The notes under the pieces are model-generated. The model worked only from the letters and a program-made list of their open reading frames with translations, made no database searches and was not told the origin of the DNA. Made by a program: the position numbers and the translations under genes. From Planctomyces sp. SH-PL62 (GTDB lineage Bacteria > Planctomycetota > Planctomycetia > Isosphaerales > Isosphaeraceae), in the NCBI RefSeq assembly GCF_001610895.1, contig NZ_CP011273.1, positions 2,480,001 to 2,544,000 on the forward strand: DNA of 64,000 nucleotides, given 5' to 3'. Below, piece after piece: positions 1 to 64,000 of the stretch; within the stretch, counting starts at the first letter, position 1; every line of letters starts with the position of its first letter.

Positions 1-1
1 C

Positions 2-2092
2 GTCGACCGGGGCGGCGGGGACCTGCAAGTGCGTGGAAACGAAGTAGGGCTGGTCGGCGGCGGGATAGACGAAGAGGACGCGTTGCTCATCACCGGTCGT
101 CGGCAGGCCGAGGAGCCGATATCGGCCCTCGGCGTCGGTCCAGGCACCGTCTCGATCGCCGACCGGGCGGGGCCAGTCCCAGTCCGCCGTCGCGGTGACG
201 AACGCGCCGGAGATCGGCGAGCCGTCGGCGGCGTCGCGGACGATCCCCTCGACGGCCCGCGACGGGTCCACGGCGATCGTGCAGGCAGCCCCCTGGATCT
301 CGGTGAAATCGAGGATGCCGAAGCGGAGATCCTGGAACTGGTAGAGGTTCGGGAGTCGGGTCCGATCCATCGCCCGGGTCAGGACGAGAGCGTGCCGAAG
401 CGCCGCGTCGGGGCCGGAGATCGCCAGGATCGCCAGGGAGTCGCGGCCCAGCCCCGTGAAGCGGAACCGGCCGTCGGCGTCGGTCTCGACCTCGTGGGGC
501 GACGGTAGCAGCCCGTTGGTCGACCAGCGATCCGACGTGCTCCAGGGCTGGGCCGGATCGGCCGTCTTGCCGGACCTGAGGAAGAAGACGTCTCGCAGCC
601 GGATCTTCGCGCCGGGGACCGGGTGGCCTTCCGAATCGACGACGCGGCCGTCGATCGGCGGCCCCGGCTCGCCGAGCTTCACCATGCCGTCCGCGCCGGC
701 CGCTCCGGGGCCGAATCCCTCGGCGAGGGCGACGATCGGCGTCCGGGCCTTCGGATCGAACGGGGGGCCGCCGAAGGCGTCCAGCTCATACCGGCCCTCG
801 GCGTCGGTGGTCGCTCGCCGTTGCTCATCGACGGGGCCTCCGGTCGCCCCCTGGCGCGTGCTCCAGGCGAGCACCGAAGCCCTCGCGACGGGCTTGCCCG
901 AACGGTCGACGACCCGGCCTCGGAGCCGGTCGCCTTGCGGGACGTCTGCTTTCGCGGCGGCCGGTTCCTCGGTTACGGCTCGCGGCGGATCGCCGAACCG
1001 CAGCAGGCCGGCGAAGGCCGTCGAGGCCAGGCCGACGATCGCGACGGCGAGGACCGCGCGGCGGCCGACGCGGGTGGAGAGGGTCCGCGAGGGGTCGAGG
1101 ATCCGGGCCACGCGACGGGCCAGGAGCGACCGCAGCGAGATCATGCAGACGACGGTCGGGGAAGGGGGGGGCAACGCCCGACCGGCCAATTCGACGAGCC
1201 GTTCGGCGTAGCTCGTCCGGTCGGCGCCGAACGACACCACCACATCGTCGCAGACCTCCTCGGCCGTCGACTCGATCCGCCGGGAGAGCGCCCAGAGGAG
1301 CGGCTGGCCCCAGAGCGCCGCCTCGGCCAGCCGCCGCGTCAGGTTCCACCAGCCGTCGCGGCGGGCCAGGTGCGCCAACTCGTGGACGAAGGCGTCGCGC
1401 GGGTCGTCCGCGCCTTCCGGCAGCAAGATCATCGGCCGGGTCAGGCCGTCGAGGCAGGGGCTCGACAGGAACGGGCTCCGTCGCACCGGGGGCGTCCGCA
1501 CGCCCAGCTCCCGCGCGATCGCCTCGCAAAGCGCCTGCGTCTCGGGCTCGACGTCCGCCGCCGAGTCCCGGAGCCGCCGCATCCGGCCCTGCCGGACCAG
1601 CATCCGCGCCAGCAGGAACAGCGTCCCGACGCCCCACCCCGCCAGGCCGACCGCCGCGATCGCGTCGCGAGGGAGCGACCTTTCGACGACCACCGGGGAC
1701 GCCGGGAGGGACGCGGGGAGCGGGGTGAACGGCTCCGTCGGCAGGGGAGCGATCGTGAACCGGACGTCGGTGTACGGCGGCTCTGAGGAGGGAGGAGCCG
1801 GGATGAACGGCGACGACGACGAAAAGGGCAGGGGACGCGCGGCTTCGGCCGTCGGCCATCGCAGGGCGAGGCCCTCGAAGCCCATCGCCGAGAACGTGAT
1901 CGAGACGGCCGGGCCGAGGAGGACCGCCGCCAGGGTCGCGCGGTAGACGGCCGATTGCAGCGCCGGCCCCCGCGATCGCGCCCAGCGCCCGGCGGCCAGG
2001 CCCAGCAGCAAGAGCGCCGAGGACTGCGCCAGCCAGGTCAGGCCGAAGCCCGTCGCGGCGCGGACGGCGTCCAGCAAAATCGCGTCGCTCAT
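2..2092 (-). CDS. M56 family peptidase (BlaR1-like) with carboxypeptidase-regulatory-like repeats, partial
   Basis: Reading the minus strand from the ATG at 2092 gives an open frame that runs off the left edge, 697 codons seen. The N-terminal part has three to four hydrophobic segments (about residues 10-35, 45-70 and 128-150), then the zinc-protease motif HELAHL at 237-242 and a downstream AEEVCDD at 277-283 that should carry the third zinc ligand, then one more membrane segment. After it come at least three carboxypeptidase-regulatory-like beta domains, each with the DAEGRY/DADGRF type turn. M56 proteins of the BlaR1/MecR1 type sense a signal and cleave the partner BlaI repressor. Start overlaps the blaI-like stop by 4 bases (ATGA), so the two are co-translated. 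Unlike BlaR1 there is no penicillin-binding domain in the part visible, so the signal is unknown. Confidence 0.88.
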   Translation of the reverse strand, partial: MSDAILLDAVRAATGFGLTWLAQSSALLLLGLAAGRWARSRGPALQSAVYRATLAAVLLGPAVSITFSAMGFEGLALRWPTAEAARPLPFSSSSPFIPAPPSSEPPYTDVRFTIAPLPTEPFTPLPASLPASPVVVERSLPRDAIAAVGLAGWGVGTLFLLARMLVRQGRMRRLRDSAADVEPETQALCEAIARELGVRTPPVRRSPFLSSPCLDGLTRPMILLPEGADDPRDAFVHELAHLARRDGWWNLTRRLAEAALWGQPLLWALSRRIESTAEEVCDDVVVSFGADRTSYAERLVELAGRALPPPSPTVVCMISLRSLLARRVARILDPSRTLSTRVGRRAVLAVAIVGLASTAFAGLLRFGDPPRAVTEEPAAAKADVPQGDRLRGRVVDRSGKPVARASVLAWSTRQGATGGPVDEQRRATTDAEGRYELDAFGGPPFDPKARTPIVALAEGFGPGAAGADGMVKLGEPGPPIDGRVVDSEGHPVPGAKIRLRDVFFLRSGKTADPAQPWSTSDRWSTNGLLPSPHEVETDADGRFRFTGLGRDSLAILAISGPDAALRHALVLTRAMDRTRLPNLYQFQDLRFGILDFTEIQGAACTIAVDPSRAVEGIVRDAADGSPISGAFVTATADWDWPRPVGDRDGAWTDAEGRYRLLGLPTTGDEQRVLFVYPAADQPYFVSTHLQVPAAPVD

Positions 2093-2481
2093 TTCGACCT
2101 CCCTTCGCCGTCCCGGCGGGTCTCGTCGATCAGCTTCCCGAGTTCGTCCAGCTCCTTGCGGGTCAGCCCGTCGTTCTTGATGAGGTGCGCGACCAGGCTG
2201 CCGGCGTCGCCGCCGAAGACCCGCTCCAACAGGTCGCGAGCGGCCGTCCGCTTGACGCGATCCTCCTTCAGCTTCGCGAAGAAGAGGAACGTCCGGCCGT
2301 CGGCCTCGTGCCCGGCCGCCCCCTTGGCCTCAAGCTGGCGGAGGAGCGTCTGCACCGTGCTGTGCGCGACCGGCTCGCGATCGTTGAGCGCGTCGGTGAT
2401 CTCCCGGGCGCTGGCCTTCCCCCGGTCCCACAGCACCTGCATGATCCGGAACTGCATCCGGCCCAGTTGCGTCTCGCCCAT
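2089..2481 (-). CDS. BlaI/MecI/CopY family transcriptional repressor
   Basis: 130 residues, the usual length of the family. The N-terminal winged helix begins LGRMQFRIMQVLWDRGKASA, followed by the recognition-helix region VAHSTVQTLLRQLEAKG and a C-terminal dimerisation part ending in a region rich in Leu and charged residues (LTRKELDELGKLIDETR). It should be a dimeric repressor inactivated by cleavage by the M56 peptidase translated just behind it. I chose the ATG at 2481 rather than the GTG one codon earlier because a GGGAGGG lies about 7 bases upstream of the ATG. Targets other than its own operon cannot be told from the sequence. Confidence 0.9.
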   Translation of the reverse strand: MGETQLGRMQFRIMQVLWDRGKASAREITDALNDREPVAHSTVQTLLRQLEAKGAAGHEADGRTFLFFAKLKEDRVKRTAARDLLERVFGGDAGSLVAHLIKNDGLTRKELDELGKLIDETRRDGEGRSK

Positions 2482-2725
2482 CACGGGTCCCTCCCGGAGC
2501 CTCGGTTATCCACCCAAGTAGATTTACTCAGGTAGACAATCTTGTCAAGGGGTGCGGGGGATTCCGAAGACGCCGGCGCGGGAGTTCAGAACGTCTTGGC
2601 AGCTTCCGTCGGGTGCTGATACGATGGGCTGGAAGTTTCGGCGTCGAAACGAAGACGCCGGGATGGAGATGTGGACGAGGGACCGTCATCCCGACGGACT
2701 CCACCGAGGACGGGGAGAGGTGAAC

Positions 2726-5200
2726 ATGGTCGGGCCGATCCGATGGTCTGCGGCGTGTCGAGCGGGCTGGACGGCGGTCGCGCTGGCGACCTTGGCGGTC
2801 GGCTTCGGCGCGGGCCGGGCCCGGGCCCAGGAGCCCGCCCCCAAAGCCGAGCCGCCCAAGGCCGACGCCCCCGAAGCGAACGTTCCCAAGGCCGACGCCC
2901 CGGCGGCGGCGCTCAAGCCGGACGTGACGGAGCTGTACAACCGCCCCGGCGACGACCCCCCGAAGCCGTTCGTGCCGCAGAACCCCCAGACGGTCGAGGA
3001 CCGCAAGCGGATCGAGGCCGTCCGGCTCTACACCGCGGCGCGGGCGCTGGAGGACCGTCGGGCGTTCGCCGACGCCGCCGACGCGCTCCTGGAGGCCTAC
3101 AAGCTCGACCCCGATTCGGTGGCGATCGCCCGACGGCTGAGCCGGCTCTACGTCGGCCCGCTGGCCCGGCCCGACCTCGCCGTCGACTACGGCAAGCGCG
3201 CCCTGGCCGCCGACCCCTCGGACTCCGAGACCCTCGAACGCCTGTTCCAGTTCCATCTCCAGCGCAACGACCTGCGGGCCTGCGAAGCGCTGCTGCAAGA
3301 GGTGCTCGCCAATCCCAAGCTGGAGGCCCACGCGCCGGCGCGGACGGTCGCCTGGTTCGACCTGGGGAGGCTCTACTCCTCCGGCCTGAACGAGCCGGAG
3401 AAGGCGGCCGACGCCTACGCCAAGGTCATGGCCGAGCTCGACGACAAGGCCTCGATGAAGCTCGCTCCCGCCGACGTGACGCGGATCCTCGGCAATGAGC
3501 CGGCGGTCACCTACCTCGGCTTCGGCGTCGTCTTCCTCGCCGCCAAGCGCGACGACCTGGCCGTCAGGGCGTTCGAGCGGGGCCTGGTCTACGACGACAC
3601 CAACCCCCAGATCCCCCTGCTTTTGGCCGAGACCTACCTGAAGTCCAACCAGGGCGACAAGGCCCTGGCGCTGGTGGACCGCTACATCAAGCGGCAGCCG
3701 AAGGGGGTCGAGGCTTACGAGCTGCTCGCCAAGGTGCTCAAGGCGCTCAACCAGGAAGACCGGATCACCCCCCGGCTGGAAGAGGCCTCCGGCCGAGACC
3801 CCAAGAACGTGCCGCTCCAGTACGTGCTGGCCGACCGCTACCGCGAGACCGGCCAGGTCGACAAGGCCGAGGCCCTGTACAAGGGGCTGCTGGCGAGCCA
3901 GCCGGACCCCCTGACCTATCGGGCCCTGGCCGCCTCGCTGCTCAAGCGCAAGAAGGCCGGCGACCTCCTGAAAGTGCTGTGCGAGGCCATCGGCCGTCCC
4001 CAGGGGTTCGAGGCCGTCATGCCCCAGCTCCAGGTCGTGGCGACCGACGACGCGCTCGCCGAGGAAATGCTCGACGAGGGGCTCAAGCAGCTTTCCGCCG
4101 ACCCCCCGGGGCTCCCCCAGGCCCCCGCGTTCACCGTCCTGAGCATCATCGCCAACCCGGACCGTGGGGACCAGAAGACCCCCCGGCTGGAACGACTGCT
4201 CAAGCTCCAACGCCTCATGCTCGAACGGTCCCCGAACCCCAAGCTCTACCTCGAAGTCGTCGACACCCAGCGCCGGCTGGACCAGTTCGGTGACGCCGCC
4301 GCGACCCTGGAAGAGATGTTCGCCAAGTACCCGAGCGAGCGCAAGGCCCGCTACCTGTTCTTCCTGGCGAGCTTCTACCGCAAGACCGACCGGGACGCCA
4401 AGGCCCTGGAGACGGCCCGCGAGGCCGTGAAGATCGAGCCCACGGACCCCGACACCCAGGCCCAGGCCGCCAACCTCCTGGCGGAGCTCGGCCAGCTCGA
4501 CGAGGCCGTGCCGCTCTTCCAGAAGCTCATCAAGGACGAGCCCGGCAACCCGATGTACGAGTTCATGTTCGGCGGCTTGCTCGCCAAGTACGGCCGCAAC
4601 GAGGAAGCCGTCAAGTTCTTCAAGGAGATGCTCGACCGCAACGCCGGCAAGGACGAGATCGCCAAGCTGATCCGCTCCAACCTGTCGATCGTCTACGTCA
4701 ACCAGGGGGACTACGCCAAGGGCGAGGCCGAGCTGGAGACCGTCCTCGAACGCTTCCCCGAAGACCCGGGCGTCAACAACGACCTGGGCTACCTCTACGC
4801 CGATCAGGGCAAGAACCTGGAGAAGGCGGAGGCCATGATCCGCAAGGCCCTCAAGGAGGACCCGGACAACTACGCCTACCTCGACAGCCTGGGCTGGGCC
4901 CTCTTCAAGCAGGGCAAGCTCAAGGAGGCCGTCGAGCCGCTGGAGAAGGCCGTCGAGCTTCACAAGGAGGCCGAGAAGCGCGGCCTCTCCTCGCCCGACG
5001 CCACCCTCCCGGACCACCTGGGAGACGTCTATCTCCAGATGCGCGAGGTCGAGAAGGCCCGCACCTGGTGGCGCGAAGCCGAACAGGCCGCCGCCCGCAG
5101 CACGCCCCCCGACAAGCGCCTGGACGAGATCCGCAAGAAGCTGGCCTCGCTGGACGCCCTCGAAGAGGAACCCAAGCCTTCCACCGGACAGACCCCTTGA
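2726..5200 (+). CDS. Secreted tetratricopeptide-repeat protein
   Basis: 824 residues from the ATG at 2726, preceded by GGAGAGG. A longer frame begins at 2552, but only the 2726 start places a signal peptide (hydrophobic TAVALATLAVGFGAG ending ARAQ, residues about 1-35) at the N-terminus. It is followed by a Pro/Ala/Lys-rich linker with repeated PKADAP units and then many TPR helical pairs: one block from about residue 96 to 260, further ones to about 420, and a regular block at about 540-790 (for example ALETAREAVKIEPTDPDTQ). The C-terminal tail is charged. TPR arrays are protein-protein scaffolds; the export signal puts it in the periplasm or at the membrane. No catalytic domain is visible and the partner is unknown. 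It stands alone, divergent from blaI-like. Confidence 0.85.
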   Translation: MVGPIRWSAACRAGWTAVALATLAVGFGAGRARAQEPAPKAEPPKADAPEANVPKADAPAAALKPDVTELYNRPGDDPPKPFVPQNPQTVEDRKRIEAVRLYTAARALEDRRAFADAADALLEAYKLDPDSVAIARRLSRLYVGPLARPDLAVDYGKRALAADPSDSETLERLFQFHLQRNDLRACEALLQEVLANPKLEAHAPARTVAWFDLGRLYSSGLNEPEKAADAYAKVMAELDDKASMKLAPADVTRILGNEPAVTYLGFGVVFLAAKRDDLAVRAFERGLVYDDTNPQIPLLLAETYLKSNQGDKALALVDRYIKRQPKGVEAYELLAKVLKALNQEDRITPRLEEASGRDPKNVPLQYVLADRYRETGQVDKAEALYKGLLASQPDPLTYRALAASLLKRKKAGDLLKVLCEAIGRPQGFEAVMPQLQVVATDDALAEEMLDEGLKQLSADPPGLPQAPAFTVLSIIANPDRGDQKTPRLERLLKLQRLMLERSPNPKLYLEVVDTQRRLDQFGDAAATLEEMFAKYPSERKARYLFFLASFYRKTDRDAKALETAREAVKIEPTDPDTQAQAANLLAELGQLDEAVPLFQKLIKDEPGNPMYEFMFGGLLAKYGRNEEAVKFFKEMLDRNAGKDEIAKLIRSNLSIVYVNQGDYAKGEAELETVLERFPEDPGVNNDLGYLYADQGKNLEKAEAMIRKALKEDPDNYAYLDSLGWALFKQGKLKEAVEPLEKAVELHKEAEKRGLSSPDATLPDHLGDVYLQMREVEKARTWWREAEQAAARSTPPDKRLDEIRKKLASLDALEEEPKPSTGQTP

Positions 5201-5400
5201 TCGATCGGACTCGATCGACCCGACCCGGCCCGATACACGACCGGGGGGGACGTCGGATCGACGCCCCCCTCGGGCCTTCCCCAGCGGGCCGACGCTCGAG
5301 CGCCGGCCCGTCGTCGTCCCTGCGGCGACCCGGCGTTCGACGAGACGCCTGACGCGAACCGGCCGGGCGCGGCCGCCAGAGAGAGGAGCCGAGATCCCAG

Positions 5401-6141
5401 ATGGCAGGACATTCCCACTCCGCGAACATCGCCCATCGCAAGGGCGCGGTCGACGCCAAGCGCGGCAAGCTGTTCAGCAAGCTCTGCCGGGCCATCTACG
5501 TCGCCGCCCGCAACGGCGGCCCCGACCCCGCCGCCAACCTCCGCCTCCGCTATGCGATCGACAAGGCCCGGCAGTTCTCCTGTCCCAAGGACAACATCGA
5601 GCGCTCGATCAAGAAGGCCACCGGCGAACTGGGGGCCGAGAACTTCGAGGAGGTCATGTACGAGGGCTACGGCCCCTCGGGCGTGGCCGTGCTCTGCGAG
5701 GTGCTGACCGACAACCGCAACCGCACCGCCGGCGACCTGCGGCGGATCTTCGAGGCCTCCGGCGGCAACCTCGGCGCGACCGGCTGCGTGAACTACCTCT
5801 TCACCTACAAGGGGCTGTTCCTCGTCGAGTCCAAGCACGTCGTCGAGGACGCCCTGATGGAAGTCGCCCTGGAAGCCGGCGCCGACGACGTCGAGCTGAT
5901 CGAGGGCTACTTCGAGGTCACCTGCGACCCCAAGCAGTTCGAGACCGTCCGCAAGGCCCTGGAAGACGCCAGGATCCCCACCGAGAGCGCCGAGACGAGC
6001 TACCTGCCGGCCACCTACGTCGACCTCGACGTCGACTCCGGCAAGAAGATGCTCAGGCTCAAGGACCTCCTCGACGAGAACGACGACGTCCAGAACGTCT
6101 ACGCCAACGACAACATCCCCGAGGAAGTCCTCGCCGGCTGA
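5401..6141 (+). CDS. YebC/PmpR family protein (TACO1 family)
   Basis: 246 residues, full length for the family. The N-terminus MAGHSHSANIAHRKGAVDAK replaces the usual MAGHSKWANIKHRK, and the following KRGKLFSKL and the GGPDPAANLRLRYAIDKAR stretch are typical, as are NIERSIKKATG and YEGYGPSGVAVLCEVLTDNRNRT. The C-terminal lobe ends LLDENDDVQNVYANDNI, also standard. Members bind nucleic acid; some act as transcription regulators and others, as shown for relatives of human TACO1, help ribosomes through difficult sequences. Which role applies here cannot be decided. A GAGGAG lies upstream of the ATG. The gene converges on the SHD1 gene with only about 34 bases between the stops. Confidence 0.93.
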   Translation: MAGHSHSANIAHRKGAVDAKRGKLFSKLCRAIYVAARNGGPDPAANLRLRYAIDKARQFSCPKDNIERSIKKATGELGAENFEEVMYEGYGPSGVAVLCEVLTDNRNRTAGDLRRIFEASGGNLGATGCVNYLFTYKGLFLVESKHVVEDALMEVALEAGADDVELIEGYFEVTCDPKQFETVRKALEDARIPTESAETSYLPATYVDLDVDSGKKMLRLKDLLDENDDVQNVYANDNIPEEVLAG

Positions 6142-6175
6142 CCCCGCGCCGTCGCCCCCAAGTCGATCCCCGCCC

Positions 6176-8221
6176 TCACCTCACCCCGGCCGTGCCGACC
6201 TGCGAGGACCCCAGCGTGAACCCGCCGCCGGGGTTGGGCCGGGCGAGGAGGCGAGGAAGCTCGACCTGATCGAAGAACGCGTAGTTGGGCTGTTCGAATT
6301 TCCTGACGTGGTCGGCCAGAGATTCGTTGGGGCCGAGGTGGGCGATGTCGAAATGGGGGACCGAGGAGGAGCCGGACTCCCAGGCGGACTGCCCCTTGTA
6401 AGCGAGCTGGATCCGACTGATCTGGGGGCGGACCTTGAACCTGTCGGTGCGGAATCCGGCCCCCATCGTGCGGTAGGAGATCTCCTCCTCCTTGCCGGTC
6501 TCGACGACGGGGAGGAGCACCAACGCGGAGCCTGGCGCGACCTTCACCTGAATCTGGGCGAGCTTCGCGGTCAGCGATTCGACGACCTTCTCGCGCTTCG
6601 AGGCGTCGGCGACGCCCGCCGCGTCGATCGAGACGGTCGCGCCGGGGCGGACGATGAAGAAGTTGGGATCGGCCAGGGCCTGCTTGAGCGACTGCCGGAC
6701 GATCGGCTGCGGGAGCCGCGCGGGGATCAGGGCGCCGGCCTGGTTCTGGCGGGCGGCGAGCAGGAACCAGCAGAGCCCGTCGCGGTCGCGGGCGGCCTGT
6801 TCGGCCCCCTGGTAGTCCCAGAGCTTGACCTGGCTTTCCACGTCGATCAGGTAACGCCCGCCGACGAGGAGGTGATCCTCGTCGGTCCAGAGCGGGGGAT
6901 TGTCCGGGGCGACGGCGATCGGGCTGAGCTGAAGATCGCGGTGGAGCGTCCCGTCCTCGGTATTCCAGACGAACGCCTTGCCGACCGTGAGGCAGGCGAA
7001 CCGCTTGCCCGAGGGGGAGAATCCGAAGCTCGGCCACGGGGTCTGCGTCAGCGGCATGGCCTGCACCGCGGCGATCTGCCCGGCCTCGACGTCCAGCAGG
7101 CCGACCTTCCCCTCGTGGGCGAAGGCCAGGAACTTGCCGTCGGGGGAGACGGCGGGCACGCAGCCGTCGGTCGTCTGGAGCGTCAGGCTCGGCCGCACCG
7201 GGTCCAGGTCCCAGAGCACCAGCTTGCCGCCGCCTATGGTCGCGAACCGCTTCGGCCCGAGGAACGCGGCCCACTTCACGTCACGCGCGGGGCCCTGGGC
7301 GTCGTCGTAGGGGGCGAACCGCCAGGCCTTGACGAGCCCCTGCGCGGTGAGGTTCCAGAGTTCGAGCCGGTCGGCGTTGCCGAAGCCGAACTCGTCCTTC
7401 CGCATCAAGACCTGATCGCCCGCGTCGGAGAGGGCCAGGGGCGCCAGCACGCCCGATGATTTCACCACGCCCAGGGTCTTGCCGGCCTTGAGGTCGCAGA
7501 CCGCGATCCGGGTGGTCCCGGGCTTGGGGTTGTCCAGCGTGTAGCCGACCACCGCGTAACTCCCGGCGACGTTGACCGCGAAGCCCTTCTGGTGCTCGAA
7601 GAAGTCGGTCGTGGCGGGGATCGGCACGCCCCGAGGCCGCGCGGCCGGGGCGGTCTCGGCGGCGGGCGGCGCGGCGGGGGCGATCGCGATCTTCCAGGCG
7701 CCTTCGGGCGGAAGTCCGGCGAGCTGGGCGGAGGACCAATCGGGGTCGATCTCGGCGGGCTCGCCGCCGGGGTTCGGGACGGCCGGGTTCGGGAAGCCGA
7801 GGTTCGGGGAGGGGGACCCTGGGCGTGCCGCCATCGCGCCGGGGCGGGCGTCGGCGGCCCTGGGCTGGAACGGATCGGCGGCCGGCTTGGGCTTGAACGG
7901 GTCTTCCTCGGCCAGCTTCTTCAGGAGGTCCTCGACGTATCGCCGGTCCGCGGAGCAGAGGCGGTCCAGCAGGACCTGCATCTCCTTCCCGTCCGCCTTT
8001 CGGAGGACGACGTTCTCCCCCTCTACGCCGACGTAGCGGGCCTGGATCTTGAACCGGCCGCTGACGTCCTTCCACGTCCGCAACTCGGCCTCGCCCTCCT
8101 GCGTCGCGGCGGCGGTCGCCGTCGCCGTCGTGGCGAGGGGCGGGCCGAAGCTCGCCGCCAGCAGGATCGTGAAGGAGATCGCCCATCGCCGCCACGCGAC
8201 AAGAGAGGGGAACGCTCGCAT
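6176..8221 (-). CDS. Secreted SHD1-domain protein with WD40-like repeats
   Basis: 681 residues. A hydrophobic N-terminus (about 13-40) looks like a signal peptide or anchor. Residues about 47-105 match the SLA1 homology domain 1 fold widespread in planctomycetes ([20 protein letters not shown], then [17 protein letters not shown]). A Pro/Ala-rich linker (about 105-195) with repeated FPNPAVPNP-like units follows. The middle, about 205-450, has beta-propeller-like repeats ([57 protein letters not shown]). The last 200 residues are unassigned. SHD1 proteins of this type are common in planctomycetes but their function is not established; in yeast Sla1 the domain binds NPFxD-type peptides. A scaffold or sensor on the outer side of the membrane is an inference only. 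Confidence 0.82.
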
Positions 8222-8262
8222 GACCAGGCCCCGCGGTCGTGGTGAAGAAATGGCCCCGAGTC

Positions 8263-8285
8263 CATCCCGTCCCGTCCCGTCCCGG
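8263..8285. repeat. TCCCG pentanucleotide repeat
   Basis: Four near-perfect tandem TCCCG units lie in the 150-base gap between the SHD1 gene start and the SPFH gene stop. It may be simple replication slippage; no function is claimed. Confidence 0.5.
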
Positions 8286-8371
8286 GGATGGAATCGGGGG
8301 ATGTCGAGGGCTCGAATCTATCGCGGGGGCTGCAGGGCATCAAGCGTGCAATGTTGGGACGTTTACGATCG

Positions 8372-9274
8372 TCAACCCTTGCTGGCGTTGACGACGGGCT
8401 GCGTCCCTCGGTCGGAGCAGAGGACGACCAGCAGGTTGCCGATCATGGCGGCCTTCTTCTCGTTGTCCAGCTCGACGATCTTCTGGTGCGAGAGCCGGTC
8501 CAGGGCCATCTCGACCATGCCGACGGCGCCCTCGACGATCATCGTCCGGGCGGCGATCACGGCCCCGGCCTGCTGGCGCTGGAGCATCGCGTGGGCGATC
8601 TCCTGGGCGTACGCCAGGTGGCTGATCCGGGCCTCCATCACCAGGACCCCCGCCTGCACGAGCCGCTCCTGGATCTCGACCTTGAGGTGCTCGGCGACCT
8701 CCGCCGTGTGGCTCCGCAGCGCGATCTCCCCCTCGACGTGGGGGTCGTACGGGTAGTTGAGGGCCAGGTTCCGCAGGGCGGCCTCGCTCTGGACGTGGAC
8801 GAAGTCGTTGTAGTCGTCGACGTGGAAGAGGGCCTCGGCGGTGTCGACGACCCGCCAGACGACGACCGCGGCGATCTCGATCGGGTTGCCCGCCAGGTCG
8901 TTGACCTTCAGCCGCTCGCTCTCGAAGTTCCGCACCCGCAGCGAGACGCTCCGCTTGGTGAAGAACGGGTTGACCCAGCGCAGCCCCGGCTCGCGGACCG
9001 TCCCCCGGTAGTCGCCGAAGAACTGCAACACCTTGGCCTCGTTCGGGCCCACCGTGAACAGCCCGACCAGCCCGAAGAAGACGACCACGCCCGACAGCAG
9101 CGCCGGCACCACGAAGAAGCCGTTCTCCGTCGCGATCGCGATGAAGATCATCAACGCCCCGAACGCCACCATGCCCCCCATGCTCATCAGGGTGCCCATC
9201 CCCGACTTCGGGACGACGGGCACCTCGGTCATCTGGATCGTCGCCTTCGTCGTGCCTTCCCAGTCGGCATCCAT
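8372..9274 (-). CDS. SPFH domain (stomatin/prohibitin-like) membrane protein
   Basis: 300 residues. Two hydrophobic segments (about 27-50 and 55-78) precede a typical SPFH start, [20 protein letters not shown] followed by [10 protein letters not shown]. The domain continues with [20 protein letters not shown] and [20 protein letters not shown] helical C-terminal part contains [19 protein letters not shown] and ends near a conserved [19 protein letters not shown] proteins oligomerise at membranes and organise microdomains or regulate proteases. This is close to the slipin/YdcZ-like group of bacterial SPFH proteins with an N-terminal hairpin. No NfeD or protease partner is next to it, so its partner is unknown. 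Start is the ATG at 9274. Confidence 0.9.
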
Positions 9275-9365
9275 CGTCGGAACCCCTGTTCAATTCTGGA
9301 GTCGAGTTCGTCGTTCTCGGACGTGTGTTCGTCGACGGCGGGCCGATATTGTCCGGGACGGCTCG

Positions 9366-10109
9366 TCAACCGACCGGCCGGAGCGGATACACGCGGACGC
9401 GGACCTCGCTCGCGTAGTGGGCGAGGGGGTCGACGCCGATCGGGCGGGGGACGTCGGCGGCGGCGGTCAGCGATTCTTCGAGATGGAGCACGCGGGCCGG
9501 CTGGAGCGGGTAGGGCGGGTGGTGGACCCGGCCCGACAGGAGCCGGCCGCGATGCGTCGTGTAAAGGATGTAGCGTTCGGCGAGGAAGTGTTCGAGCGTG
9601 CCGGGGGCCGACGCCCGGGGCGTCCCCTCGGGTTGATACGCCAGGTCGCAGCCGGCGGGGGCCGGTCCCGGCCACAGGCGGTCGGAGCGGTAGGCGATCC
9701 CTTCCGGCCCGCGCGTCAGGCTCATGCGGGCGAAGTGGTACCGCAGGCCCCAGAACCGTCGGGCGACCCGCACGGCCAGGGCGTTCGCCGCGTCCAGGCT
9801 GAAGAACCAGACGCCCGGATCTCGACCCCGATAATGCACATACGTACGGACGTTAACCTCGTGAAACCGCGAGGTCCCCGGCACCGGCGGCGCCCACGAA
9901 TACCGGATCCCGGTCATCGTGAACGGGACCAGGCCGACGTAAGCGACGCCGTCGAACGCGTCGATCTCCAGGGCGTCGGGAATCAGCGGCCGGAGCGTCT
10001 CGGCCGGGATCGGCCAGTGGAGGAACAGCAGCTCCGCCCAGCGCTGGCGCATGGACGTGCGCCCGGCGGGGCGGAGCGTCGGGCTGATGCGGTCGATGTC
10101 GTCCGGCAT
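9366..10109 (-). CDS. DUF2071 family protein
   Basis: 247 residues from the ATG at 10109, which has GGGGAG 8 bases upstream; an in-frame start 36 bases earlier lacks such a site. Family hallmarks are visible: RQRWAELLFLHWPIPAETLR and PLIPDALEIDAFDGVAYVGL near the N-terminus, then EVNVRTYVHYRGRDPGVWFF and the F(W)GLRYHFARM stretch. This family (YqjF-like) is widespread and structurally related to the acetoacetate-decarboxylase-like fold, but no reaction is established for most members. No membrane segments. It reads away from the PEP-CTERM gene's terminator region and shows no obvious functional partner. Confidence 0.88.
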   Translation of the reverse strand: MPDDIDRISPTLRPAGRTSMRQRWAELLFLHWPIPAETLRPLIPDALEIDAFDGVAYVGLVPFTMTGIRYSWAPPVPGTSRFHEVNVRTYVHYRGRDPGVWFFSLDAANALAVRVARRFWGLRYHFARMSLTRGPEGIAYRSDRLWPGPAPAGCDLAYQPEGTPRASAPGTLEHFLAERYILYTTHRGRLLSGRVHHPPYPLQPARVLHLEESLTAAADVPRPIGVDPLAHYASEVRVRVYPLRPVG

Positions 10110-10303
10110 GGCGCGACTCCCCGGCCTGGCGGCCGCCGTCCTCATCCGGCCGACGCGGCTTCGGGATGATTCTAGCGGGCCCCCGACCGCCGGGAAAGCC
10201 GCGCGGGACGGCCCCCGGCCTGGACGTCGGATCGGGGCGGGACCCCGCCGGAGGGCAAAGGGCGCGCCCTCGTCGGGATTCGCCCCTTCACGCCGCGCAG
10301 CGA

Positions 10304-10335
10304 AAAGCCCAGCCCCGGTTCGGGGGCTGGGCTTT
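10304..10335 (-). terminator. Intrinsic terminator of the PEP-CTERM gene
   Basis: A perfect 13-bp stem (AAAGCCCAGCCCC with its complement) closes a 6-base loop, 32 bases after the stop codon at 10367. On the minus strand the stem ends in a run of four T. The A and T ends make it usable in both directions. Confidence 0.8.
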
Positions 10336-10366
10336 CGGTCGATCCAGGATCGAGCTTGTAGTTGGT

Positions 10367-11008
10367 TCAGACGGTCGTCGCGCGGCGGCGGCGGGCGACG
10401 CCGACGAGCCCGAGGGCGCCGGCGCCGAGGCCGAGCATGGCGACCGAGGCCGGCTCGGGGACCGCGGCGGCGACCCCGCCGATCCGGATCTGGCGGACGT
10501 CCGTGACGCCGCCGGCGGAGGTGAAGCCCACGCTGCTGATCCGCTCGCCGTTGATGGCGGTGATGGTGAAGAAGTTCTGCCCGTTGCCCAGGGCGAACGC
10601 GGAGCTGGTGATCGACTCGGCGTTGCCGTTGGCGTCGAAGCCGTTGATGGTGAACACCGCGTCGCCGCTGCCGCTGAACAGGTTGAAGATCAGGCTGGTG
10701 TAGGTGGCGCCGGCGAGGAGGTTGATGGAGTCGAGCCCGAGGAGGCTGCCGGACTGCGCCTCGACCCGCGCCTGCCCGCTCGACGGCGAGGTCAGGACCT
10801 GCGCGGCCGACGTGATCAGCACGCCGGCATGCGTCGTGTTCGTCTCACCAGTGATCGTGTGGCCGACCTCGCCGCTCGTGAGCAGCACGTTCTCATCGAC
10901 CTGGGGGTTGTTCGCCTTGACGATGACGAAATCGGCGCGAGACATGGCGGGGGCCGCGACGAGGCCCAGCAAACCGAAAGCGATCAAAAACAAGCGGCTG
11001 ATCTTCAT
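10367..11008 (-). CDS. PEP-CTERM sorting domain protein
   Basis: 213 residues with a signal peptide (LFLIAFGLLGLVAAPAMSRA, residues about 5-25). The body is a Ser/Thr/Gly/Asn-rich beta-sandwich-like region (for example SGSGDAVFTINGFDANGNAE). The C-terminus carries the sorting signal: VPEPASVAMLGLGAGALGL, then a short hydrophobic span and the basic ARRRRATTV. In the known PEP-CTERM/exosortase system such a tail is cut and the protein is exported to the envelope or extracellular matrix. No exosortase is in the window. A GGAGAAG lies 8 bases before the ATG. The single-gene unit is closed by a strong hairpin. Ligand or role of the mature domain is unknown. Confidence 0.88.
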   Translation of the reverse strand: MKISRLFLIAFGLLGLVAAPAMSRADFVIVKANNPQVDENVLLTSGEVGHTITGETNTTHAGVLITSAAQVLTSPSSGQARVEAQSGSLLGLDSINLLAGATYTSLIFNLFSGSGDAVFTINGFDANGNAESITSSAFALGNGQNFFTITAINGERISSVGFTSAGGVTDVRQIRIGGVAAAVPEPASVAMLGLGAGALGLVGVARRRRATTV

Positions 11009-11620
11009 CGTCGTGGCTTCTCCAGCATGTATTTGGAACGGGAATTCCGCCGCCGCATCGCTGATGGAACGTCCCCGGGACCCCTGGGCCCACGAACACG
11101 GCCAGCTTGCGACCTCGCTCCGAGCGTCCGACCCCGGGTCCTGACGACCCGCCCTCGGCCCCAGGTCCCAGACCCAGGCGGCTCGGATCAGTCTGCGTTG
11201 AACGATATCTCGGGTGCGGAACGCTCGCTATCCGAGGTCCGGCGGGATCTGCCGAGAAGTCGCCCGAGCCCGAACCAATCCCATTAACACGTTGTCTTCA
11301 AACGACTTACGACACGATTACGTTTAACAACGCCAATCGACGCAGCGTCCCGGAACTGCATCCTCGTTGTCAAAATCGGACGTCGCGGGACCTAAAGCGA
11401 CATATCCACCTTGAATGATGATTGGCGGGCTCCCTCAGGGCCGGACGAGCGGGGCACCCGTCGGCTCTCGGACGGCCTTCGAACGATCGAGGGCGACGCC
11501 CGATGCGGGAGGCGGGACGAATTTCCTCGAAGGCTCGCGAAACCTTCACGCGACGGGGCCATAATGGGGGGCCTGACTCGGCCCCACCCGCGACCCCGCA
11601 TCCCCTGGAGAATCGCCGAC
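11009..11620. other. 612-base intergenic region between divergent genes
   Basis: No convincing gene. It separates the PEP-CTERM gene (minus) from the phosphoesterase gene (plus) and must hold both promoters. A block at about 11280-11345 is markedly richer in A and T than its surroundings, including TTTAACAACG-like and TTACGACACGATTACG stretches, and is the best place to look for promoter or operator sites. I cannot assign boxes with confidence. Confidence 0.5.
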
Positions 11621-13348
11621 ATGAGAATCCGCGTATCCGTCGCCCTGTCCGCGGCGGCCTTCCTGGCGTTCGGCCCGCTCGCCCCGGCGCAGCAGGCGCC
11701 CAACGCGCCGGCGCCCGGCGCGCCGAAGAACCCGACGGAGGCCGTCGTCCCGGCCGACCCGAAGCCGACCCCCGCGCCGGCGGCCCCGGCCGGGCAGACG
11801 GCGACGGGCCTGGTCTTCCATGACAAGGACGGCGACGGCGTCCGCGACGAGGGGGAGCCGGGCCTGGCGGACGTCCGGGTCTCCAACGGCCGCGACGTCG
11901 TCCGCACCGACGATTCGGGCCGCTACACGCTCCCGATCGACGACGACACGATCCTGTTCGTCATCAAGCCTCGCCACTGGATGACGCCCGTCGACCACGA
12001 GCAACTGCCGAAGTTCCACTACAACCACAAGCCGGCCGGCTCCCCCAAGACCCACTTCCCCGGCGTCGCGCCGACCGGCCCGCTCCCCGCCTCGGTCGAC
12101 TTCGCGCTCGTCCCGCGCGAGGAGCCCGATTCGTTCAAGCTCCTCCTCTTCGGCGACACCCAACCGCGCGACGTGAAGGAGGTCGAGTACATCACCCACG
12201 ACGTGATCGAGCCCTTGATCTCCGCCAAATCCCACGGCGCGGTGCTGGGGATGACCCTGGGCGACGTGGTCTTCAACGACCTGTCCGTCTTCGAACCCCT
12301 GAAGAAGTCGATCGCGCTGCTGGGGCTCCCCTGGTACAACGTCCTGGGCAACCACGACATGAATTTCGACGCCGTGGACGACCGCTACTCCGACGAGACG
12401 TGGGAGCACTACTTCGGCCCTCCGTACTACTCGTTCGACCACGGCCCGGTCCACTTCGTGGTCCTCGACGACGTGGTCTGGGTCGCCGCCGACCCGAACG
12501 ACAAGAAGTCCAAGGGGAAGTATCACGGCGGCCTGGGCGCCAAGCAGATGGAGTTCCTCCGCAACGACCTGGCGAACACCCCCAAGGACCAGCTCGTCGT
12601 CCTCACCATGCACATCCCGATCACCGAGATCGAGGAGCGCCCGGAGATCTTCAAGCTCCTGGCCGAACGCCCGCATTCGCTCTCGCTGTCGGCCCACCTG
12701 CACCAGCAGCAGCATCGGTTCCTCGGCTCGGAAGACGGCTTCCCCGGCGACGGTCCGCACCACCACCTCGTCCACGGGACGGTCTGCGGGAGCTGGTGGG
12801 CCGGCGCGCCCGACGAGAACGGAATCCCCCACGCCACCATGTCCGACGGCGCCCCCAACGGCTACTCGATCGTCACCTTCGACGGCCCGAAGTACGACGT
12901 GGAATTCCACGCCGCCCGCCGCCCCGCCAGCCACCAGATGAACATCCACGCCCCCGAAGAGGTCGCCGCCGAGGCCGCCTCGACGACCGACGCGGTGGTC
13001 AACGTCTTCGCCGGCAATGAGAAGTCGATCGTCGAGATCCGGCTCGGCGATTCGGGCGAATGGCGGCCGATGGAGCAGGTCCGTGAAGCGGACCCCTACT
13101 TCGTCGCCATGAAAGCGCTGGAGGAAGGCCCCAAGCCCCCTCCCGGCCGCAAGCTTCCCGCCCCCAACAAGTCCACCCACCTCTGGCGAGCCAGGCTGGC
13201 GAGCGAGGCCCCGGCCCCCGGCACCCACCTGATCCACGTCCGCGCCACCGACATGTTCGGCAAGACGCACGTCGACCAGCGCGCCGTGCGGTTCGCCCCG
13301 GCCTCCCAGACCGAAGCCGCCACCCCGCCGGCCCCCGCCGGCAGCTGA
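11621..13348 (+). CDS. Secreted calcineurin-like metallophosphoesterase with C-terminal domain
   Basis: 575 residues from the ATG at 11621 (GGAG about 11 bases upstream); a longer in-frame reading from 11411 lacks the signal peptide at its start. Signal peptide is about 1-25. After a Pro/Ala linker comes a beta domain (ATGLVFHDKDGDGVRDEGEP) as found at the N-terminus of this phosphoesterase group. The metallophosphatase core follows: FGDTQPRD for the first metal motif, LGDVVFND for the second, NVLGNHDMNFD for the GNHD motif, TMHIPI and SLSAHLHQQQH for the last histidines. A further C-terminal beta domain begins near FAGNEKSIVEIRLGD. The enzyme should hydrolyse a phosphoester or phosphodiester outside the cytoplasm; the substrate is not known. 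Confidence 0.9.
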   Translation: MRIRVSVALSAAAFLAFGPLAPAQQAPNAPAPGAPKNPTEAVVPADPKPTPAPAAPAGQTATGLVFHDKDGDGVRDEGEPGLADVRVSNGRDVVRTDDSGRYTLPIDDDTILFVIKPRHWMTPVDHEQLPKFHYNHKPAGSPKTHFPGVAPTGPLPASVDFALVPREEPDSFKLLLFGDTQPRDVKEVEYITHDVIEPLISAKSHGAVLGMTLGDVVFNDLSVFEPLKKSIALLGLPWYNVLGNHDMNFDAVDDRYSDETWEHYFGPPYYSFDHGPVHFVVLDDVVWVAADPNDKKSKGKYHGGLGAKQMEFLRNDLANTPKDQLVVLTMHIPITEIEERPEIFKLLAERPHSLSLSAHLHQQQHRFLGSEDGFPGDGPHHHLVHGTVCGSWWAGAPDENGIPHATMSDGAPNGYSIVTFDGPKYDVEFHAARRPASHQMNIHAPEEVAAEAASTTDAVVNVFAGNEKSIVEIRLGDSGEWRPMEQVREADPYFVAMKALEEGPKPPPGRKLPAPNKSTHLWRARLASEAPAPGTHLIHVRATDMFGKTHVDQRAVRFAPASQTEAATPPAPAGS

Positions 13349-13521
13349 ACCGGATTCGGCCCCGGCCGCGCGACGGGCTCGCCCTTCCTCACGGGGGGGC
13401 GGGCCCGCGTGGTTCCCGGGCCGCGCCGGAAATCGTTCCAGGGGTCCGGGATTTGCCCCTCGTTCGAAGCGGCCCGAGGGACCTCCCCCCGGTGCGGCGT
13501 CCTGAACTTGGAGCGAGCGTC

Positions 13522-13728
13522 ATGGCAGAGAATCCCAGGAAACCGGACCAGTTCGAGAGCGACGCCGACGCGGTCGAGGGAGGCGGGGCGACCACCGACC
13601 GCGGCGGCCGCGACAGCGGCCATCCCGGGCCCGCTCCCGGGGCGGTCGAAAAGGAGCGGGAACGCGCCGATCGCGAGAAGCGCCCCGGGGGCGAAAGCGG
13701 CGATCCCTCGACCGAAAGTCGGAAATAG
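13522..13728 (+). CDS. Small hydrophilic protein, unknown
   Basis: 68 residues from the ATG at 13522, preceded by GGAG at good distance. The protein is rich in Asp, Glu, Gly, Arg and Pro with no hydrophobic segment (begins MAENPRKPDQFESDADAV), so it is probably disordered. I do not recognise it. It follows the phosphoesterase gene by about 170 bases. Short length and biased composition make the call uncertain. Confidence 0.5.
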   Translation: MAENPRKPDQFESDADAVEGGGATTDRGGRDSGHPGPAPGAVEKERERADREKRPGGESGDPSTESRK

Positions 13729-13956
13729 ACGAGGCCCCGGACTTCGCCGGCGTTCGATCGCATCGCTTCGAATCGCCCTATCGGGCCGTCCGCCGTCGAG
13801 GGGCCTGGAACAGGGCGGGGCGCGTCGGAAATCTCGGCTCGAGGACGCCGCGCCGCCGAGGGGCCCTCTGGCAAAGCCGGCCGGCGACGGGTATTCTCAC
13901 GGTGGGCCCCTTGCCGGTCTGGAGAATCGTCGGCGGGGCCCGAGGAGGTCGTCTCC

Positions 13957-14340
13957 ATGAGTCTGGCCAACGTCTTCCGCGCGATCGCAGCCGCGACGGT
14001 CCTGGCGGCCTGGTGCGGCGAGGTCCGCGCCCAATCCGCGCCGGCGTCGCGCTTCAACCGCACGAGGAGCGTGGTGGGGGCCGGGACGAGGCCGCCGGCC
14101 CGCCAAGCGGTCGCGGTCGATCGGACCAGGGCGGCCTCGCGAATCGGGGCCGACCTGCTGGCCCCTTATGGCGTTCGGCCCGGCGTCGGATCCGGGAGCC
14201 CCTCAAGGCTGACGCCCCCGCCGCCGCCCCGGCCGACCTCGCCGCCCATCGTCAGGGACTACTTCCCGAACGGGAGGAGGGGCCAGCTCGGGCACGTCTG
14301 CACGCCCTCGCGGGCGAGAGTTCTCGGCCCGAGTCGTTAG
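13957..14340 (+). CDS. Small secreted protein, unknown
   Basis: 127 residues. A strong ribosome binding site (GAGGAGG, 9 bases before the ATG) and a clear signal peptide (AIAAATVLAAWCGEVRAQ, residues about 9-26) support it. The mature part is basic and Pro-rich, with the short segment LLAPYGVRPG and a polyproline stretch PPPPPRP before VRDYFPNGRRGQ. No known domain. It lies directly before the GT4 gene (61 bases) and may share its transcript, but nothing links it to glycan synthesis. Confidence 0.6.
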   Translation: MSLANVFRAIAAATVLAAWCGEVRAQSAPASRFNRTRSVVGAGTRPPARQAVAVDRTRAASRIGADLLAPYGVRPGVGSGSPSRLTPPPPPRPTSPPIVRDYFPNGRRGQLGHVCTPSRARVLGPSR

Positions 14341-14401
14341 CCAAGCCCCGAAACGTCGCCCGGGCCGTCCCGCGGGGCCCCGGCATGATCCGTCAGGTGT
14401 T

Positions 14402-16684
14402 ATGAACCGAACCAGCGAAGTCCGGAAGATCGCGTTCATCGGCGACTATCTGCCGCGCAAGTGCGGGATCGCCACTTTCACGCACGACCTCTGCACGTCC
14501 ACGGCCACCCAGTTCCCGTCGGCCGACTGCTTCGTGGTCCCGGTCAACGACCTCGCCGGGGGGTACGACTACCCCCCCGAGGTCCGCTTCGAGATCGAGG
14601 AGCAGGAGCTCGACTCCTACCTCCGCGCGGCCGACTTCCTGAATTTCAGCAACGCCGACGTCGTCTGCCTCCAGCACGAGTACGGCATCTTCGGCGGCCC
14701 GGCCGGCAGCCACATCGTCCGGCTCCTTCGCAACCTGCGGATGCCGATCGTCACCACGCTGCACACCGTCCTCAAGGATCCCGACGCCAACCAGCGGCGG
14801 GTGATGGACGAGATCCTCGAGCTTTCGGCGCGGGTGATCGTGATGTCGGAGCGGGCCAAGGCGTTCCTGCTGGACGTCTGGAAGACGCCGGAGTCCAAGA
14901 TCGACCTGATCCCCCACGGCATCCCCGACATGCCGTTCGTCGACCCGGCCTTCTACAAGGACCAGTTCGGCGTCGAGGGGAAGCACGTCGCCCTGACCTT
15001 CGGCCTGCTCTCGCCCAACAAGGGCATCGAGTACATGCTGGAGGCGATGCCGGCGATTCTGGAGGAGTTCCCGAACTTCGTCTACATCGTCCTGGGCGCG
15101 ACCCACCCCAACCTCGTGAGGGAGCAGGGGGAGCGCTACCGGATCAGCCTGGAGCGGCTGGCGAGGAAGCTGGGCATCCGCGAGAACGTCAGCTTCTACA
15201 ACCGGTTCGTCGAGCTGCCGGAGCTGATCGAGTTCATCGGCGTGGCCGACATCTACGTCACGCCCTACCTGAACCCGGCGCAGATCACCTCGGGGACCCT
15301 GGCGTACGCCTTCGGCTGCGGCAAGTCCGTGGTCTCGACCCCCTACTGGCACGCCGAGGAGCTGCTGGCCGACGGCCGCGGCGTCCTGGTGCCGTTCGCC
15401 GACTCCCAGGCGCTGTCGACCGCGATCCGCGACCTGTTGCGCGACGATTCGCGGCGTCACGCCATCCGGAGGCGGGGCTACATGATGGGCCGCGAGATGA
15501 TCTGGAGCCGCGTGGCCCACCAGTTCGTCGAGTCGTTCCAGCACGCGCGGCGGAGCCGCCTCGACGTGCCGATCAAGCCCCTGGCCGTGCGGACCCTGGC
15601 CGAGCAGCCGCTGGACCTCCCCGGCTGGCGGCTCGACCACCTGGCGCGGATGAGCGACTCGGCCGGGATGATCCAGCACGCCACGTTCACCATCCCCAAC
15701 TTCGCCGAGGGCTACTGCACCGACGACAACGCCCGGGCCCTGTTGCTGACGGTGCTGCTGGAGCAGCTCGGCCAGAACAGCCCCCAGACGGCCCGCCTGG
15801 CGTCGACCTACGCGGCGTTCCTCAACTACGCCTTCGACCCGGCGCGGGGGCGGTTCCGCAACTTCATGAGCTTCGACCGCCGCTGGCTGGAAGACGTCGG
15901 CTCGGACGACAGCCACGGCAGGGCGATCTGGGTCCTGGGCGCCTGCGTCCACCGCTCGCGCCGCCACGACCTCCAGTTCTGGGCCTCCCACCTGTTCGAC
16001 CAGGCCCTCCCCGGGTTGCTGGAGACCACGTCACCCCGGGCCTGGGCGTTCGGGCTCCTGGGCGTCTGCCACTACCTCCAGCGGCTCGCCGGGGCGAGGC
16101 CCGCCAGCCAGGCCCGCGACCTGCTGACCCAGAAGCTCCTCCGCCTGCACGAGGCCGTCGCCGACGACGGCTGGCGGTGGCTGGAGGATCGCCTGACCTA
16201 CGACAACGCGCGGCTCTCCCACAGCCTGATCGCCAGCGCCCGCAACGGCGGCCCCCCCGAGGCGCTCAAGGCCGGGCTCGACACCCTGGCCTGGCTGGTC
16301 GAGCATCACAAGGCCCCCTCGGGCTGCTTCCGCCCCATCGGCTGCAACGGCTTCTACGTCCGCGAAGGGGTCCGGGCCCAGTTCGACCAGCAGCCCGTCG
16401 AGGCCCAGGCCATGGTCGCCGCCTGCCTCGAGGCCTACCAGGCCACCGAGGACCCCGCCTGGCTCGCCGAGGCCCGCCGCGCCTTCGAATGGTTCCTGGG
16501 GGGCAACGACCTGGGCCTGGAGCTGTACGACGCCAAGTCCGGCGGCTGCCGCGACGGCCTCCAGGAAGACCGGATCAACCAGAATCAGGGTGCCGAATCG
16601 ACCCTGGCCTTCCTCCTCTCGCTCGCCGAGATGAAATTGATCGAAAGCGCCCTCTCGCACCAACGCCAGGTCCAGGCGCCCTGA
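14402..16684 (+). CDS. GT4 glycosyltransferase fused to (alpha/alpha) toroid domain
   Basis: 760 residues. The N-terminal half (about 1-385) is a GT-B retaining transferase of family GT4: IAFIGDYLPRKCGIATFTHD at the start, DVVCLQHEYGIFGG, IPHGIP at 170-175, LTFGLLSPNKGIEYMLEAMP and the donor-site region ITSGTLAYAFGCGKSVVSTP followed by the acidic HAEELLADGRGVLVPF. The C-terminal half (about 395-750) is a helical six-hairpin type domain (YCTDDNARALLLTVLLEQ, DNARLSHSLIASARNGG) like those of glycoside hydrolases and epimerases. The next gene is a GH130 enzyme, 83 bases downstream on the same strand; this pairing suggests synthesis and phosphorolytic turnover of one glycan, perhaps mannose-containing. 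The sugar donor and acceptor are not determined. No transmembrane segment, so it acts in the cytoplasm. Confidence 0.88.
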   Translation: MNRTSEVRKIAFIGDYLPRKCGIATFTHDLCTSTATQFPSADCFVVPVNDLAGGYDYPPEVRFEIEEQELDSYLRAADFLNFSNADVVCLQHEYGIFGGPAGSHIVRLLRNLRMPIVTTLHTVLKDPDANQRRVMDEILELSARVIVMSERAKAFLLDVWKTPESKIDLIPHGIPDMPFVDPAFYKDQFGVEGKHVALTFGLLSPNKGIEYMLEAMPAILEEFPNFVYIVLGATHPNLVREQGERYRISLERLARKLGIRENVSFYNRFVELPELIEFIGVADIYVTPYLNPAQITSGTLAYAFGCGKSVVSTPYWHAEELLADGRGVLVPFADSQALSTAIRDLLRDDSRRHAIRRRGYMMGREMIWSRVAHQFVESFQHARRSRLDVPIKPLAVRTLAEQPLDLPGWRLDHLARMSDSAGMIQHATFTIPNFAEGYCTDDNARALLLTVLLEQLGQNSPQTARLASTYAAFLNYAFDPARGRFRNFMSFDRRWLEDVGSDDSHGRAIWVLGACVHRSRRHDLQFWASHLFDQALPGLLETTSPRAWAFGLLGVCHYLQRLAGARPASQARDLLTQKLLRLHEAVADDGWRWLEDRLTYDNARLSHSLIASARNGGPPEALKAGLDTLAWLVEHHKAPSGCFRPIGCNGFYVREGVRAQFDQQPVEAQAMVAACLEAYQATEDPAWLAEARRAFEWFLGGNDLGLELYDAKSGGCRDGLQEDRINQNQGAESTLAFLLSLAEMKLIESALSHQRQVQAP

Positions 16685-16767
16685 CCCGCCGGCCGACCCT
16701 CCGATCCCCCCTTCGGCGGCGACGACCCCTCGCCATCCCATCCCAACCCGATCCAGGATCCTCTCGC

Positions 16768-18279
16768 ATGGATGTTTCGACGACGACGACGACGACCCCG
16801 GCCACGGACGAGGCCGCCGTCGCCTGCGCGCAGCTCCGGGTCGACCGGACCGCCATCGTCCTGCGGCCCAACAACAGCCGCGTGGTGATCCGCCCCTTCC
16901 AGCCGGCCGACGACCACCGCGTCGAACGGATCATCGGCCGGATCTGCGCGCTCTCCGAGGTCGAGGTCGAGCGCCAGTTCGAAGAGGTCATGGACGAGTT
17001 CCGGGACCGCCACCAGAAGATCCGCCGGTATTTCCTCCAGCGGTACGAATGCGTCCGCCACCTGATGCTGACCGATCAGCCCGTCAGCGAGGCCCGCCGG
17101 CTGCTCATCGGGGCCTACTTCACCCAGGAGTACGCCTTCGAGTCCGCGGCCCTGTTCAACCCCTCGATGGTCTGGGCCCCGGACCAGTCGGGCCTGCCCG
17201 AAGGCTCGCGCCGGTTCATCATCAGCCTGCGGGCCACCGGCGAGGGGCACATCTCGTCGATCACCTTCCGCTCCGGGGTCGTGGACCGGGGCCTCCGGAT
17301 CCAGATGGACGAGCCGACCCGGTTCGTCACCGCGCCCGAGCAGATCCCCGACACCCTGTTCGACAAGGTCCTGTTCTTCCGCAAGCTCGTGGAACTGCGG
17401 ATCGACGGCCCGTTCGCCGAGCAGGTCCTGGAGACCCTGGAGGACCAGTTCACGGATGAGCAGCTCGAGGCCGCCATCGGGCTGGCCCTCCACCGCGCGC
17501 GTCCCCGTCTCCATGAGCTGGAGCCGCTGGCCCAGGGCATGCGCACCCTCGTCGGCGCCAACTACGAGGTCGCCTTCGAGCCGGAGCTGAACGTCTCCGA
17601 GCGGATCATCTTCCCCAACTCGCCCACCGAGACCAACGGCATCGAGGACGCCCGCTTCGTCGAGTTCCGCGACGACGACGGCTCCATCACCTATTACGCC
17701 ACCTACACCGCGTTCGACGGCAAGGTCGTCCTCCCCCAGATCCTGGAGACCAAGGACTTCCTCCGCTTCAAGGCCAGCACCCTCAACGGCCCCGAGGTCC
17801 GCAACAAGGGGATGGCGCTCTTCCCCCGCAAGGTCAACGGCCTCTACGCCATGCTCTCGCGCCAGGACAACGAGAACATCTTCCTGATGTACTCGGACAT
17901 GCTCCACTTCTGGTACACCAAGGTCCCGATCGCCAAGCCGACCTACGCCTGGGAGTTCGTCCAGCTCGGCAACTGCGGCTCCCCCATCGAGACCGACGCC
18001 GGCTGGCTCGTCCTCACCCACGGCGTCGGCGCCATGCGCAAGTACGCCATGGGCGCGTTCCTGCTCGACAAGGACGACCCCTCCCGCCTCATCGGCCGCC
18101 TCGAACACCCCCTGCTGGAGCCCAACGCCAACGAGCGCGAGGGCTACGTCCCCAACGTCGTCTACTCCTGCGGCGGGGTCGTCCACGACGGCGTCCTGAT
18201 CATCCCCTACGCCATGTCCGACTACGCCAGCACCTTCGCCACCATCCCCGTCGACGACATCATCAAGGCGATGGTCTGA
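16768..18279 (+). CDS. GH130 family glycosidase/phosphorylase, long form
   Basis: 503 residues from the ATG at 16768. The family GH130 includes inverting mannoside phosphorylases and some mannosidases. The first 220 residues are an N-terminal extension (VVIRPFQPADDHRVERIIGR and helical stretches) before the five-bladed propeller. NGIEDARF holds the likely catalytic Asp at residue 294, with further family blocks RNKGMALFPRKVNGLYAMLS, LGNCGSPIETDAGWLVLTHG and EREGYVPNVVYSCGGVVHDG. The start lies just after a low-complexity Thr stretch (TTTTTT) that is probably dispensable. It most likely phosphorolyses a beta-linked mannoside in the cytoplasm, coupled to the GT4 gene ahead of it. The linkage is unknown. 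Its 3' end overlaps the convergent minus-strand frame by 17 bases. Confidence 0.88.
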   Translation: MDVSTTTTTTPATDEAAVACAQLRVDRTAIVLRPNNSRVVIRPFQPADDHRVERIIGRICALSEVEVERQFEEVMDEFRDRHQKIRRYFLQRYECVRHLMLTDQPVSEARRLLIGAYFTQEYAFESAALFNPSMVWAPDQSGLPEGSRRFIISLRATGEGHISSITFRSGVVDRGLRIQMDEPTRFVTAPEQIPDTLFDKVLFFRKLVELRIDGPFAEQVLETLEDQFTDEQLEAAIGLALHRARPRLHELEPLAQGMRTLVGANYEVAFEPELNVSERIIFPNSPTETNGIEDARFVEFRDDDGSITYYATYTAFDGKVVLPQILETKDFLRFKASTLNGPEVRNKGMALFPRKVNGLYAMLSRQDNENIFLMYSDMLHFWYTKVPIAKPTYAWEFVQLGNCGSPIETDAGWLVLTHGVGAMRKYAMGAFLLDKDDPSRLIGRLEHPLLEPNANEREGYVPNVVYSCGGVVHDGVLIIPYAMSDYASTFATIPVDDIIKAMV

Positions 18280-18571
18280 GCCCGGGACGATCCGAGCCCC
18301 TCCGGAGTCGCGGCGTCCGCAGCTCGATGAGCCGTTCGCAACGCTCGCGATCCGAGGGGGGCGCGGGGAGACCCGCCTCCCAGTCGTCCAGCAGCTCGAT
18401 CGCGATGAACACCTCCAGGAAATAGACGCACCCGCGCCGTCGAGGATCCTCCCGGCCGCTGAACTCAGCGGAATCCTCGAGCGCGACGGCCGGCGAATCG
18501 CAGGTCCACGGCCGGGCCGCATGGATCGTCATCCGAGGATCGAGCGTATCCAACCGCGCCACGAGTTCCAC
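18263..18571 (-). CDS. Conserved planctomycete-type small protein; start missing or frameshifted
   Basis: From the GTG at 18571 the frame encodes about 102 residues: VELVARLDTLDPRMTIHAAR, then PWTCDSPAVALEDS, a segment REDPRRRGCVYFLEVFIAIE and LLDDWEAGLPAPPSDRERCE. It reads like a real soluble protein family: a short N-terminal helix, Tyr/Phe-Leu-Glu-Val core and Pro-Pro-rich end. However, sensible sequence also extends upstream of the GTG in the same frame (LDWADETPTTL) with no start codon available until far upstream. Either it starts at an unusual codon or a frameshift near 18590-18640 joined or broke it from the membrane gene upstream. Function unknown. Confidence 0.5.
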   Translation of the reverse strand: MELVARLDTLDPRMTIHAARPWTCDSPAVALEDSAEFSGREDPRRRGCVYFLEVFIAIELLDDWEAGLPAPPSDRERCERLIELRTPRLRRGSDRPGLRPSP

Positions 18572-19053
18572 GAGGGTCGTCGGCGTCTCATCGGCCCAAT
18601 CGAGAGGGGGCTTCCCTTCGTCCCTCGCGACAGCAAGAAGGCCGCCAACGGCCCGACCAGCGCGAACGACGCCATCCCCAGGAAGATCCGCGTGTGCAGC
18701 CGGATCGTCGCGAAGGGCCGCCAATCGCCGTCGCCCTCCTGCGTCATCGCGAAGACGGCCATCGTCACCATCAGGGAGATCCCGAGCGCGAAGGCCGTCC
18801 ACGCGAGGCGGTCCCGGATCGGCGTCGGCCGGTCGGCGGGAACCCTCGGCAGCAGCCAGAACATGAGCAGGACCACCGGGATTCCGACGATCGGGAAGCC
18901 GATCGCCAGGAGGACGAGGATCGGTGCGACGGCCCGCGTCGCCGCCGGGAGCCTCGGCCCCTCCCAGGACGCGACGGGACGCCAGATCGCGCAACTCGCG
19001 ATGGCGAAGCAAGGCAGGCCGAGGAAGCAGAAGACCCTCAGGAAAGCCCACAT
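18529..19053 (-). CDS. Multi-pass membrane protein, unknown; 3' end possibly frameshifted
   Basis: 174 residues as read. Four hydrophobic segments are seen: LRVFCFLGLPCFAIASCAIW, PILVLLAIGFPIVGIPVVLL, LAWTAFALGISLMVTMAVFA and FLGMASFALVGPLAAFLLS. The last 30 residues (RRRRPSWNSWRGWIRSILG) are the out-of-frame reading of the next, better-looking protein, so the natural C-terminus is probably altered or the real gene stops elsewhere. It follows the 230-residue membrane gene by 69 bases on the same strand and has a similar layout. No domain recognised. Confidence 0.55.
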   Translation of the reverse strand: MWAFLRVFCFLGLPCFAIASCAIWRPVASWEGPRLPAATRAVAPILVLLAIGFPIVGIPVVLLMFWLLPRVPADRPTPIRDRLAWTAFALGISLMVTMAVFAMTQEGDGDWRPFATIRLHTRIFLGMASFALVGPLAAFLLSRGTKGSPLSIGPMRRRRPSWNSWRGWIRSILG

Positions 19054-19122
19054 CTTTAGGATCGCTCCACCGGAATTCCGTGCTCCGCCACCGTCGCCGG
19101 TCGCCGGCGTTCGAGGAGGAGC

Positions 19123-19815
19123 CTAGAGGCTCCGGGGCAAGACGCCTCGCGTCGACCCGGCCAGGACGGCCACGACCAGGAGCAGGCCGACGACGACCGC
19201 CGCCCGGGCCGCTCGATCGCGCCGACCGAGGACGGAACGCAGGCCGGAACCGACGCCGACCAGCAACGGCGCCGCGATCCAGTAAGGGAGGAGCGGTGGA
19301 ACGTCCCGCCCTCGGGCTCGAACGTCGCCGACGAGGTGGGCGACCCCCATCGCCGCAACGGCGGCGAGGAGCCATCCCAGGCCGAGCAGAACGCCCCCGA
19401 GGGCAGGGCCAGCGTTCCCGTCCCCGTCGCGCCGGATCGCCAGCGAGGCGATGAAGCAGGCGACGGCCCCCGCCAGCAATATCGGAAGGCCGAACAACCC
19501 GAGAATCGCCACAGGCGTAAGCCACGCGCCAACGAGCATCAGGAAGAGTCCCGTCCGGCGGCTCCCCGCCAGGGCCCGGGAAAAGGCTGCGTAACGACCC
19601 TGGCCATCACCCTCCGACCCGAACGGCCGCGCGTCGGCCTGGATCCGCCACCGCGTCCGGAAGCCCACGACGACGCTGACGAGCAACCAGCCGGCGGCGT
19701 AGACCAGCAGGCCCGCGACGACCGAGACCTGGCGACTCAACCCAAGCCACTCATGAACCATCCCGAATCCGCCGACCACCAGCAGGATCGCCAGACCGAA
19801 AAACCACCTGCTCAT
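19123..19815 (-). CDS. Multi-pass membrane protein, unknown
   Basis: 230 residues from the ATG at 19815, chosen because the hydrophobic MSRWFFGLAILLVVGGFGMV begins there; the frame is open further upstream but that part is Arg-rich shadow. About seven hydrophobic segments follow, for example VVAGLLVYAAGWLLVSVVVG, LPILLAGAVACFIASLAI, GVLLGLGWLLAAVAAMGVAH and AAVVVGLLLVVAVLAGS. Basic loops (FRTRWRIQADARP) separate them. No conserved motif was recognised. It lies 89 bases after the second GH130 gene on the same strand and could share its transcript. Confidence 0.65.
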   Translation of the reverse strand: MSRWFFGLAILLVVGGFGMVHEWLGLSRQVSVVAGLLVYAAGWLLVSVVVGFRTRWRIQADARPFGSEGDGQGRYAAFSRALAGSRRTGLFLMLVGAWLTPVAILGLFGLPILLAGAVACFIASLAIRRDGDGNAGPALGGVLLGLGWLLAAVAAMGVAHLVGDVRARGRDVPPLLPYWIAAPLLVGVGSGLRSVLGRRDRAARAAVVVGLLLVVAVLAGSTRGVLPRSL

Positions 19816-19904
19816 GCCTGGGCTCCGATCTTCCCCGTCCGGGGGGGCTGACGGACCGCATCGACGCGGGGTGTCGAGAGGACGCTCGGCCGGACAGTCG
19901 ATCC

Positions 19905-20969
19905 TCACACCTCCACCAGCGACCCCCGCAGATCGTCCCGCCCGAACTCGACGACGGCGGTCGAGGAGTCGGCGGCGCCGTAATAGACGAGCCAGCCGTC
20001 GGGGGACTCGACGATCCCGGTGGGGAAGACGACGTCGTCGACGAACCCCCGGCGCTCGAAATCGGCGGTCGGCTCGAAGATCGAGTCGGGAGTGCGGGCG
20101 AGGACGAGCGATGGGTCGTCGAGGTCGAGCAGGAGGGCGCCGGTGGAATAGGCGCCGACCTCGCCGGGCTTGGTCGGGCGGCGGTTGCCGTGGTAGATCT
20201 CCAGCCAGCCGTCGGCGACCCGGACGGGGGGCGTCCCCGCGCCGACGCGGCCGGTCTCCCACGAGCCGCCGCCGCCGTGGAGGCAGGCGTGGCGTCCCCA
20301 GTGCTTCAGGTCGGGCGAATGGGCGATCCACATCTCGGGACGGTTGAACGGCGTCGCCGGGTTAGGCCGATGGATCGCCGCGAACTCGCCGCCGATCCGC
20401 TCGGGGAACAGCACCACGTCCTTGTTCTCCGAGCAGAAGACTACGCCGTGCCGCGCGAAGGTCCGAAAGTCGGCGGTCGACGCCAGCGACGTGCAGGCCC
20501 CATGCCGCGACACCGACACATAGGTGAAATAGAAGCGCCCGTCAAGCTCGGTGATCCTGGGGTCCTCGACCCCGAACTCCTCCATCTCGCCCTCGGGGAC
20601 GAAGCGGACGTCGGTGGTCTCGCGGACGGAACGGCCGTCGCCCAGGCGGACGACCTGCAAGTGCGACGTGAACGTCAGCCGGACGAGACCGTCGGCCTTG
20701 CGCTCGACGACGCGGGGGTCGATCGGCCTCAGTTCGTCGTTCGCGACCCAATCCACTGTCAGCCCGGCGTCGGCGTCCCAGCGGGGCAGGGCCGTATAGC
20801 CCTCCCGCGTCTCGCGCGGGCGTTCGGCCACCCGGACGAGCATGACGACCTCGTCCCCGGCCCGGATCACCCCCGGATTGAAGACGCCGACGACTTCGAA
20901 ATCCTCGCGCGAGGGCTTCACGTCGGCGGGAGTCAGCAGGAGCTTCTCGAATCGCCTGGGCAAGATCAT
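19905..20969 (-). CDS. GH130 family glycosidase/phosphorylase, short form
   Basis: 354 residues from the ATG at 20969 (GGAG 8 bases upstream); a TTG nine codons earlier has no such site. The propeller begins VVGVFNPGVIRAGDEVVMLV and has the family motif EFGVEDPRITEL with the likely catalytic Asp at residue 136. Later blocks are NKDVVLFPERIGGEFAAIHR, NRPEMWIAHSPDLKHWG, VGAGTPPVRVADGWLEIYHG and FVDDVVFPTGIVESPDGWLV. GH130 enzymes act on beta-mannosides, mostly by phosphorolysis. The enzyme is cytoplasmic by the lack of a signal peptide. It is transcribed behind a Gfo/Idh/MocA oxidoreductase, with a compound inverted repeat between them. Compared with the long GH130 at 16768 it lacks the N-terminal extension, so the two probably differ in substrate. 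Confidence 0.9.
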   Translation of the reverse strand: MILPRRFEKLLLTPADVKPSREDFEVVGVFNPGVIRAGDEVVMLVRVAERPRETREGYTALPRWDADAGLTVDWVANDELRPIDPRVVERKADGLVRLTFTSHLQVVRLGDGRSVRETTDVRFVPEGEMEEFGVEDPRITELDGRFYFTYVSVSRHGACTSLASTADFRTFARHGVVFCSENKDVVLFPERIGGEFAAIHRPNPATPFNRPEMWIAHSPDLKHWGRHACLHGGGGSWETGRVGAGTPPVRVADGWLEIYHGNRRPTKPGEVGAYSTGALLLDLDDPSLVLARTPDSIFEPTADFERRGFVDDVVFPTGIVESPDGWLVYYGAADSSTAVVEFGRDDLRGSLVEV

Positions 20970-21007
20970 GGGAGTCGCTCCGTAGGTAAACGCCAATCGA
21001 TTCGATC

Positions 21008-21184
21008 ATCCCTTCCCCCCTCGCGGGGGAAGGTGGCCCGCAGGGCCGGATGAGGGGGAAGACGAGCATGAGAGCCGTCGGCGTTTCGGGCGGCCGGTCT
21101 GCGAATTCCGACGGCCGACTTGCTCGTCTTCCCCCTCATCTGACCCCTTCGGGGTCTGTCTTCCCCCGCGAGGGGGGAAGGATG
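21008..21184. repeat. Compound inverted repeat (REP/BIME-like)
   Basis: Two arms about 60 bases each face each other across a 52-base spacer. Each arm has CTTCCCCCCTCGCGGGGGAAG, itself a hairpin, then a variable hairpin (GGCCCGCAGGGCC in one, GACCCCGAAGGGGTC in the other), then GATGAGGGGGAAGACGAGCA, which is identical in both arms. It lies between the oxidoreductase stop (21234) and the GH130 start (20969). Similar single units occur at 24280 and 27228, so this is a dispersed family. It could act as terminator or mRNA-stability element. Confidence 0.8.
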
Positions 21185-21233
21185 TTACGGTTCGAATGCG
21201 AGTCTCGTGCTCGCTTACTCCCGCGAAAAAGCC

Positions 21234-22367
21234 TCACGCCGAGGCTTGCGCCAGGCGGTCGGCCTCGCAGGCGAGGCCCAGGGAGTCGCGGCCGTTGGAT
21301 TCGGTGATGACGCGGCGATGGGAGCGGTCGCGGATCCAGGCGACCTGATCGGCCATGACGCTGCGGAGGAGCTCGCCGTAGCGGTGCGACTTGACCACGC
21401 CCTCGCCCCAGGTCAGTTCGAGCGTCTGGTAGACGTCGAGCGACTTGTGGCGGGCGGCGCAGGAGCGGTCCTTGGGGGCGTAGGTGGTGGTGCAATCCAG
21501 GCGGGCGCCGGGGAAGAGGTCGCAGAGCGCCCGGGTCTGGGCCTCGTCGGCGACGGCGTGGACCTTCACGACGGTCGGGATCCAGCCGAAGAGCGTGACG
21601 TCGCCGCGCTCGAAGACGATGCGAAGCTCCTGCCGGTCCATCCGGCCGGGCTGGTGGAATCCGTGGTAGAAGTTGATCAGCACATCGTTCGCGTACCGCA
21701 CCGAGCACTGGACCTGCTCCTCGATGGGCGTCGGGGAGCCGGGCCGGAGCCCGCGCTGAGCGGCCACGACGCGGCCCTCGCCGAGCCAGCCGGCGAAGAG
21801 GTCGAAGAAGTGGACGCCGTGCTCGATGAAGATGCCGCCGCTCTTGGAGCGATCCCAGAACCAGTGCCCGGGGCCGAGATTCTCGTCGGACGCGTAGTTC
21901 TCGAAGAAGCCGTGGATCGGCTCGCCCAGGACCTTGTCGGCGATCAGCCGCGACACGGCGTCGTACACCGGGTTGTACCGCTGCATCAGATTGGCCGTGA
22001 GCAGCCGGTCGGCGCGGCGGGCCTCGGCGATCATCTCGTCGGCCTGCTCCAACGTCATCGCCAGCGGCTTCTCGCAAACGACGTGCTTGCCGGCGCGGAG
22101 GGCCCGGATCGCCTGGTCGTGGTGCAGGAACGGCGGCGTGGAGATGTAGACCAGGTCGACGTCCTCGCGGGCCAGGAGCGAATCGACCGCCTCCACGTCC
22201 GGGATGCCGTACCGTTTCGCCGCGGCGATCGAGGCCTCGCGGGCCGTGCCGGCCATCGCCACCAGCCGGACGCCGGGAACCTGGACGAACTGCTGCAACG
22301 CGTAGAGGCCGAAGCCCCCGCACCCGACCACACCGACCCGAACCTCGTCCCGATCCGTCTCCGTCAT
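21234..22367 (-). CDS. Gfo/Idh/MocA family oxidoreductase
   Basis: 377 residues from the ATG at 22367 (GAGGAGG-like site upstream). The Rossmann fold starts VRVGVVGCGGFG at residues 9-20; STPPFLHHDQAIRALRAGKH and the EKP motif at 99-101 are typical NAD(P)-binding features. The catalytic-domain region contains FEN(YA)SDENLGPGHWFWDRSK and GGIFIEHGVHFFDLF with the His expected in the active site. The family oxidises or reduces sugars, inositols and related compounds. It should be cytoplasmic since there is no Tat or Sec signal, unlike many planctomycete members. Standing ahead of a GH130 gene on the same strand suggests a sugar substrate; identity unknown. Confidence 0.9.
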   Translation of the reverse strand: MTETDRDEVRVGVVGCGGFGLYALQQFVQVPGVRLVAMAGTAREASIAAAKRYGIPDVEAVDSLLAREDVDLVYISTPPFLHHDQAIRALRAGKHVVCEKPLAMTLEQADEMIAEARRADRLLTANLMQRYNPVYDAVSRLIADKVLGEPIHGFFENYASDENLGPGHWFWDRSKSGGIFIEHGVHFFDLFAGWLGEGRVVAAQRGLRPGSPTPIEEQVQCSVRYANDVLINFYHGFHQPGRMDRQELRIVFERGDVTLFGWIPTVVKVHAVADEAQTRALCDLFPGARLDCTTTYAPKDRSCAARHKSLDVYQTLELTWGEGVVKSHRYGELLRSVMADQVAWIRDRSHRRVITESNGRDSLGLACEADRLAQASA

Positions 22368-22604
22368 CCGGCCGACCTCCTCTGGCGTGCACCTTGGGCG
22401 TTGGAGCGCCATTGTCGCCGTCCCGCCCGGCCCGGTCAATTCGGGCGAAAGCCCCGGCGCATCCCGAAACGAGGGTGGGCAGGGCCCCCCACGCGGCGGA
22501 TAATAGGTTGAAGCCGGGGCGCAGGACGTCCGAAATAGACTCGAAGCCGACGCCGCGATCATCCGGGAGACGCCGCGCCATGACCAGGAAGCCGCTGTAA
22601 GCCC

Positions 22605-23104
22605 ATGAACATGAATCCAGAACAGAACGAGTCCCCCCTCGTCGGCGTCGTGATGGGGAGCAAGTCCGACTGGGAGACGATGCGGCACGCGTCGGAGCTG
22701 CTCACGGAGTTGGGGATCCCGCACGAGACTCGGGTGGTCTCCGCCCACCGGACGCCCGACCGGCTGTTCGCCTACGGCCGCGAGGCCGAAGGCCGGGGGC
22801 TGGAGCTGATCATCGCCGGGGCCGGCGGCGCGGCGCACCTGCCGGGGATGCTGGCGGCGATCACGATCCTGCCGATCCTGGGCGTCCCGGTCGAGAGCAA
22901 GATGCTCAAGGGGATCGACTCGCTCCTCTCGATCGTCCAGATGCCGCGCGGGGTGCCGGTCGGCACGCTGGCCATCGGGGCCTCGGGCGCGGCGAACGCG
23001 GCGCTGCTCGCGGCGGCGATCCTGGCCCGCAAGCACCCGCATGTCCGCGAGGCGCTCGCCGCGTTCCGCAAGGCCCAGACCGACGCGGTGGGAGAATCGC
23101 CCCG

Positions 23105-23108
<4 letters not shown>
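22605..23108 (+). CDS. purE: N5-carboxyaminoimidazole ribonucleotide mutase (class I PurE)
   Basis: 167 residues, the normal length. The CAIR mutase motifs are all present: [12 protein letters not shown] (16-26), [14 protein letters not shown] (44-57) with the catalytic His at 48, and [19 protein letters not shown]. The enzyme converts N5-CAIR into CAIR in de novo purine synthesis. Its stop overlaps the next start (ATGA at 23105-23108), so it is translationally coupled to purK, whose product makes its substrate. The start is the ATG at 22605, with a second ATG two codons on. The Bat-type genes follow on the same strand. Confidence 0.97.
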
Positions 23109-24259
<1,151 letters not shown>

Positions 24260-24278
24260 AGCGACTCCGGCGCAAGCA

Positions 24279-24306
24279 TTCCTTCCCCCCTGGTGGGGGA
24301 AGGGAG
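24279..24306. repeat. Palindromic repeat unit ahead of BatA
   Basis: CCTTCCCCCCTGGTGGGGGAAGG forms a near-perfect hairpin with a short loop. It is the same family as the arms at 21008-21184. Its right arm runs into GGGAGGAC, which lies 12 bases before the ATG of the BatA-like gene and is the only Shine-Dalgarno candidate there. The unit therefore both separates purK from BatA and appears to supply the ribosome binding site. Confidence 0.75.
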
Positions 24307-24318
24307 GACAAACCTCTC

Positions 24319-25323
24319 ATGCGATTCGCCCAACCGGTCTGGCTCATCCTGCTGGGGTTCGCGGTCCTGCCGCTGGTTCGCGAGCGGATGCGGGGGCGGG
24401 TCGCCTGGCCGAGCCTCTCGGGGTTCGTCGGCGGCGGGGCGGGGGCCTCCCCCTGGGCCTGGTTCGCGTGGCTGCCGGCGGCCTTGCAGGCGCTGGCGAT
24501 CGGGGCGATCGCGGTGGCGGCGGCCCGGCCGCAGACGGTCGGCGGGGTGGTGCGGATCGCGGCGAAGGGGGTCGCGATCGTGGTCGCGATGGATCAGAGT
24601 TCGAGCATGAACACGGTCGACTTCCCGGCCGACCGCGACACCCGGCGGATCAGCCGGCTGGAGGCCGCGCGCGAGACCTTCGCGCGGTTCGTGGAGGGCC
24701 GCCCCGAGGACCTGATCGGGCTGACGACGTTCGCCAACTATCCCGACCTGGCCTGCCCGCCGACGCTCGACCACCGGTTCCTGATCGAGACGGCGGCGGC
24801 CGTGCGTCCGGCCCGGCCGGGGGACGACGGCACCAGCATCGGCGACGCGATCGCCTGGTCGCTGGAGGCCCTGCGGCTCGCCTCGCCGGCCAAGAAGGTG
24901 CTCATCCTTTTGACCGACGGCAATGACGCGCCGGCCGTGCCGAACCCACTCGCCCCCGAACGCGCCGCGGAGCTGGCCCGCGACCTCGGCGTGACGCTGC
25001 ACACGATCGCCGTCGGCCGCGAGGGGGGCGTCGTCCACGGGGTCGACGCGACCGGCGCCCCGGTCGTCGCCGAGCGCGAGGGGCCGAACGTCGAGCTGCT
25101 GGAACGCCTGGCCGCGACCACCGGCGGCCGTTCCTTCCGCGCGACCGACGCCGACGCCCTCGACGCGGTCTTTCGCACGATCGACGCCCTGGAGAAAAGC
25201 CAGATCCGCGACGAGGTCCGCACCCGATACGACGAGCGGTTCGCCCCCTGGGCCGCCGCCGCCGTCGGCCTGCTGGCCCTCGACCGGCTGCTGGCCTGCG
25301 GACGCCTGCGACGACTCCCCTGA
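24319..25323 (+). CDS. BatA-like protein (VWA domain, N-terminal membrane anchor)
   Basis: 334 residues from the ATG at 24319. Two hydrophobic segments near the N-terminus (WLILLGFAVLPLV and WFAWLPAALQALAIGAIAVA) are followed by a von Willebrand A domain with the MIDAS motif DQSSS at 92-96 and the typical ILLTDGNDAP. A last hydrophobic stretch near the C-terminus (AAAAVGLLALDRLLA) closes it. The layout is that of BatA of the Bacteroides aerotolerance-type operons, where several VWA membrane proteins work with a MoxR ATPase. In this window MoxR and DUF58 genes, usually upstream, are absent; purEK takes that place. The role in stress tolerance is by homology only. Confidence 0.85.
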   Translation: MRFAQPVWLILLGFAVLPLVRERMRGRVAWPSLSGFVGGGAGASPWAWFAWLPAALQALAIGAIAVAAARPQTVGGVVRIAAKGVAIVVAMDQSSSMNTVDFPADRDTRRISRLEAARETFARFVEGRPEDLIGLTTFANYPDLACPPTLDHRFLIETAAAVRPARPGDDGTSIGDAIAWSLEALRLASPAKKVLILLTDGNDAPAVPNPLAPERAAELARDLGVTLHTIAVGREGGVVHGVDATGAPVVAEREGPNVELLERLAATTGGRSFRATDADALDAVFRTIDALEKSQIRDEVRTRYDERFAPWAAAAVGLLALDRLLACGRLRRLP

Positions 25324-25353
25324 CGAGACGAGAACATCCCGAGGCATCGCGTC

Positions 25354-27156
25354 ATGGATTTCGAGAACCCCCAGCGCCTCTGGCTCCTGCTCGGCCTCCC
25401 CGCCCTGGCGGTCTGGTCGTGGCGAGCCGCGCGGCTGCGCGCCCGGGGCTGGCGGGCGCTCGGCCTGTGGGGGAGGCCGCCGGGAGATCGTTCGATCGAG
25501 ATCCTGATCGCCGCGGCGCTCCTCGTCCTGGCCCTGGCGCGGCCTCGGATCGGGTTCGCGTCCGACGAGCCGATCGGGCCGGGGCAAGACGTCGTGCTCG
25601 CCTTCGACGTCAGCCGGAGCATGGCCGCCGAGGACGCCACGCCCGATCGGCTGGGCCTGGCCGTCGAGACGGCGCGCGGGCTGGTCGAAGCCCTGGCGCG
25701 CGAGCCCGCGAACCGCGCGGGGGTGGTCGCGTTCGCCGGCCGGGGCGTCCTCCGCTGCCCGCTCACCCAGAACATGGGAGCGGTCGTCGATGCGATGAAC
25801 AGGCTCCGTCCCGGCGACGTACGGCCCGGCGGCACCGACCTGGGCGCGGCGATCGACGCGGCCGTCGACGCCTTCGATCCGGGCGAGGCCGACGAGGGCC
25901 GGACGATCCTCCTCTTCTCCGACGGCGAGGATCACGAAGGGCGGTGGGCGCATTCCCTGGAGCGGGCGCTCGCCAGGGGGGTCGTCGTCCACACGGTCGC
26001 GATCGGCGACGCCGAGGCGGGGGCGCCGGTCCCCTCCGGGACGCCCGCCCGCCCCCTGATCCACCAGGGCGAGCCGGTCGTCTCGAAGCGCGACGACGCG
26101 GCGCTCGGGGCGATCGCGGAGCGGAGCGGGGGGGCGTCGATCAAGCTCGGCCTGGCGACCGCCGACCTCGGGGTGCTGTACCAGGAACGCATCGCCCCGG
26201 TGGCCCTGGCGCACCGCCGCGCGGCGAGGGCCGCGGCGCGTCCCGAGCGGTTCGGCCTGTTCCTGGTCGCGTCGGCCGGATTCCTGATCGCCGCGGGCCG
26301 ACCCGGCGACCGTGGCCGACGTCCCAGACGCTCCCCTCGGCTCGCCGCGTCCGCCTCGGTCCTCGTCCTCGCCCTGCTCGCCCCGACCCAGTTCGGCGCC
26401 GACGGCCCACCGCCCGCGCCGGGGACCGCCGCCGAGGCCGTCGCGCGGGGCCGGGCCGATTACGACGCGGGCCGCTTCGCCGAGGCCCTCGCCGCGTTTG
26501 AAGAGGCCGCCGCGAAGGCGCCCGCGAATCCCATCCCCCCCTACGGCGCCGCCGCGACCCTGTACCAGATCGGCCGCTTCCCCGAAGCCCTTGCGCGCTA
26601 CGAGGCAGCCCGCGAGCGAGCCGACGCCGCGCTGCGGACCCGGATCGACTACGCGCTGGGGAACGTCGCGCTCAGCCTCGGCGACCTCCCGCTCGCGGTG
26701 CAGTCCTATGACGCATGCCTGAGATCGAAGGCCCCCGGCGCGGACCTCGACGCGGTCCGCCGCGACGCCGCCGTCAACCGCCTCTTCGCCCTGGAGCAGC
26801 TTCGCAACGAGCTTTCCCAGCAAGACGAGGAGAAGCCCGAGGAGGCCCCGAACTCGGCCGCCCCTCCCGACGCCACGCCCAAAGCGAGCGACGCCCAACC
26901 GGACGACGGCCCCGGCGACGACCCCGACGGCCAGCCCCCGGACTCGGCCGACGCCGACCCGACCGACGCCCGCGCGAGCGACCGCCCCAGCCCTCGCCAG
27001 CGCGGCGGCGCCGGCGGAGACGCCGCCGCCCCCCCCGGAGCCTCCCCCGAGGACCGCCTCGACGCCGCCCTCGAACAGATCCGCGAGGCCCGACGGCGAC
27101 GACTCCCCGACGACCAACCGCCCGACGATCCCCGCGTCGACGGCAAGGACTGGTAA
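25354..27156 (+). CDS. BatB/BatC-type fusion: VWA domain plus TPR region
   Basis: 600 residues. N-terminal membrane segments (LWLLLGLPALAVWSW, IEILIAAALLVLALARP) lead into a VWA domain with MIDAS DVSRS at 85-89 and the LLFSDGEDHEGR segment. A membrane segment (FGLFLVASAGFLIAA, about residue 302-316) follows, a second hydrophobic stretch (SASVLVLALLAPTQF), then TPR-like repeats at about 370-470 (RGRADYDAGRFAEALAAFEE). The last 110 residues are a Pro/Asp/Ala-rich tail. In many bacteria the VWA protein BatB and the TPR protein BatC are separate; here they are one polypeptide. It follows BatA by 30 bases. Confidence 0.87.
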   Translation: MDFENPQRLWLLLGLPALAVWSWRAARLRARGWRALGLWGRPPGDRSIEILIAAALLVLALARPRIGFASDEPIGPGQDVVLAFDVSRSMAAEDATPDRLGLAVETARGLVEALAREPANRAGVVAFAGRGVLRCPLTQNMGAVVDAMNRLRPGDVRPGGTDLGAAIDAAVDAFDPGEADEGRTILLFSDGEDHEGRWAHSLERALARGVVVHTVAIGDAEAGAPVPSGTPARPLIHQGEPVVSKRDDAALGAIAERSGGASIKLGLATADLGVLYQERIAPVALAHRRAARAAARPERFGLFLVASAGFLIAAGRPGDRGRRPRRSPRLAASASVLVLALLAPTQFGADGPPPAPGTAAEAVARGRADYDAGRFAEALAAFEEAAAKAPANPIPPYGAAATLYQIGRFPEALARYEAARERADAALRTRIDYALGNVALSLGDLPLAVQSYDACLRSKAPGADLDAVRRDAAVNRLFALEQLRNELSQQDEEKPEEAPNSAAPPDATPKASDAQPDDGPGDDPDGQPPDSADADPTDARASDRPSPRQRGGAGGDAAAPPGASPEDRLDAALEQIREARRRRLPDDQPPDDPRVDGKDW

Positions 27157-27200
27157 CGCGGATAATGGCACCACCACATTTCGACATCAACAAATCCTCC

Positions 27201-28535
27201 ATGAGCCCCGTTCACGCACACCACGGCCAATCCTCCCTTCGCCCCTGGCGGAGGAAGGGTTTACTGGCGGGGATCGCGGTCTTCCTCATGCTCGGCTCGA
27301 ACCTGCGGGCCGAGGACCTGACGGTCCGCGCGCGGGCGAGAGGGGAGCGGATCCTGGTGGGGCAGGGGGTGGACGTGTTCGTGGACGTGGGGGCGAGGGA
27401 GCAGCGGCCGAAGCTGGAGCCGCCCGCGCTCAAGGGGGCGCGGATGTGGCTCGTCGAGGAGGCGTTCCGCCCCCTGGGGCTGAGCGCGATCGGCGGGAGC
27501 GTCGCGAGCGACAACGCGTTCTCCACCCGGTTCCGACTCGTCGCGACGGCGCCGGGACGGCTCGACGTGCCGCCGATCGTCGCGAGGCTCGGCGACCGAT
27601 CGGGTCGGAGCAAGGCCCTCCGGTTCACGGTCGAGAATCCGCCGGTCGCGGGTCGGCCGCCCGGGTTCCTCGGGGGCGTCGGCGACTTCACCGCCTCGGC
27701 CGAGGTCGATCCGGGTCAGGTGCGCATGGGGGGTGAAGTGACCTATCGAATCCGCGTTCAGGGCCCCGGCGCGTGGGGGATGACGACTGGGCCGGACCTG
27801 GGTCGACTGCGCGGGTCGTCGATCGAGCCGCGGCTGGAAAGGCTCGCGGACGAGACGTCCGACGAGCCGCCGGGTCGGGCGTTCGTCTTCCGGGTCCGGC
27901 CGATGAAGTCGGGCGAGGTCGTCCTGCCGCCGGTTTCGATCGCGGCATTCGATCCTCGCATCGATCGCTACATCACCCGAGCGACGAACGGCGTCCCGCT
28001 CAAGGTGGTCGCCGTTCCGGACTTCGACGCCGGCGGACTCGACTACCGACCGCCGACCCCGGACGCCTCGGCGCGACGGATCGCCGTGGGGCTCGCGCTG
28101 GGGATGCTGACTCTGGCGGCGGTCGGCCTGTTCGCGCTCCGAAAGCGGATCGCGGCGGCCTGGCGTCGGCGGTTCCCCGGCGGCGCTCGCGAGGCGAGAC
28201 GGTTCGCGGCCGAAGCCGGCGCACGGCTCGGCGACGACGCGGGGAGCGTGGAAGACCTGGCGCGACGGATGATCGAGGCCCTGGTGGAATATGCGAGGAA
28301 GGCCGTCGGGCGGCCCCCCGGCGCCTTGACGCCGGGCGAGGCCGAAGCGGCCGTGGCGAGGGCCAGCGGCTCGAACGAACTGGGTCGTCGCGCGGCGAGT
28401 CTCGCCGCGCGTTGCGATCAGATCCTGTTCGCCGCCCGCGGATCGGGCGGCGGGTCGGTGGAGGGGGACCGCCTGAAGGAGGATGCCCGGGAACTGTTTG
28501 AAGCTCTCGGGCGGTCGGCGGGTCGGAAGCGGTGA
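27201..28535 (+). CDS. BatD-like membrane protein
   Basis: 444 residues from the ATG at 27201; another in-frame ATG at 27165 is 12 codons earlier. The N-terminus (GLLAGIAVFLMLGSNLRA) is a signal peptide, then beta domains of the BatD type (ILVGQGVDVFVDVGAREQRP, VRMGGEVTYRIRVQGPG), a membrane segment at about 294-314 (IAVGLALGMLTLAAVGLFAL) and a cytoplasmic helical domain. BatD proteins scaffold Bat complexes. It follows BatB/C by 44 bases on the same strand. The leader-encoding DNA contains a copy of the dispersed repeat, so the true first codon is not certain. Confidence 0.8.
   Translation: MSPVHAHHGQSSLRPWRRKGLLAGIAVFLMLGSNLRAEDLTVRARARGERILVGQGVDVFVDVGAREQRPKLEPPALKGARMWLVEEAFRPLGLSAIGGSVASDNAFSTRFRLVATAPGRLDVPPIVARLGDRSGRSKALRFTVENPPVAGRPPGFLGGVGDFTASAEVDPGQVRMGGEVTYRIRVQGPGAWGMTTGPDLGRLRGSSIEPRLERLADETSDEPPGRAFVFRVRPMKSGEVVLPPVSIAAFDPRIDRYITRATNGVPLKVVAVPDFDAGGLDYRPPTPDASARRIAVGLALGMLTLAAVGLFALRKRIAAAWRRRFPGGAREARRFAAEAGARLGDDAGSVEDLARRMIEALVEYARKAVGRPPGALTPGEAEAAVARASGSNELGRRAASLAARCDQILFAARGSGGGSVEGDRLKEDARELFEALGRSAGRKR
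27228..27259. repeat. Repeat-unit relic inside the BatD leader
   Basis: CCTCCCTTCGCCCCTGGCGG and the following AGGAAGGG form a diverged copy of the 24279 unit. It encodes the first residues of the signal peptide region of BatD, so the repeat has been exapted or the true start lies downstream of it. Confidence 0.55.
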
Positions 28536-28576
28536 GGAAGAGCGAAGCGGGGCCGGCGGCGCGCCGCTCGATCGGG

Positions 28577-29803
28577 TCAGCGGGACGCGAACGAGCGGTT
28601 GACGACGGTGTTGAAGAGTTCCTTGGCCTTGGGGGCGTTGGAGGAAGATCGGACGACCTCGAACCCTTCGACCTTGTGAGACGGGATCACCTTGTTGATG
28701 AGGGTCTCGATCTCGGTCAGGGGCTCGCCCTGGTCCGGGCCGACGAACAGGTAGGCGACGCCGTCCTTACCCATGCGGCCGGTGCGGCCGATGCGGTGGA
28801 CGTAGTTCTCCGGGTCGTCCGGGATGTCGTAGTTGACGACGTGGCTGATGCCGGCGACGTCGATGCCGCGGCCGACGACGTCGGTCGCCACCAGGATCGG
28901 GATCGAACCGGCGCGGAAGCCGGCCATGACGCGGTCGCGGGCCGTCTGGGCGAGGTCGCCGTGGATCGCCGCGACGCCGGGGATCGTCCGCCGAAGCCGC
29001 TCGGCCAGCCGATCGGCGCCGCGCTTGGTCCGGGTGAAGACGATGCACTGGCGGGGCTGATCGCGCTTGAGCAGGTGGACGAGCAGCTCCATCTTCCGGT
29101 CGTGGTTGACCGAGACGTAGAACTGCTGGATCGTCTCGACCGAAGGCTCGTCGGTCGACAGGTTCAGCTCGATCGGCTCGTGCATGTAGCGGTGGCTGAG
29201 GGTGCGGATCTCGGGGCTGATCGTGGCCGAGAGCAGCATCGTCTGGTGGGGGACGGGGAGCTGCCGCATGATCCTCTCGATGTCGGGCCGGAACCCGATG
29301 TCGAGCATCCGGTCGGCCTCGTCGAGGACCAGGTGGAAGATGTCCCCGAGGTACAGCGTGTGGCGCTCGATGTGGTCGAGCACGCGGCCGGGGGTGCCGA
29401 CGGCGATGTCCAGGCCGCGGCTCAGGACGCGGATCTGGCGGTCGATGGGTTCGCCGCCGTAGAGCCCGCAGATCGACACGTCGGCGCGGTTCTGCGCCAG
29501 CTTCTTCAGCTCGACGACGATCTGCTGGGTGAGTTCGCGGGTCGGCGCCAGGATGATGGCCTGCGGGCCTCGGCCCCGGGCTTCCAGCATTTCGATCAGC
29601 GGGATGCCGAAGGCGGCGGTCTTGCCGGTCCCCGTCTTGGCCTGCCCAAGGACGTCTTGGCCGTCGAGGGCGTGGGGGATGAACTCGGCCTGGATCGGTG
29701 AGGGGGTGTGGTATCTGGCGATCGCCAGGGCCTTGAGCATGCTGGGGCTCAGGCCCATCGAGCGGAAGCCCGAGGCGGGCGCCTCCTTGACTGAACGAAT
29801 CAA
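28577..29803 (-). CDS. DEAD-box ATP-dependent RNA helicase
   Basis: 408 residues from the TTG at 29803, which has GGAGG 6 bases upstream; an ATG at 29896 gives 31 extra, unlikely residues. Motifs in order: Q-motif TPSPIQAEFIPHAL, motif I AKTGTGKT at 55-62, PTRELTQQ, TPGRVLDHI, DEAD in VLDEADRMLD, SATISPEIRT, then IVFTRTKRGAD, ATDVVGRGIDVAG and HRIGRTGRMG. It unwinds or remodels short RNA duplexes, typically in ribosome assembly, mRNA decay or cold growth. The C-terminal extension of about 60 residues is short. The intergenic leader of about 90 to 300 bases upstream could hold cold-responsive control, but I cannot show it. Confidence 0.95.
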   Translation of the reverse strand: MIRSVKEAPASGFRSMGLSPSMLKALAIARYHTPSPIQAEFIPHALDGQDVLGQAKTGTGKTAAFGIPLIEMLEARGRGPQAIILAPTRELTQQIVVELKKLAQNRADVSICGLYGGEPIDRQIRVLSRGLDIAVGTPGRVLDHIERHTLYLGDIFHLVLDEADRMLDIGFRPDIERIMRQLPVPHQTMLLSATISPEIRTLSHRYMHEPIELNLSTDEPSVETIQQFYVSVNHDRKMELLVHLLKRDQPRQCIVFTRTKRGADRLAERLRRTIPGVAAIHGDLAQTARDRVMAGFRAGSIPILVATDVVGRGIDVAGISHVVNYDIPDDPENYVHRIGRTGRMGKDGVAYLFVGPDQGEPLTEIETLINKVIPSHKVEGFEVVRSSSNAPKAKELFNTVVNRSFASR

Positions 29804-30232
29804 ACAATCCTCCGAAGAAAACTCAGCGAGTGTGACGTGGGTGGTGTGGTGAGGGCCGGATGCGTCAGACGCGCCGCGCCCCGATTTCCTATCCATTCAA
29901 TTCTTCATGGTGAACTTATCAGACCATGACGCCGCCGTCAAAGGCAAGACGTCGCCCCCCGCCGATTGGTTCGAAATCTCTTGCCCAACCGGACCTGGGG
30001 GCCGGAGGGGGGGGCGGGCCGCCTGCCACGGCCGAGCCGGGCATAGCGTAGGGTCGGGGGGTCCGCCGTCCCGGAAGGAAATCGTCGCCGGGCGCTTGCC
30101 TCGGGTGCGTCCGTCGATGGACAATCGGGTTTGGGGCGGGCCTCGCCCCGCCTCGCCCGGAGCGGGCCGTCGGGACGCGCCGGTCGTCCCGCGCCCCAAC
30201 GAGGACATGGACCTCGCGAAAGGAGAATCGAC
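29804..30232. other. 429-base divergent intergenic region
   Basis: It separates the helicase (minus) from a small plus-strand gene and holds both promoters. Near 29880-29930 the DNA is relatively A/T-rich (TTCAATTCTTCATGG and following). I see no gene and no clear operator. The upstream reading of the helicase frame may extend to 29896. Confidence 0.45.
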
Positions 30233-30442
30233 GTGGCCGAGAATCCCGCCCTGTCCCCCGACCTGCAGCAGAAATACCGCCAATTCCTGGACTTGCTCCC
30301 CCTGACGATCGCGCTGGCGGGCCTCCACACCAGCGAGGGCCGACCGTTCACCGAGGACCAGATCGACGGTCGCGGTTTGACCATCAAAATCGCCTATCGC
30401 GTGGCCCGCAACGTCGCGAAGGAATGCCTGGGCGGATCGTAA
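30233..30442 (+). CDS. Small conserved-looking protein, unknown
   Basis: 69 residues from a GTG at 30233 with AGGAG 8 bases upstream. The protein is MAENPALSPDLQQKYRQFLD, LLPLTIALAGLHTSEGRPFT, EDQIDGRGLTIKIAYRVARN and VAKECLGGS: a mostly helical soluble protein with an amphipathic helix near the start. The good site and balanced composition make it a real gene. I recognise no domain. It lies 177 bases before the next small gene on the same strand. Confidence 0.6.
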   Translation: MAENPALSPDLQQKYRQFLDLLPLTIALAGLHTSEGRPFTEDQIDGRGLTIKIAYRVARNVAKECLGGS

Positions 30443-30619
30443 GACCGATGCCGGTCGCATCCGCACGGGGGCGGGATTCTCGACCCGAGCCCTGTCCGAT
30501 CGTCGCGGGGGAGTCCGATAAGAAGCCTGACGAACATGGCCGATGCCGGTCGTAGGGATCCCCTCTCCGTCCGCCATCCCTTCGCCATCGGCGACCCCAC
30601 GCGAAAGGCCCCCTCCGCG

Positions 30620-31012
30620 ATGATCACGACCCAGTCCTCGACACCACGACCCCGCCGCCTCCGCGCCGCCATCATCGGATTCGGGCTCGACGGCGGCGAC
30701 GACCAGCAGCGTCTGACGCGAAGCGCCCAGTGCCTGGTCGTCGGCGGTTCCGCGGAGACGCACGACGCGATGCGCGAGGCCGTGACCCGGATCGAGCTCG
30801 AGCTCGAAGCGATGCAGTGCGAGCTCGGCGACCTCGACCCCGACGACCTCGCCGAGCTGGCGTTCCGGGTGGACCTCCCCGAGCTGCACCACCTCGCCGT
30901 GAGGCTGGAGGACGGCCTGGAACGCCAGGGCCGCGACTTCATGGACCTCTCGGCCGAGGAGCTGGGGGCCTTGCTCGACCTGGAAGACTCCGAGGCCGCG
31001 GTCGGCTCCTGA
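30620..31012 (+). CDS. Small acidic protein, unknown
   Basis: 130 residues from the ATG at 30620. It begins with a basic short stretch (RPRRLRAAIIGFGLDG) and ends in an acidic Leu/Asp/Glu-rich helical part (ELELEAMQCELGDLDPDDLA and ELGALLDLEDSE). In the middle is SAQCLVVGGSAETHDAMREA. The N-terminal IIGFGLDG resembles the start of planctomycete small proteins that act with sensor or ATPase genes, but I do not recognise a family. A stem-loop follows 41 bases after the stop. Function unknown. Confidence 0.6.
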   Translation: MITTQSSTPRPRRLRAAIIGFGLDGGDDQQRLTRSAQCLVVGGSAETHDAMREAVTRIELELEAMQCELGDLDPDDLAELAFRVDLPELHHLAVRLEDGLERQGRDFMDLSAEELGALLDLEDSEAAVGS

Positions 31013-31053
31013 GCCCGCCGCGTCGATCGTCTCGGACCCGGCCTCGACCTCCA

Positions 31054-31098
31054 TCGGCGGCGCCTCGGCCTTCCCTCAAAGGACCGAGACGCCGCCGA
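31054..31098 (+). terminator. Stem-loop after the small acidic protein
   Basis: A stem of about 19 bp with one bulge and two G-U pairs (TCGGCGGCG...CTCGG with its complement) closes a CCCTC loop. There is no long T run behind it, so it may be a weak or Rho-independent-like terminator or only an RNA structure. Confidence 0.45.
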
Positions 31099-31278
31099 TC
31101 GGCGTTTCAGGGCCGGGCTCCCGGCCCAACCGGCTCCCCTTCGCCGCCAAGAATCGGCGAGAATGGGCGAATCGCTGAAACGGAGCCCCTCCCTCTCGGG
31201 TAACACCCTTCGACCGGCGCGTGGTCGGCGAAGCCCCGAGGATGGAGACGGGCGGTGGACCGGGCGGGCTGATCGACG

Positions 31279-31818
31279 ATGGACGACCTCTTGCTGGTCG
31301 AGGCGATCCGGTCGGGCGACCCCCAGGCCCCGCGCGAGTTGATCGCGCGGTTCCAGGGGGTGGTGTTCGGCCTCTGCTTCCGGATGCTCAACCATCGGCA
31401 CGACGCCGAGGACGCGATGCAGGAGACGTTCGTCCGGGCCCTGCGGGGGATCTTCGGATTCGACGCGACGCGGCCGATCCGGCCCTGGCTCCTGGAGATC
31501 GCCGCCAACCGTTGCCGCACCGCCCTGGCCTCGCGGGCCCGACGCCCCCCCTCGGCCGAACCATCCTGGATCGTCGATCAGGCCGACCTCCGCTCCGTCC
31601 CGCCCGACCCGGACGACCTGGCCGGCGAGTTGGAACTGGCGCTGGGCCGGCTCCGGCCGGAATACCGTCTCGTCTTTGCGCTTTTTCATGAGCAAGGGCT
31701 CTCGTATGAGGAGGTCGCGCAGGCCGTCGGCCGACCGATCGGGACCGTGAAGACCTGGCTGCATCGAGCCCGAGCGGAACTCGCCGCCCATCTCGCGAGC
31801 CGCGGGGTTCGATGCTGA
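31279..31818 (+). CDS. ECF sigma factor (sigma-70 family)
   Basis: 179 residues, normal for ECF sigma factors. Region 2 is PQAPRELIARFQGVVFGLCF followed by NHRHDAEDAMQETFVRALRG, and region 4 is LSYEEVAQAVGRPIGTVKTW followed by LHRARAELAAHL. A short linker replaces region 3. It directs RNA polymerase to specific promoters under control of the anti-sigma protein next to it. Its stop overlaps the next start (bases 31812-31818), so the anti-sigma is made in step. The preceding 250 bases show no obvious ECF consensus of the kind usually autoregulated that I could assert. Confidence 0.92.
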   Translation: MDDLLLVEAIRSGDPQAPRELIARFQGVVFGLCFRMLNHRHDAEDAMQETFVRALRGIFGFDATRPIRPWLLEIAANRCRTALASRARRPPSAEPSWIVDQADLRSVPPDPDDLAGELELALGRLRPEYRLVFALFHEQGLSYEEVAQAVGRPIGTVKTWLHRARAELAAHLASRGVRC

Positions 31819-32618
31819 CCCCGACCAACTCGAACCGGACACGGACCATGAACTGCCGCGATTTCGATCAAGTCTGGAACCAGCTGCTCGACGCCGAGGC
31901 CGGTCGCCGTCGCGACGCGGGGGAACGACCGGCGTCCGGCCACGACCGCGAGGCGAGCCTCCGCGAACACGCCGAGGCGTGCCCGCCTTGCCGGCTCCGC
32001 CACGCCCAGTTCGAGACCCTGCGGGCCGCGCTGCGGTCCTGGTCCGCCCGCCCGCTCCCCGCCCCGGCCGACGCGGCGGGGGCCGCCGGGCGCATCCTCG
32101 AGGCCGTCGCCGACGCCCCGGCCCTCCCGATGCCCGCTCCCCCCCGCCGCCTCGGCCGCCGTACGGGGCTGGTCGCGCTGGCGGGGCTCGCCGCCGCGGC
32201 GGCCTGCTTCTACCTGATGATCGCCCGTCCCGAGCCGGTCCGGCCCGACGCGCACGCCCCCGCGGCGGTCGAGGGCTCGCTGCGGACGGCGGTCGCCGAC
32301 GCCCGCGACGCCTCGTTGCGGCTCGCCCGGACGGCCTCGGAGCCGGCCGCCCGGCTGGGCCTCGCCATGCTCGACGCCTCGCTCGCCGCGGGCGACGGCT
32401 CGACGGTCGGCGGGGGCTCGCCGTTCATCGAGCCGATCCCCATGTTCGACCCCTCGGCGTTCCGCCCGGCCCTGCTGGACCACGTCGGCGACTACGCCGC
32501 CGCCGGCGCGCGGCCGCTCTCCGACACGGCGAGGCAGGCGTTCGGCTTCCTCCGCTCGCCCCGGCTCGCGACCCCCGAACCGCCCGCCGTCCCCCCCGCC
32601 GATCCCGAGGGAACCTGA
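31812..32618 (+). CDS. Anti-sigma factor with zinc-finger (HxxxCxxC) motif
   Basis: 268 residues. The HxxxCxxC motif (HAEACPPC) at 53-60 is the zinc-binding anti-sigma signature; a single membrane segment (GLVALAGLAAAAACFYLMIA) at about 119-138 follows. The N-terminal cytoplasmic part should hold the sigma factor, and the C-terminal domain (about 140-268) lies outside and could sense a signal. It is rich in Ala/Pro/Asp. An internal ATG at codon 13 would also give a good start. It overlaps the sigma gene and is followed by the secreted-protein gene with a single base between stop and start. Confidence 0.88.
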   Translation: MLTPTNSNRTRTMNCRDFDQVWNQLLDAEAGRRRDAGERPASGHDREASLREHAEACPPCRLRHAQFETLRAALRSWSARPLPAPADAAGAAGRILEAVADAPALPMPAPPRRLGRRTGLVALAGLAAAAACFYLMIARPEPVRPDAHAPAAVEGSLRTAVADARDASLRLARTASEPAARLGLAMLDASLAAGDGSTVGGGSPFIEPIPMFDPSAFRPALLDHVGDYAAAGARPLSDTARQAFGFLRSPRLATPEPPAVPPADPEGT

Positions 32619-32619
32619 C

Positions 32620-34542
32620 ATGACGAGCCGCCTGCAACCGCCGGCCCCCCCCCATCGACGCCGACACCGAGAACGATCACCCGACTCGCGGGGGGCCGTG
32701 GGGCTCGCGACCCGTTCCCTCCTGGCCTCGATGGCGCTGGCGATGGCCCTCGCCGGGGGCGCCCGCGCCGACGGCCCCGCTCCGGCCGCCGACGAATTGC
32801 TCCGACTGGTGCCGGTCGAGGCCGGCGCGGTGCTCGCCGTGGACGACCTGAGGGGTCGCTGGGAAACGGTCGTGAAGTCCAGCCTGGCGCGCGAGGTCCA
32901 GGAACTGCCGATGTTCCGCGCCTGGATCGGCTCGCCCAACGTCACCGACTTCCGCCAGGCGCGCGACCGGATCCTGGGCTTCCTCCAGGTCTCCCACGGA
33001 CAGGTCCGGGACGACATCCTCGGCGACGCGGTGGTCCTGGCGATCTTCCTCCCCGAAGGCCGCTCGCTCGACCCTTCTCACGCGCGAGGGCTCCTGGTGC
33101 TGAAGGCCCGCGACCCGGCGCTGCTCCGCCGGCTGATCGACCGCATCGACGAGGCCCAGCGGAGCGGCGGCGAACTCGCCGAGGTCGTCGAGGCCGAGCG
33201 CGGGGGGACGACCTACGCCACCCGCCGCTACCCGAAGGGCTCCCCCCAGCTCCCGGAATCGTACGTGCTGTTCCCCGACGGCGTCTTCGCGTTCTCGAAC
33301 TCCGAGCCGTTGATCCAGGACGTGATCGACCGCAAGACCGGGGCGGGCGCGGCCGGGTCGTCGTTCATCGACGCCCCCGGATTTCGCGAGGCGGCCGACG
33401 GCCTGTCGGGCCGACCGCTGGCCCGCGCGTTCGTGGCCCCCGGCCTCGTCTCGCGGGTCCTCGACAGCATGCCGTCGGAGAACGACCCCGGCGGTCGCAA
33501 GGTCGTCGACGCCTTGCGCGATTACCTGGCGGCGACGAACCGCGTCGGCGCGGCCCTGATCGTGGACGACTCCAGGGTTCAGCTCCAGCTCGTGCAGGCG
33601 TTCAAGCCCGAGTCGTTCCACCGCCTTCACGAGTCGACGTTCGTCCCGTTCCGGACGGGGACGGACGGCATCGGCCCGGGGCCCCGGCTCCTCGACATGC
33701 CGGCGTCGGCCTTGGCGGCGGCCTCGTTCCGCATCGACGTCCCGGGCGTCTACCGTTTCCTCGTCGGCCTGGCCCCCGAGAAGGACCAGCCCAAGGTCGC
33801 CAAGCTGGAGACCATCGCGACCGCGCTGCTGATGGGCCTGGACCTCCGAAGCCGCGTCCTGCCTGCGCTCGGCCCCCGGATGATCGCCTACGCCGAGGCG
33901 GCCGACGCCGCGTCCGGGGCGCGCGACGGGAGCCTCGCGTTCCCCGCCGTCGCCGCGATCGAAATCAACGAGGAGGCCGCGCGCGACCTCGGAGGCGGCG
34001 GCTCGCGCGCCTCCACGGCCGAGGCCCTGGGCAACGCCCTGAAGGCGGTTCTGGCGGCGCTGGCGCTGGATGAGAAGCGGGCGCCGGCGACCGCCCAGGT
34101 CCGCACACGCGACGGCGTCACTTCGCTCGATGTCCCGTATCCCTTCGCCTTCGCGATCGACCCCCAGTCGCGTCGGCTGATCGTGGGGACTTCCGCCGAG
34201 GCCGTCGCCCGCTACATGGAGGCCGGCGCCGACGCCCACGCCGGCGACCGCTTCCGCGCGATCAGGGCCGCGGCCTTTCCCGACTGCGAGGCCTTCGCCT
34301 ATCTCGACCTGATCGCGTTCGGTGACCTGGCCGTCAAGCATCGCGACTTCTTCGTCAGGGCGACCGCCCGCCGCCAGGGCCGGTCGGACGAGGTCGTCGC
34401 GCCCGAGTTCGACCAGTTCATGAGCCTCGCCCGCCTCTTCGACGCCGCCTATCTTTCGGGCCGGGTCGACGCCGAGCAGGCCCGCGTCGAGCACCGGATC
34501 GGGCTCTTGTCCCGCCCGCCCGCCTCGCCCGCGAGCCCCTGA
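32620..34542 (+). CDS. Secreted protein of the sigma/anti-sigma operon, unknown
   Basis: 640 residues, with signal peptide. It starts one base after the anti-sigma stop, but GTG at 32698 (codon 27) gives a shorter, more canonical signal peptide (GLATRSLLASMALAMALAGG). The mature region shows DELLRLVPVEAGAVLAVDDL near the start, the repeated alpha/beta pattern LARAFVAPGLVSRVLDSMPS and TDGIGPGPRLLDMPASALAA, and ends FDQFMSLARLFDAAYLSGRV. The start resembles the planctomycete-type secreted DUF3352-like proteins; I do not assign a domain with certainty. Its tight position suggests it is a product or part of the sigma-factor response, or provides the signal to the anti-sigma. Confidence 0.75.
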   Translation: MTSRLQPPAPPHRRRHRERSPDSRGAVGLATRSLLASMALAMALAGGARADGPAPAADELLRLVPVEAGAVLAVDDLRGRWETVVKSSLAREVQELPMFRAWIGSPNVTDFRQARDRILGFLQVSHGQVRDDILGDAVVLAIFLPEGRSLDPSHARGLLVLKARDPALLRRLIDRIDEAQRSGGELAEVVEAERGGTTYATRRYPKGSPQLPESYVLFPDGVFAFSNSEPLIQDVIDRKTGAGAAGSSFIDAPGFREAADGLSGRPLARAFVAPGLVSRVLDSMPSENDPGGRKVVDALRDYLAATNRVGAALIVDDSRVQLQLVQAFKPESFHRLHESTFVPFRTGTDGIGPGPRLLDMPASALAAASFRIDVPGVYRFLVGLAPEKDQPKVAKLETIATALLMGLDLRSRVLPALGPRMIAYAEAADAASGARDGSLAFPAVAAIEINEEAARDLGGGGSRASTAEALGNALKAVLAALALDEKRAPATAQVRTRDGVTSLDVPYPFAFAIDPQSRRLIVGTSAEAVARYMEAGADAHAGDRFRAIRAAAFPDCEAFAYLDLIAFGDLAVKHRDFFVRATARRQGRSDEVVAPEFDQFMSLARLFDAAYLSGRVDAEQARVEHRIGLLSRPPASPASP

Positions 34543-34664
34543 GCGGTCCCACGACGGCCCGCGAGTCTTCCGACCGCGGGGCTCCCCGGCTATCCTGGAG
34601 TCGTCGGCCGTCCTGTTTCCCGGGAGGACCGACGCCCCTGGCCCGCTGGAGCCCCCGTCCCACC

Positions 34665-35372
34665 GTGAAAATCCTCTACCTCAAGCCGGAACACGGCCGC
34701 CCCTTCTTCTACGCCGATCCGTGCGAACTCGCGGTCGACGAGTCGGCGAAGCCGACCGGCGTCCGGGCCTGGGCCGAACGGAAGTGGGCGGAGATGGAGG
34801 CCCGCTGGAAAGAGTCGGAAGGGACCGCCGCGCGCTGGTCGCGACGGGCCTGGGATTGGCTCCACTCCGGCCGCCGCCCCGACGAGGAGCTGCTGGCCCG
34901 GCTCGGCGCGGTCGACGTCGTCGTCGTTCGCCACCCCGCCTCCCTCCCGGAGCGAAAAGCCCGGACGATCTGGAAGCGCTACCTCGCCCGACGGGCGCGA
35001 TCGCACCTCTTCTGGCTGATCGTCGACGGCGTGCTGGCCCCGGTCACAGGGTTGCTCCTCTGGCTGGTCCCCGGACCGAACGTCGTCGGCTTCTGGTTCA
35101 CCTATCGGGCCTTCAACCATTACGTCATCGTCCGCGCCCTCCACCGGGCGCGCTGGAATCCCCCCCCGACGACCTTCGAGGCCGACGAGGCCCTCGACGC
35201 GCCGATCCACCTGGGCGTCGACGGCCCCTCGCACCCCGCGGTCGAGGACGGCGAGAGCCTCCGCCAGCACCTCGAACGCCGGAAGGCGACGGACGACGCG
35301 ACCGACCCGCACGACGAACACGAGCACCACGGCCCCGCCGGCTCGGACGTCAAGCACACCGGTCAGGCCTGA
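34665..35372 (+). CDS. Mit_KHE1-like (K+-H+ exchange-related) membrane protein
   Basis: 235 residues from a GTG at 34665. The sequence MKILYLKPEHGRPFFYADPC begins it; a basic helical middle is followed by two hydrophobic parts, SHLFWLIVDGVLAPVTGLLL and WLVPGPNVVGFWFTYRAFNH. The PNVVGFWFTYRAFNH stretch resembles the mitochondrial K+-H+ exchange-related family. The rest is a hydrophilic Asp/His-rich C-terminus (DPHDEHEHHGPAG). If the family call is right it sits in the membrane and influences ion exchange; function is unproven in bacteria. It is followed by the EEP-family gene after 15 bases. Confidence 0.55.
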   Translation: MKILYLKPEHGRPFFYADPCELAVDESAKPTGVRAWAERKWAEMEARWKESEGTAARWSRRAWDWLHSGRRPDEELLARLGAVDVVVVRHPASLPERKARTIWKRYLARRARSHLFWLIVDGVLAPVTGLLLWLVPGPNVVGFWFTYRAFNHYVIVRALHRARWNPPPTTFEADEALDAPIHLGVDGPSHPAVEDGESLRQHLERRKATDDATDPHDEHEHHGPAGSDVKHTGQA

Positions 35373-35387
35373 CCCGCCTGGCCGGGC

Positions 35388-36152
35388 ATGATCCCTCGAT
35401 CGGAGCCCGCGACGGAACCCATGAGACTCCTCAGCTATAACATCCACAAGGGAATCGGCGGCCGCGACCGACGCTATCGGCTCGATCGGGTGATCGAGGT
35501 CGTCGAGAAAGAGAACCCGGACATCATCTGCCTCCAGGAGGTCGACCGCGCCGTGCGGCGGACCCGCCACGACGACCAGCCCCGGCGGTTCATCGAGGCC
35601 TTCCGCCCCGCCGCGCACCTCTACCAGCTCAACGTCAAGCTGAAGGAGGGGGGCTACGGCAACCTCGTGCTCTCGCGCTGGCCCTTCCAGTCGCACCATC
35701 AGGTCTCCCTGCGGCTGCAACGCCGCAAGCCTCGTGGCGCCCAGATGTGCGTCGTGCAGACGCCCGAAGGGCCGCTCCACCTCGTCCACTGGCACCTCGG
35801 CCTCGCCGAGAAGGAGCGGCACTGGCAGGCCGACCACCTGATGCAACACGCCCTCTTTCGCGAGGCGAGCCACCACCCCACCCTGATCGTCGGCGATTTC
35901 AACGACTGGCGCAACACCCTGGGAATCAAGGGGGCGCTCGGCCGCTCCGGCTTCCATCAGGTCACCGCGCCCCGGTCCCGGTTCCGCTCGTTCCCCGCCT
36001 ACCTCCCCATGACGGCCCTCGACAAGGCCTACACCCGAGGCCCCGTCACCGTCCGACACGCCCGGATCGCCCGCAGCCGACTCGCCCGCGACGCCTCCGA
36101 CCACCTCCCCCTCGTCATCGACTTCCACCTCGACCCCGCGCCGACGACCTGA
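35388..36152 (+). CDS. Endonuclease/exonuclease/phosphatase (EEP) family protein
   Basis: 254 residues from the ATG at 35388; a second ATG at 35421 would start exactly at the canonical MRLLSYNIHKGIGG. The Mg-binding EEP core is clear: LLSYNIHKGIGG, IICLQEVDRAVRRTRH, LVLSRWPF, HWHLGLAEKERH, LIVGDFNDWRN, and the C-terminal SDHLPLVIDFHL. Members cleave phosphodiester or phosphoester bonds in nucleic acids, lipids or inositol phosphates. This form resembles a group often associated with cardiolipin synthase-like enzymes, but no such partner lies here. No signal peptide. Confidence 0.9.
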   Translation: MIPRSEPATEPMRLLSYNIHKGIGGRDRRYRLDRVIEVVEKENPDIICLQEVDRAVRRTRHDDQPRRFIEAFRPAAHLYQLNVKLKEGGYGNLVLSRWPFQSHHQVSLRLQRRKPRGAQMCVVQTPEGPLHLVHWHLGLAEKERHWQADHLMQHALFREASHHPTLIVGDFNDWRNTLGIKGALGRSGFHQVTAPRSRFRSFPAYLPMTALDKAYTRGPVTVRHARIARSRLARDASDHLPLVIDFHLDPAPTT

Positions 36153-36192
36153 ACGCCCGATCGATCTCGGACTCCCGGGAGCGCGACGGATC

Positions 36193-38163
36193 TCAGGGCC
36201 TCGACGACGGCGGGGCGGGGGGACGGCTCGCGACGTCCCGCTCGCCTTGATGGACCGGCGCGAGGTTCGGGGCCTGCTCGTCCAGCGTTCGACGGCAGAC
36301 CTGCAAGGCGTCGGCCAGGCTCGGATCGTCGATGCGGTCACGAGTCTGCGTCGGGTCGGTCGCCAGGTCGTAGAGCGATTCGCGACCGTCGCCGCGGCGG
36401 AGATAGGCGAGGCCGTCGGCGACGACGCTGCGCCACGAGTTCGGCAGGCCGTCTTCCTCCTCGGCGATCGGCCGCGCGTCGCGATCGTCGACCGGCCCAC
36501 GAAGCTCGGAGAAGGCGGGCGAGATCGCGGCCGGACCGGGCCGGGGCTCGCGCCAGAGCGAGGCGAGCGAGGAGCCGGGAAGGGGGGGCGTGTGGGGAGC
36601 GAGCCCCGACAGGTCCATCGCCGTGGCGGCGAGATCGCGGAGGCTGACGGCGTCGGGCACGACGAGTCCCTCGGGCGCGAGGCCCGGCGCGCGGATCAGG
36701 AGGGGGACGCGGATCTCCTCGTCGTGCAGGCTCAGCCCGTGGCCGAACTCGCCGTGCTCGCCGAATTGCTCGCCGTGGTCGGCCGTCAGGATCAGGACCG
36801 TCCGGTCGAGGACGCCCCGCTCGCGGAGGGCCTCGATCAGATCGCCGAGCTGCGCGTCGAGCGCGGCGAGGCAGTCGTCGTAGGCGTCGCGCGCGGCCTG
36901 GGCGTCGGCCGGGGTCAGCTTCGATTTGTCCACCCGCTGCCAGTCGCGGAGCAGATGGGGCGTGTCCGGGACCGACCCGGCGGCGAACTTCGCCTCGAAC
37001 CGCGGCGGCGGCAGGTACGGGTCGTGGGCGTCGAACAGGTTGAGGAAGGCGAAGAACGGGCGGTCGCCCCGGCGGTCGAGCCAGCCGAGGAACTCGCGCG
37101 AGACCGTCGCGGCGTCCTTGCGCGAGAAGTCCAGGTCCACGTCCCGCACCGCGCCGACGGTCGACCGCGCCCCCAGGAAGGCGCCGAGCCGGAGCCACGA
37201 GCGGGCCAGGAGCCAGCCCAGGCTGGAGGAGCGGAGGACCTCGCCGGACGTGATCGGATAGTCGGCGTAGACCTGGAACCCCCGCGCCAGGCCCGACTCG
37301 CGGCCGCAGAAGAAGGGATTGGCGACGAAGCCGGCCGTCGCCAGCCCGGCGTCTCGGGAACGCTCCGCCAGGGTCGGCGCCGCGGCGTCGAGCCACCCTC
37401 GACGCTCCACGCCCAGCTCCCCCGGCCATCGCCCCGTGAACATCGAGGCATGCGACGGCAGGGTCCACGCCCCGGCCGCCCTCGCCTGCTCGAAGACCGC
37501 GGCCTCCGCCCCCAGCCGCTCCAGGGTGGGCGAGGTGGGGCGATCATATCCATGCAAGCTCAGGCGATCGGCGCGCACCGTGTCCAGCACGATCAGGAGG
37601 ATGTTGCGCACCTCCCCGGCCTGGGCCTCGCGGCCGACGCCCCGCCCGGAAGCCTCGTGCGCGTCGCGCAGGAAGCTCGCCCCCGCCAGCCCGACCAGGC
37701 CGAGCGCGAGGACCGGGAGGGACCGGCCGACGACCCGTCGCAGGCCCGCGCGGCGGACATCGAGCCAGGGGGCGCCACGGGCGGCGAACCCCAGCGCGAT
37801 CAGCCCGCAGGCGACCGCCTCCAGGCCCCGGACAAGCAGGAACCAGCCCAGGAACGCCGTGAAGACGTACAGGCCGAGGATCGCGCGACGAACCCCGGCG
37901 TGCGTCCCCCGCCATGCGGCGAGCCCCGCCGCAACGGTCCCCAGGGCCGTGAACAGCATCAGGCCGGAGGCCGGCACCATCCAGACGAAATGTCGGCTGC
38001 GCAGGAAGAATCCGCCCTCCTGGACCTGCACCCGGAGGATCAGCAGGAGCAGTTCGATCCCCCCCGCCGCCAGCCCGAACCAGAGCGCCGTGCGGAAGGC
38101 TTCGCGGGCCGCCGGTCGCCCGGCGCGTGCGGCCTCGTCCCACGTCGTCGCGTGGTCGTCCAA
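36193..38163 (-). CDS. Sulfatase-like membrane enzyme with Thr in place of Cys/Ser
   Basis: 656 residues from a TTG at 38163 with GGAGGG 7 bases upstream; a GTG 15 bases earlier is also open. Four to five N-terminal membrane segments (ALWFGLAAGGIELLLLILRV, PASGLMLFTALGTVAAGLAA, FTAFLGWFLLVRGLEAVACG, SLPVLALGLVGLAGASFL) precede the hydrolase, which begins NILLIVLDTVRADRLSLHGY with metal-binding Asp. The signature is WTLPSHASMFTGRWP, with Thr234 at the nucleophile position where true sulfatases have Cys or Ser. LTADHGEQFGEHGEFGHG carries the other metal ligands. The Thr makes it likely a phosphohydrolase or phosphotransferase of the alkaline phosphatase superfamily instead of a formylglycine sulfatase. 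The substrate is unknown. Confidence 0.87.
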   Translation of the reverse strand: MDDHATTWDEAARAGRPAAREAFRTALWFGLAAGGIELLLLILRVQVQEGGFFLRSRHFVWMVPASGLMLFTALGTVAAGLAAWRGTHAGVRRAILGLYVFTAFLGWFLLVRGLEAVACGLIALGFAARGAPWLDVRRAGLRRVVGRSLPVLALGLVGLAGASFLRDAHEASGRGVGREAQAGEVRNILLIVLDTVRADRLSLHGYDRPTSPTLERLGAEAAVFEQARAAGAWTLPSHASMFTGRWPGELGVERRGWLDAAAPTLAERSRDAGLATAGFVANPFFCGRESGLARGFQVYADYPITSGEVLRSSSLGWLLARSWLRLGAFLGARSTVGAVRDVDLDFSRKDAATVSREFLGWLDRRGDRPFFAFLNLFDAHDPYLPPPRFEAKFAAGSVPDTPHLLRDWQRVDKSKLTPADAQAARDAYDDCLAALDAQLGDLIEALRERGVLDRTVLILTADHGEQFGEHGEFGHGLSLHDEEIRVPLLIRAPGLAPEGLVVPDAVSLRDLAATAMDLSGLAPHTPPLPGSSLASLWREPRPGPAAISPAFSELRGPVDDRDARPIAEEEDGLPNSWRSVVADGLAYLRRGDGRESLYDLATDPTQTRDRIDDPSLADALQVCRRTLDEQAPNLAPVHQGERDVASRPPAPPSSRP

Positions 38164-38197
38164 ATCCGTCCCTCCCACGTCGAGAGACCGGGGAGCC

Positions 38198-38416
38198 TCA
38201 GCCGCGAGGCCCCCGCCGAGCCGCGGCCGGGGCCACGCGGGCCCACAACCGCTTCGCCACGCGCAGGGGCGCCGCGCCGGCGATCATCACCATCCCCACG
38301 ATCGACGCCAGCAGCGAAGCCAGCGGCATCTGGACCTCGGGGCCGAAATACGCGAAAAAGCCCTGCATCCCGGCCTCCCCCGCCATCCCAGGCGAAGTCT
38401 TGAAATCATCAGTCAT
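38198..38416 (-). CDS. Small single-pass membrane protein
   Basis: 72 residues from the ATG at 38416. Begins MTDDFKTSPGMAGEAGMQGF, then FAYFGPEVQMPLASLLASIV and GMVMIAGAAPLRVAKRLWAR: one hydrophobic membrane segment (about 35-53) and a basic tail. It lies immediately upstream of the sulfatase-like gene on the same strand with a short gap, so the two are likely co-transcribed. I do not recognise a named family, though the FGPEV...LASLLASIVGM pattern looks conserved. A partner of the membrane enzyme is a reasonable guess. Confidence 0.55.
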   Translation of the reverse strand: MTDDFKTSPGMAGEAGMQGFFAYFGPEVQMPLASLLASIVGMVMIAGAAPLRVAKRLWARVAPAAARRGPRG

Positions 38417-38676
38417 CGTGGACAATGATCATTCGTACTTCATGCGTCATCGCAGGCGCGCGGGAGCGGCCGGCCGCCGCGGCGATTCACCGCACGGTCC
38501 ACGCGACGACGGGCCCATCCCCCTGGAGGGCCGGAGACGAACGAGGGCGCGAACGGCCCTCAAGGACGGCCGACGACGAGGGCGACCGTCCGCCCTAAGG
38601 AATTGAGCGACATCCGCGCGCCGATCGGCCCTCCTGTCCTCCGATCGGCGGCGGAATCTCGAAACGGCCGGCTGGA

Positions 38677-39984
38677 TCAGGGCCGGGGCGTCGGCTCATC
38701 TCGACGGCGGGGGGGGTGCCAGAAGAGGAGCATCGCCACCAGGGCGACGACCGGGACGAGCCCGGCGAGACAGGTAGGGGCGGCGTAGGAGCCGGTGCGG
38801 TCGATCCATCGACCGATGTCCTTCTGCATCCGTCCCACGGCGATCCAGGCGGTGAAGCTTAAGAGCCCCGTGACCCGCCCCATGTACCGCACCGAGATCT
38901 CCTGGGTGAACGCGTAATACATCGGGAACTGGCCCAGAGAACCGAAGCCGACCGCCAGCAACAGGCCGAGCAGGAGCCCGGACGCCGGCAGATAGGCCGC
39001 CAGGCAGCTCAGCGCGGTCAGCCCGATGCAGACGGCGAAAGTCGCCATCCGCGCGGCGTGGACCGACACCCGCCCCGTCGCCAGCCTTCGCGAGAGGATC
39101 CCCGCCGCCAGGCAGCCGATCCCCGCCGCGACGTAGTAGGCGGACGAGAAGAACTGGACCGCCTGCTTCCCGTAGCCGTGCTCCTCCTCCAGCATCTTCG
39201 GCATCCAGGCGCGGAAGTATTGCCAGCAGAGGTTGATGGCGATGACCACCACGATCAGCACGGCGATGCGGCGGACCGCCGTCCCCCCCGCGCCCTCCGT
39301 CGCGGACGCGTCGCCGGCCTCGTCGGATGCGGGATCGACGTCGGGCGTCGCCAGGTCTCGGGGGCGGATCAGGATCATCCAGGCGACGACCCACACGACC
39401 CCCAGCGCGCCGATCACGCGGAAAGGGGTCCGCCAGCCCCCCATCCCGCCGGAGTTCAGCAGCAGCACGATGAGCGGCGTCGCGATGGCCCCCAGCGACG
39501 CCCCGCTCTGCAACACGCTGTTCCCCAGCGCCCGGTTGCTCCGCGAGAGGAGCCGCTGCGAGGCCGCCAGCGCGCACGGCCACTGGCCCGCCTCGAAGAA
39601 TCCGAGGAGGACGCGATATACGAGCAATTCTTGATACGACGTGGCGGATCCGGTCAGGAAGCCGACCGCCGACCACGCCAGCAGGATGGCCGGATACAGC
39701 CAGCGCAGGCTGAGCCAGTCGACCAGGAACCCGGTCGCCACCCCGCCCGTGGCGAAGGCGATCCCGAACCAGAATTCCAGGTTCCCGTAGTCCTCGTTGG
39801 TCAGGTGGAGCTCGGCCTGGACGTCGCTCGCCTGCTGCGCCAGGGCCTGGCGGTCCATGTAGTTGAGCGCCGTCGCCAGCAGCATCAGGCCGCACACGGC
39901 CCAGGTCCGCCAGGAGAGCGGAGCCTCGGTCTTCGGCGTCGGGGGCGGGGGCGAGGTTGCGATAGTCGTGTCGTCGCCGTTCAT
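38677..39984 (-). CDS. MFS transporter
   Basis: 435 residues from the ATG at 39984. Twelve hydrophobic segments with the MFS features: AVCGLMLLATALNYMDRQAL, EFWFGIAFATGGVATGFLVD (loop 2-3 follows), LLGFFEAGQWPCALAASQRL and the C-terminal half starting VRRIAVLIVVVIAINLCWQY. The NYMDRQALA start and FEAGQWP segment recall the ACS (anion:cation symporter) type, which carry sugar acids and similar organic anions. It overlaps the creatininase-family gene by 4 bases (ATGA), so the transporter probably imports the substrate of that enzyme. The charged loop (PDVDPASDEAGDASATEGAG) between halves is long. Confidence 0.9.
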   Translation of the reverse strand: MNGDDTTIATSPPPPTPKTEAPLSWRTWAVCGLMLLATALNYMDRQALAQQASDVQAELHLTNEDYGNLEFWFGIAFATGGVATGFLVDWLSLRWLYPAILLAWSAVGFLTGSATSYQELLVYRVLLGFFEAGQWPCALAASQRLLSRSNRALGNSVLQSGASLGAIATPLIVLLLNSGGMGGWRTPFRVIGALGVVWVVAWMILIRPRDLATPDVDPASDEAGDASATEGAGGTAVRRIAVLIVVVIAINLCWQYFRAWMPKMLEEEHGYGKQAVQFFSSAYYVAAGIGCLAAGILSRRLATGRVSVHAARMATFAVCIGLTALSCLAAYLPASGLLLGLLLAVGFGSLGQFPMYYAFTQEISVRYMGRVTGLLSFTAWIAVGRMQKDIGRWIDRTGSYAAPTCLAGLVPVVALVAMLLFWHPPRRRDEPTPRP

Positions 39985-40754
39985 GCGGAGCCCTCGTTCC
40001 CGCTCCAGGAGCGGCCGTCCCAGGCGATGACCTTGTCCAGAAATGCGACGACGTCGGTTGAGAAGCGCCGGAAGAGGGTCTCGCCCTTCTCGGCCGAGGC
40101 GTGGCGGGGATCGCCGATGTGCCCCGACTCGCTCCGGTCCTTGGTGGTCCAGCCGTGCGCGGCGGGGGCGAAGCCGTCGGCCCCGGAGACGTGCGGCAGG
40201 TCCTTGGTCGGCCCGACGAGGTGGGGGGCGAGCCGGAGGATCATCGACGTCTCCCACTCGCAGGCGTGTTCCATGTGGTCCTGGACGAACCCCGGCCCGA
40301 GGTCCGGCGGTTGCGGCCCGGAGGCCCAGTAGGTGGCCGAGAGAAGCAGCAGATCCTTGCGTTCGCGGTGCCGCTGGCGGGCCTCGAAGATCGCCTGGCT
40401 CGACGGCACCATGTTGCCGCCGTGGCCGTTCAGGAAGACGATCCGGCGGAAGCCGTGGGCGAGGAAGTTCTCGATCAGCCCGCCCAGAAGGTCGAGATAC
40501 GTCCGGGGCTCCGCCGAGAGGGTCCCGGGGAAGTCCATATGATGATGCGAGTTCCCGAGCCAGAGCAGGGGGGCCCAGACGACCCGGTCGCCCAGGGCCT
40601 CCGACGCGCGCCGGACGACCTCGCCGAGGAGCATACTGTCGGTGAACACGGGCAGGTGATGCCCGTGCTGCTCGACGGCCGCGATCGGCGCGACGATCGG
40701 CAGGTCTCGCGAGAGCCCGTCCACCTCCGGCCATTTCAGATCCTGGAGTCGCAT
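39981..40754 (-). CDS. Creatininase family amidohydrolase
   Basis: 257 residues from the ATG at 40754. Family motifs are present: PIVAPIAAVEQHGHHLPVFT with metal-binding His/Glu, LLWLGNSHHHMDFPGTLSAE, IVFLNGHGGNMVPSSQAI, and HACEWETSMILRLAP. The enzyme cleaves a cyclic amide or N-glycosidic-like bond in a dinuclear metal site; members act on creatinine, mycofactocin precursors or other compounds, so the exact substrate is unknown. The start of the MFS gene overlaps its stop. It is 144 bases downstream of the PH-like membrane gene, with no terminator in between. Confidence 0.9.
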   Translation of the reverse strand: MRLQDLKWPEVDGLSRDLPIVAPIAAVEQHGHHLPVFTDSMLLGEVVRRASEALGDRVVWAPLLWLGNSHHHMDFPGTLSAEPRTYLDLLGGLIENFLAHGFRRIVFLNGHGGNMVPSSQAIFEARQRHRERKDLLLLSATYWASGPQPPDLGPGFVQDHMEHACEWETSMILRLAPHLVGPTKDLPHVSGADGFAPAAHGWTTKDRSESGHIGDPRHASAEKGETLFRRFSTDVVAFLDKVIAWDGRSWSGNEGSA

Positions 40755-40897
40755 CAAGGGCCCCCTCGCCCGGAGTCGAAGCTCGTCGCCCCCTCGCGTC
40801 GCCCCTCGACGGCGCGGCGGCACGGGGACCAGTGTAGTCGACCCCATCCGTTGTGCAAGGGTTGAACCTTCGCCCTTCCGGCCGGGAATCTCCGGCG

Positions 40898-41419
40898 TCA
40901 GGCGGCGTCGGGGCGGGGGGGGCGGGCGAGGGCGTCGGCGAGCTCGTCCGGGCGCTGGCTGCCGATGAGGAGGTGGGTGCCGTCGGGGAGGGTGAGGCGG
41001 ACGCCGCGGTCGCCCCGGGCGGTGAAGGCGCGGTCGCCGTCGGCGCGTCGGCGGCAGCCCCAGCCGCCGTAGTCCAGGAGCGGCCGATAGGTGACCACGT
41101 CGCACGATTTGACCTCGGCCATCGCGATCGTCCGGCGGTAGATCGGCACCCAGCCGTACCAGACGGTCACCAGGTCGGCCGTGGCCTCGGTGGTCATGTG
41201 CAGGACCGAGACGATGAGCAGAAACGGCAGGCCCAGGCCGGCGAAGAGCCCCAGGCCGAACTCCAGCGACCAGGCGTGCGCGATCAGCCCGTCGACGTCG
41301 GCGCGGTGGGTCCACCAGAGGATCGCCGCGCCGCAGAGGATCTCCAGCGTCCCGATGAGAGCGTAGACCTTCCAGTCGAAGTATTGCTCTTCGTGGAAGA
41401 CGGCCGCGGTGGGTTGCAT
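40898..41419 (-). CDS. Two-pass membrane protein with PH-like C-terminus
   Basis: 173 residues from the ATG at 41419. Two hydrophobic segments (VYALIGTLEILCGAAILWW, LGLFAGLGLPFLLIVSVLHM) are followed by a short beta-rich domain (LVTVWYGWVPIYRRTIAMAE, CDVVTYRPLLDYGGWGCRRR, GVRLTLPDGTHLLIGSQRPD). The last part is like bacterial PH-type domains in membrane proteins of unknown function, for example DUF6141-like. It follows the TIM-barrel isomerase by 20 bases on the same strand. No catalytic motif is seen. Confidence 0.65.
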   Translation of the reverse strand: MQPTAAVFHEEQYFDWKVYALIGTLEILCGAAILWWTHRADVDGLIAHAWSLEFGLGLFAGLGLPFLLIVSVLHMTTEATADLVTVWYGWVPIYRRTIAMAEVKSCDVVTYRPLLDYGGWGCRRRADGDRAFTARGDRGVRLTLPDGTHLLIGSQRPDELADALARPPRPDAA

Positions 41420-41439
41420 CGTCGCCACGCTCGACACGC

Positions 41440-42303
41440 TCAACGCCCTCCCCGCCCCGCGTCGGCGGCGGCGTCGGGTCCGGCCTCGTCGTTCCAGCGC
41501 CCCAGGACGCGGGTCGTCGCCTGATGCCCGAAGTCGGCGACCCGGTCGACGGGGGAGGCCCAGAGCGACGGGTTGAGGACCTCCAGCGACACCGGGCCGT
41601 CGTAGCCGATCGCCCCCAGGTGGTCGAGGATCGGGGCGATCAGGAAGTCGCCCTCGCCGGGGAGGATGCGGTCGGCGTCGCCGGCCAGCTCGCGGGGGGT
41701 CCCTCCCAGGTCGCAGATCTGCACCCAGGCGAGGTTCTCGAGGTTCAGGTAGGCGAGGTCCTCGAACTTGCTGGGCCCGGTGTAGTAGTGGAACAGGTCC
41801 AGGCAGACCCCGACGTGGGGGGAGCGGCACTGGGAGATCAGGGCGAGGGTCGTGTCCAGGCTGGCGCAGAAGGCGGCGCCCTTCTGGAATTCGAGCGCCA
41901 GCTTCACGCCGTGCTTCCCGGCCAGCTCGCCGGCCTCGGCGAGCGAGGCGGCGGCCAGCGGGTAGTCGTCGTCGGTCAGGGTCCGGTTGAAGTCGACTGC
42001 GACGACCAGCACGGGGACCCGAAGCTCCTGGAGCAGGGCCAGGCGGCGGCGGAAGAGGTCCCAGTGGACGCCCCGCTCGGCTCCGCGAGAGAGCAGGAGC
42101 CCCCCCTGGCCGGCGGCGGCGGCGGCCGTCAGGCCGTTCTCCTCAAGCAGCTTGAGGAGGTCGGCCGGCGTGTGGTCGCGGAGGTACTCCTCGACCTTGG
42201 TCATCCAGAGCTCGACCCGGGTCCAGCCCCCTCGGCCGTAGGCCTTGAAGTCGGCCTCGAGCGAGGCGTTCATCGTCGTGGCTTGGCTGATGCAAGGCTT
42301 CAT
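41440..42303 (-). CDS. Sugar phosphate isomerase/epimerase family TIM barrel
   Basis: 287 residues from the ATG at 42303. It starts MKPCISQATTMNASLEADFK and shows the xylose-isomerase-like TIM-barrel metal ligands at strand ends: LALEFQKGAAFCASLD with Glu, VGVCLDLFHYYTGPS with Asp/His, VQICDLGG, and GPVSLEVLNPSLWAS with Glu. It should isomerise, epimerise or dehydrate a sugar or inositol derivative. It is downstream of glyQS-like GlyRS and upstream of a small membrane gene on the same strand; no clear metabolic partner is adjacent, though Gfo/Idh/MocA and GH130 genes elsewhere in the window use related chemistry. Confidence 0.87.
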   Translation of the reverse strand: MKPCISQATTMNASLEADFKAYGRGGWTRVELWMTKVEEYLRDHTPADLLKLLEENGLTAAAAAGQGGLLLSRGAERGVHWDLFRRRLALLQELRVPVLVVAVDFNRTLTDDDYPLAAASLAEAGELAGKHGVKLALEFQKGAAFCASLDTTLALISQCRSPHVGVCLDLFHYYTGPSKFEDLAYLNLENLAWVQICDLGGTPRELAGDADRILPGEGDFLIAPILDHLGAIGYDGPVSLEVLNPSLWASPVDRVADFGHQATTRVLGRWNDEAGPDAAADAGRGGR

Positions 42304-42358
42304 GGCAGGCGCCGACTCCGGGGCGAGGGGGGGAGCGATCGACCGGCGAGGGTCGACG

Positions 42359-43882
42359 TCACTCGGCCCCGGGGACGGACCGGCCGTCGAGCAGGTCGCG
42401 CAGGGCCTGCGCGGCGCCGGCGGCGGGGACGCGCCACTGGCGGCAACTGTCGCGGTCGCGGAACGTCACCGTGTCGTCGGTCGCCGTCTGGCTGTCGATG
42501 GTGATGCAGAAGGGGGTCCCCGCCTCGTCCTGGCGACGATAGCGGCGGCCGACGGCCCCCTTCTCGTCGTACGCGACGTTGTAATCCTTCTTCAGCTCGC
42601 GATAGATCGCCTCGGCCTTCTCGGGCATGCCGTCGCGCTTCACCAGAGGGAAGACGGCGGCCTTCACGGGGGCGATCCGGGGGTGGAACTTCAGGACCGT
42701 CCGGATGTCGCCGCCCACCTCGTCCTCCTGATAGGCCTCGCACAGGAAGGCCAGCGTGGCGCGGTCGGCGCCGGCGGAGGGCTCGACGACGTGGGGGACG
42801 AACCGCTCCTTCTTCTCCTCGTCGAAGTAGGAGAGGTCCTTGCCGCTGAACTTCATGTGCTGGGTCAGGTCGTAATCGCCGCGGTGGGCGATCCCCTCCA
42901 GCTCGCTGACGCCGAACGGGAAGGCGTATTCGATGTCGGCCGTGGCCTGCGAGTAGAACGCCAGCTCCTCGGCGTCGTGGTCGCGGAGCCGGAGCTTCTC
43001 GGACTTCAGGCCCAGGGTCGTGTACCAGGCGTACCGCGAGTCCCGCCAGTACTTGTACCAGTCCTTCGCCTCCTCGGGGCGGCAGAAGAACTCGATCTCC
43101 ATCTGCTCGAACTCCCGCGAGCGGAACGTGAAGTTGCGGGGGTTGATCTCGTTCCGGAAGCTCTTGCCGACCTGCGCGATCCCGAACGGCAGCTTCACCC
43201 GCGCGGTGTCGACCACGTTCTTGAAGTTGGCGAAGATCCCCTGGGCGGTCTCGGGCCGCAGGTAGGCGACGTTCGAGTCCGACTCCAAAGCCCCGACGAA
43301 GGTCTTGAACATCAGGTTGAACGAGCGGGGCTCGGTGAGGGTCCCGGCCTCGTCGGTGGAGGGGCCGATGACCTTGATCCGGTCGTCCTCGGCGATCTCC
43401 AGGTAGGGCGTGACGACCGGCGGGTCGACCGGCTTGCCGAACTTTTTGGCGAGCTTGGCGGCGCGCTTCTCGGCGGGGCCGACGGCCTCCTCGGGCGTGC
43501 CTCCCAGGCTGGCGAGCCAGGCTTCGGTCGGCTCCCCCTTGGCGTTCGCGGCCGGGAAGACGTAGGCGAAGACGTACATCTGGTCGGCCCGGTAGCGCTC
43601 CTTCGTGGAGCGGCAGTCGACCATCGGGTCGCTGAAGCCGCCGAGGTGGCCCGACGCCTCCCAGACCCTCGGGTTCATGATGATCGAGCAGTCCAGGCCG
43701 ACCATGTCGTCGCGCATCTGGACGTTGTCGCGCCACCAGGCGTCCTTGATGTTCCGCTTCAGCTCCACGCCCAGCGGGCCGTAGTCCCAGAAGCCGTTGA
43801 TCCCGCCGTAGACCTCGCTCGAAGGGAAGATGAACCCTCGCCGCTTGCACAGCGAGACCAGCTTGTCCATTTCCAGTTCCAT
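42359..43882 (-). CDS. glyS: Glycyl-tRNA synthetase, alpha2 (archaeal/eukaryotic-like) type
   Basis: 507 residues from the ATG at 43882. Class II synthetase of the single-subunit alpha2 form, not the (alpha-beta)2 bacterial form. Evidence: KRRGFIFPSSEVYGGINGFW, DYGPLGVELKRNIKDAWW, ASGHLGGFSDPMVDCRSTKE, YLRPETAQGIFANFKN and FGIAQVGKSFRNEINPRNF, then FRSREFEQMEIEFFCRPEEA and GIAHRGDYDLTQHMKFSG. The C-terminal anticodon-binding domain starts near PRIAPVKAAVFPLVKRDGMP. It attaches glycine to tRNA-Gly. A comB-like gene lies upstream and the TIM-barrel gene downstream on the same strand, suggesting a run of linked genes. The symbol glyS is used for this form by convention (also glyQS). Confidence 0.95.
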   Translation of the reverse strand: MELEMDKLVSLCKRRGFIFPSSEVYGGINGFWDYGPLGVELKRNIKDAWWRDNVQMRDDMVGLDCSIIMNPRVWEASGHLGGFSDPMVDCRSTKERYRADQMYVFAYVFPAANAKGEPTEAWLASLGGTPEEAVGPAEKRAAKLAKKFGKPVDPPVVTPYLEIAEDDRIKVIGPSTDEAGTLTEPRSFNLMFKTFVGALESDSNVAYLRPETAQGIFANFKNVVDTARVKLPFGIAQVGKSFRNEINPRNFTFRSREFEQMEIEFFCRPEEAKDWYKYWRDSRYAWYTTLGLKSEKLRLRDHDAEELAFYSQATADIEYAFPFGVSELEGIAHRGDYDLTQHMKFSGKDLSYFDEEKKERFVPHVVEPSAGADRATLAFLCEAYQEDEVGGDIRTVLKFHPRIAPVKAAVFPLVKRDGMPEKAEAIYRELKKDYNVAYDEKGAVGRRYRRQDEAGTPFCITIDSQTATDDTVTFRDRDSCRQWRVPAAGAAQALRDLLDGRSVPGAE

Positions 43883-43971
43883 CGTCGTTCTCTTTTCCCT
43901 AAGGAGGCCGAAGCCGCTCGTCTTCCGTTCTCGATCGATCTCTTCGGGCGGGGCGGGGCCCGCTCCGCTAA

Positions 43972-44748
43972 TTAATCCGAGGCCACCAGCCGCAGGGGGT
44001 CGCGGGCCAGCTCGACGACCGTCTGGCAGTCGGTCCGGTTGAGGGTGCCGGCGAGTTCCACATCGTCCCCCAGGCCGAGCTCCACGACCCGACGCCCGCC
44101 GGCGCCGCGCTTGAGGTAGCGGACGAGCGGGGGCTCCTCGCCGGGACGGCCGCCGTGCCGCTCGTGGGCCCAGACGGTCTCCTGGACGCGCTCCCACAGG
44201 CCGCGGGCGATCTCGGCCTCGTCGTTGCCCAGGTCGTGCTCGAGGTCGGCGAACCGGCTGGCGAACGCGCCGGCGAGGAGGGCGTCCTCGTAGCTGACCC
44301 TCCCCTCGGTCCCGGCGCAGACCAGGTGGACGGGCCGCTCCTCGTGGATCAGCCGCTGGACGGTCGAGGCGAAGTTGACGAACGCGCCGACCAGCACAGT
44401 CTCGGCTTCCAGGCTCGCCAGCAGGGCGCGCGTGCCGTTGGTGGTGGTCATCACCAGGGTCTTGCCCCGGCAGACGTCCGTCGTGTAATCGCCCGGCGAG
44501 TTCCCCAGGTCGAAGCCGGCGATGGGCTCGCCGTGGCGCTCGCCGCCGAGCAGGGCCGTCCCCGCGGGGAGCCCGGCCGCGACCCGGCGGGCCTCGTCGA
44601 TCTCCGCGCAGGGGATCACCATCGCGCAGCCATGCGTCAGGGCGTGGACGATCGTCGTCGAGGCCCGAAGGACGTCGATCACGACCGCCACCCCGCCGCG
44701 CAGGGCTCCGGGCGGCATCATCGACGGAAGCAGATGCACCGAGACCAT
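43972..44748 (-). CDS. comB: 2-phosphosulfolactate phosphatase family protein
   Basis: 258 residues, the normal size. MVSVHLLPSMMPPGALRGGV, then VAVVIDVLRASTTIVHALTH, the characteristic EIDEARRVAAGLPAG with GGERHGEPIAGFDLGNSPGD, and LVMTTTNGTRALLASLEAET. In archaea ComB dephosphorylates 2-phosphosulfolactate in coenzyme M synthesis; in bacteria it is widespread and the substrate is less certain, since ComA and the rest are not seen here. The gene precedes GlyRS by 89 bases on the same strand. The DUF/Com assignment is strong, the physiological reaction is inference. Confidence 0.88.
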   Translation of the reverse strand: MVSVHLLPSMMPPGALRGGVAVVIDVLRASTTIVHALTHGCAMVIPCAEIDEARRVAAGLPAGTALLGGERHGEPIAGFDLGNSPGDYTTDVCRGKTLVMTTTNGTRALLASLEAETVLVGAFVNFASTVQRLIHEERPVHLVCAGTEGRVSYEDALLAGAFASRFADLEHDLGNDEAEIARGLWERVQETVWAHERHGGRPGEEPPLVRYLKRGAGGRRVVELGLGDDVELAGTLNRTDCQTVVELARDPLRLVASD

Positions 44749-44968
44749 TACCGACCCCCTCCCGACCCATCCCGGCGCGATCCTCCGCGACGGCCGATCG
44801 CCCGAAATCCACCCCGAGATTATGGCACACCCGCCCCCGTCTGGGGAGTCCCCGGCGGCTCGGGCCGCTCCGGGCGGCGATTCCGCGCAGGCGTCGACCT
44901 CGGGCGGCTTCCCGGCGGTGGCGCGGTTGTGAGGCGGCCCCTCGGCCGCGAGCGAGGGCCGCGGCGGG

Positions 44969-45826
44969 CTATTTCCAGGAGACGACCCGCGCCGCGCGGG
45001 TCTTCAGCGAGTAGTAGGCGAGGAACGAGAGCCATCGCAGCCGCGGCGGGACCCCGCGGAGGACGGTCGCCTCCAGGACTTCCTGCCACATCGGCCGCTT
45101 CCATTGGGGGTGCGAGATGACGGAGAACGGCAGCCATCCCGCCTGGCGGACTTCCAACCCCGTCGTGGTGACGGCCTTCGACGCCAGGATCTCCGAGATC
45201 ACCGCCCGCGAGTACTCGACCGCCGTGGCCTCGAAGCCGTCGATCCGCTCCAGCACCTCGCGACGGGCCGCGAAGATGAGCGACTGCAGGTGCCGGCCGT
45301 CCCGGCCAAGGTCGATCCCGCGCTCCCGGGCCGTTTTCGTCAGCATCTCGTACCGGGCGGCCGGCACGGTGTACCGGGGATAATCGAACAGCCGCTTCAG
45401 GCCCTTCGATTCCCCCCTCAGCCTCGTCCAGGACGCCTTGCTCCCGAGCGATTCCCCCACCAGGCCGACTCCCGGGGCCGACGCCGCGTCCCGGAACCGC
45501 TTCATCCAGTCGCGCCGCAGGAGGATGCACTCTTCCTGGAGGAAGAGGTAGAACTCGAACGGCTCGCCCATCCGCCAGCCGTGGTCCCAGGCGCCGATGT
45601 TGTACCCGAGGTTCGGGCGATGGAAGACCTCGACGTGCGCATGCCGCTCGGGGAGCGACAACGGGATCGGGCGGGCCTGATTGACCACCACTCGCGTGTG
45701 GAACGGGACGCCCGCCGGGATCTCCAACGTCTGATCGAGCAGCGCGACGAGTTGATCGGTCGGCCAGGCGTTGTAGTGCGAGATGACGAGGCAACATTCC
45801 GATTCGGACGCGGAAGCGTCGGCCAC
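44969..45826 (-). CDS. GT2-like glycosyltransferase
   Basis: 285 residues from a GTG at 45826 with GGGGGA 8 bases upstream; a TTG two codons earlier is poorly placed. The N-terminal nucleotide-sugar region contains CCLVISHYNAWPTDQLVALL, and a later NLGYNIGAWDHGWRMGEPFE with FYLFLQEECILLRRDW is a GT-A-like Asp/Glu-rich region. A C-terminal helical part has LSFLAYYSLKTRAARV. I assign it only loosely to GT2-type transferases because the classical DxD is not obvious. It is divergent from the GH5-like gene and 220 bases from comB. Confidence 0.5.
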   Translation of the reverse strand: MADASASESECCLVISHYNAWPTDQLVALLDQTLEIPAGVPFHTRVVVNQARPIPLSLPERHAHVEVFHRPNLGYNIGAWDHGWRMGEPFEFYLFLQEECILLRRDWMKRFRDAASAPGVGLVGESLGSKASWTRLRGESKGLKRLFDYPRYTVPAARYEMLTKTARERGIDLGRDGRHLQSLIFAARREVLERIDGFEATAVEYSRAVISEILASKAVTTTGLEVRQAGWLPFSVISHPQWKRPMWQEVLEATVLRGVPPRLRWLSFLAYYSLKTRAARVVSWK

Positions 45827-46370
45827 TTTCAAAATCCCCCTGCACCCCGAGAATCCCCGTCGCCCGCGCGGGACGCGCGCCCCCTCTCGATATCGACACG
45901 ACGGCGACCGCCCAAGCTTCGTGACGGCCGACGGTCGAGATTATCAGGCCGCGCCGCGTCTCATCAACGCGAACCGCCAAATTGGGGCTCGCCCCGGATC
46001 CCGGAAGTTCTCCCGGGAAGCCTGGGGACCGGGACGAGGGATGGTCCCGGATTCCCAGGTATTCGACGTCCGGGCGAGCCGTTCGGACCACGGGGACGAT
46101 CGGATTTTCCGGTCGTTCCCATGCCGAACGAAGTCGGCGGCGACAACGGCGCGTGGTGGACTAGGCTTCATAAGACTCGACCGCTCCGCCGTGGCGCCGT
46201 GGATTCCGCACCTTCGCATCGCTGGTCGCGGGGGGAGGGCCGACGATGGCGGTCCTTGCGCGGTCGGCTTTCGGGTGGGCGTGAGGATCGGTTACGATGC
46301 GCGAGGGGTCGGGCGGCCGTCGGGGGCCGCGAATACGCCGCGCGGGGGCCGTACGGGGAGTTGGAGCATC
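45827..46370. other. 544-base divergent intergenic region
   Basis: No convincing gene. It lies between the GT2-like gene (minus) and GH5-like gene (plus) and must hold both promoters. I find no repeat or clear operator in it. Open frames here are fragments with compositional bias only. Confidence 0.45.
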
Positions 46371-49058
46371 ATGAAATCACGCCTGTTCTACGTCGTCTCG
46401 CCGATCGCGGCGGCGGTCCTGGCCTGGTCGTTGCATTACGTCGCGGCGACGGCGGACGCGCGGGCTTCGGCGGCTTCGACCCGCTCGGGAGAGGCCCAGG
46501 CGGCGCCGGAGCGCGGGCCGATCCCCGTGATCGAGGCGAGTGACTGGACGTGGATGATCCTCCCCAGCGGGGCGGTGCGGGTGCTTTGCAAGGGGTCGGT
46601 GGTCCTGGAATCGAGCCACGTCTACTGGGGCCCGAAGTGGGCGTGGACGAACCCGTCGCAGGTCGAATATCGGCCGACGTCCGGCGGCGGCGCGACGCTC
46701 TCGGCGAGGATCGAGAAGCTCAAGACGGATCTCGCCGCCGTTTATCGCCCGCTCGCCCCCAACGTCCTGGAGATGGAATACCGGCTGAAATCGGCCGAGG
46801 CGATGCCTGAAGCGATCGGCGGTGGCCTGCAATGGTCGACCAAGCTGAAATCGACGGTCCTGGGGGGCGCGGCGCCGCCGGCGAAGATCCTGCCGGGCGC
46901 GACCGGCTGGACGTGGGAGCCGGCGCCGGGCTTCCCCATCGCTTTGAAGGTGGCTCCCTCGGCGGCCAAGGTCTACGCCGAGAACGGCGTGCGGGTCTTC
47001 TTCATGTCCGATCGGGTGGAGCCGGGCGAGAAGACGTACCGGATGACCCTGACGCTTCCCGAAGGGGCGACCCGCACGCCGACCCCCGCCGAGCGCTACG
47101 CCCCGGCGACGCCCGAGACGTGGTTCCCGGGGGCGGTGGCCTGGGACGCCAGCCCGGTGGACCTGCGGTTCCTGAACGCCGACGACCGACCGGCCGGACG
47201 GCGGGGATTCATCAAGGCGGACGGCGACCGACTGGTCCGCGGCGACGGCTCCCCGGTGCGCTTCTGGGGGGGCAACATCGCGGCCTACACCTTGTTCGAG
47301 ACCCCTCCCGAACTCGCGAAAGCCCAGGCGAAACGGATGGCGCAACTGGGCTACAACCTGATGCGCATCCATCACCACGACTCCCCGTGGGTCTCCCCGA
47401 ACGTCTTCGGGACGAAGCCCAAAACCACCCGCCGGCTCGACCCGGTGTCGCTTGAGAAGATCGATTGGTGGATCAAGTGTTTGAAGGATGAAGGAATCTA
47501 CGTCTGGATGGACCTGCACGTGGGCCGCGCCTTCCTGGACGACGACGGCCTGACCGAGGGCCAGTCCGAGGTCAACGCCGCGAAGCGGCTGGCGGCCGGC
47601 TTCTCGTATTACAACACCGACGTCCAGCGGCTCATGCGCGAGTTCCAGAAGCAATACCTGGACCACGTCAACCCGCACACCGGCCTGGCGTACAAGGACG
47701 ACCCGGCGGTGGCCGCGGTCCTCATCACCAATGAGAACGACCTGGGGAACCACTTCGGCCACATGTTCCTGCCGAACCAGAAGCGGCCGTACCACAACGC
47801 CCTGTTCACCCGCGACTCCCAGGCGTTCGCCGCCGAGCACGGCCTCTCCGCCGACAAGGTGGGCCAGACCTGGGTGCCGGGGCCGAGCAAGATCTACCTC
47901 AACGCCGTCGAGCACCGGTTCAACGAGCTGTTCCTGGGCGACGTCCGCCGCGGGGGGTTCCGGGGGCTGATCGCCACCACCAACTACTGGGGCGACTCGC
48001 CCCTCTGGAACCTCCCTTCGCTCAGCGACGGCGACGTCATCGACGTCCACTCCTACGGCAAGGCCGAGGCCCTGGACGCCGACCCACGCTACGAGGCGAA
48101 CTTCATCCCCTGGATCGGCGCGGCGCAGCTGGCGGGCAAGCCGCTGACCGTCACCGAATGGAACGTCCCCTATCCGGCCGAGGACCGCTTCACCGCGCCG
48201 CTCTACGTGGCCGCCGCGTCGGCCCTGCAAGGCTGGGACGCCCCCATGATCTACAACTACTCGCAGGAGGTGCTCCCGCGGCCCAAGAAGCCCTCGACCT
48301 GGTCGACGTACGCCGACCCGGCGCTCACGGGGATGATGCCCGCCGCCGCGCTGCTCTACCGCAAAGGCCACGTCGCGCCGGCCGCGAAGTCCTACCACCT
48401 CGCGCTCTCGCCGGAGCAGCTCTACGGCCGCCGACTGAGCCCGGAGACCTCGGCGACCATCCGCACCCTGGTCGAGCAGAGCCGGCTGACGATCGGCCTG
48501 CCCGAGACTCGCGAACTCCCCTGGCTGAAGCCGGCCCCCGCCCCCGAAGGGGCGATCGTCCTGGACGACCCCGACCGCGACATGATCCCCGAGGGCCAGT
48601 CGTTCGTGAAGTCGGACACCGGCCAGGTCACCCGCGACTGGAAGCGGGGCGTGCAGGTGATCGACTCCCCGAAGTCCCAGGCGGCCTCGGGCTGGATCGG
48701 CGGCGAGGCCGTCGCCACGGCCGACGCGAGCTTCGCGATCGAGACCAGGAAGGCCGTCGTCGCCCTCACCAGCGTGGACGACGAGCCGCTGGCGAAGTCC
48801 CGCTTCATCCTGATCACCGCCATGGCCCGCGCAACGGCCGACCCGAAGAAACGGGCCGCGTACGTCTCCGAGCCGGTCGTCGGGACGGTCGTCCTGAGGA
48901 CCGAGGCGACGGACCTGGAACTGCTGGCCCTGGCCGCCGACGGCCGGATCGCCGCCCGTTCCCGGCCCGAGCCGGTCGACGGCGGCCTCCGCATCAAGCT
49001 CCCCGTCGCCGGCGGCACCCACTGGTACGTCCTGAAGTCCCGCGCCCCGTCGCCGTGA
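46371..49058 (+). CDS. Secreted GH5-like (clan GH-A) glycoside hydrolase
   Basis: 895 residues from the ATG at 46371, GGAG a few bases upstream. Signal peptide or anchor at about 5-28. An N-terminal beta domain (about 50-290) precedes the TIM barrel, which shows [32 protein letters not shown] with the acid/base Glu455, and [11 protein letters not shown] with the nucleophile Glu596, as in clan GH-A. A further beta domain (about 690-890) follows. It is probably a secreted endo-glycosidase acting on a beta-glucan or mannan; the specificity is not determined. It stands alone, divergent from a glycosyltransferase, with the catalase gene 129 bases downstream. Confidence 0.8.
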
Positions 49059-49187
49059 CGACCTTCCGACCCGAGCGTCGAGCCCGGCCCGCTCGCGCCC
49101 CGGTCGGGGCGGTACGCCTTTTGCCTCCGAGAAACGGGATTGTGGACGCTTGAACGCATTCCTTTCCCAGACGACCGAGGCAACCTC

Positions 49188-51296
49188 ATGGCCGAGCAGG
49201 CTGACGACAAGGCGCGCAAGGCCGCGCGTTACGGCGAGGCGGATGTGAACGTCGGCGCCGGGGGGGAGACGCACCAGGTCGCCGGGGGCGACCTCCCGGC
49301 GATGACCACGCAGCAGGGCATCCCCGTCTCCGACGACCAGAACTCGCTCCGGGCCGGTGCCCGCGGGCCGACGCTCCTGGAGGACTTCCACTTCCGCGAG
49401 AAGCTCTTCCACTTCGACCACGAACGCATCCCGGAGCGCGTCGTCCACGCCCGTGGCTTCGGCGCCCACGGCTACTTCGAGAACTACGGACCGCTGGCGG
49501 ACCTCACCCGGGCCGACCTCTTCCAGCGCAAGGGCGAGAAGACGCCGGCCTTCGTCCGGTTCTCCACCGTCGCCGGCAACAAGGGGTCGTTCGACCTGGC
49601 GCGCGACGTCCGGGGCTTCGCCGTGAAGCTCTACACCAAGGAGGGGAACTGGGACCTGGTCGGCAACAACATCCCGGTCTTCTTCATCCAGGATGCGATG
49701 AAGTTCCCGGACATGGTCCACGCCGTCAAGCAGGAGCCCGACCGGGGCTTCCCCCAGGCCCAGAGCGCCCACGACAACTTCTGGGACTTCGTCTCGCTCT
49801 CCCCCGAGAGCATGCACATGATCATGTGGATCATGTCGGACCGGGCCATCCCGCGGTCGTTCCGGTTCATGGAAGGCTTCGGCGTCCACACGTTCCGCAT
49901 GGTCGACGCCGCCGGGAAGTCGACGTTCGTCAAATTCCACTGGAAGCCCAAGCAGGGCCTGCAGTCGGTGGTCTGGAACGAGGCGGTGAAGATCAACGGC
50001 GCCGACCCGGACTTCCACCGCCGCGACCTCTGGGACGCCATCCACGCCGGCGACTTCCCCGAGTGGGAGTTGGGGCTCCAGGTCTTCGACGAGGCCTTCG
50101 CCGAGAAGTTCGCCTTCGACGTGCTCGACGCGACCAAGATCATCCCCGAGGAGGAACTGCCGATCCGCCCGGTGGGCAAGCTGGTTCTCGACCGCTGCGT
50201 CGACAACTTCTTCGCCGAGACCGAGCAGGTCGCCTTCTGCACCCAGAACGTCGTCCCGGGGATCGACTTCAGCGACGACCCGCTCCTCCAGGGCCGGAAC
50301 TTCTCGTACCTGGACACCCAGCTCAAGCGGCTGGGGAGCCCGAACTTCACCCACATCCCGATCAACGCCCCCAAGTGCCCGTTCGCGCACTTCCAGCAGG
50401 ACGGCCACATGGCCATGCACAACCCCAAGGGGAGGGTGAACTACGAGCCCAACTCGTGGGGCGTCGGCCCGCGCGAGAGCCCCGACAAGGGCTTCCACAG
50501 CTTCCCCGCGCCCGTGGAAGGCCCCAAGCTGCGGGTCCGCTCGGAGACGTTCGCCGACCACTACAGCCAGGGCCGGCAGTTCTACATCAGCCAGACCGAG
50601 ATCGAGCGGACGCACATCGCCAACGCGCTGACGTTCGAGCTAAGCAAGGTGGAGACGCCGGCGATCCGCTCGCGGGTCGTCTCGCATCTGCTGAACATCG
50701 ACCAGGCGCTGGCCGAGACGGTGGCCAAGCAGCTCCGCCTGAAGGAGATGCCCAAGGCGGCCGACGCGGCCAAACCGACGCGGCAGGACCTGAAGCCCTC
50801 GCCGGCCCTGAGCATCGTGCTCAACGGCCCCAAGAGCTTCGCCGGCCGCAAGGTGGGCGCGCTGGTGACCGACGGCGTCGACGCCGGCCTGCTCGACGCG
50901 TTGGCGAATGCGCTGAAGGCCGAGGGGGCGACGCTCAAGCTGATCGCGCCCGAGGTCGGCGGCGTCAAGGACTCGGCCGGCGCCTGGCGGGACGCGCACG
51001 AGAAGCTGGAGGGGGGGCCCTCGGTCCTCTTCGACGCCGTGGCGATCCTCCCCTCGAAAGAGGGGGCGGAGCTGCTGATCACGCTCCCCTCGGCCCGCGA
51101 CTTCGTCGCCGACGCCGTCGCCCACCGGAAGTTCGTGGCCTACGTCGCCGACGCCATGCCGCTGTTCGAGAAGGCGGGGGTCGCCGGGAACCTCGACGAG
51201 GGTGTCATCCCCTTGAAGGCCGCCGACGACGCCAAGAAGTTCGTCGAGGCCTGCCGCAAGCTCCGGTTCTGGGACCGCGCGGGGGCCGAGCGCTGA
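49188..51296 (+). CDS. katE: Large-subunit (clade 2) catalase
   Basis: 702 residues from the ATG at 49188 after CGAGGCAAC. The large size and C-terminal flavodoxin-like extension are the clade 2 (HPII) pattern. Heme catalase features: [20 protein letters not shown] with catalytic His87, [11 protein letters not shown] with the Asn-equivalent region, [20 protein letters not shown] with the proximal Tyr374, and [20 protein letters not shown]. The C-terminal domain from about residue 555 ([20 protein letters not shown]) is the HPII-type lobe. It removes H2O2 in the cytoplasm, likely inducible in stationary phase or oxidative stress. An in-frame ATG at 49140 gives 16 extra residues. Confidence 0.95.
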
Positions 51297-51373
51297 GCCC
51301 GCCGACGGTCGTCGATTCCCGAGGGGGCGTCTCCCGCCCTCTCGGCCCGGCCCTCTGTGAAGGATGATCCACG

Positions 51374-51826
51374 ATGCCACCCAGTCGACGATCCCTCCTC
51401 TCCGCGTTCGGGGCTGCTCTCCCCTTCGGATTCGGCCTGGGCCTGGGCGCGGGCGTCCGCGCCGGAGCCGAGGCTGCGGCCGATCCCACCCCGTCGCTCC
51501 GGTTCCGACCATTCGAGGATTCGGTGCGCGAGGCCTTCGCGGGCCTCGGCGCGTCCCCGACGTCCCCCTGCCGCCGGCTCGAACTCGGCGATTCGGACGA
51601 GGTCCGGGCGGGCCTCCAGGGCTGCTGCAACGACCGGCCGTTCGCCGGCTTCCCCGCCGGCCGCCTGCGGATCGTCCGCAGCGGCTTCGGGCCGGGGCCG
51701 CGGCGCGGCGGGCTCCGGCTCTACGTCGCCACCGTCGACGTAGTCCTGACCGCCGGCCCCTCGGCCGACCCACCCGGCCGCCCGCTCGATTTCGCCGCCT
51801 TGCCCCCCGCGCCGACGTTCGCCTGA
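51374..51826 (+). CDS. Secreted protein with twin-arginine-like signal, unknown
   Basis: 150 residues. The start MPPSRRSLLSAFGAALPFGF has a twin Arg followed by a hydrophobic part, suggesting Tat or Sec export. The rest is Pro/Arg/Gly-rich, with cysteines in PTSPCRRLELGDSDEV and GLQGCCNDRPFAGFP and a beta-like end LRLYVATVDVVLTAGP. No domain recognised. It lies 77 bases after the catalase stop on the same strand; an association with oxidative stress is only positional. Confidence 0.5.
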   Translation: MPPSRRSLLSAFGAALPFGFGLGLGAGVRAGAEAAADPTPSLRFRPFEDSVREAFAGLGASPTSPCRRLELGDSDEVRAGLQGCCNDRPFAGFPAGRLRIVRSGFGPGPRRGGLRLYVATVDVVLTAGPSADPPGRPLDFAALPPAPTFA

Positions 51827-51888
51827 ACGTCGATGGGTCGGGGGGGCGTCCCCTCGGCCCTTCCCCGACTTTCCATGGAGAAATGCTG

Positions 51889-52149
51889 ATGACCGAAGCC
51901 GTCTTCGAAGGCGTGGGCGTCCGCCCTCGCGAGCATGAGGAGGGTCTGACGACCAAGGTGATCGAGCAGTACACGAGCCAGATCCCCTCGGGATTCTACC
52001 TCGGGATGGCCTTCGGCGCGGTCGGGGCCTCGCTCGGGCTCCGGCTGGCCGGGCGCGACCGGGACTCGCAGTTCGTCGGCCAGTGGGTGGCCCCGTTCCT
52101 GATCATGGGGCTCTACAACAAGATCGTGAAGCTCCACGGATCGGACTGA
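51889..52149 (+). CDS. Small membrane protein, conserved-looking
   Basis: 86 residues from the ATG at 51889, the second of two close ATGs; GGAG upstream is better spaced for it. The start MTEAVFEGVGVRPREHEEGL leads to LTTKVIEQYTSQIPSGFYLG, MAFGAVGASLGLRLAGRDRD and QWVAPFLIMGLYNKIVKLHG, giving two hydrophobic segments. The well-ordered composition suggests a real conserved gene. Function unknown; probably a small integral membrane protein. Confidence 0.6.
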   Translation: MTEAVFEGVGVRPREHEEGLTTKVIEQYTSQIPSGFYLGMAFGAVGASLGLRLAGRDRDSQFVGQWVAPFLIMGLYNKIVKLHGSD

Positions 52150-52176
52150 CCCGGCCGGACCGGGTCGGCCTTGACT

Positions 52177-52881
52177 TCAACGGCCGGCCTCGGGGGTCGT
52201 CCGCGCCGCCTCCTCGTCGCCGCGATGGGCGAGCCGGCCCGGCGCGGCGACGGGCTTGGCCGCCGGCTTGCGGGCGACTTCCCGGAGCCGCTCGGGCGCG
52301 CGCCGACGCCAGAGCGAGCGATAATGCTCGCCGATCAACTGGAACCCGACCCGGCTCCAGACGTTGGGAAACGCGCCCATGCGCCAGTGGGCCTCGATCT
52401 TGAAATGGACCCGGCCGGTTTCATGGTCCTTGGTCATGAGGAACCATTCGAATCCCCTCTCGACGTGGCCTTCGAGGGTGTCGTACCGGAACCCGAAATA
52501 GCTGAACCGGTCGGTCGTCTCGTCGCGCACGCTGTGGACGCGGACGCCGCAGAGGAACCGGAGCCCCAGGACCTTCAGCTCCAGCAGCATGTCGCGGCCC
52601 GGGGGGGGCGTGTCGGGGTCGAAGTGGCCCACGACGATGCTCGGATCGGAGAAGTCGTAATTGATGATCGCCTGCCGGGCGCGGGCGAAGACCCCGTCGG
52701 GGATCGGCGGGCCGGGGGGCTCGACGCCGATCTCGTCTTCGCCGCCGTCGACGGTCCAGCCGTTCTCCGCGACCATCTCATCGATGGGCGTATCGAAGTT
52801 GACCGCGCGGTCCTTGAGCGCCTCCAGGTAGCCGCGCATCTCGGATTCGCTCCATCCCCTGCCGATCCGGAACAGGGCCAT
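52177..52881 (-). CDS. DUF1990 family protein
   Basis: 234 residues from the ATG at 52881. Family features: IINYDFSDPSIVVGHFDPDT, GRDMLLELKVLGLRFLCGVR, SYFGFRYDTLEGHVERGFEW and FLMTKDHETGRVHFKIEAHW. The N-terminal SESEMRGYLEALKDRAVNFD and charged end are extra. DUF1990 proteins are a widespread family, predicted to have a beta fold, with no demonstrated reaction. Another DUF1990-like gene precedes it by 4 bases, so the pair likely work together. The C-terminal 40 residues (KPAAKPVAAPGRLAHRGDEE and after) are low complexity. Confidence 0.85.
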   Translation of the reverse strand: MALFRIGRGWSESEMRGYLEALKDRAVNFDTPIDEMVAENGWTVDGGEDEIGVEPPGPPIPDGVFARARQAIINYDFSDPSIVVGHFDPDTPPPGRDMLLELKVLGLRFLCGVRVHSVRDETTDRFSYFGFRYDTLEGHVERGFEWFLMTKDHETGRVHFKIEAHWRMGAFPNVWSRVGFQLIGEHYRSLWRRRAPERLREVARKPAAKPVAAPGRLAHRGDEEAARTTPEAGR

Positions 52882-52885
52882 GCGG

Positions 52886-53488
52886 TCAGCCCTCGTCGTC
52901 GAAGGTGGAGCGCTCGGGCCCCTCGCCGTCGTGCGGGGTCATCGGCACCGTGGAGGTTCGCACGCGGACGGGCCCGGACAGGCGGCCTCCGCAGGTCTCG
53001 GCGAGTCGACCGATGAATCGGATCCAGCAACGGGCCTGCATCGTCCGTCCCAGCACCAGGAAGCCGAGGTAGTGGAGCAGCCCGCCGGACCGGGCGCGGC
53101 TGCGGATGTGGAAGGTCAGCCGTCCCTGGTCGTCACGCCCCGCCTTGAAGCTGATCCGACCGGCCTCCGGATGGCCGCAAAGGGTGCGGAGCGTGAGGAC
53201 GAGGTCGTCCGCCTGGACGACGCGGACGCGACAGGGCATCACCCCACCGATCCGGATGGACATCTCATCGCCGATCCGCAAGGGGCCGGAGCCTGCGGAC
53301 CGCTCGAACGCGGCGGTCTCGCGCGGGCCGAATTCCACGAAACGCTCGCGGAGGAGCCGTGCGAGGTCCTCCGGAGAACAGGGCCCGGACTCGATCACCG
53401 CGACGTAATCGCGCTGGAGCAGCGGGCCGGCCCCGGCCGCCGCATAGATGACATCCCGGAATTCCGACGCGATCGAGGTTCCGCTCAT
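52886..53488 (-). CDS. DUF1990-like protein, divergent partner
   Basis: 200 residues from the ATG at 53488. The middle GPLRIGDEMSIRIGGVMPCR, VRVVQADDLVLTLRTLCGHP and EAGRISFKAGRDDQGRLTFH resemble DUF1990 in order and spacing, but the typical INYDFSDP segment is absent, so this is a diverged relative. It ends in an acidic tail (HDGEGPERSTFDDEG). The stop lies 4 bases before the next DUF1990 start. Function unknown. Confidence 0.6.
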   Translation of the reverse strand: MSGTSIASEFRDVIYAAAGAGPLLQRDYVAVIESGPCSPEDLARLLRERFVEFGPRETAAFERSAGSGPLRIGDEMSIRIGGVMPCRVRVVQADDLVLTLRTLCGHPEAGRISFKAGRDDQGRLTFHIRSRARSGGLLHYLGFLVLGRTMQARCWIRFIGRLAETCGGRLSGPVRVRTSTVPMTPHDGEGPERSTFDDEG

Positions 53489-53542
53489 CGTGGCTCGCCC
53501 AGGAGACGCAAGGGGGTCAACGCCGGTCCTGGAAAAGCAAAG

Positions 53543-53560
53543 GACGGGCCGAAGCCCGTC
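53543..53560 (-). terminator. Intrinsic terminator of the second PEP-CTERM gene
   Basis: On the minus strand, GACGGGC-TTCG-GCCCGTC forms a 7-bp stem with a stable UUCG-type tetraloop, followed by CCTTTGCTTTTCC. It lies 77 bases beyond the PEP-CTERM gene stop codon at 53637. Confidence 0.6.
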
Positions 53561-53636
53561 GATCACCGGCCGAAAATTCGAGGAGGGGCGGAGGCCGAGG
53601 AGGGACGGCCCCACGTCCAGGATCGCCGCTCCTACT

Positions 53637-54335
53637 TCACCCGGCCCGGCGGCGGGCGACGACCGCGACGCCCACGAGGCCCAGGCCCATCAAGGCGACG
53701 GAAGCCGGCTCGGGCACGGCGCCGGGGCCCACGGAGGTCCCCAGAGTCCCGGGGACCTTGTCGCTGAGGTTGCCGTTCAGGCCCCGGAACCGCACGGCGA
53801 AGAACTCGCCGCCGGTGCTCAGGGCGTTCACGAAGTCCGAGGTCGTCAGGCTGCCCACGCCGGTCCCGCCGACCGAGAGGACGAAGGTGGCGACGCCGCC
53901 GATCCCCAGGCCGTTGGACGGCGCGCCTCCCCCCTCGAAGACGTTGTTCTGGTTCGCCGTCGTCAACCCGACGCCGAAGTCGAACCCGCCGAACGGCTGG
54001 GCGTTGACCTGGTTGTTCGTGAAGTAGAAGTCGGTCATGCCGGGGAGGGAGGAGCTGACGAGGCTGGCGCTCGTGATCGCGCCCGGGTTGTTGAAGACGA
54101 ACGCGGTGAGGTAGCCGCCGACGGACGCGGGCGTCAAGTTGCTCACGACGAAGGTCAGCGAGGCCTTGTTGGCACTGACGGTCGCGACCTCAAGGTCGAC
54201 GGAGTAGTTGGACCCCGTGTTGCTCGAACTGGCGGACGGATCGCCGACGATCAGGGCGGCGGGGCAGCGACCGGCGGTCGCACCCATCAAGCAGACCGCG
54301 AGACAGGCGGCGGGCAGGGAAAAAGGCCTGGGCAT
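53637..54335 (-). CDS. PEP-CTERM sorting domain protein
   Basis: 232 residues from the ATG at 54335 (AAGGAAT upstream). Signal peptide: FSLPAACLAVCLMGATAG. The mature part is Ser/Thr/Asn/Gly-rich beta structure, for example SSSNTGSNYSVDLEVATVSA and TSDFVNALSTGGEFFAVRFR, in the cohesin-like PEP-CTERM style. C-terminal sorting signal: VPEPASVALMGLGLVGVAVV followed by ARRRAG. Export by exosortase is the known mechanism; exosortase not in window. A different terminator hairpin closes it. It shares the sorting pattern with the gene at 10367 but has an unrelated body. Confidence 0.87.
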   Translation of the reverse strand: MPRPFSLPAACLAVCLMGATAGRCPAALIVGDPSASSSNTGSNYSVDLEVATVSANKASLTFVVSNLTPASVGGYLTAFVFNNPGAITSASLVSSSLPGMTDFYFTNNQVNAQPFGGFDFGVGLTTANQNNVFEGGGAPSNGLGIGGVATFVLSVGGTGVGSLTTSDFVNALSTGGEFFAVRFRGLNGNLSDKVPGTLGTSVGPGAVPEPASVALMGLGLVGVAVVARRRAG

Positions 54336-54632
54336 CGAGATTCCTTCGTCGCTTCGAGAAGACTCCTCACGCGGCGGAGCAGGCCGTGACGCTTCGTCGT
54401 CATGGAATCCTTACGCCCTTCAACCCGGAAGGGACCGCGACGGCCGCACGAATGCGTGCAAGGCGAGAATCCTGGTGATCCGGCGAAACACTCGTTGCGT
54501 CCCGCCCACAGCCGAGGCCCGACGACGTGCGACGGAAGCGTCGCCCGGCCCGACCTCGCCCGGCTCGCGAGCAAAGCCGGATCTCCCGGCCGGGGAGCCG
54601 AGCCGTTCTGGCTCGACGGCCGGGGTCGGGGG

Positions 54633-54836
54633 TCAGGCCGTCGGCCCCGGGGGAGAGGAGGGCGGGTTCGTCGGCGAAGGGGAGGGGGAGCCGGGGGACG
54701 GCTCGGGATGGCTCGGGAACGGCGAGCGTGGCGGCTCGGGCCTGGGGATGGTCGGGAAATCCGGCGGCAGGGCGGGGGCCGGTCGGGGAGGGTCGGGCGT
54801 CGGGATCGCGTCCGGCACGGGCGCATCGGGCGTCAT
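54633..54836 (-). CDS. Small proline-rich protein
   Basis: 67 residues from the ATG at 54836 with AGGAG 7 bases upstream. The composition is dominated by Pro with Ser, Asp, Ala (for example MTPDAPVPDAIPTPDPPRPA and SPFPSHPEPSPGSPSPSPT). No domain can be seen. The good ribosome site and length favour a real gene; low-complexity coding makes it uncertain. It follows the DUF2171 gene by 74 bases on the same strand. Confidence 0.5.
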   Translation of the reverse strand: MTPDAPVPDAIPTPDPPRPAPALPPDFPTIPRPEPPRSPFPSHPEPSPGSPSPSPTNPPSSPPGPTA

Positions 54837-54910
54837 GGCGACTCCTGCTGGGAAGGGGCGCGATGCGAGGGCCGGGGAGCCTCCCCCGGCCCGATCGCGA
54901 AGCGCGACGC

Positions 54911-55195
54911 TCAGGCCGGCTGCCACTCGCTCTGCACTTCCTTATGGTTCTTGGTCAGGTGGATGTGGTCGTGAACCTTGGCCACCCAGGAGGTCGGAAT
55001 CCGGTGGTGCTGGCCGTCCGGGCTCTCGCGCTTGGTGAGCTTGATCGTGTCGCCCTCGACGTGGTCGACAAGCCCGACCTTGGTGCCGCACGAGGCGTAG
55101 ACCTCCATGTGCTCGCGGATGTCGGCGACAGAGCCGACGGGTCCGGTGCTCTCGCCCAGGGAAGCGCCCGTCTTGTCGGGATGATCGTGGTTCAT
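54911..55195 (-). CDS. DUF2171 family protein
   Basis: 94 residues from the ATG at 55195, with AAGGAG upstream. DUF2171 features: VADIREHMEVYASCGTKVGL, VDHVEGDTIKLTKRESPDGQ and HHRIPTSWVAKVHDHIHLTK, a beta-barrel family found in many bacteria. Function is not known; such proteins often lie in stress clusters. It has a His/Asp-rich start (MNHDHPDKTGASLGEST). It is divergent from the aldo/keto reductase gene. Confidence 0.85.
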   Translation of the reverse strand: MNHDHPDKTGASLGESTGPVGSVADIREHMEVYASCGTKVGLVDHVEGDTIKLTKRESPDGQHHRIPTSWVAKVHDHIHLTKNHKEVQSEWQPA

Positions 55196-55392
55196 GTCGT
55201 TCTCCTTCGAGGATCGGGTTCTCGTCGCCCCGCAGCGTGGCGGAGACTCCACCCCGACCCGTTGCAAGGAACGTGCCGCCTCCGGCCTGGTTTCGAAGCC
55301 GCTGGCCTCGACGGCCGGGAGCGGCTACGATGCCGAAACCGGCGCGTGGCCGCCGTTCCCGACGTTTTCGGTCCGCGAACGAGGAGCCCCCC

Positions 55393-56358
55393 ATGGACGT
55401 TTCCCGACGCCAGTTCATCCAGGCCGCGGCGGGCGCCGCGGTCGTCCCCGCCCTCGGCGCGGCCGACGCCCCCAGGCTGCCGACCCGTCCCTTCGGCAAG
55501 ACCGGGATGCAGGTCTCGATCCTCGGATTCGGCTCCGGGAGCCGGTTCCTGATGTACGACGAGGACCGGGCGCTGGAGGCCCTGACGCGGGCCCTCGACC
55601 TGGGGATCTCCTACATCGACACGGCCCACAGCTACGGCGACGGCAAGAGCGAGGAACGCATCGGTCGGATCCTGCCGGAGTGGCGAGATCGGGTCACGGT
55701 GGCGACGAAGCTCGGGGCCCGCACCGGGGACGAAGCGAAACGGCAGCTTGAACTGAGCCTCAAGCGGCTGCGGACCGACCGCCTCGACGTCGTCCACATC
55801 CACGCCCTCTCCGGGCCGGAGGACCTCGCCAGGATCGAGGCGCCCGACGGCGTGCTGAAGGCGCTCCACCAGGCCCGCGATCAGAAGATCGTCCGCGCCG
55901 TGGGGATCACCTGCCACGCCGCGCCGGCCGCCCTGAAGACGGCGCTGGAGCGTCACGACTTCGACGCGACCCAGATGGCCCTCAACGCCGCGACGGCCCG
56001 CATGGCCGACGCCAAGGGGGGGATGAAGGCGACGCCGATGGCCGAGGGAGGCTTCGAGGCGCTCGCCCTCCCCGTCGCCGTCCGCAAGGAGATGGGGATC
56101 ATCGCCATGAAAGTCTTCGCCCAGGAGCAGATCCTCGACGCCGCCCCGGTCGAGAAGCTGCTGGCCTACTCGCTTTCGCTCCCCGTCAGCCTGGCGAGCC
56201 TGGGGATGCCCAAGCTCGAATTCATCGACCGCAACGTCGAGCTCGCCCGCACCTTCGTCCCCATGCCGGCCGACGAGCGCGAACGCCTCAGCGACTCCAT
56301 CACCGCCGAGCGCAAGGCCGCCGTCCTCGACTTCTTCCGCGACCACCGGGACGCCTGA
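55393..56358 (+). CDS. Tat-exported aldo/keto reductase
   Basis: 321 residues from the ATG at 55393. The start MDVSRRQFIQAAAGAAVVPA is a Tat signal of the SRRxF type. The mature TIM barrel has RPFGKTGMQVSILGFGSGSR, DLGISYIDTAHSYGDGKSEE with catalytic Asp/Tyr, VTVATKLGAR with Lys, and VHIHALSGPEDL. It reduces or oxidises a carbonyl/alcohol using NAD(P)H. The Tat signal puts it outside the cytoplasm, which is unusual for AKRs but common in planctomycetes. The P-type ATPase follows 83 bases downstream but without clear relation. Confidence 0.9.
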   Translation: MDVSRRQFIQAAAGAAVVPALGAADAPRLPTRPFGKTGMQVSILGFGSGSRFLMYDEDRALEALTRALDLGISYIDTAHSYGDGKSEERIGRILPEWRDRVTVATKLGARTGDEAKRQLELSLKRLRTDRLDVVHIHALSGPEDLARIEAPDGVLKALHQARDQKIVRAVGITCHAAPAALKTALERHDFDATQMALNAATARMADAKGGMKATPMAEGGFEALALPVAVRKEMGIIAMKVFAQEQILDAAPVEKLLAYSLSLPVSLASLGMPKLEFIDRNVELARTFVPMPADERERLSDSITAERKAAVLDFFRDHRDA

Positions 56359-56440
56359 GCGAACCCCGCCGAGGGGGACGGGGCGGGGCGGGGCAGGGCG
56401 GTGCGTCCGACGACGGCCGGGCCGTCGGGAGCTCGACGTC

Positions 56441-58984
56441 ATGGATTCCACGACCGGGGGGGAGCGCCCCGAGGCCGATCGTCCGCGATCGGGCGAGCCG
56501 CTCCCGCCCATCGAGACGCTGCTGGAGTCGTTGGGGACCACGCCGGCGGGGCTCGCCGGCGTGGAGGCGTCGCGCCGGCTGGCGGCCCGGCCCTCGCGGC
56601 GGCGGGAGGCGGGGCGAGGGGCCCGGGCGTTGACGCTCCTGATCGGCCAATTCAAGAGCCCCATCATCCTGCTGCTGCTCGTCTCGGCCGCCCTCTCCGC
56701 CTCCCTCGGAGATTCGACCGACACCCTGATCATTTCGGCCATCGTGCTGGCCAGCGGCCTGCTCGGATTCCGGCAGGAGTGGGTGGCCGCCGACGCCGTG
56801 GCGGGGCTGCTCGCCCTCATCCGGATCCGGGCGACGATCCTGCGGGACGGCCGTCCCGCCGAGATCCCGATCGAGGAGGTCGTGCCGGGAGACGTGGCGC
56901 TGCTCAACGCCGGCGACCTGATCCCCGGCGACGGCCGCCTGCTGGAAGCCCGCGACCTGTTCGTGAACGAGGCGGCCCTGACCGGCGAGACCTTCCCCGT
57001 CGAGAAGGCCGCGGCCGACGGGCTGTTCCAGGGGACCGACGTCGTCAGCGGCGCGGCCCGGCTCCTGGTCGTCCACACCGGGGAGGAGACCGAGTTCGGC
57101 CGGATCTCCGGCTCGCTGCGGCTCAGGCCCCCGGAGAACGAGTTCGAGCACGGCATCCGGCGATTCGGCTACCTGCTGCTGGAACTCACGCTCCTGCTGG
57201 TCCTGGCCATCTTCGCCATCAACGTCGTTCTGCATCGGCCGGCCCTGGAATCGTTCCTCTTCGCCCTGGCGATCGCCGTCGGGCTGACCCCCCAGCTCCT
57301 GCCGGCGATCATCAGCGTCAACCTGGCCCACGGGGCGCGCCGGATGGCCCGGCGGCGGGTCATCGTCCGCCGGCTGGCCGCGATCGAGAGCCTGGGCGGG
57401 ATGGACGTCTTCTGCTCGGACAAGACCGGTACACTGACCGAGGGGAAGGTCCGGCTCCGCGCGACGCTCGACGTCGAAGGCGCCCCGAGCGAGCCGATCG
57501 GCCGGCTCGCCTATCTCAACGCCGCCCTCCAGTCCGGCTACGCCGACCCGATCGACCGGGCGGTCGTCGCCGCCGGCGGCCCGGAGCTCGACGGCTCCGA
57601 GAAGCTCGACGAGATCCCCTACGACTTCGTCCGCAAGCGGCTCAGCGTGCTGGTCCGTCGCGACGGCCGCACCCTGATGGTGACGAAAGGGGCGCTCGAC
57701 CGCGTCCTGGAAATCTGCACGACCGCCGAGACGGCCTCGGGCGAGATGGTGGAGATGGCCGCCGTGCGTCCCGGGATCGACCGGCTCGCCGCCGAGTACG
57801 GCGGCCGAGGCGACCGCCTCCTGGGGCTCGCGAGCCGCGACCTGGGGCCCGCGACGGGGATCGAGCGAAGCGACGAGTCGGGGATGACTTTCCGGGGCCT
57901 GCTGGTCTTCGACGACCCCCTCCGGCCGGAGATCGCCGAGACGCTCGGCCGGCTCGCAGCCCTGGGCGTCGCCACCAAGGTCATCAGCGGCGACAACCGC
58001 CTGACCGCCGCCCACGCCGCCCGCCTGGCCGGGCTGCCGACCACCGAACTCCTCACCGGGGGCGACCTGCGACGGATGAGCGACGAGGCCCTGATCCGCC
58101 GGGTCGGCAGAGTCGCCGTCTTCGCCGAGGTCGAGCCCAACCAGAAAGAGCGGATCATCCTGGCCTTGAAGAAGGCCGGCCACGTCGTCGGCTACCTCGG
58201 CGACGGCATCAACGACGCGCCGGCCCTGCACGCCGCCGACGTGGGCGTCTCGGTCGCCGACGCCGTGGACGTCGCCCGCGAGGCGGCCCAGATCGTCCTG
58301 CTGGAAAAGGACCTGAGGGTGCTGGAGGCCGGCGTCCGCGAGGGCCGCCGGACCTTCGCCAACACCATGAAGTACGTCTTCATGGCCACCAGCGCCAACT
58401 TCGGCAACATGTCCAGCATGGCCGCCGCCTCGCTGTTCCTGCCGTTTTTGCCTCTCCTTCCCAAGCAGGTCCTCCTGACGAACCTGCTCACCGACCTCCC
58501 CGAGATGACCATCGCGGGCGACCGCGTCGACCCGGAGATGGTCGACCGTCCCCGGCGCTGGGACCTGGACTTCATCCGGCGGTTCATGTTCGTCTTCGGC
58601 GCCGTCAGCTCGGCCTTCGACTTTTTGACGTTCGCGGTCCTGATCCACCTGCTGGGGGCCTCGCCGGGTCAGTTCCGCACCGGCTGGTTCATGGAGTCGG
58701 TCGTCTCGGCCTCCTTGATCGTGCTGGTGGTGCGGACTCGCCGCCCTGCCCACCGCAGCCGTCCCGCCCGGCCGCTCACGCTGGCCACCGCCCTGGTCGC
58801 CGCGACCGCCGCGTCGATCCCCTACACCCCACTGGCCCCCTTGCTCGGCTTCGAGCCGCTGCCGGCGAGGTTCCTCCTGGCCCTGGCGCTGATCGTCGGG
58901 CTCTACCTGGCGTCGGCGGAAGCCGTGAAGGCGGTCTTCTACCGCCGCGAAGCCGCGTCCGCGGGCCGTACCAAGGCCCGTTGA
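56441..58984 (+). CDS. MgtA-like P-type ATPase (cation-translocating)
   Basis: 847 residues. Cation-ATPase N-terminal helix, then TGETFPVEKAA (actuator loop), membrane helices with VGLTPQLLPAIISVNLAHGA, the phosphorylation motif SDKTGTLTEG with Asp327, KGALDRVLEICTT (nucleotide domain) and GDGINDAPALHAADVGVSVA (hinge). The GLTPQLLPAII...MDVFCSDKTGT segment and the lack of a CPC motif fit the MgtA/MgtB magnesium group (P3B), slightly shorter than E. coli MgtA. It would import Mg2+ at the cost of ATP; other divalent ions cannot be excluded. No MgtC or leader element is seen nearby. Confidence 0.87.
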   Translation: MDSTTGGERPEADRPRSGEPLPPIETLLESLGTTPAGLAGVEASRRLAARPSRRREAGRGARALTLLIGQFKSPIILLLLVSAALSASLGDSTDTLIISAIVLASGLLGFRQEWVAADAVAGLLALIRIRATILRDGRPAEIPIEEVVPGDVALLNAGDLIPGDGRLLEARDLFVNEAALTGETFPVEKAAADGLFQGTDVVSGAARLLVVHTGEETEFGRISGSLRLRPPENEFEHGIRRFGYLLLELTLLLVLAIFAINVVLHRPALESFLFALAIAVGLTPQLLPAIISVNLAHGARRMARRRVIVRRLAAIESLGGMDVFCSDKTGTLTEGKVRLRATLDVEGAPSEPIGRLAYLNAALQSGYADPIDRAVVAAGGPELDGSEKLDEIPYDFVRKRLSVLVRRDGRTLMVTKGALDRVLEICTTAETASGEMVEMAAVRPGIDRLAAEYGGRGDRLLGLASRDLGPATGIERSDESGMTFRGLLVFDDPLRPEIAETLGRLAALGVATKVISGDNRLTAAHAARLAGLPTTELLTGGDLRRMSDEALIRRVGRVAVFAEVEPNQKERIILALKKAGHVVGYLGDGINDAPALHAADVGVSVADAVDVAREAAQIVLLEKDLRVLEAGVREGRRTFANTMKYVFMATSANFGNMSSMAAASLFLPFLPLLPKQVLLTNLLTDLPEMTIAGDRVDPEMVDRPRRWDLDFIRRFMFVFGAVSSAFDFLTFAVLIHLLGASPGQFRTGWFMESVVSASLIVLVVRTRRPAHRSRPARPLTLATALVAATAASIPYTPLAPLLGFEPLPARFLLALALIVGLYLASAEAVKAVFYRREAASAGRTKAR

Positions 58985-59110
58985 GCACCCGGCCGGCGGC
59001 AGTCGCGAATCGCCACGCGTACAGACCTTGCGTCCGCTCCGGGCCATGCCGTACACTCGGTCCTCGATCACCGCACGGCACCCCCTCCCGAGGGAACCTC
59101 CACAAGAGGC

Positions 59111-59139
59111 TTTACAGGAGCCCGGCGCGCAAGTAAGGT
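59111..59139 (+). promoter_or_regulatory. Promoter of tRNA-Ser
   Basis: TTTACA (59111-59116) and TAAGGT (59134-59139) have a 17-base spacer and stand 20 bases before the tRNA. This matches a sigma-70 type promoter with -35 five of six and -10 three of six consensus bases. Position and spacing make it likely. Confidence 0.55.
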
Positions 59140-59159
59140 ATCGCGAGCGATTTAGCGAC

Positions 59160-59246
59160 GGAGAGGTGACCGAGAGGCCGAAGGTGCGGCACTGGAAATG
59201 CCGTGTACGGTAACACGTACCGAGGGTTCGAATCCCTCCCTCTCCG
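59160..59246 (+). tRNA. tRNA-Ser (anticodon GGA)
   Basis: Acceptor GGAGAGG (59160-59166) pairs with CCTCTCC (59239-59245), discriminator G at 59246. The anticodon loop CTGGAAA carries GGA at 59194-59196 and reads UCC (and UCU). The T arm GAGGG-TTCGAAT-CCCTC is perfect (59222-59238). A long variable arm, expected for serine, sits between 59201 and 59221. CCA is not encoded. It has its own promoter and terminator. Confidence 0.95.
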
Positions 59247-59264
59247 CTGAAAATACGGTCAATC

Positions 59265-59301
59265 AAAGGGTTTGCGTCCGAGAGGACGCAAACCCTTTTT
59301 T
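59265..59301 (+). terminator. Terminator after tRNA-Ser
   Basis: A 15-bp perfect stem (AAAGGGTTTGCGTCC with complement) closes a GAGA tetraloop and is followed by T residues. It lies 19 bases after the tRNA 3' end. It is a strong Rho-independent terminator. Confidence 0.9.
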
Positions 59302-59571
59302 CATGCGCCTACTAAGCTCGGCTTGTGCAGTTTCACGACCCCTGCGCCGTCGGTGCGAGGGCGACGAAGAGAACTTCGCGGATGGGGGGTGGGAGTTTCT
59401 GGATGGACGGGCCGTCGGCCTCGTCGGTCGGAAAGGCCGAGGGTGGGATAAGATTCAGATCCATCGAGCGAATGACCGGACGTTGGAACCGACGTCGTCC
59501 GGCGAGGCTCGCTCGATCGTTTCCACAGGCGGGCGGGTCGCCGGGACGCCGGACCGGCTCCGGGAGGCTTC

Positions 59572-59805
59572 ATGACCACGCCGAAATGTCCGAAGTGCTC
59601 GCACACGATGGACGAGGGGTTCATCCTCGACAACACGCAGGGGGGATACACCCAGTCCCAGTGGATCGAAGGGGCTCCCCAGCGTTCCTGGTGGGCGGGG
59701 CTCGCGATCAGGGGACGTGGGAAGCGGCCGGTCGCCACTTACTGTTGCGGCCGCTGCGGGTTCCTTGAATCCTATGCGAAGCCCGACGAGTCCGCGCGGC
59801 GCTGA
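59572..59805 (+). CDS. Small zinc-ribbon protein
   Basis: 77 residues from the ATG at 59572 with GGGAGG upstream. Two CxxC pairs, CPKC at 6-9 and CCGRC near 58-62, make a zinc ribbon. The middle has TMDEGFILDNTQGGYTQSQW and IEGAPQRSWWAGLAI, resembling the DUF6487-type small proteins, with the second pair in PVATYCCGRCGFLESYA. Zinc ribbons of this kind bind nucleic acid or protein; role unknown. It is about 270 bases from the tRNA terminator. Confidence 0.75.
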   Translation: MTTPKCPKCSHTMDEGFILDNTQGGYTQSQWIEGAPQRSWWAGLAIRGRGKRPVATYCCGRCGFLESYAKPDESARR

Positions 59806-59923
59806 GCGTCGGCGATGAGTCGGCGGGCGCGTGGCGGGCGGGATCGCGACGAGGACGCCGGGTCCCTGGATCAGGCCGGGACGCGGCGTCCTCGTTCAAC
59901 TCGGCATGGATCAGACGTCGGGC

Positions 59924-60052
59924 TCAACGGTTGAAGGCCTTGGCGACGCCGTAGACCACCACGGCCCCGACGACGCCGCCGCCGAGGAGCATATAGAGCA
60001 ATGAGTATTCGATCGCCGCATGGAGCGCGGGGATTTGCGTCAGGATCGACAT
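59924..60052 (-). CDS. Very small single-pass membrane protein
   Basis: 42 residues, too short for many gene finders. MSILTQIPALHAAIEYSLLY is followed by MLLGGGVVGAVVVYGVAKAF and NR: a short amphipathic N-terminus and one hydrophobic membrane segment. GGGAGG stands 9 bases before the ATG, a strong ribosome binding site. Well-placed start and stop and the clean TM segment support a real gene. Function unknown. Confidence 0.6.
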   Translation of the reverse strand: MSILTQIPALHAAIEYSLLYMLLGGGVVGAVVVYGVAKAFNR

Positions 60053-60208
60053 CGGAGTGACCTCCCGGATGGACGTTGGGGCCGCCTGCCGCTCGTCGCG
60101 ACGGATCGCTTCAAGCTGACGCGAGGCCCGGAACGGAGACTTGCTACCGGTGGGATGGTCAACGCAAGCCTCGTGCCAAGAGCGTCCCCAGGCTCCGGAT
60201 CGGCGAGG

Positions 60209-60760
60209 TCAGTCGATGGTGGCGGGCTTGCTCGCGGGCGCGTCGGCCTCGACGGTCTCCGGCGCGGGCTTCTCCTCGGCCTTGCGACGATCGGAGGCCG
60301 ACTTGCGGCGTTCGGCGGCGGACTTGCGGGCGTCGGTCAAGGCTCGCTTCTGGGCGGGCGTCAGCACGTCTTCGCAGTCGGCCATCAAGCGTTCGCGGAG
60401 GGCGTCGGCCTGCTGCTCAAGGTCCTGGATCTCGGGCTGATACTTCCCCTCGATCTTGTAGATCGACTCCTTCTGTTCGTTGGTCAGGCCCAGGCCTCCG
60501 AAGTAGATGGGGACGCGGCGGATGGCGTCGGGAGGGGTGGAACGGGCGGATCGGGGCTTCGGCGCCTCGTCCTCGTCGGCCGTCGCGGCGGCCTTCCTGG
60601 ACTCGGCCTTCCGGGACGCCTTGGCCTTGGCCTTCGGGGCCTGGGCCTCGCCGGGCGCGGCGTCCTGGGCGGGGAGGGGGGGGATCAGGGCCGCCAGCGC
60701 GAACGTCCACGCCGCCGCGACGGCCGTCAGGGTCGTCGACTTCCGAATCAGAGTCGTCAT
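60209..60760 (-). CDS. Secreted helical protein, CpxP/Spy-like layout
   Basis: 183 residues from the ATG at 60760. Signal peptide AVAAAWTFALAALIPPLPAQ (residues about 13-32), a basic Ala/Lys-rich linker (KAKAKASRKAESRKAAATAD), then RRVPIYFGGLGLTNEQKESI and the helical YKIEGKYQPEIQDLEQQADA with LRERLMADCEDVLTPAQKRA. The linear helical pattern with LTPAQ near the end resembles Spy/CpxP-type periplasmic proteins. It could be an envelope stress factor. It ends in an acidic, low-complexity tail. Confidence 0.7.
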   Translation of the reverse strand: MTTLIRKSTTLTAVAAAWTFALAALIPPLPAQDAAPGEAQAPKAKAKASRKAESRKAAATADEDEAPKPRSARSTPPDAIRRVPIYFGGLGLTNEQKESIYKIEGKYQPEIQDLEQQADALRERLMADCEDVLTPAQKRALTDARKSAAERRKSASDRRKAEEKPAPETVEADAPASKPATID

Positions 60761-61193
60761 GGGGATCGACCTCAGCAGAGCGGGAATGACAGGTCAGGCG
60801 TTGAGCCGCCACCTTTCCCCAAAGCTAGTTCAAGGTCCCCCACGATCGCAATCCTGCAGCCCGCAATCTTGATTGAATGCAGATTTTTCACAACAAGGCA
60901 CAGGATTCGCTAACGTGCGGAATGAGCGTCGACCGGTAATCGAGGCGTCGTTGCCAAGAACCGGGTCGCCCGCGACGAACAGCTTCCCGACCCGTGAATC
61001 GCAGGGCTGGCGCGGACCCGTCCGGACGCCCTCCCGAGGTGGGGGGGCTGAGTCTTTACCCTGATCTGGACGGGCGTTACGATCTTCGCTGGCCGGCCTC
61101 GGGCCCCACGCCGTCGGACGTCCGGCGGCCCGCGCCTCCGGGCGACGTCCGGGTCGGCGCCGTCATGATCTTGCCGCATGGAGTACTTACGTC
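60761..61193. other. 433-base divergent intergenic region
   Basis: Between the Spy-like gene (minus) and the membrane protein (plus). The stretch 60850-60910 is A/T-rich for this genome (CTTGATTGAATGCAG, ATTTTTCACAACAAG) and may hold promoters. No gene seen. Confidence 0.45.
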
Positions 61194-62087
61194 ATGTCCA
61201 CAGACGAGAAGAGCCCGGTCTCCCCGATTCCCGCATCGCGCCGTCGCGAGAGGGGGATCAAGATTTTCATGTGGCCGAAGGTCATCTACGTCTTCCCCTC
61301 GGCGATCGTGGCGTTGATCTGCTCGCTGGGGATGTGGTTCCTGCCGAACAAGACCTATGACGCCAGCGTGCCCCCCACGCCGGTGATCGTCGACTCGCCG
61401 ACGGGGACGGCCGCTCCGAATGCGAACGCGCCGACGGCCACCATCGACCCGAACGCGCCGGCCCCCGTCACCGCGATCGCCGCGGGGCCGTCGATGACCC
61501 GCCGCGAGCGGTTCAACACCCCCCAGAACCTGCTGGGGATCCTGTTCCTGATCATGCTGGCGTTCAACCTGGTGGTGATGGGGCTGGATTTCCCCCGGTT
61601 CGAGCTGGTCGGGATGATCCTGGCGATCCTCTTCTCGATCTTCTTCATCCTCTGGCTGGGGGCGTTCTTCGACCTCGACCTGATGCGGCCGATCAACACG
61701 CTGTTGGGATCGATCTACACGTTCGCCAACGCCGGCTTCTACCTGATGTACGCCCTGGCCGTCATCGGGGTGATGTTCATCGTGTACATCACCCGGTGGC
61801 TGGACTACTGGGAGGTCCTCCCCAATGAGATCCTCCACCACCACGGGCCGCTCAGCGACCTCGAACGGTTCCCGACCCTGAACCTGAAGTTCGACAAGGA
61901 GATCCCGGACGTCCTGGAATACCTGATGCTCGGCTCGGGCCGGCTGGTCCTGCGGGTCCCCAACGTCGACCGGGCGATCATCCTGGAGAACGTCCTGTTC
62001 ATCAACTCCAAGGAAGAGGCCCTGAAGCGCCTGATGAGCCGGCTCGACGTCCGGATCACCACCGATCAGGAAACCCCGCTGATCTGA
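61194..62087 (+). CDS. Multi-pass membrane protein, unknown
   Basis: 297 residues. An N-terminal anchor (VIYVFPSAIVALICSLGMWF), a linker rich in Ala/Pro/Asn/Thr (APNANAPTATIDPNAPA), then helices LLGILFLIMLAFNLVVMG, LVGMILAILFSIFFILWLGA and FANAGFYLMYALAVIGVMFI. The last 100 residues are soluble, with the well-formed WLDYWEVLPNEILHHHGPLS, DVLEYLMLGSGRLVLRVPNV and EEALKRLMSRLDVRITTDQE. I do not recognise the family. It is not linked to a neighbour by short gaps. Confidence 0.7.
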   Translation: MSTDEKSPVSPIPASRRRERGIKIFMWPKVIYVFPSAIVALICSLGMWFLPNKTYDASVPPTPVIVDSPTGTAAPNANAPTATIDPNAPAPVTAIAAGPSMTRRERFNTPQNLLGILFLIMLAFNLVVMGLDFPRFELVGMILAILFSIFFILWLGAFFDLDLMRPINTLLGSIYTFANAGFYLMYALAVIGVMFIVYITRWLDYWEVLPNEILHHHGPLSDLERFPTLNLKFDKEIPDVLEYLMLGSGRLVLRVPNVDRAIILENVLFINSKEEALKRLMSRLDVRITTDQETPLI

Positions 62088-62135
62088 CCTGACCCGATCC
62101 GGCCGACTCGTCGCGAGGCCGAGGCCCCCGCCCGA

Positions 62136-62981
62136 TCACTCGGGATGGGGGACTCGCGCCGGGGCGATGGCGGACGACAGGTAGGGCCGTCGCACCGCCG
62201 CGGGGGCCGCCGCCAGCGGGGCCTCGACCGGGTCTTCGAGCAGCTCCCGGAGGATGGGCCCGTTGAGGACGTCCTCGATGTCCCGGAGCCGGCGGGCCAC
62301 GAACGCGCCGTCGAGGACCCGGTGGTCGTAGATCAGCTTGACCATCACCCGGCCCGCCTCGGGGTCGATCGGCCCGAACGTCAGGGTCGTGGTCAGGGGG
62401 GAGATCGGGTGGATCTGCTCCGCCCCCAGCGCCCCGTAGCTGCTCAGGCCGAACGTCCCGAACCGCTTGCAGCGCTTGAAGCCCGAGATGTTCAGGGTGC
62501 TCCACCACAGGAACCGCCGGACCGGCCTCGGCACCCGGCTGAACCGCAGGGCCTGGCGGAAGAAGCCCACCTCCTCCAGCGGCCGATCCTTGTACTCCCG
62601 GAGCGCCCCCTGGAGCTGCACCAGCGACTGCCGCTCGGGCGCCCGGAAGAGGCCCACGAACACCCCCTCCTCGCCCAGGTACTGGCGCTCGATGGCCAGC
62701 GCGCAGTTCATCCAGGGGTGCTCATAGATCCGGGGCCAGGGGAACTCCAGGTACGATCGCCGCAACGGCGCGTGCTCGGCCCCCACCAGCGCGTAGGCCT
62801 TCATGAAAAGGCACGACCACGACGGCCTCATCGGGTGCCGGGCCCGAGGCCCCGCCAGCGCCGAGACGTCGAACGCCCGGCTCACCGGCGCCGAGGGGAT
62901 CTTGTGGGCGAAATGAACCAGGTCGCCGATGAACCCGCGGGGGCCGGTCGGCGACAGGTATCGTCCCTTCGGCTCGTGCAT
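62136..62981 (-). CDS. Stand-alone acyltransferase of 2-oxoacid dehydrogenase E2 type
   Basis: 281 residues from the ATG at 62981. The C-terminal YDHRVLDGAFVARRLRDIED has the DHRxxDG active motif with His220, as in dihydrolipoyl acyltransferases and chloramphenicol acetyltransferase. Other parts fit the fold: FMKAYALVGAEHAPLRRSYL, PWPRIYEHPWMNCALAIERQ, FGTFGLSSYGALGAEQIHPI and TLTFGPIDPEAGRVMVKLIY. There is no lipoyl domain or E1-binding domain, so it is not a pyruvate dehydrogenase component; a small-molecule or lipid/wax acyl transfer is more likely. Neighbours give no substrate. It converges on the membrane protein gene. Confidence 0.75.
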   Translation of the reverse strand: MHEPKGRYLSPTGPRGFIGDLVHFAHKIPSAPVSRAFDVSALAGPRARHPMRPSWSCLFMKAYALVGAEHAPLRRSYLEFPWPRIYEHPWMNCALAIERQYLGEEGVFVGLFRAPERQSLVQLQGALREYKDRPLEEVGFFRQALRFSRVPRPVRRFLWWSTLNISGFKRCKRFGTFGLSSYGALGAEQIHPISPLTTTLTFGPIDPEAGRVMVKLIYDHRVLDGAFVARRLRDIEDVLNGPILRELLEDPVEAPLAAAPAAVRRPYLSSAIAPARVPHPE

Positions 62982-63341
62982 CCATGCACCTCGCTCAAGA
63001 CGACGTAAGGAAGGCGGACGGCTTTCGGGAAGTCCCCGGCGAGGTCAATCGCCCGGCCCCCACGGCGGCGTCGGCTCTCGACGACCGCGTATCAAGGCCC
63101 GGAGGCTACAACAAAACCCCCCGGGTGGGAAGCCGAAGGACCCGGAAAGCCCGGCCCGACAGCCCCTCCCCAGTCCGTACATCCCCCTGTATCGGCCTCT
63201 CCGGTCCGTCCACTCCAGTCCCGGGCCGCCCCCCCCCCCGCGCATCGACCCGATTTGGCTTCGATTCCGACCGAACGACCCGCGATATCCAGACTCAAGT
63301 CATTCATTTAAAATGCTTTAAGTCGACGGGAACGCCGTGTG

Positions 63342-63523
63342 ATTTGGGTTCGTTCGGCGGTTTTCGCGGCCTCGTTCCCGGCCTACGGTCCTGACCGCAA
63401 CCGTGGCCTGAATTGGCTTTGTTCGGAGCCCCTGGACAACGAATCCGATCGCCGCAACTTTCTACTGTGTAGATCGTTAAACACGATACCCAAGCCTCGA
63501 AATTGGCTTCGTTCGGCGATTTT
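63342..63523. repeat. Three diverged copies of a TTGG-TTCGTTCGG element
   Basis: Copies start at about 63342 (ATTTGGGTTCGTTCGGCGG), 63411 (AATTGGCTTTGTTCGGAGCC) and 63501 (AATTGGCTTCGTTCGGCGAT). The core is AATTGGCTTCGTTCGGCGAT. Spacings are about 69 and 90 bases. In the minus frame they encode repeated PNEAN/PNKAN-like phrases, which is a shadow of the repeat. They look like an intergenic repeat family. Confidence 0.6.
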
Positions 63524-63648
63524 TCGCTGCTCGTCGCAGGCCGAGTCGTCGCAGGCTCCGCGTCCGCCGTGAACCCGGCGATCGGGTGCCGCCTCCCTGA
63601 AGAGACGGTACTATCATTTGGGACGATCATTTCGACCCGGGGTCGAAA

Positions 63649-63771
63649 AGCCTCGCCAGGAGGGGCGAAGGTGAAGCAGGGCACGGAGGGATGGGGGAGG
63701 AACCTGCGTGAGGTGAGACTCGTGCGCCACAGGCCGCCGTGAAACCTGCGGCCGTCTCGAGCCTCGCCAGG
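63649..63771. repeat. Direct repeat AGCCTCGCCAGG
   Basis: The 12-mer occurs at 63649-63660 and 63760-63771, each followed by a G-rich stretch (AGGGGCG or TAGGGGCGG). The segment between is G/A-rich. It may be the ends of an element or chance similarity; a single pair only. Confidence 0.45.
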
Positions 63772-63947
63772 TAGGGGCGGCCCCCGCCCCCGGCCCGTCG
63801 GATTACCCGTCGTCCCGACCGGGATCGAGGGATTCTCGGCGGAGCGCCGAGGAAGTAGAATGGAAGGGCGGGCTTCGGGCGAGGCCGAGGCGCGGGCCGA
63901 AGATCGATCGGCGCGGGGAACACGCCAAACCAACAAAGAGTGTGCGA

Positions 63948-64000
63948 ATGACCGTCTCGGCCAAGTGCTACTATGCGTTGCGGGCGATTTACGCCCTCTC
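63948..64000 (+). CDS. Rrf2 family transcriptional regulator, partial
   Basis: Starts with the ATG at 63948 and runs off the right edge after 17 codons: MTVSAKCYYALRAIYAL. This is the typical start of Rrf2-type winged-helix regulators (compare xxLSAKAEYALRAL). Full identity (IscR, NsrR or other Fe-S sensor) cannot be told from 17 residues. The AT-containing upstream bases (CCAACAAAGAGTGTGCG) hold no clear ribosome binding site except the weak AAAGAG. Confidence 0.6.
   Translation, partial: MTVSAKCYYALRAIYAL

Follow-up and report, generated by a model that had tools for sequence, protein, structure and literature searches.

The window analysed here, a stretch of 64,000 nucleotides from Planctomyces sp. 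SH-PL62 (contig NZ_CP011273.1, positions 2,480,001 to 2,544,000), contains a compact forward-strand cluster in which the gene for an ECF sigma factor is followed by genes for an anti-sigma factor and an exported protein. The first-pass annotation had described these three genes; a small upstream gene and a predicted promoter are conserved parts of the locus lying outside that trio. The features are as follows.

30620 to 31012, + strand: small upstream protein "up", from adjacency and alignment (likely start 30620, ORF-finder start 30536)
31045 to 31112, + strand: hairpin between the upstream gene and the promoter (-38.2 kcal/mol, z -4.77)
31176 to 31202, + strand: predicted ECF-type autoregulated promoter, TGAAAC-N17-GGTA, from aligned genomes and loci counts
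31279 to 31818, + strand: ECF sigma factor, 179 aa (Pfam, NCBIfam, sigma tree)
31848 to 32618, + strand: predicted single-pass anti-sigma factor, 256 aa from the start supported by relatives (homology, HxxxCxxC, hydrophobic segment, family conservation)
32620 to 34542, + strand: exported two-domain protein, 640 aa, by its sequence a diverged DUF3352 relative (Pfam, relatives, model)
32785 to 33360, + strand: domain 1 of the exported protein (modelled alone with pLDDT 94.3; structural matches PknH, TiME and TP0453)
33658 to 34254, + strand: domain 2 of the exported protein, similar to domain 1, a likely internal duplication (hhalign, element order)

ECF sigma factors are abundant in planctomycete genomes. 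The first ORF of the trio, already called a sigma factor, is confirmed as one of them by matches to Sigma70_r2 (E 1.4e-15, 57.3 bits) and r4_2 (E 9.9e-16, 57.6 bits), giving a short protein with sigma-70 regions 2 and 4 as expected of the ECF type, and it scores above the cut-off of TIGR02937 (82.5 against 42.9 bits). It falls below the cut-offs of the Rhodopirellula/Verrucomicrobium sigma family TIGR02989 (70.7 against 124.55 bits) and of the SigW NCBIfam models (84.1 against 209 and 77.2 against 243.1). The nearest named relative among the matches listed (best 80 of 225) is from Paludisphaera soli, with 93% identity, on which ground the window is taken to come from a Paludisphaera-like member of the Isosphaeraceae. 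A sigma tree of 81 rows, built by a quick method, mostly mirrors taxonomy and supports Isosphaeraceae-type and Gemmataceae-type clades. Two contigs (L165 and L172) that bear the labels Singulisphaera and Gemmataceae are near-identical in the sigma region, and one is probably mislabelled or misbinned.

The second ORF is likewise confirmed as anti-sigma-like, with an HxxxCxxC motif and one hydrophobic segment. The overlap of the sigma stop with the anti-sigma start reported in the first-pass annotation does not hold up: relatives align from M(NCRDF), at 31848, and the ORF-finder start at 31812 is rejected on this homology. Of five congeners examined, none offers an in-frame start codon shortly before the anti-sigma match: four lack one throughout the open frame upstream, and L004 has its nearest ~600 bases upstream. 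The overlap is therefore probably not real, and the sigma and anti-sigma genes are likely separated by a gap of 29 bases. HxxxCxxC near the N terminus is the mark of zinc-type (ZAS) anti-sigma factors. The window protein carries it as HAEACPPC, and its match to Pfam zf-HC2 is under the gathering score (E 0.41, 11.2 against 22.2 bits). Among loci from the best 80 of 225, the motif is present in 69 of 79 anti-sigma rows. It is absent, for example, from the Gimesia-like loci L063-L067 and from L136, L137 and L140, Gimesia-type anti-sigma factors of the unit having lost it. The hydrophobic segment (KD mean 2.3 in the window; >1.6 in 70 of 78 rows from the same best 80 of 225) suggests a topology with a single membrane helix. 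A conserved C-terminal motif of the anti-sigma factor was considered as a binding mark for the exported protein and dropped, because, among the rows listed, it persists in loci that have the sigma/anti-sigma pair without the exported gene.

The third gene begins one base past the anti-sigma stop, as originally noted, and its 640-residue exported ORF is confirmed, with an N-terminal hydrophobic signal-like segment; such a segment stands directly before the mature core in 57 of 58 relatives. Conservation of this gene beside the sigma/anti-sigma pair had been proposed as the check on the trio, and the outcome supports it. The exported protein is present in 35 of 45 Isosphaeraceae genomes (22 of the 26 better ones), and all three genes occur together in 34 of these 35, the locus of the 35th being cut by a contig end and not testable. 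The sigma and anti-sigma genes adjoin the exported gene in 28 of 30 fetched Isosphaeraceae loci; one of the remaining two shows the trio in a longer stretch, as do five further genomes. Beyond this family, seven loci from one other family of its class carry the trio. Thirteen more distant exported-protein relatives (L068-L080, of which 11 match the exported-protein profile) stand alone with no such sigma gene nearby, and L086 is another.

A sigma-alignment scan extends the comparison to 80 named loci, the best 80 of 225, where profiles recover 78 anti-sigma genes and 59 genes for the exported protein. Six of the 21 loci without the exported gene end too near the anti-sigma gene (L103, L115, L130, L147, L153 and L170), so that the trio is present in 59 of 74 testable loci from several families, and 15 of 74 hold the pair alone. 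Most loci without the exported gene are Pirellulaceae-type or Planctomycetaceae-type; L156 and L168, where downstream sequence is limited, are among those without it. Other neighbours are rarely kept in the same 80 loci (KHE-like 1/80, endonuclease-like 1/80, sulfatase 4/80, BatD-like 8/80). A DEAD-box helicase gene (28577-29896, - strand) lies near the cluster in 9 of these best 80 of 225. Given its conservation across genomes and families, linkage of the trio is far above chance, and the loci retaining the pair alone show that the exported protein is not obligatory for the switch.

Upstream of the sigma gene, TGAAAC and GGGTA are invariant and constantly spaced in five aligned Paludisphaera genomes, and a sixth agrees. 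The pattern TGAAAC-N16/17-SGTA occurs ≤300 bases upstream of the sigma gene in 50 of 79 named loci (best 80 of 225; L131, where the upstream sequence is absent, is excluded), comprising 41 of 58 loci with the exported gene and 9 of 21 without it. The number expected is 0.16, from 10 boxes in 1.44 million other bases of the same loci, or 0.02 from shuffles. Spacing is 17 in 45 sites and 16 in five, and the -10 element is GGTA in all 50. These counts suggest that the sigma factor recognises the TGAAAC-N17-GGTA box. A scan for sigma-70-type promoters gave none.

A count over six Paludisphaera genomes gives 38 boxes, against 22 for a reversed control, so many single matches are due to chance. Thirty of the 38 sites were examined. 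The box precedes the sigma operon in 6/6 genomes, a PSCyt2/PSD1 gene (Pfam) in 5/6, and a gene for a 244-residue membrane protein in 4/6; in the window's genome the second of these is followed by a DUF1501 gene and the third by a gene for a HlyD-type adaptor. At the PSCyt2 site the flanks have diverged across genomes while the boxes and their spacing are unchanged. These other predicted targets are unlinked to the sigma cluster. A further box lies at the same place inside an HtrA-like protease gene in Paludisphaera L184, L206 and L214; it is left out of the regulon since its conservation is probably that of the coding sequence, an internal promoter being a possibility. A looser pattern gave 12 matches in the window's genome, four of which are one identical sequence that we take to be rRNA and dropped.

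The small upstream gene, which is single-copy in the window's genome (6.78 Mb), encodes a protein with the motif LGxGLDnxDGHxRLTRGxxFxLvGGSxETHxxMQE that has no match in Pfam, nor in NCBIfam among 34 members. It lies directly before the sigma gene, in the same orientation, in 36 of the 80 named loci (best 80 of 225), and its product is found in 110 of 248 genomes of class Planctomycetia. Among the matches listed (exported-protein matches being taken down to E 1.6e-61), 69 genomes carry both the upstream protein and a high-scoring exported protein; the two genes share a contig in 51, and in 47 of these 51 the upstream gene is ≤5 kb upstream of the exported gene on the same strand. The hairpin following it, an inverted repeat roughly kept in congeners, is possibly the end of the upstream transcript; a scan for T-run terminators did not call it and found none.

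The exported protein had been described as being of unknown fold; its length stands, and its fold is now refined by a confident model. In sequence it appears to be a distant relative of DUF3352 (PF11832): the window protein matches the family under the gathering score (E 3.2e-4, 19.9 against 26.8 bits), and 19 of 59 relatives match at E ≤ 0.01 (best 6.4e-14), with members ranging down to ~14-25% identity. Among the 59 members, NCBIfam gives one stray match in one member, and the RseB/MucB Pfam family gives none at E ≤ 0.01. Solved structures searched with the family alignment gave no match at E ≤ 0.01 (best 0.029), and a first scan of genome contigs with the window's exported protein as query found no relatives.

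The AlphaFold model of the whole exported protein, made with 59 sequences, has pLDDT 90.9 and pTM 0.88. Strands and helices run in matching order in its two halves, and a single hhalign comparison of the domain 1 and domain 2 sub-alignments gives E 3.8e-4 with probability 36%; because the profile evidence is one pair at that probability, an internal duplication is likely, not proven. Foldseek with the whole model returns TP0453 of Treponema pallidum as the sole protein at E ≤ 0.001 (six chains, best 1.6e-5), and VIA-align superposes the two with Z 10.4 and rmsd 5.4 over 214 residues. With domain 1 alone, Foldseek finds nothing at E ≤ 0.001 (DcrB comes closest, 4.8e-3); the evidence for the fold link is therefore the whole-model match to TP0453 together with VIA-align. 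In the latter, domain 1 matches the extracellular domain of Mycobacterium PknH (Z 9.7, rmsd 3.6, 129 residues), Mycobacterium TiME (Z 8.7, rmsd 3.4, 124 residues) and TP0453 (Z 8.6); the MucB C-terminal domain (Z 5.9, rmsd 4.3, 87 residues) lies in the range below Z 8 that may reflect common architecture. As modelled, the exported protein thus appears to resemble TP0453 and the PknH sensor domain.

The anatomy of the locus gives good support to a positively autoregulated sigma/anti-sigma switch. At rest, the ECF sigma factor would be held by an anti-sigma factor that a single helix anchors in the membrane. An envelope signal would release the sigma factor, which would then start transcription at TGAAAC-N17-GGTA promoters, those of its own operon (sigma, anti-sigma and exported protein) and of a few envelope-type operons. 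The exported protein, presumably periplasmic and composed of two similar domains, would be made in step with the switch, and its most likely role is to sense a lipid or some other ligand in the envelope, or to act on the anti-sigma factor from outside as a buffer, in the way that RseB acts on RseA. By analogy, we tentatively propose an autoregulated envelope-signalling unit of the Planctomycetia in which the exported protein feeds back on the anti-sigma factor in an RseB-like manner, a proposal that we put at a little below an even chance. The signalling unit is consistent with the promoter box before sigma and before orthologous Paludisphaera operons; against the predicted regulon, box totals in the six genomes are only moderately above the reversed control.

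Of the readings considered, feedback from the exported protein to the anti-sigma factor leads; it is also the least certain part, weakly supported and slightly more likely to be wrong than right. Linkage is kept across families despite sequence divergence, with other neighbours much less kept; the gene order is that of rpoE-rseA-rseB, which by analogy would favour feedback; and the best structural neighbours of the model are TP0453 and extracytoplasmic or sensor domains, with the MucB C-terminal domain a weaker one. Against it stand the 15/74 pair-only loci (best 80 of 225), the C-terminal motif that persists in such loci, the MucB match in the common range and the lack of an RseB/MucB Pfam match in the 59 members. 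Mirror-tree-type covariation is positive and not specific to the external part of the anti-sigma factor (partial r of the exported protein 0.32 with the external part and 0.35 with the cytoplasmic part). The same pair-only loci and unspecific covariation would suit a pure output, in which the exported protein is an effector, for example in lipid handling or envelope maintenance, that does not regulate the anti-sigma factor. Such a role is a serious contender, nearly as likely as feedback, given also the lone relatives without this sigma nearby and the whole-model match to TP0453, which is a proposed lipid carrier (PMC5421087). There is, however, no need for a gene that is just one target among several to remain next to the switch across families, and the other predicted targets are unlinked to it.

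The upstream gene raises a different possibility, that of a four-gene unit in which the small cytoplasmic upstream protein is a second regulator and the exported protein is secondary. Its frequent position before sigma and close to the exported gene would fit, as would its presence at three pair-only loci (L127, L142 and L150); but loss or relocation is more frequent for it (on the sigma tree of 81 rows it changes 11 times, the exported gene 4 times), and a hairpin and promoter stand between it and sigma, which makes this arrangement improbable. That linkage reflects descent alone, with no functional meaning, is very hard to credit: the sigma tree does show vertical inheritance, but other neighbours seldom persist over distances as great. 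Returning to feedback, a broader version would make tandem-domain DUF3352-like proteins an unrecognised class of ECF envelope input proteins, a planctomycete counterpart of RseB composed of a repeated TP0453/PknH-like sensor domain, with the small cytoplasmic upstream protein as fourth component; this is speculative and rather unlikely.

The first-pass description of a candidate undescribed regulatory system is a fair one as far as the literature searched goes, in which no paper on the unit was found; the main ECF catalogues lie outside it. Within the planctomycete ECF literature, no title or opening abstract describes this sigma/anti-sigma/exported unit; no paper on DUF3352 and no characterised planctomycete ECF sigma factor were found in the literature searched. 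The sigma group may already be catalogued in the ECF classification, since the ECF re-classification and two planctomycete surveys are outside that literature. What emerges is an old unit that comes with a likely promoter code, candidate target operons (the PSCyt2/DUF1501 operon, and the membrane protein followed by the HlyD-type adaptor) and an exported companion of predicted fold. An unnamed gene cluster thereby becomes a directly testable system, with a first hypothesis for DUF3352 proteins.

Among known systems, the PknH sensor domain is fused to a kinase, and PknH and TiME are single domains with 10-11% identity to domain 1. TP0453, at ~10% identity the best structural match of the whole model, is a spirochaete lipoprotein with a solved chain of ~250 residues, which is not known to have a sigma partner. 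The SigW promoter of Bacillus subtilis, as given in PMC2375139, shares the -35 TGAAAC and the spacing of 16-17 with the planctomycete box, whereas its -10 element is CGTA and that of the planctomycete sites is GGTA in 50/50, which sets the box apart from the SigW type. MucB/RseB proteins grip helix I of the anti-sigma factor (MucA) with their C-terminal domain and bind lipid with the N-terminal one (PMC7400510). Compared with these proteins, the planctomycete exported protein is ~2x as long, consists of two similar domains and has no RseB/MucB Pfam match; compared with the RpoE and AlgU systems, the planctomycete anti-sigma factors mostly carry HxxxCxxC, and part of the family does without the exported gene. 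Shared with RpoE-RseA-RseB of E. coli and AlgU-MucA-MucB of Pseudomonas are the predicted autoregulation and the order of sigma factor, single-pass anti-sigma factor and exported protein, the exported gene standing third, in the position of RseB and MucB.
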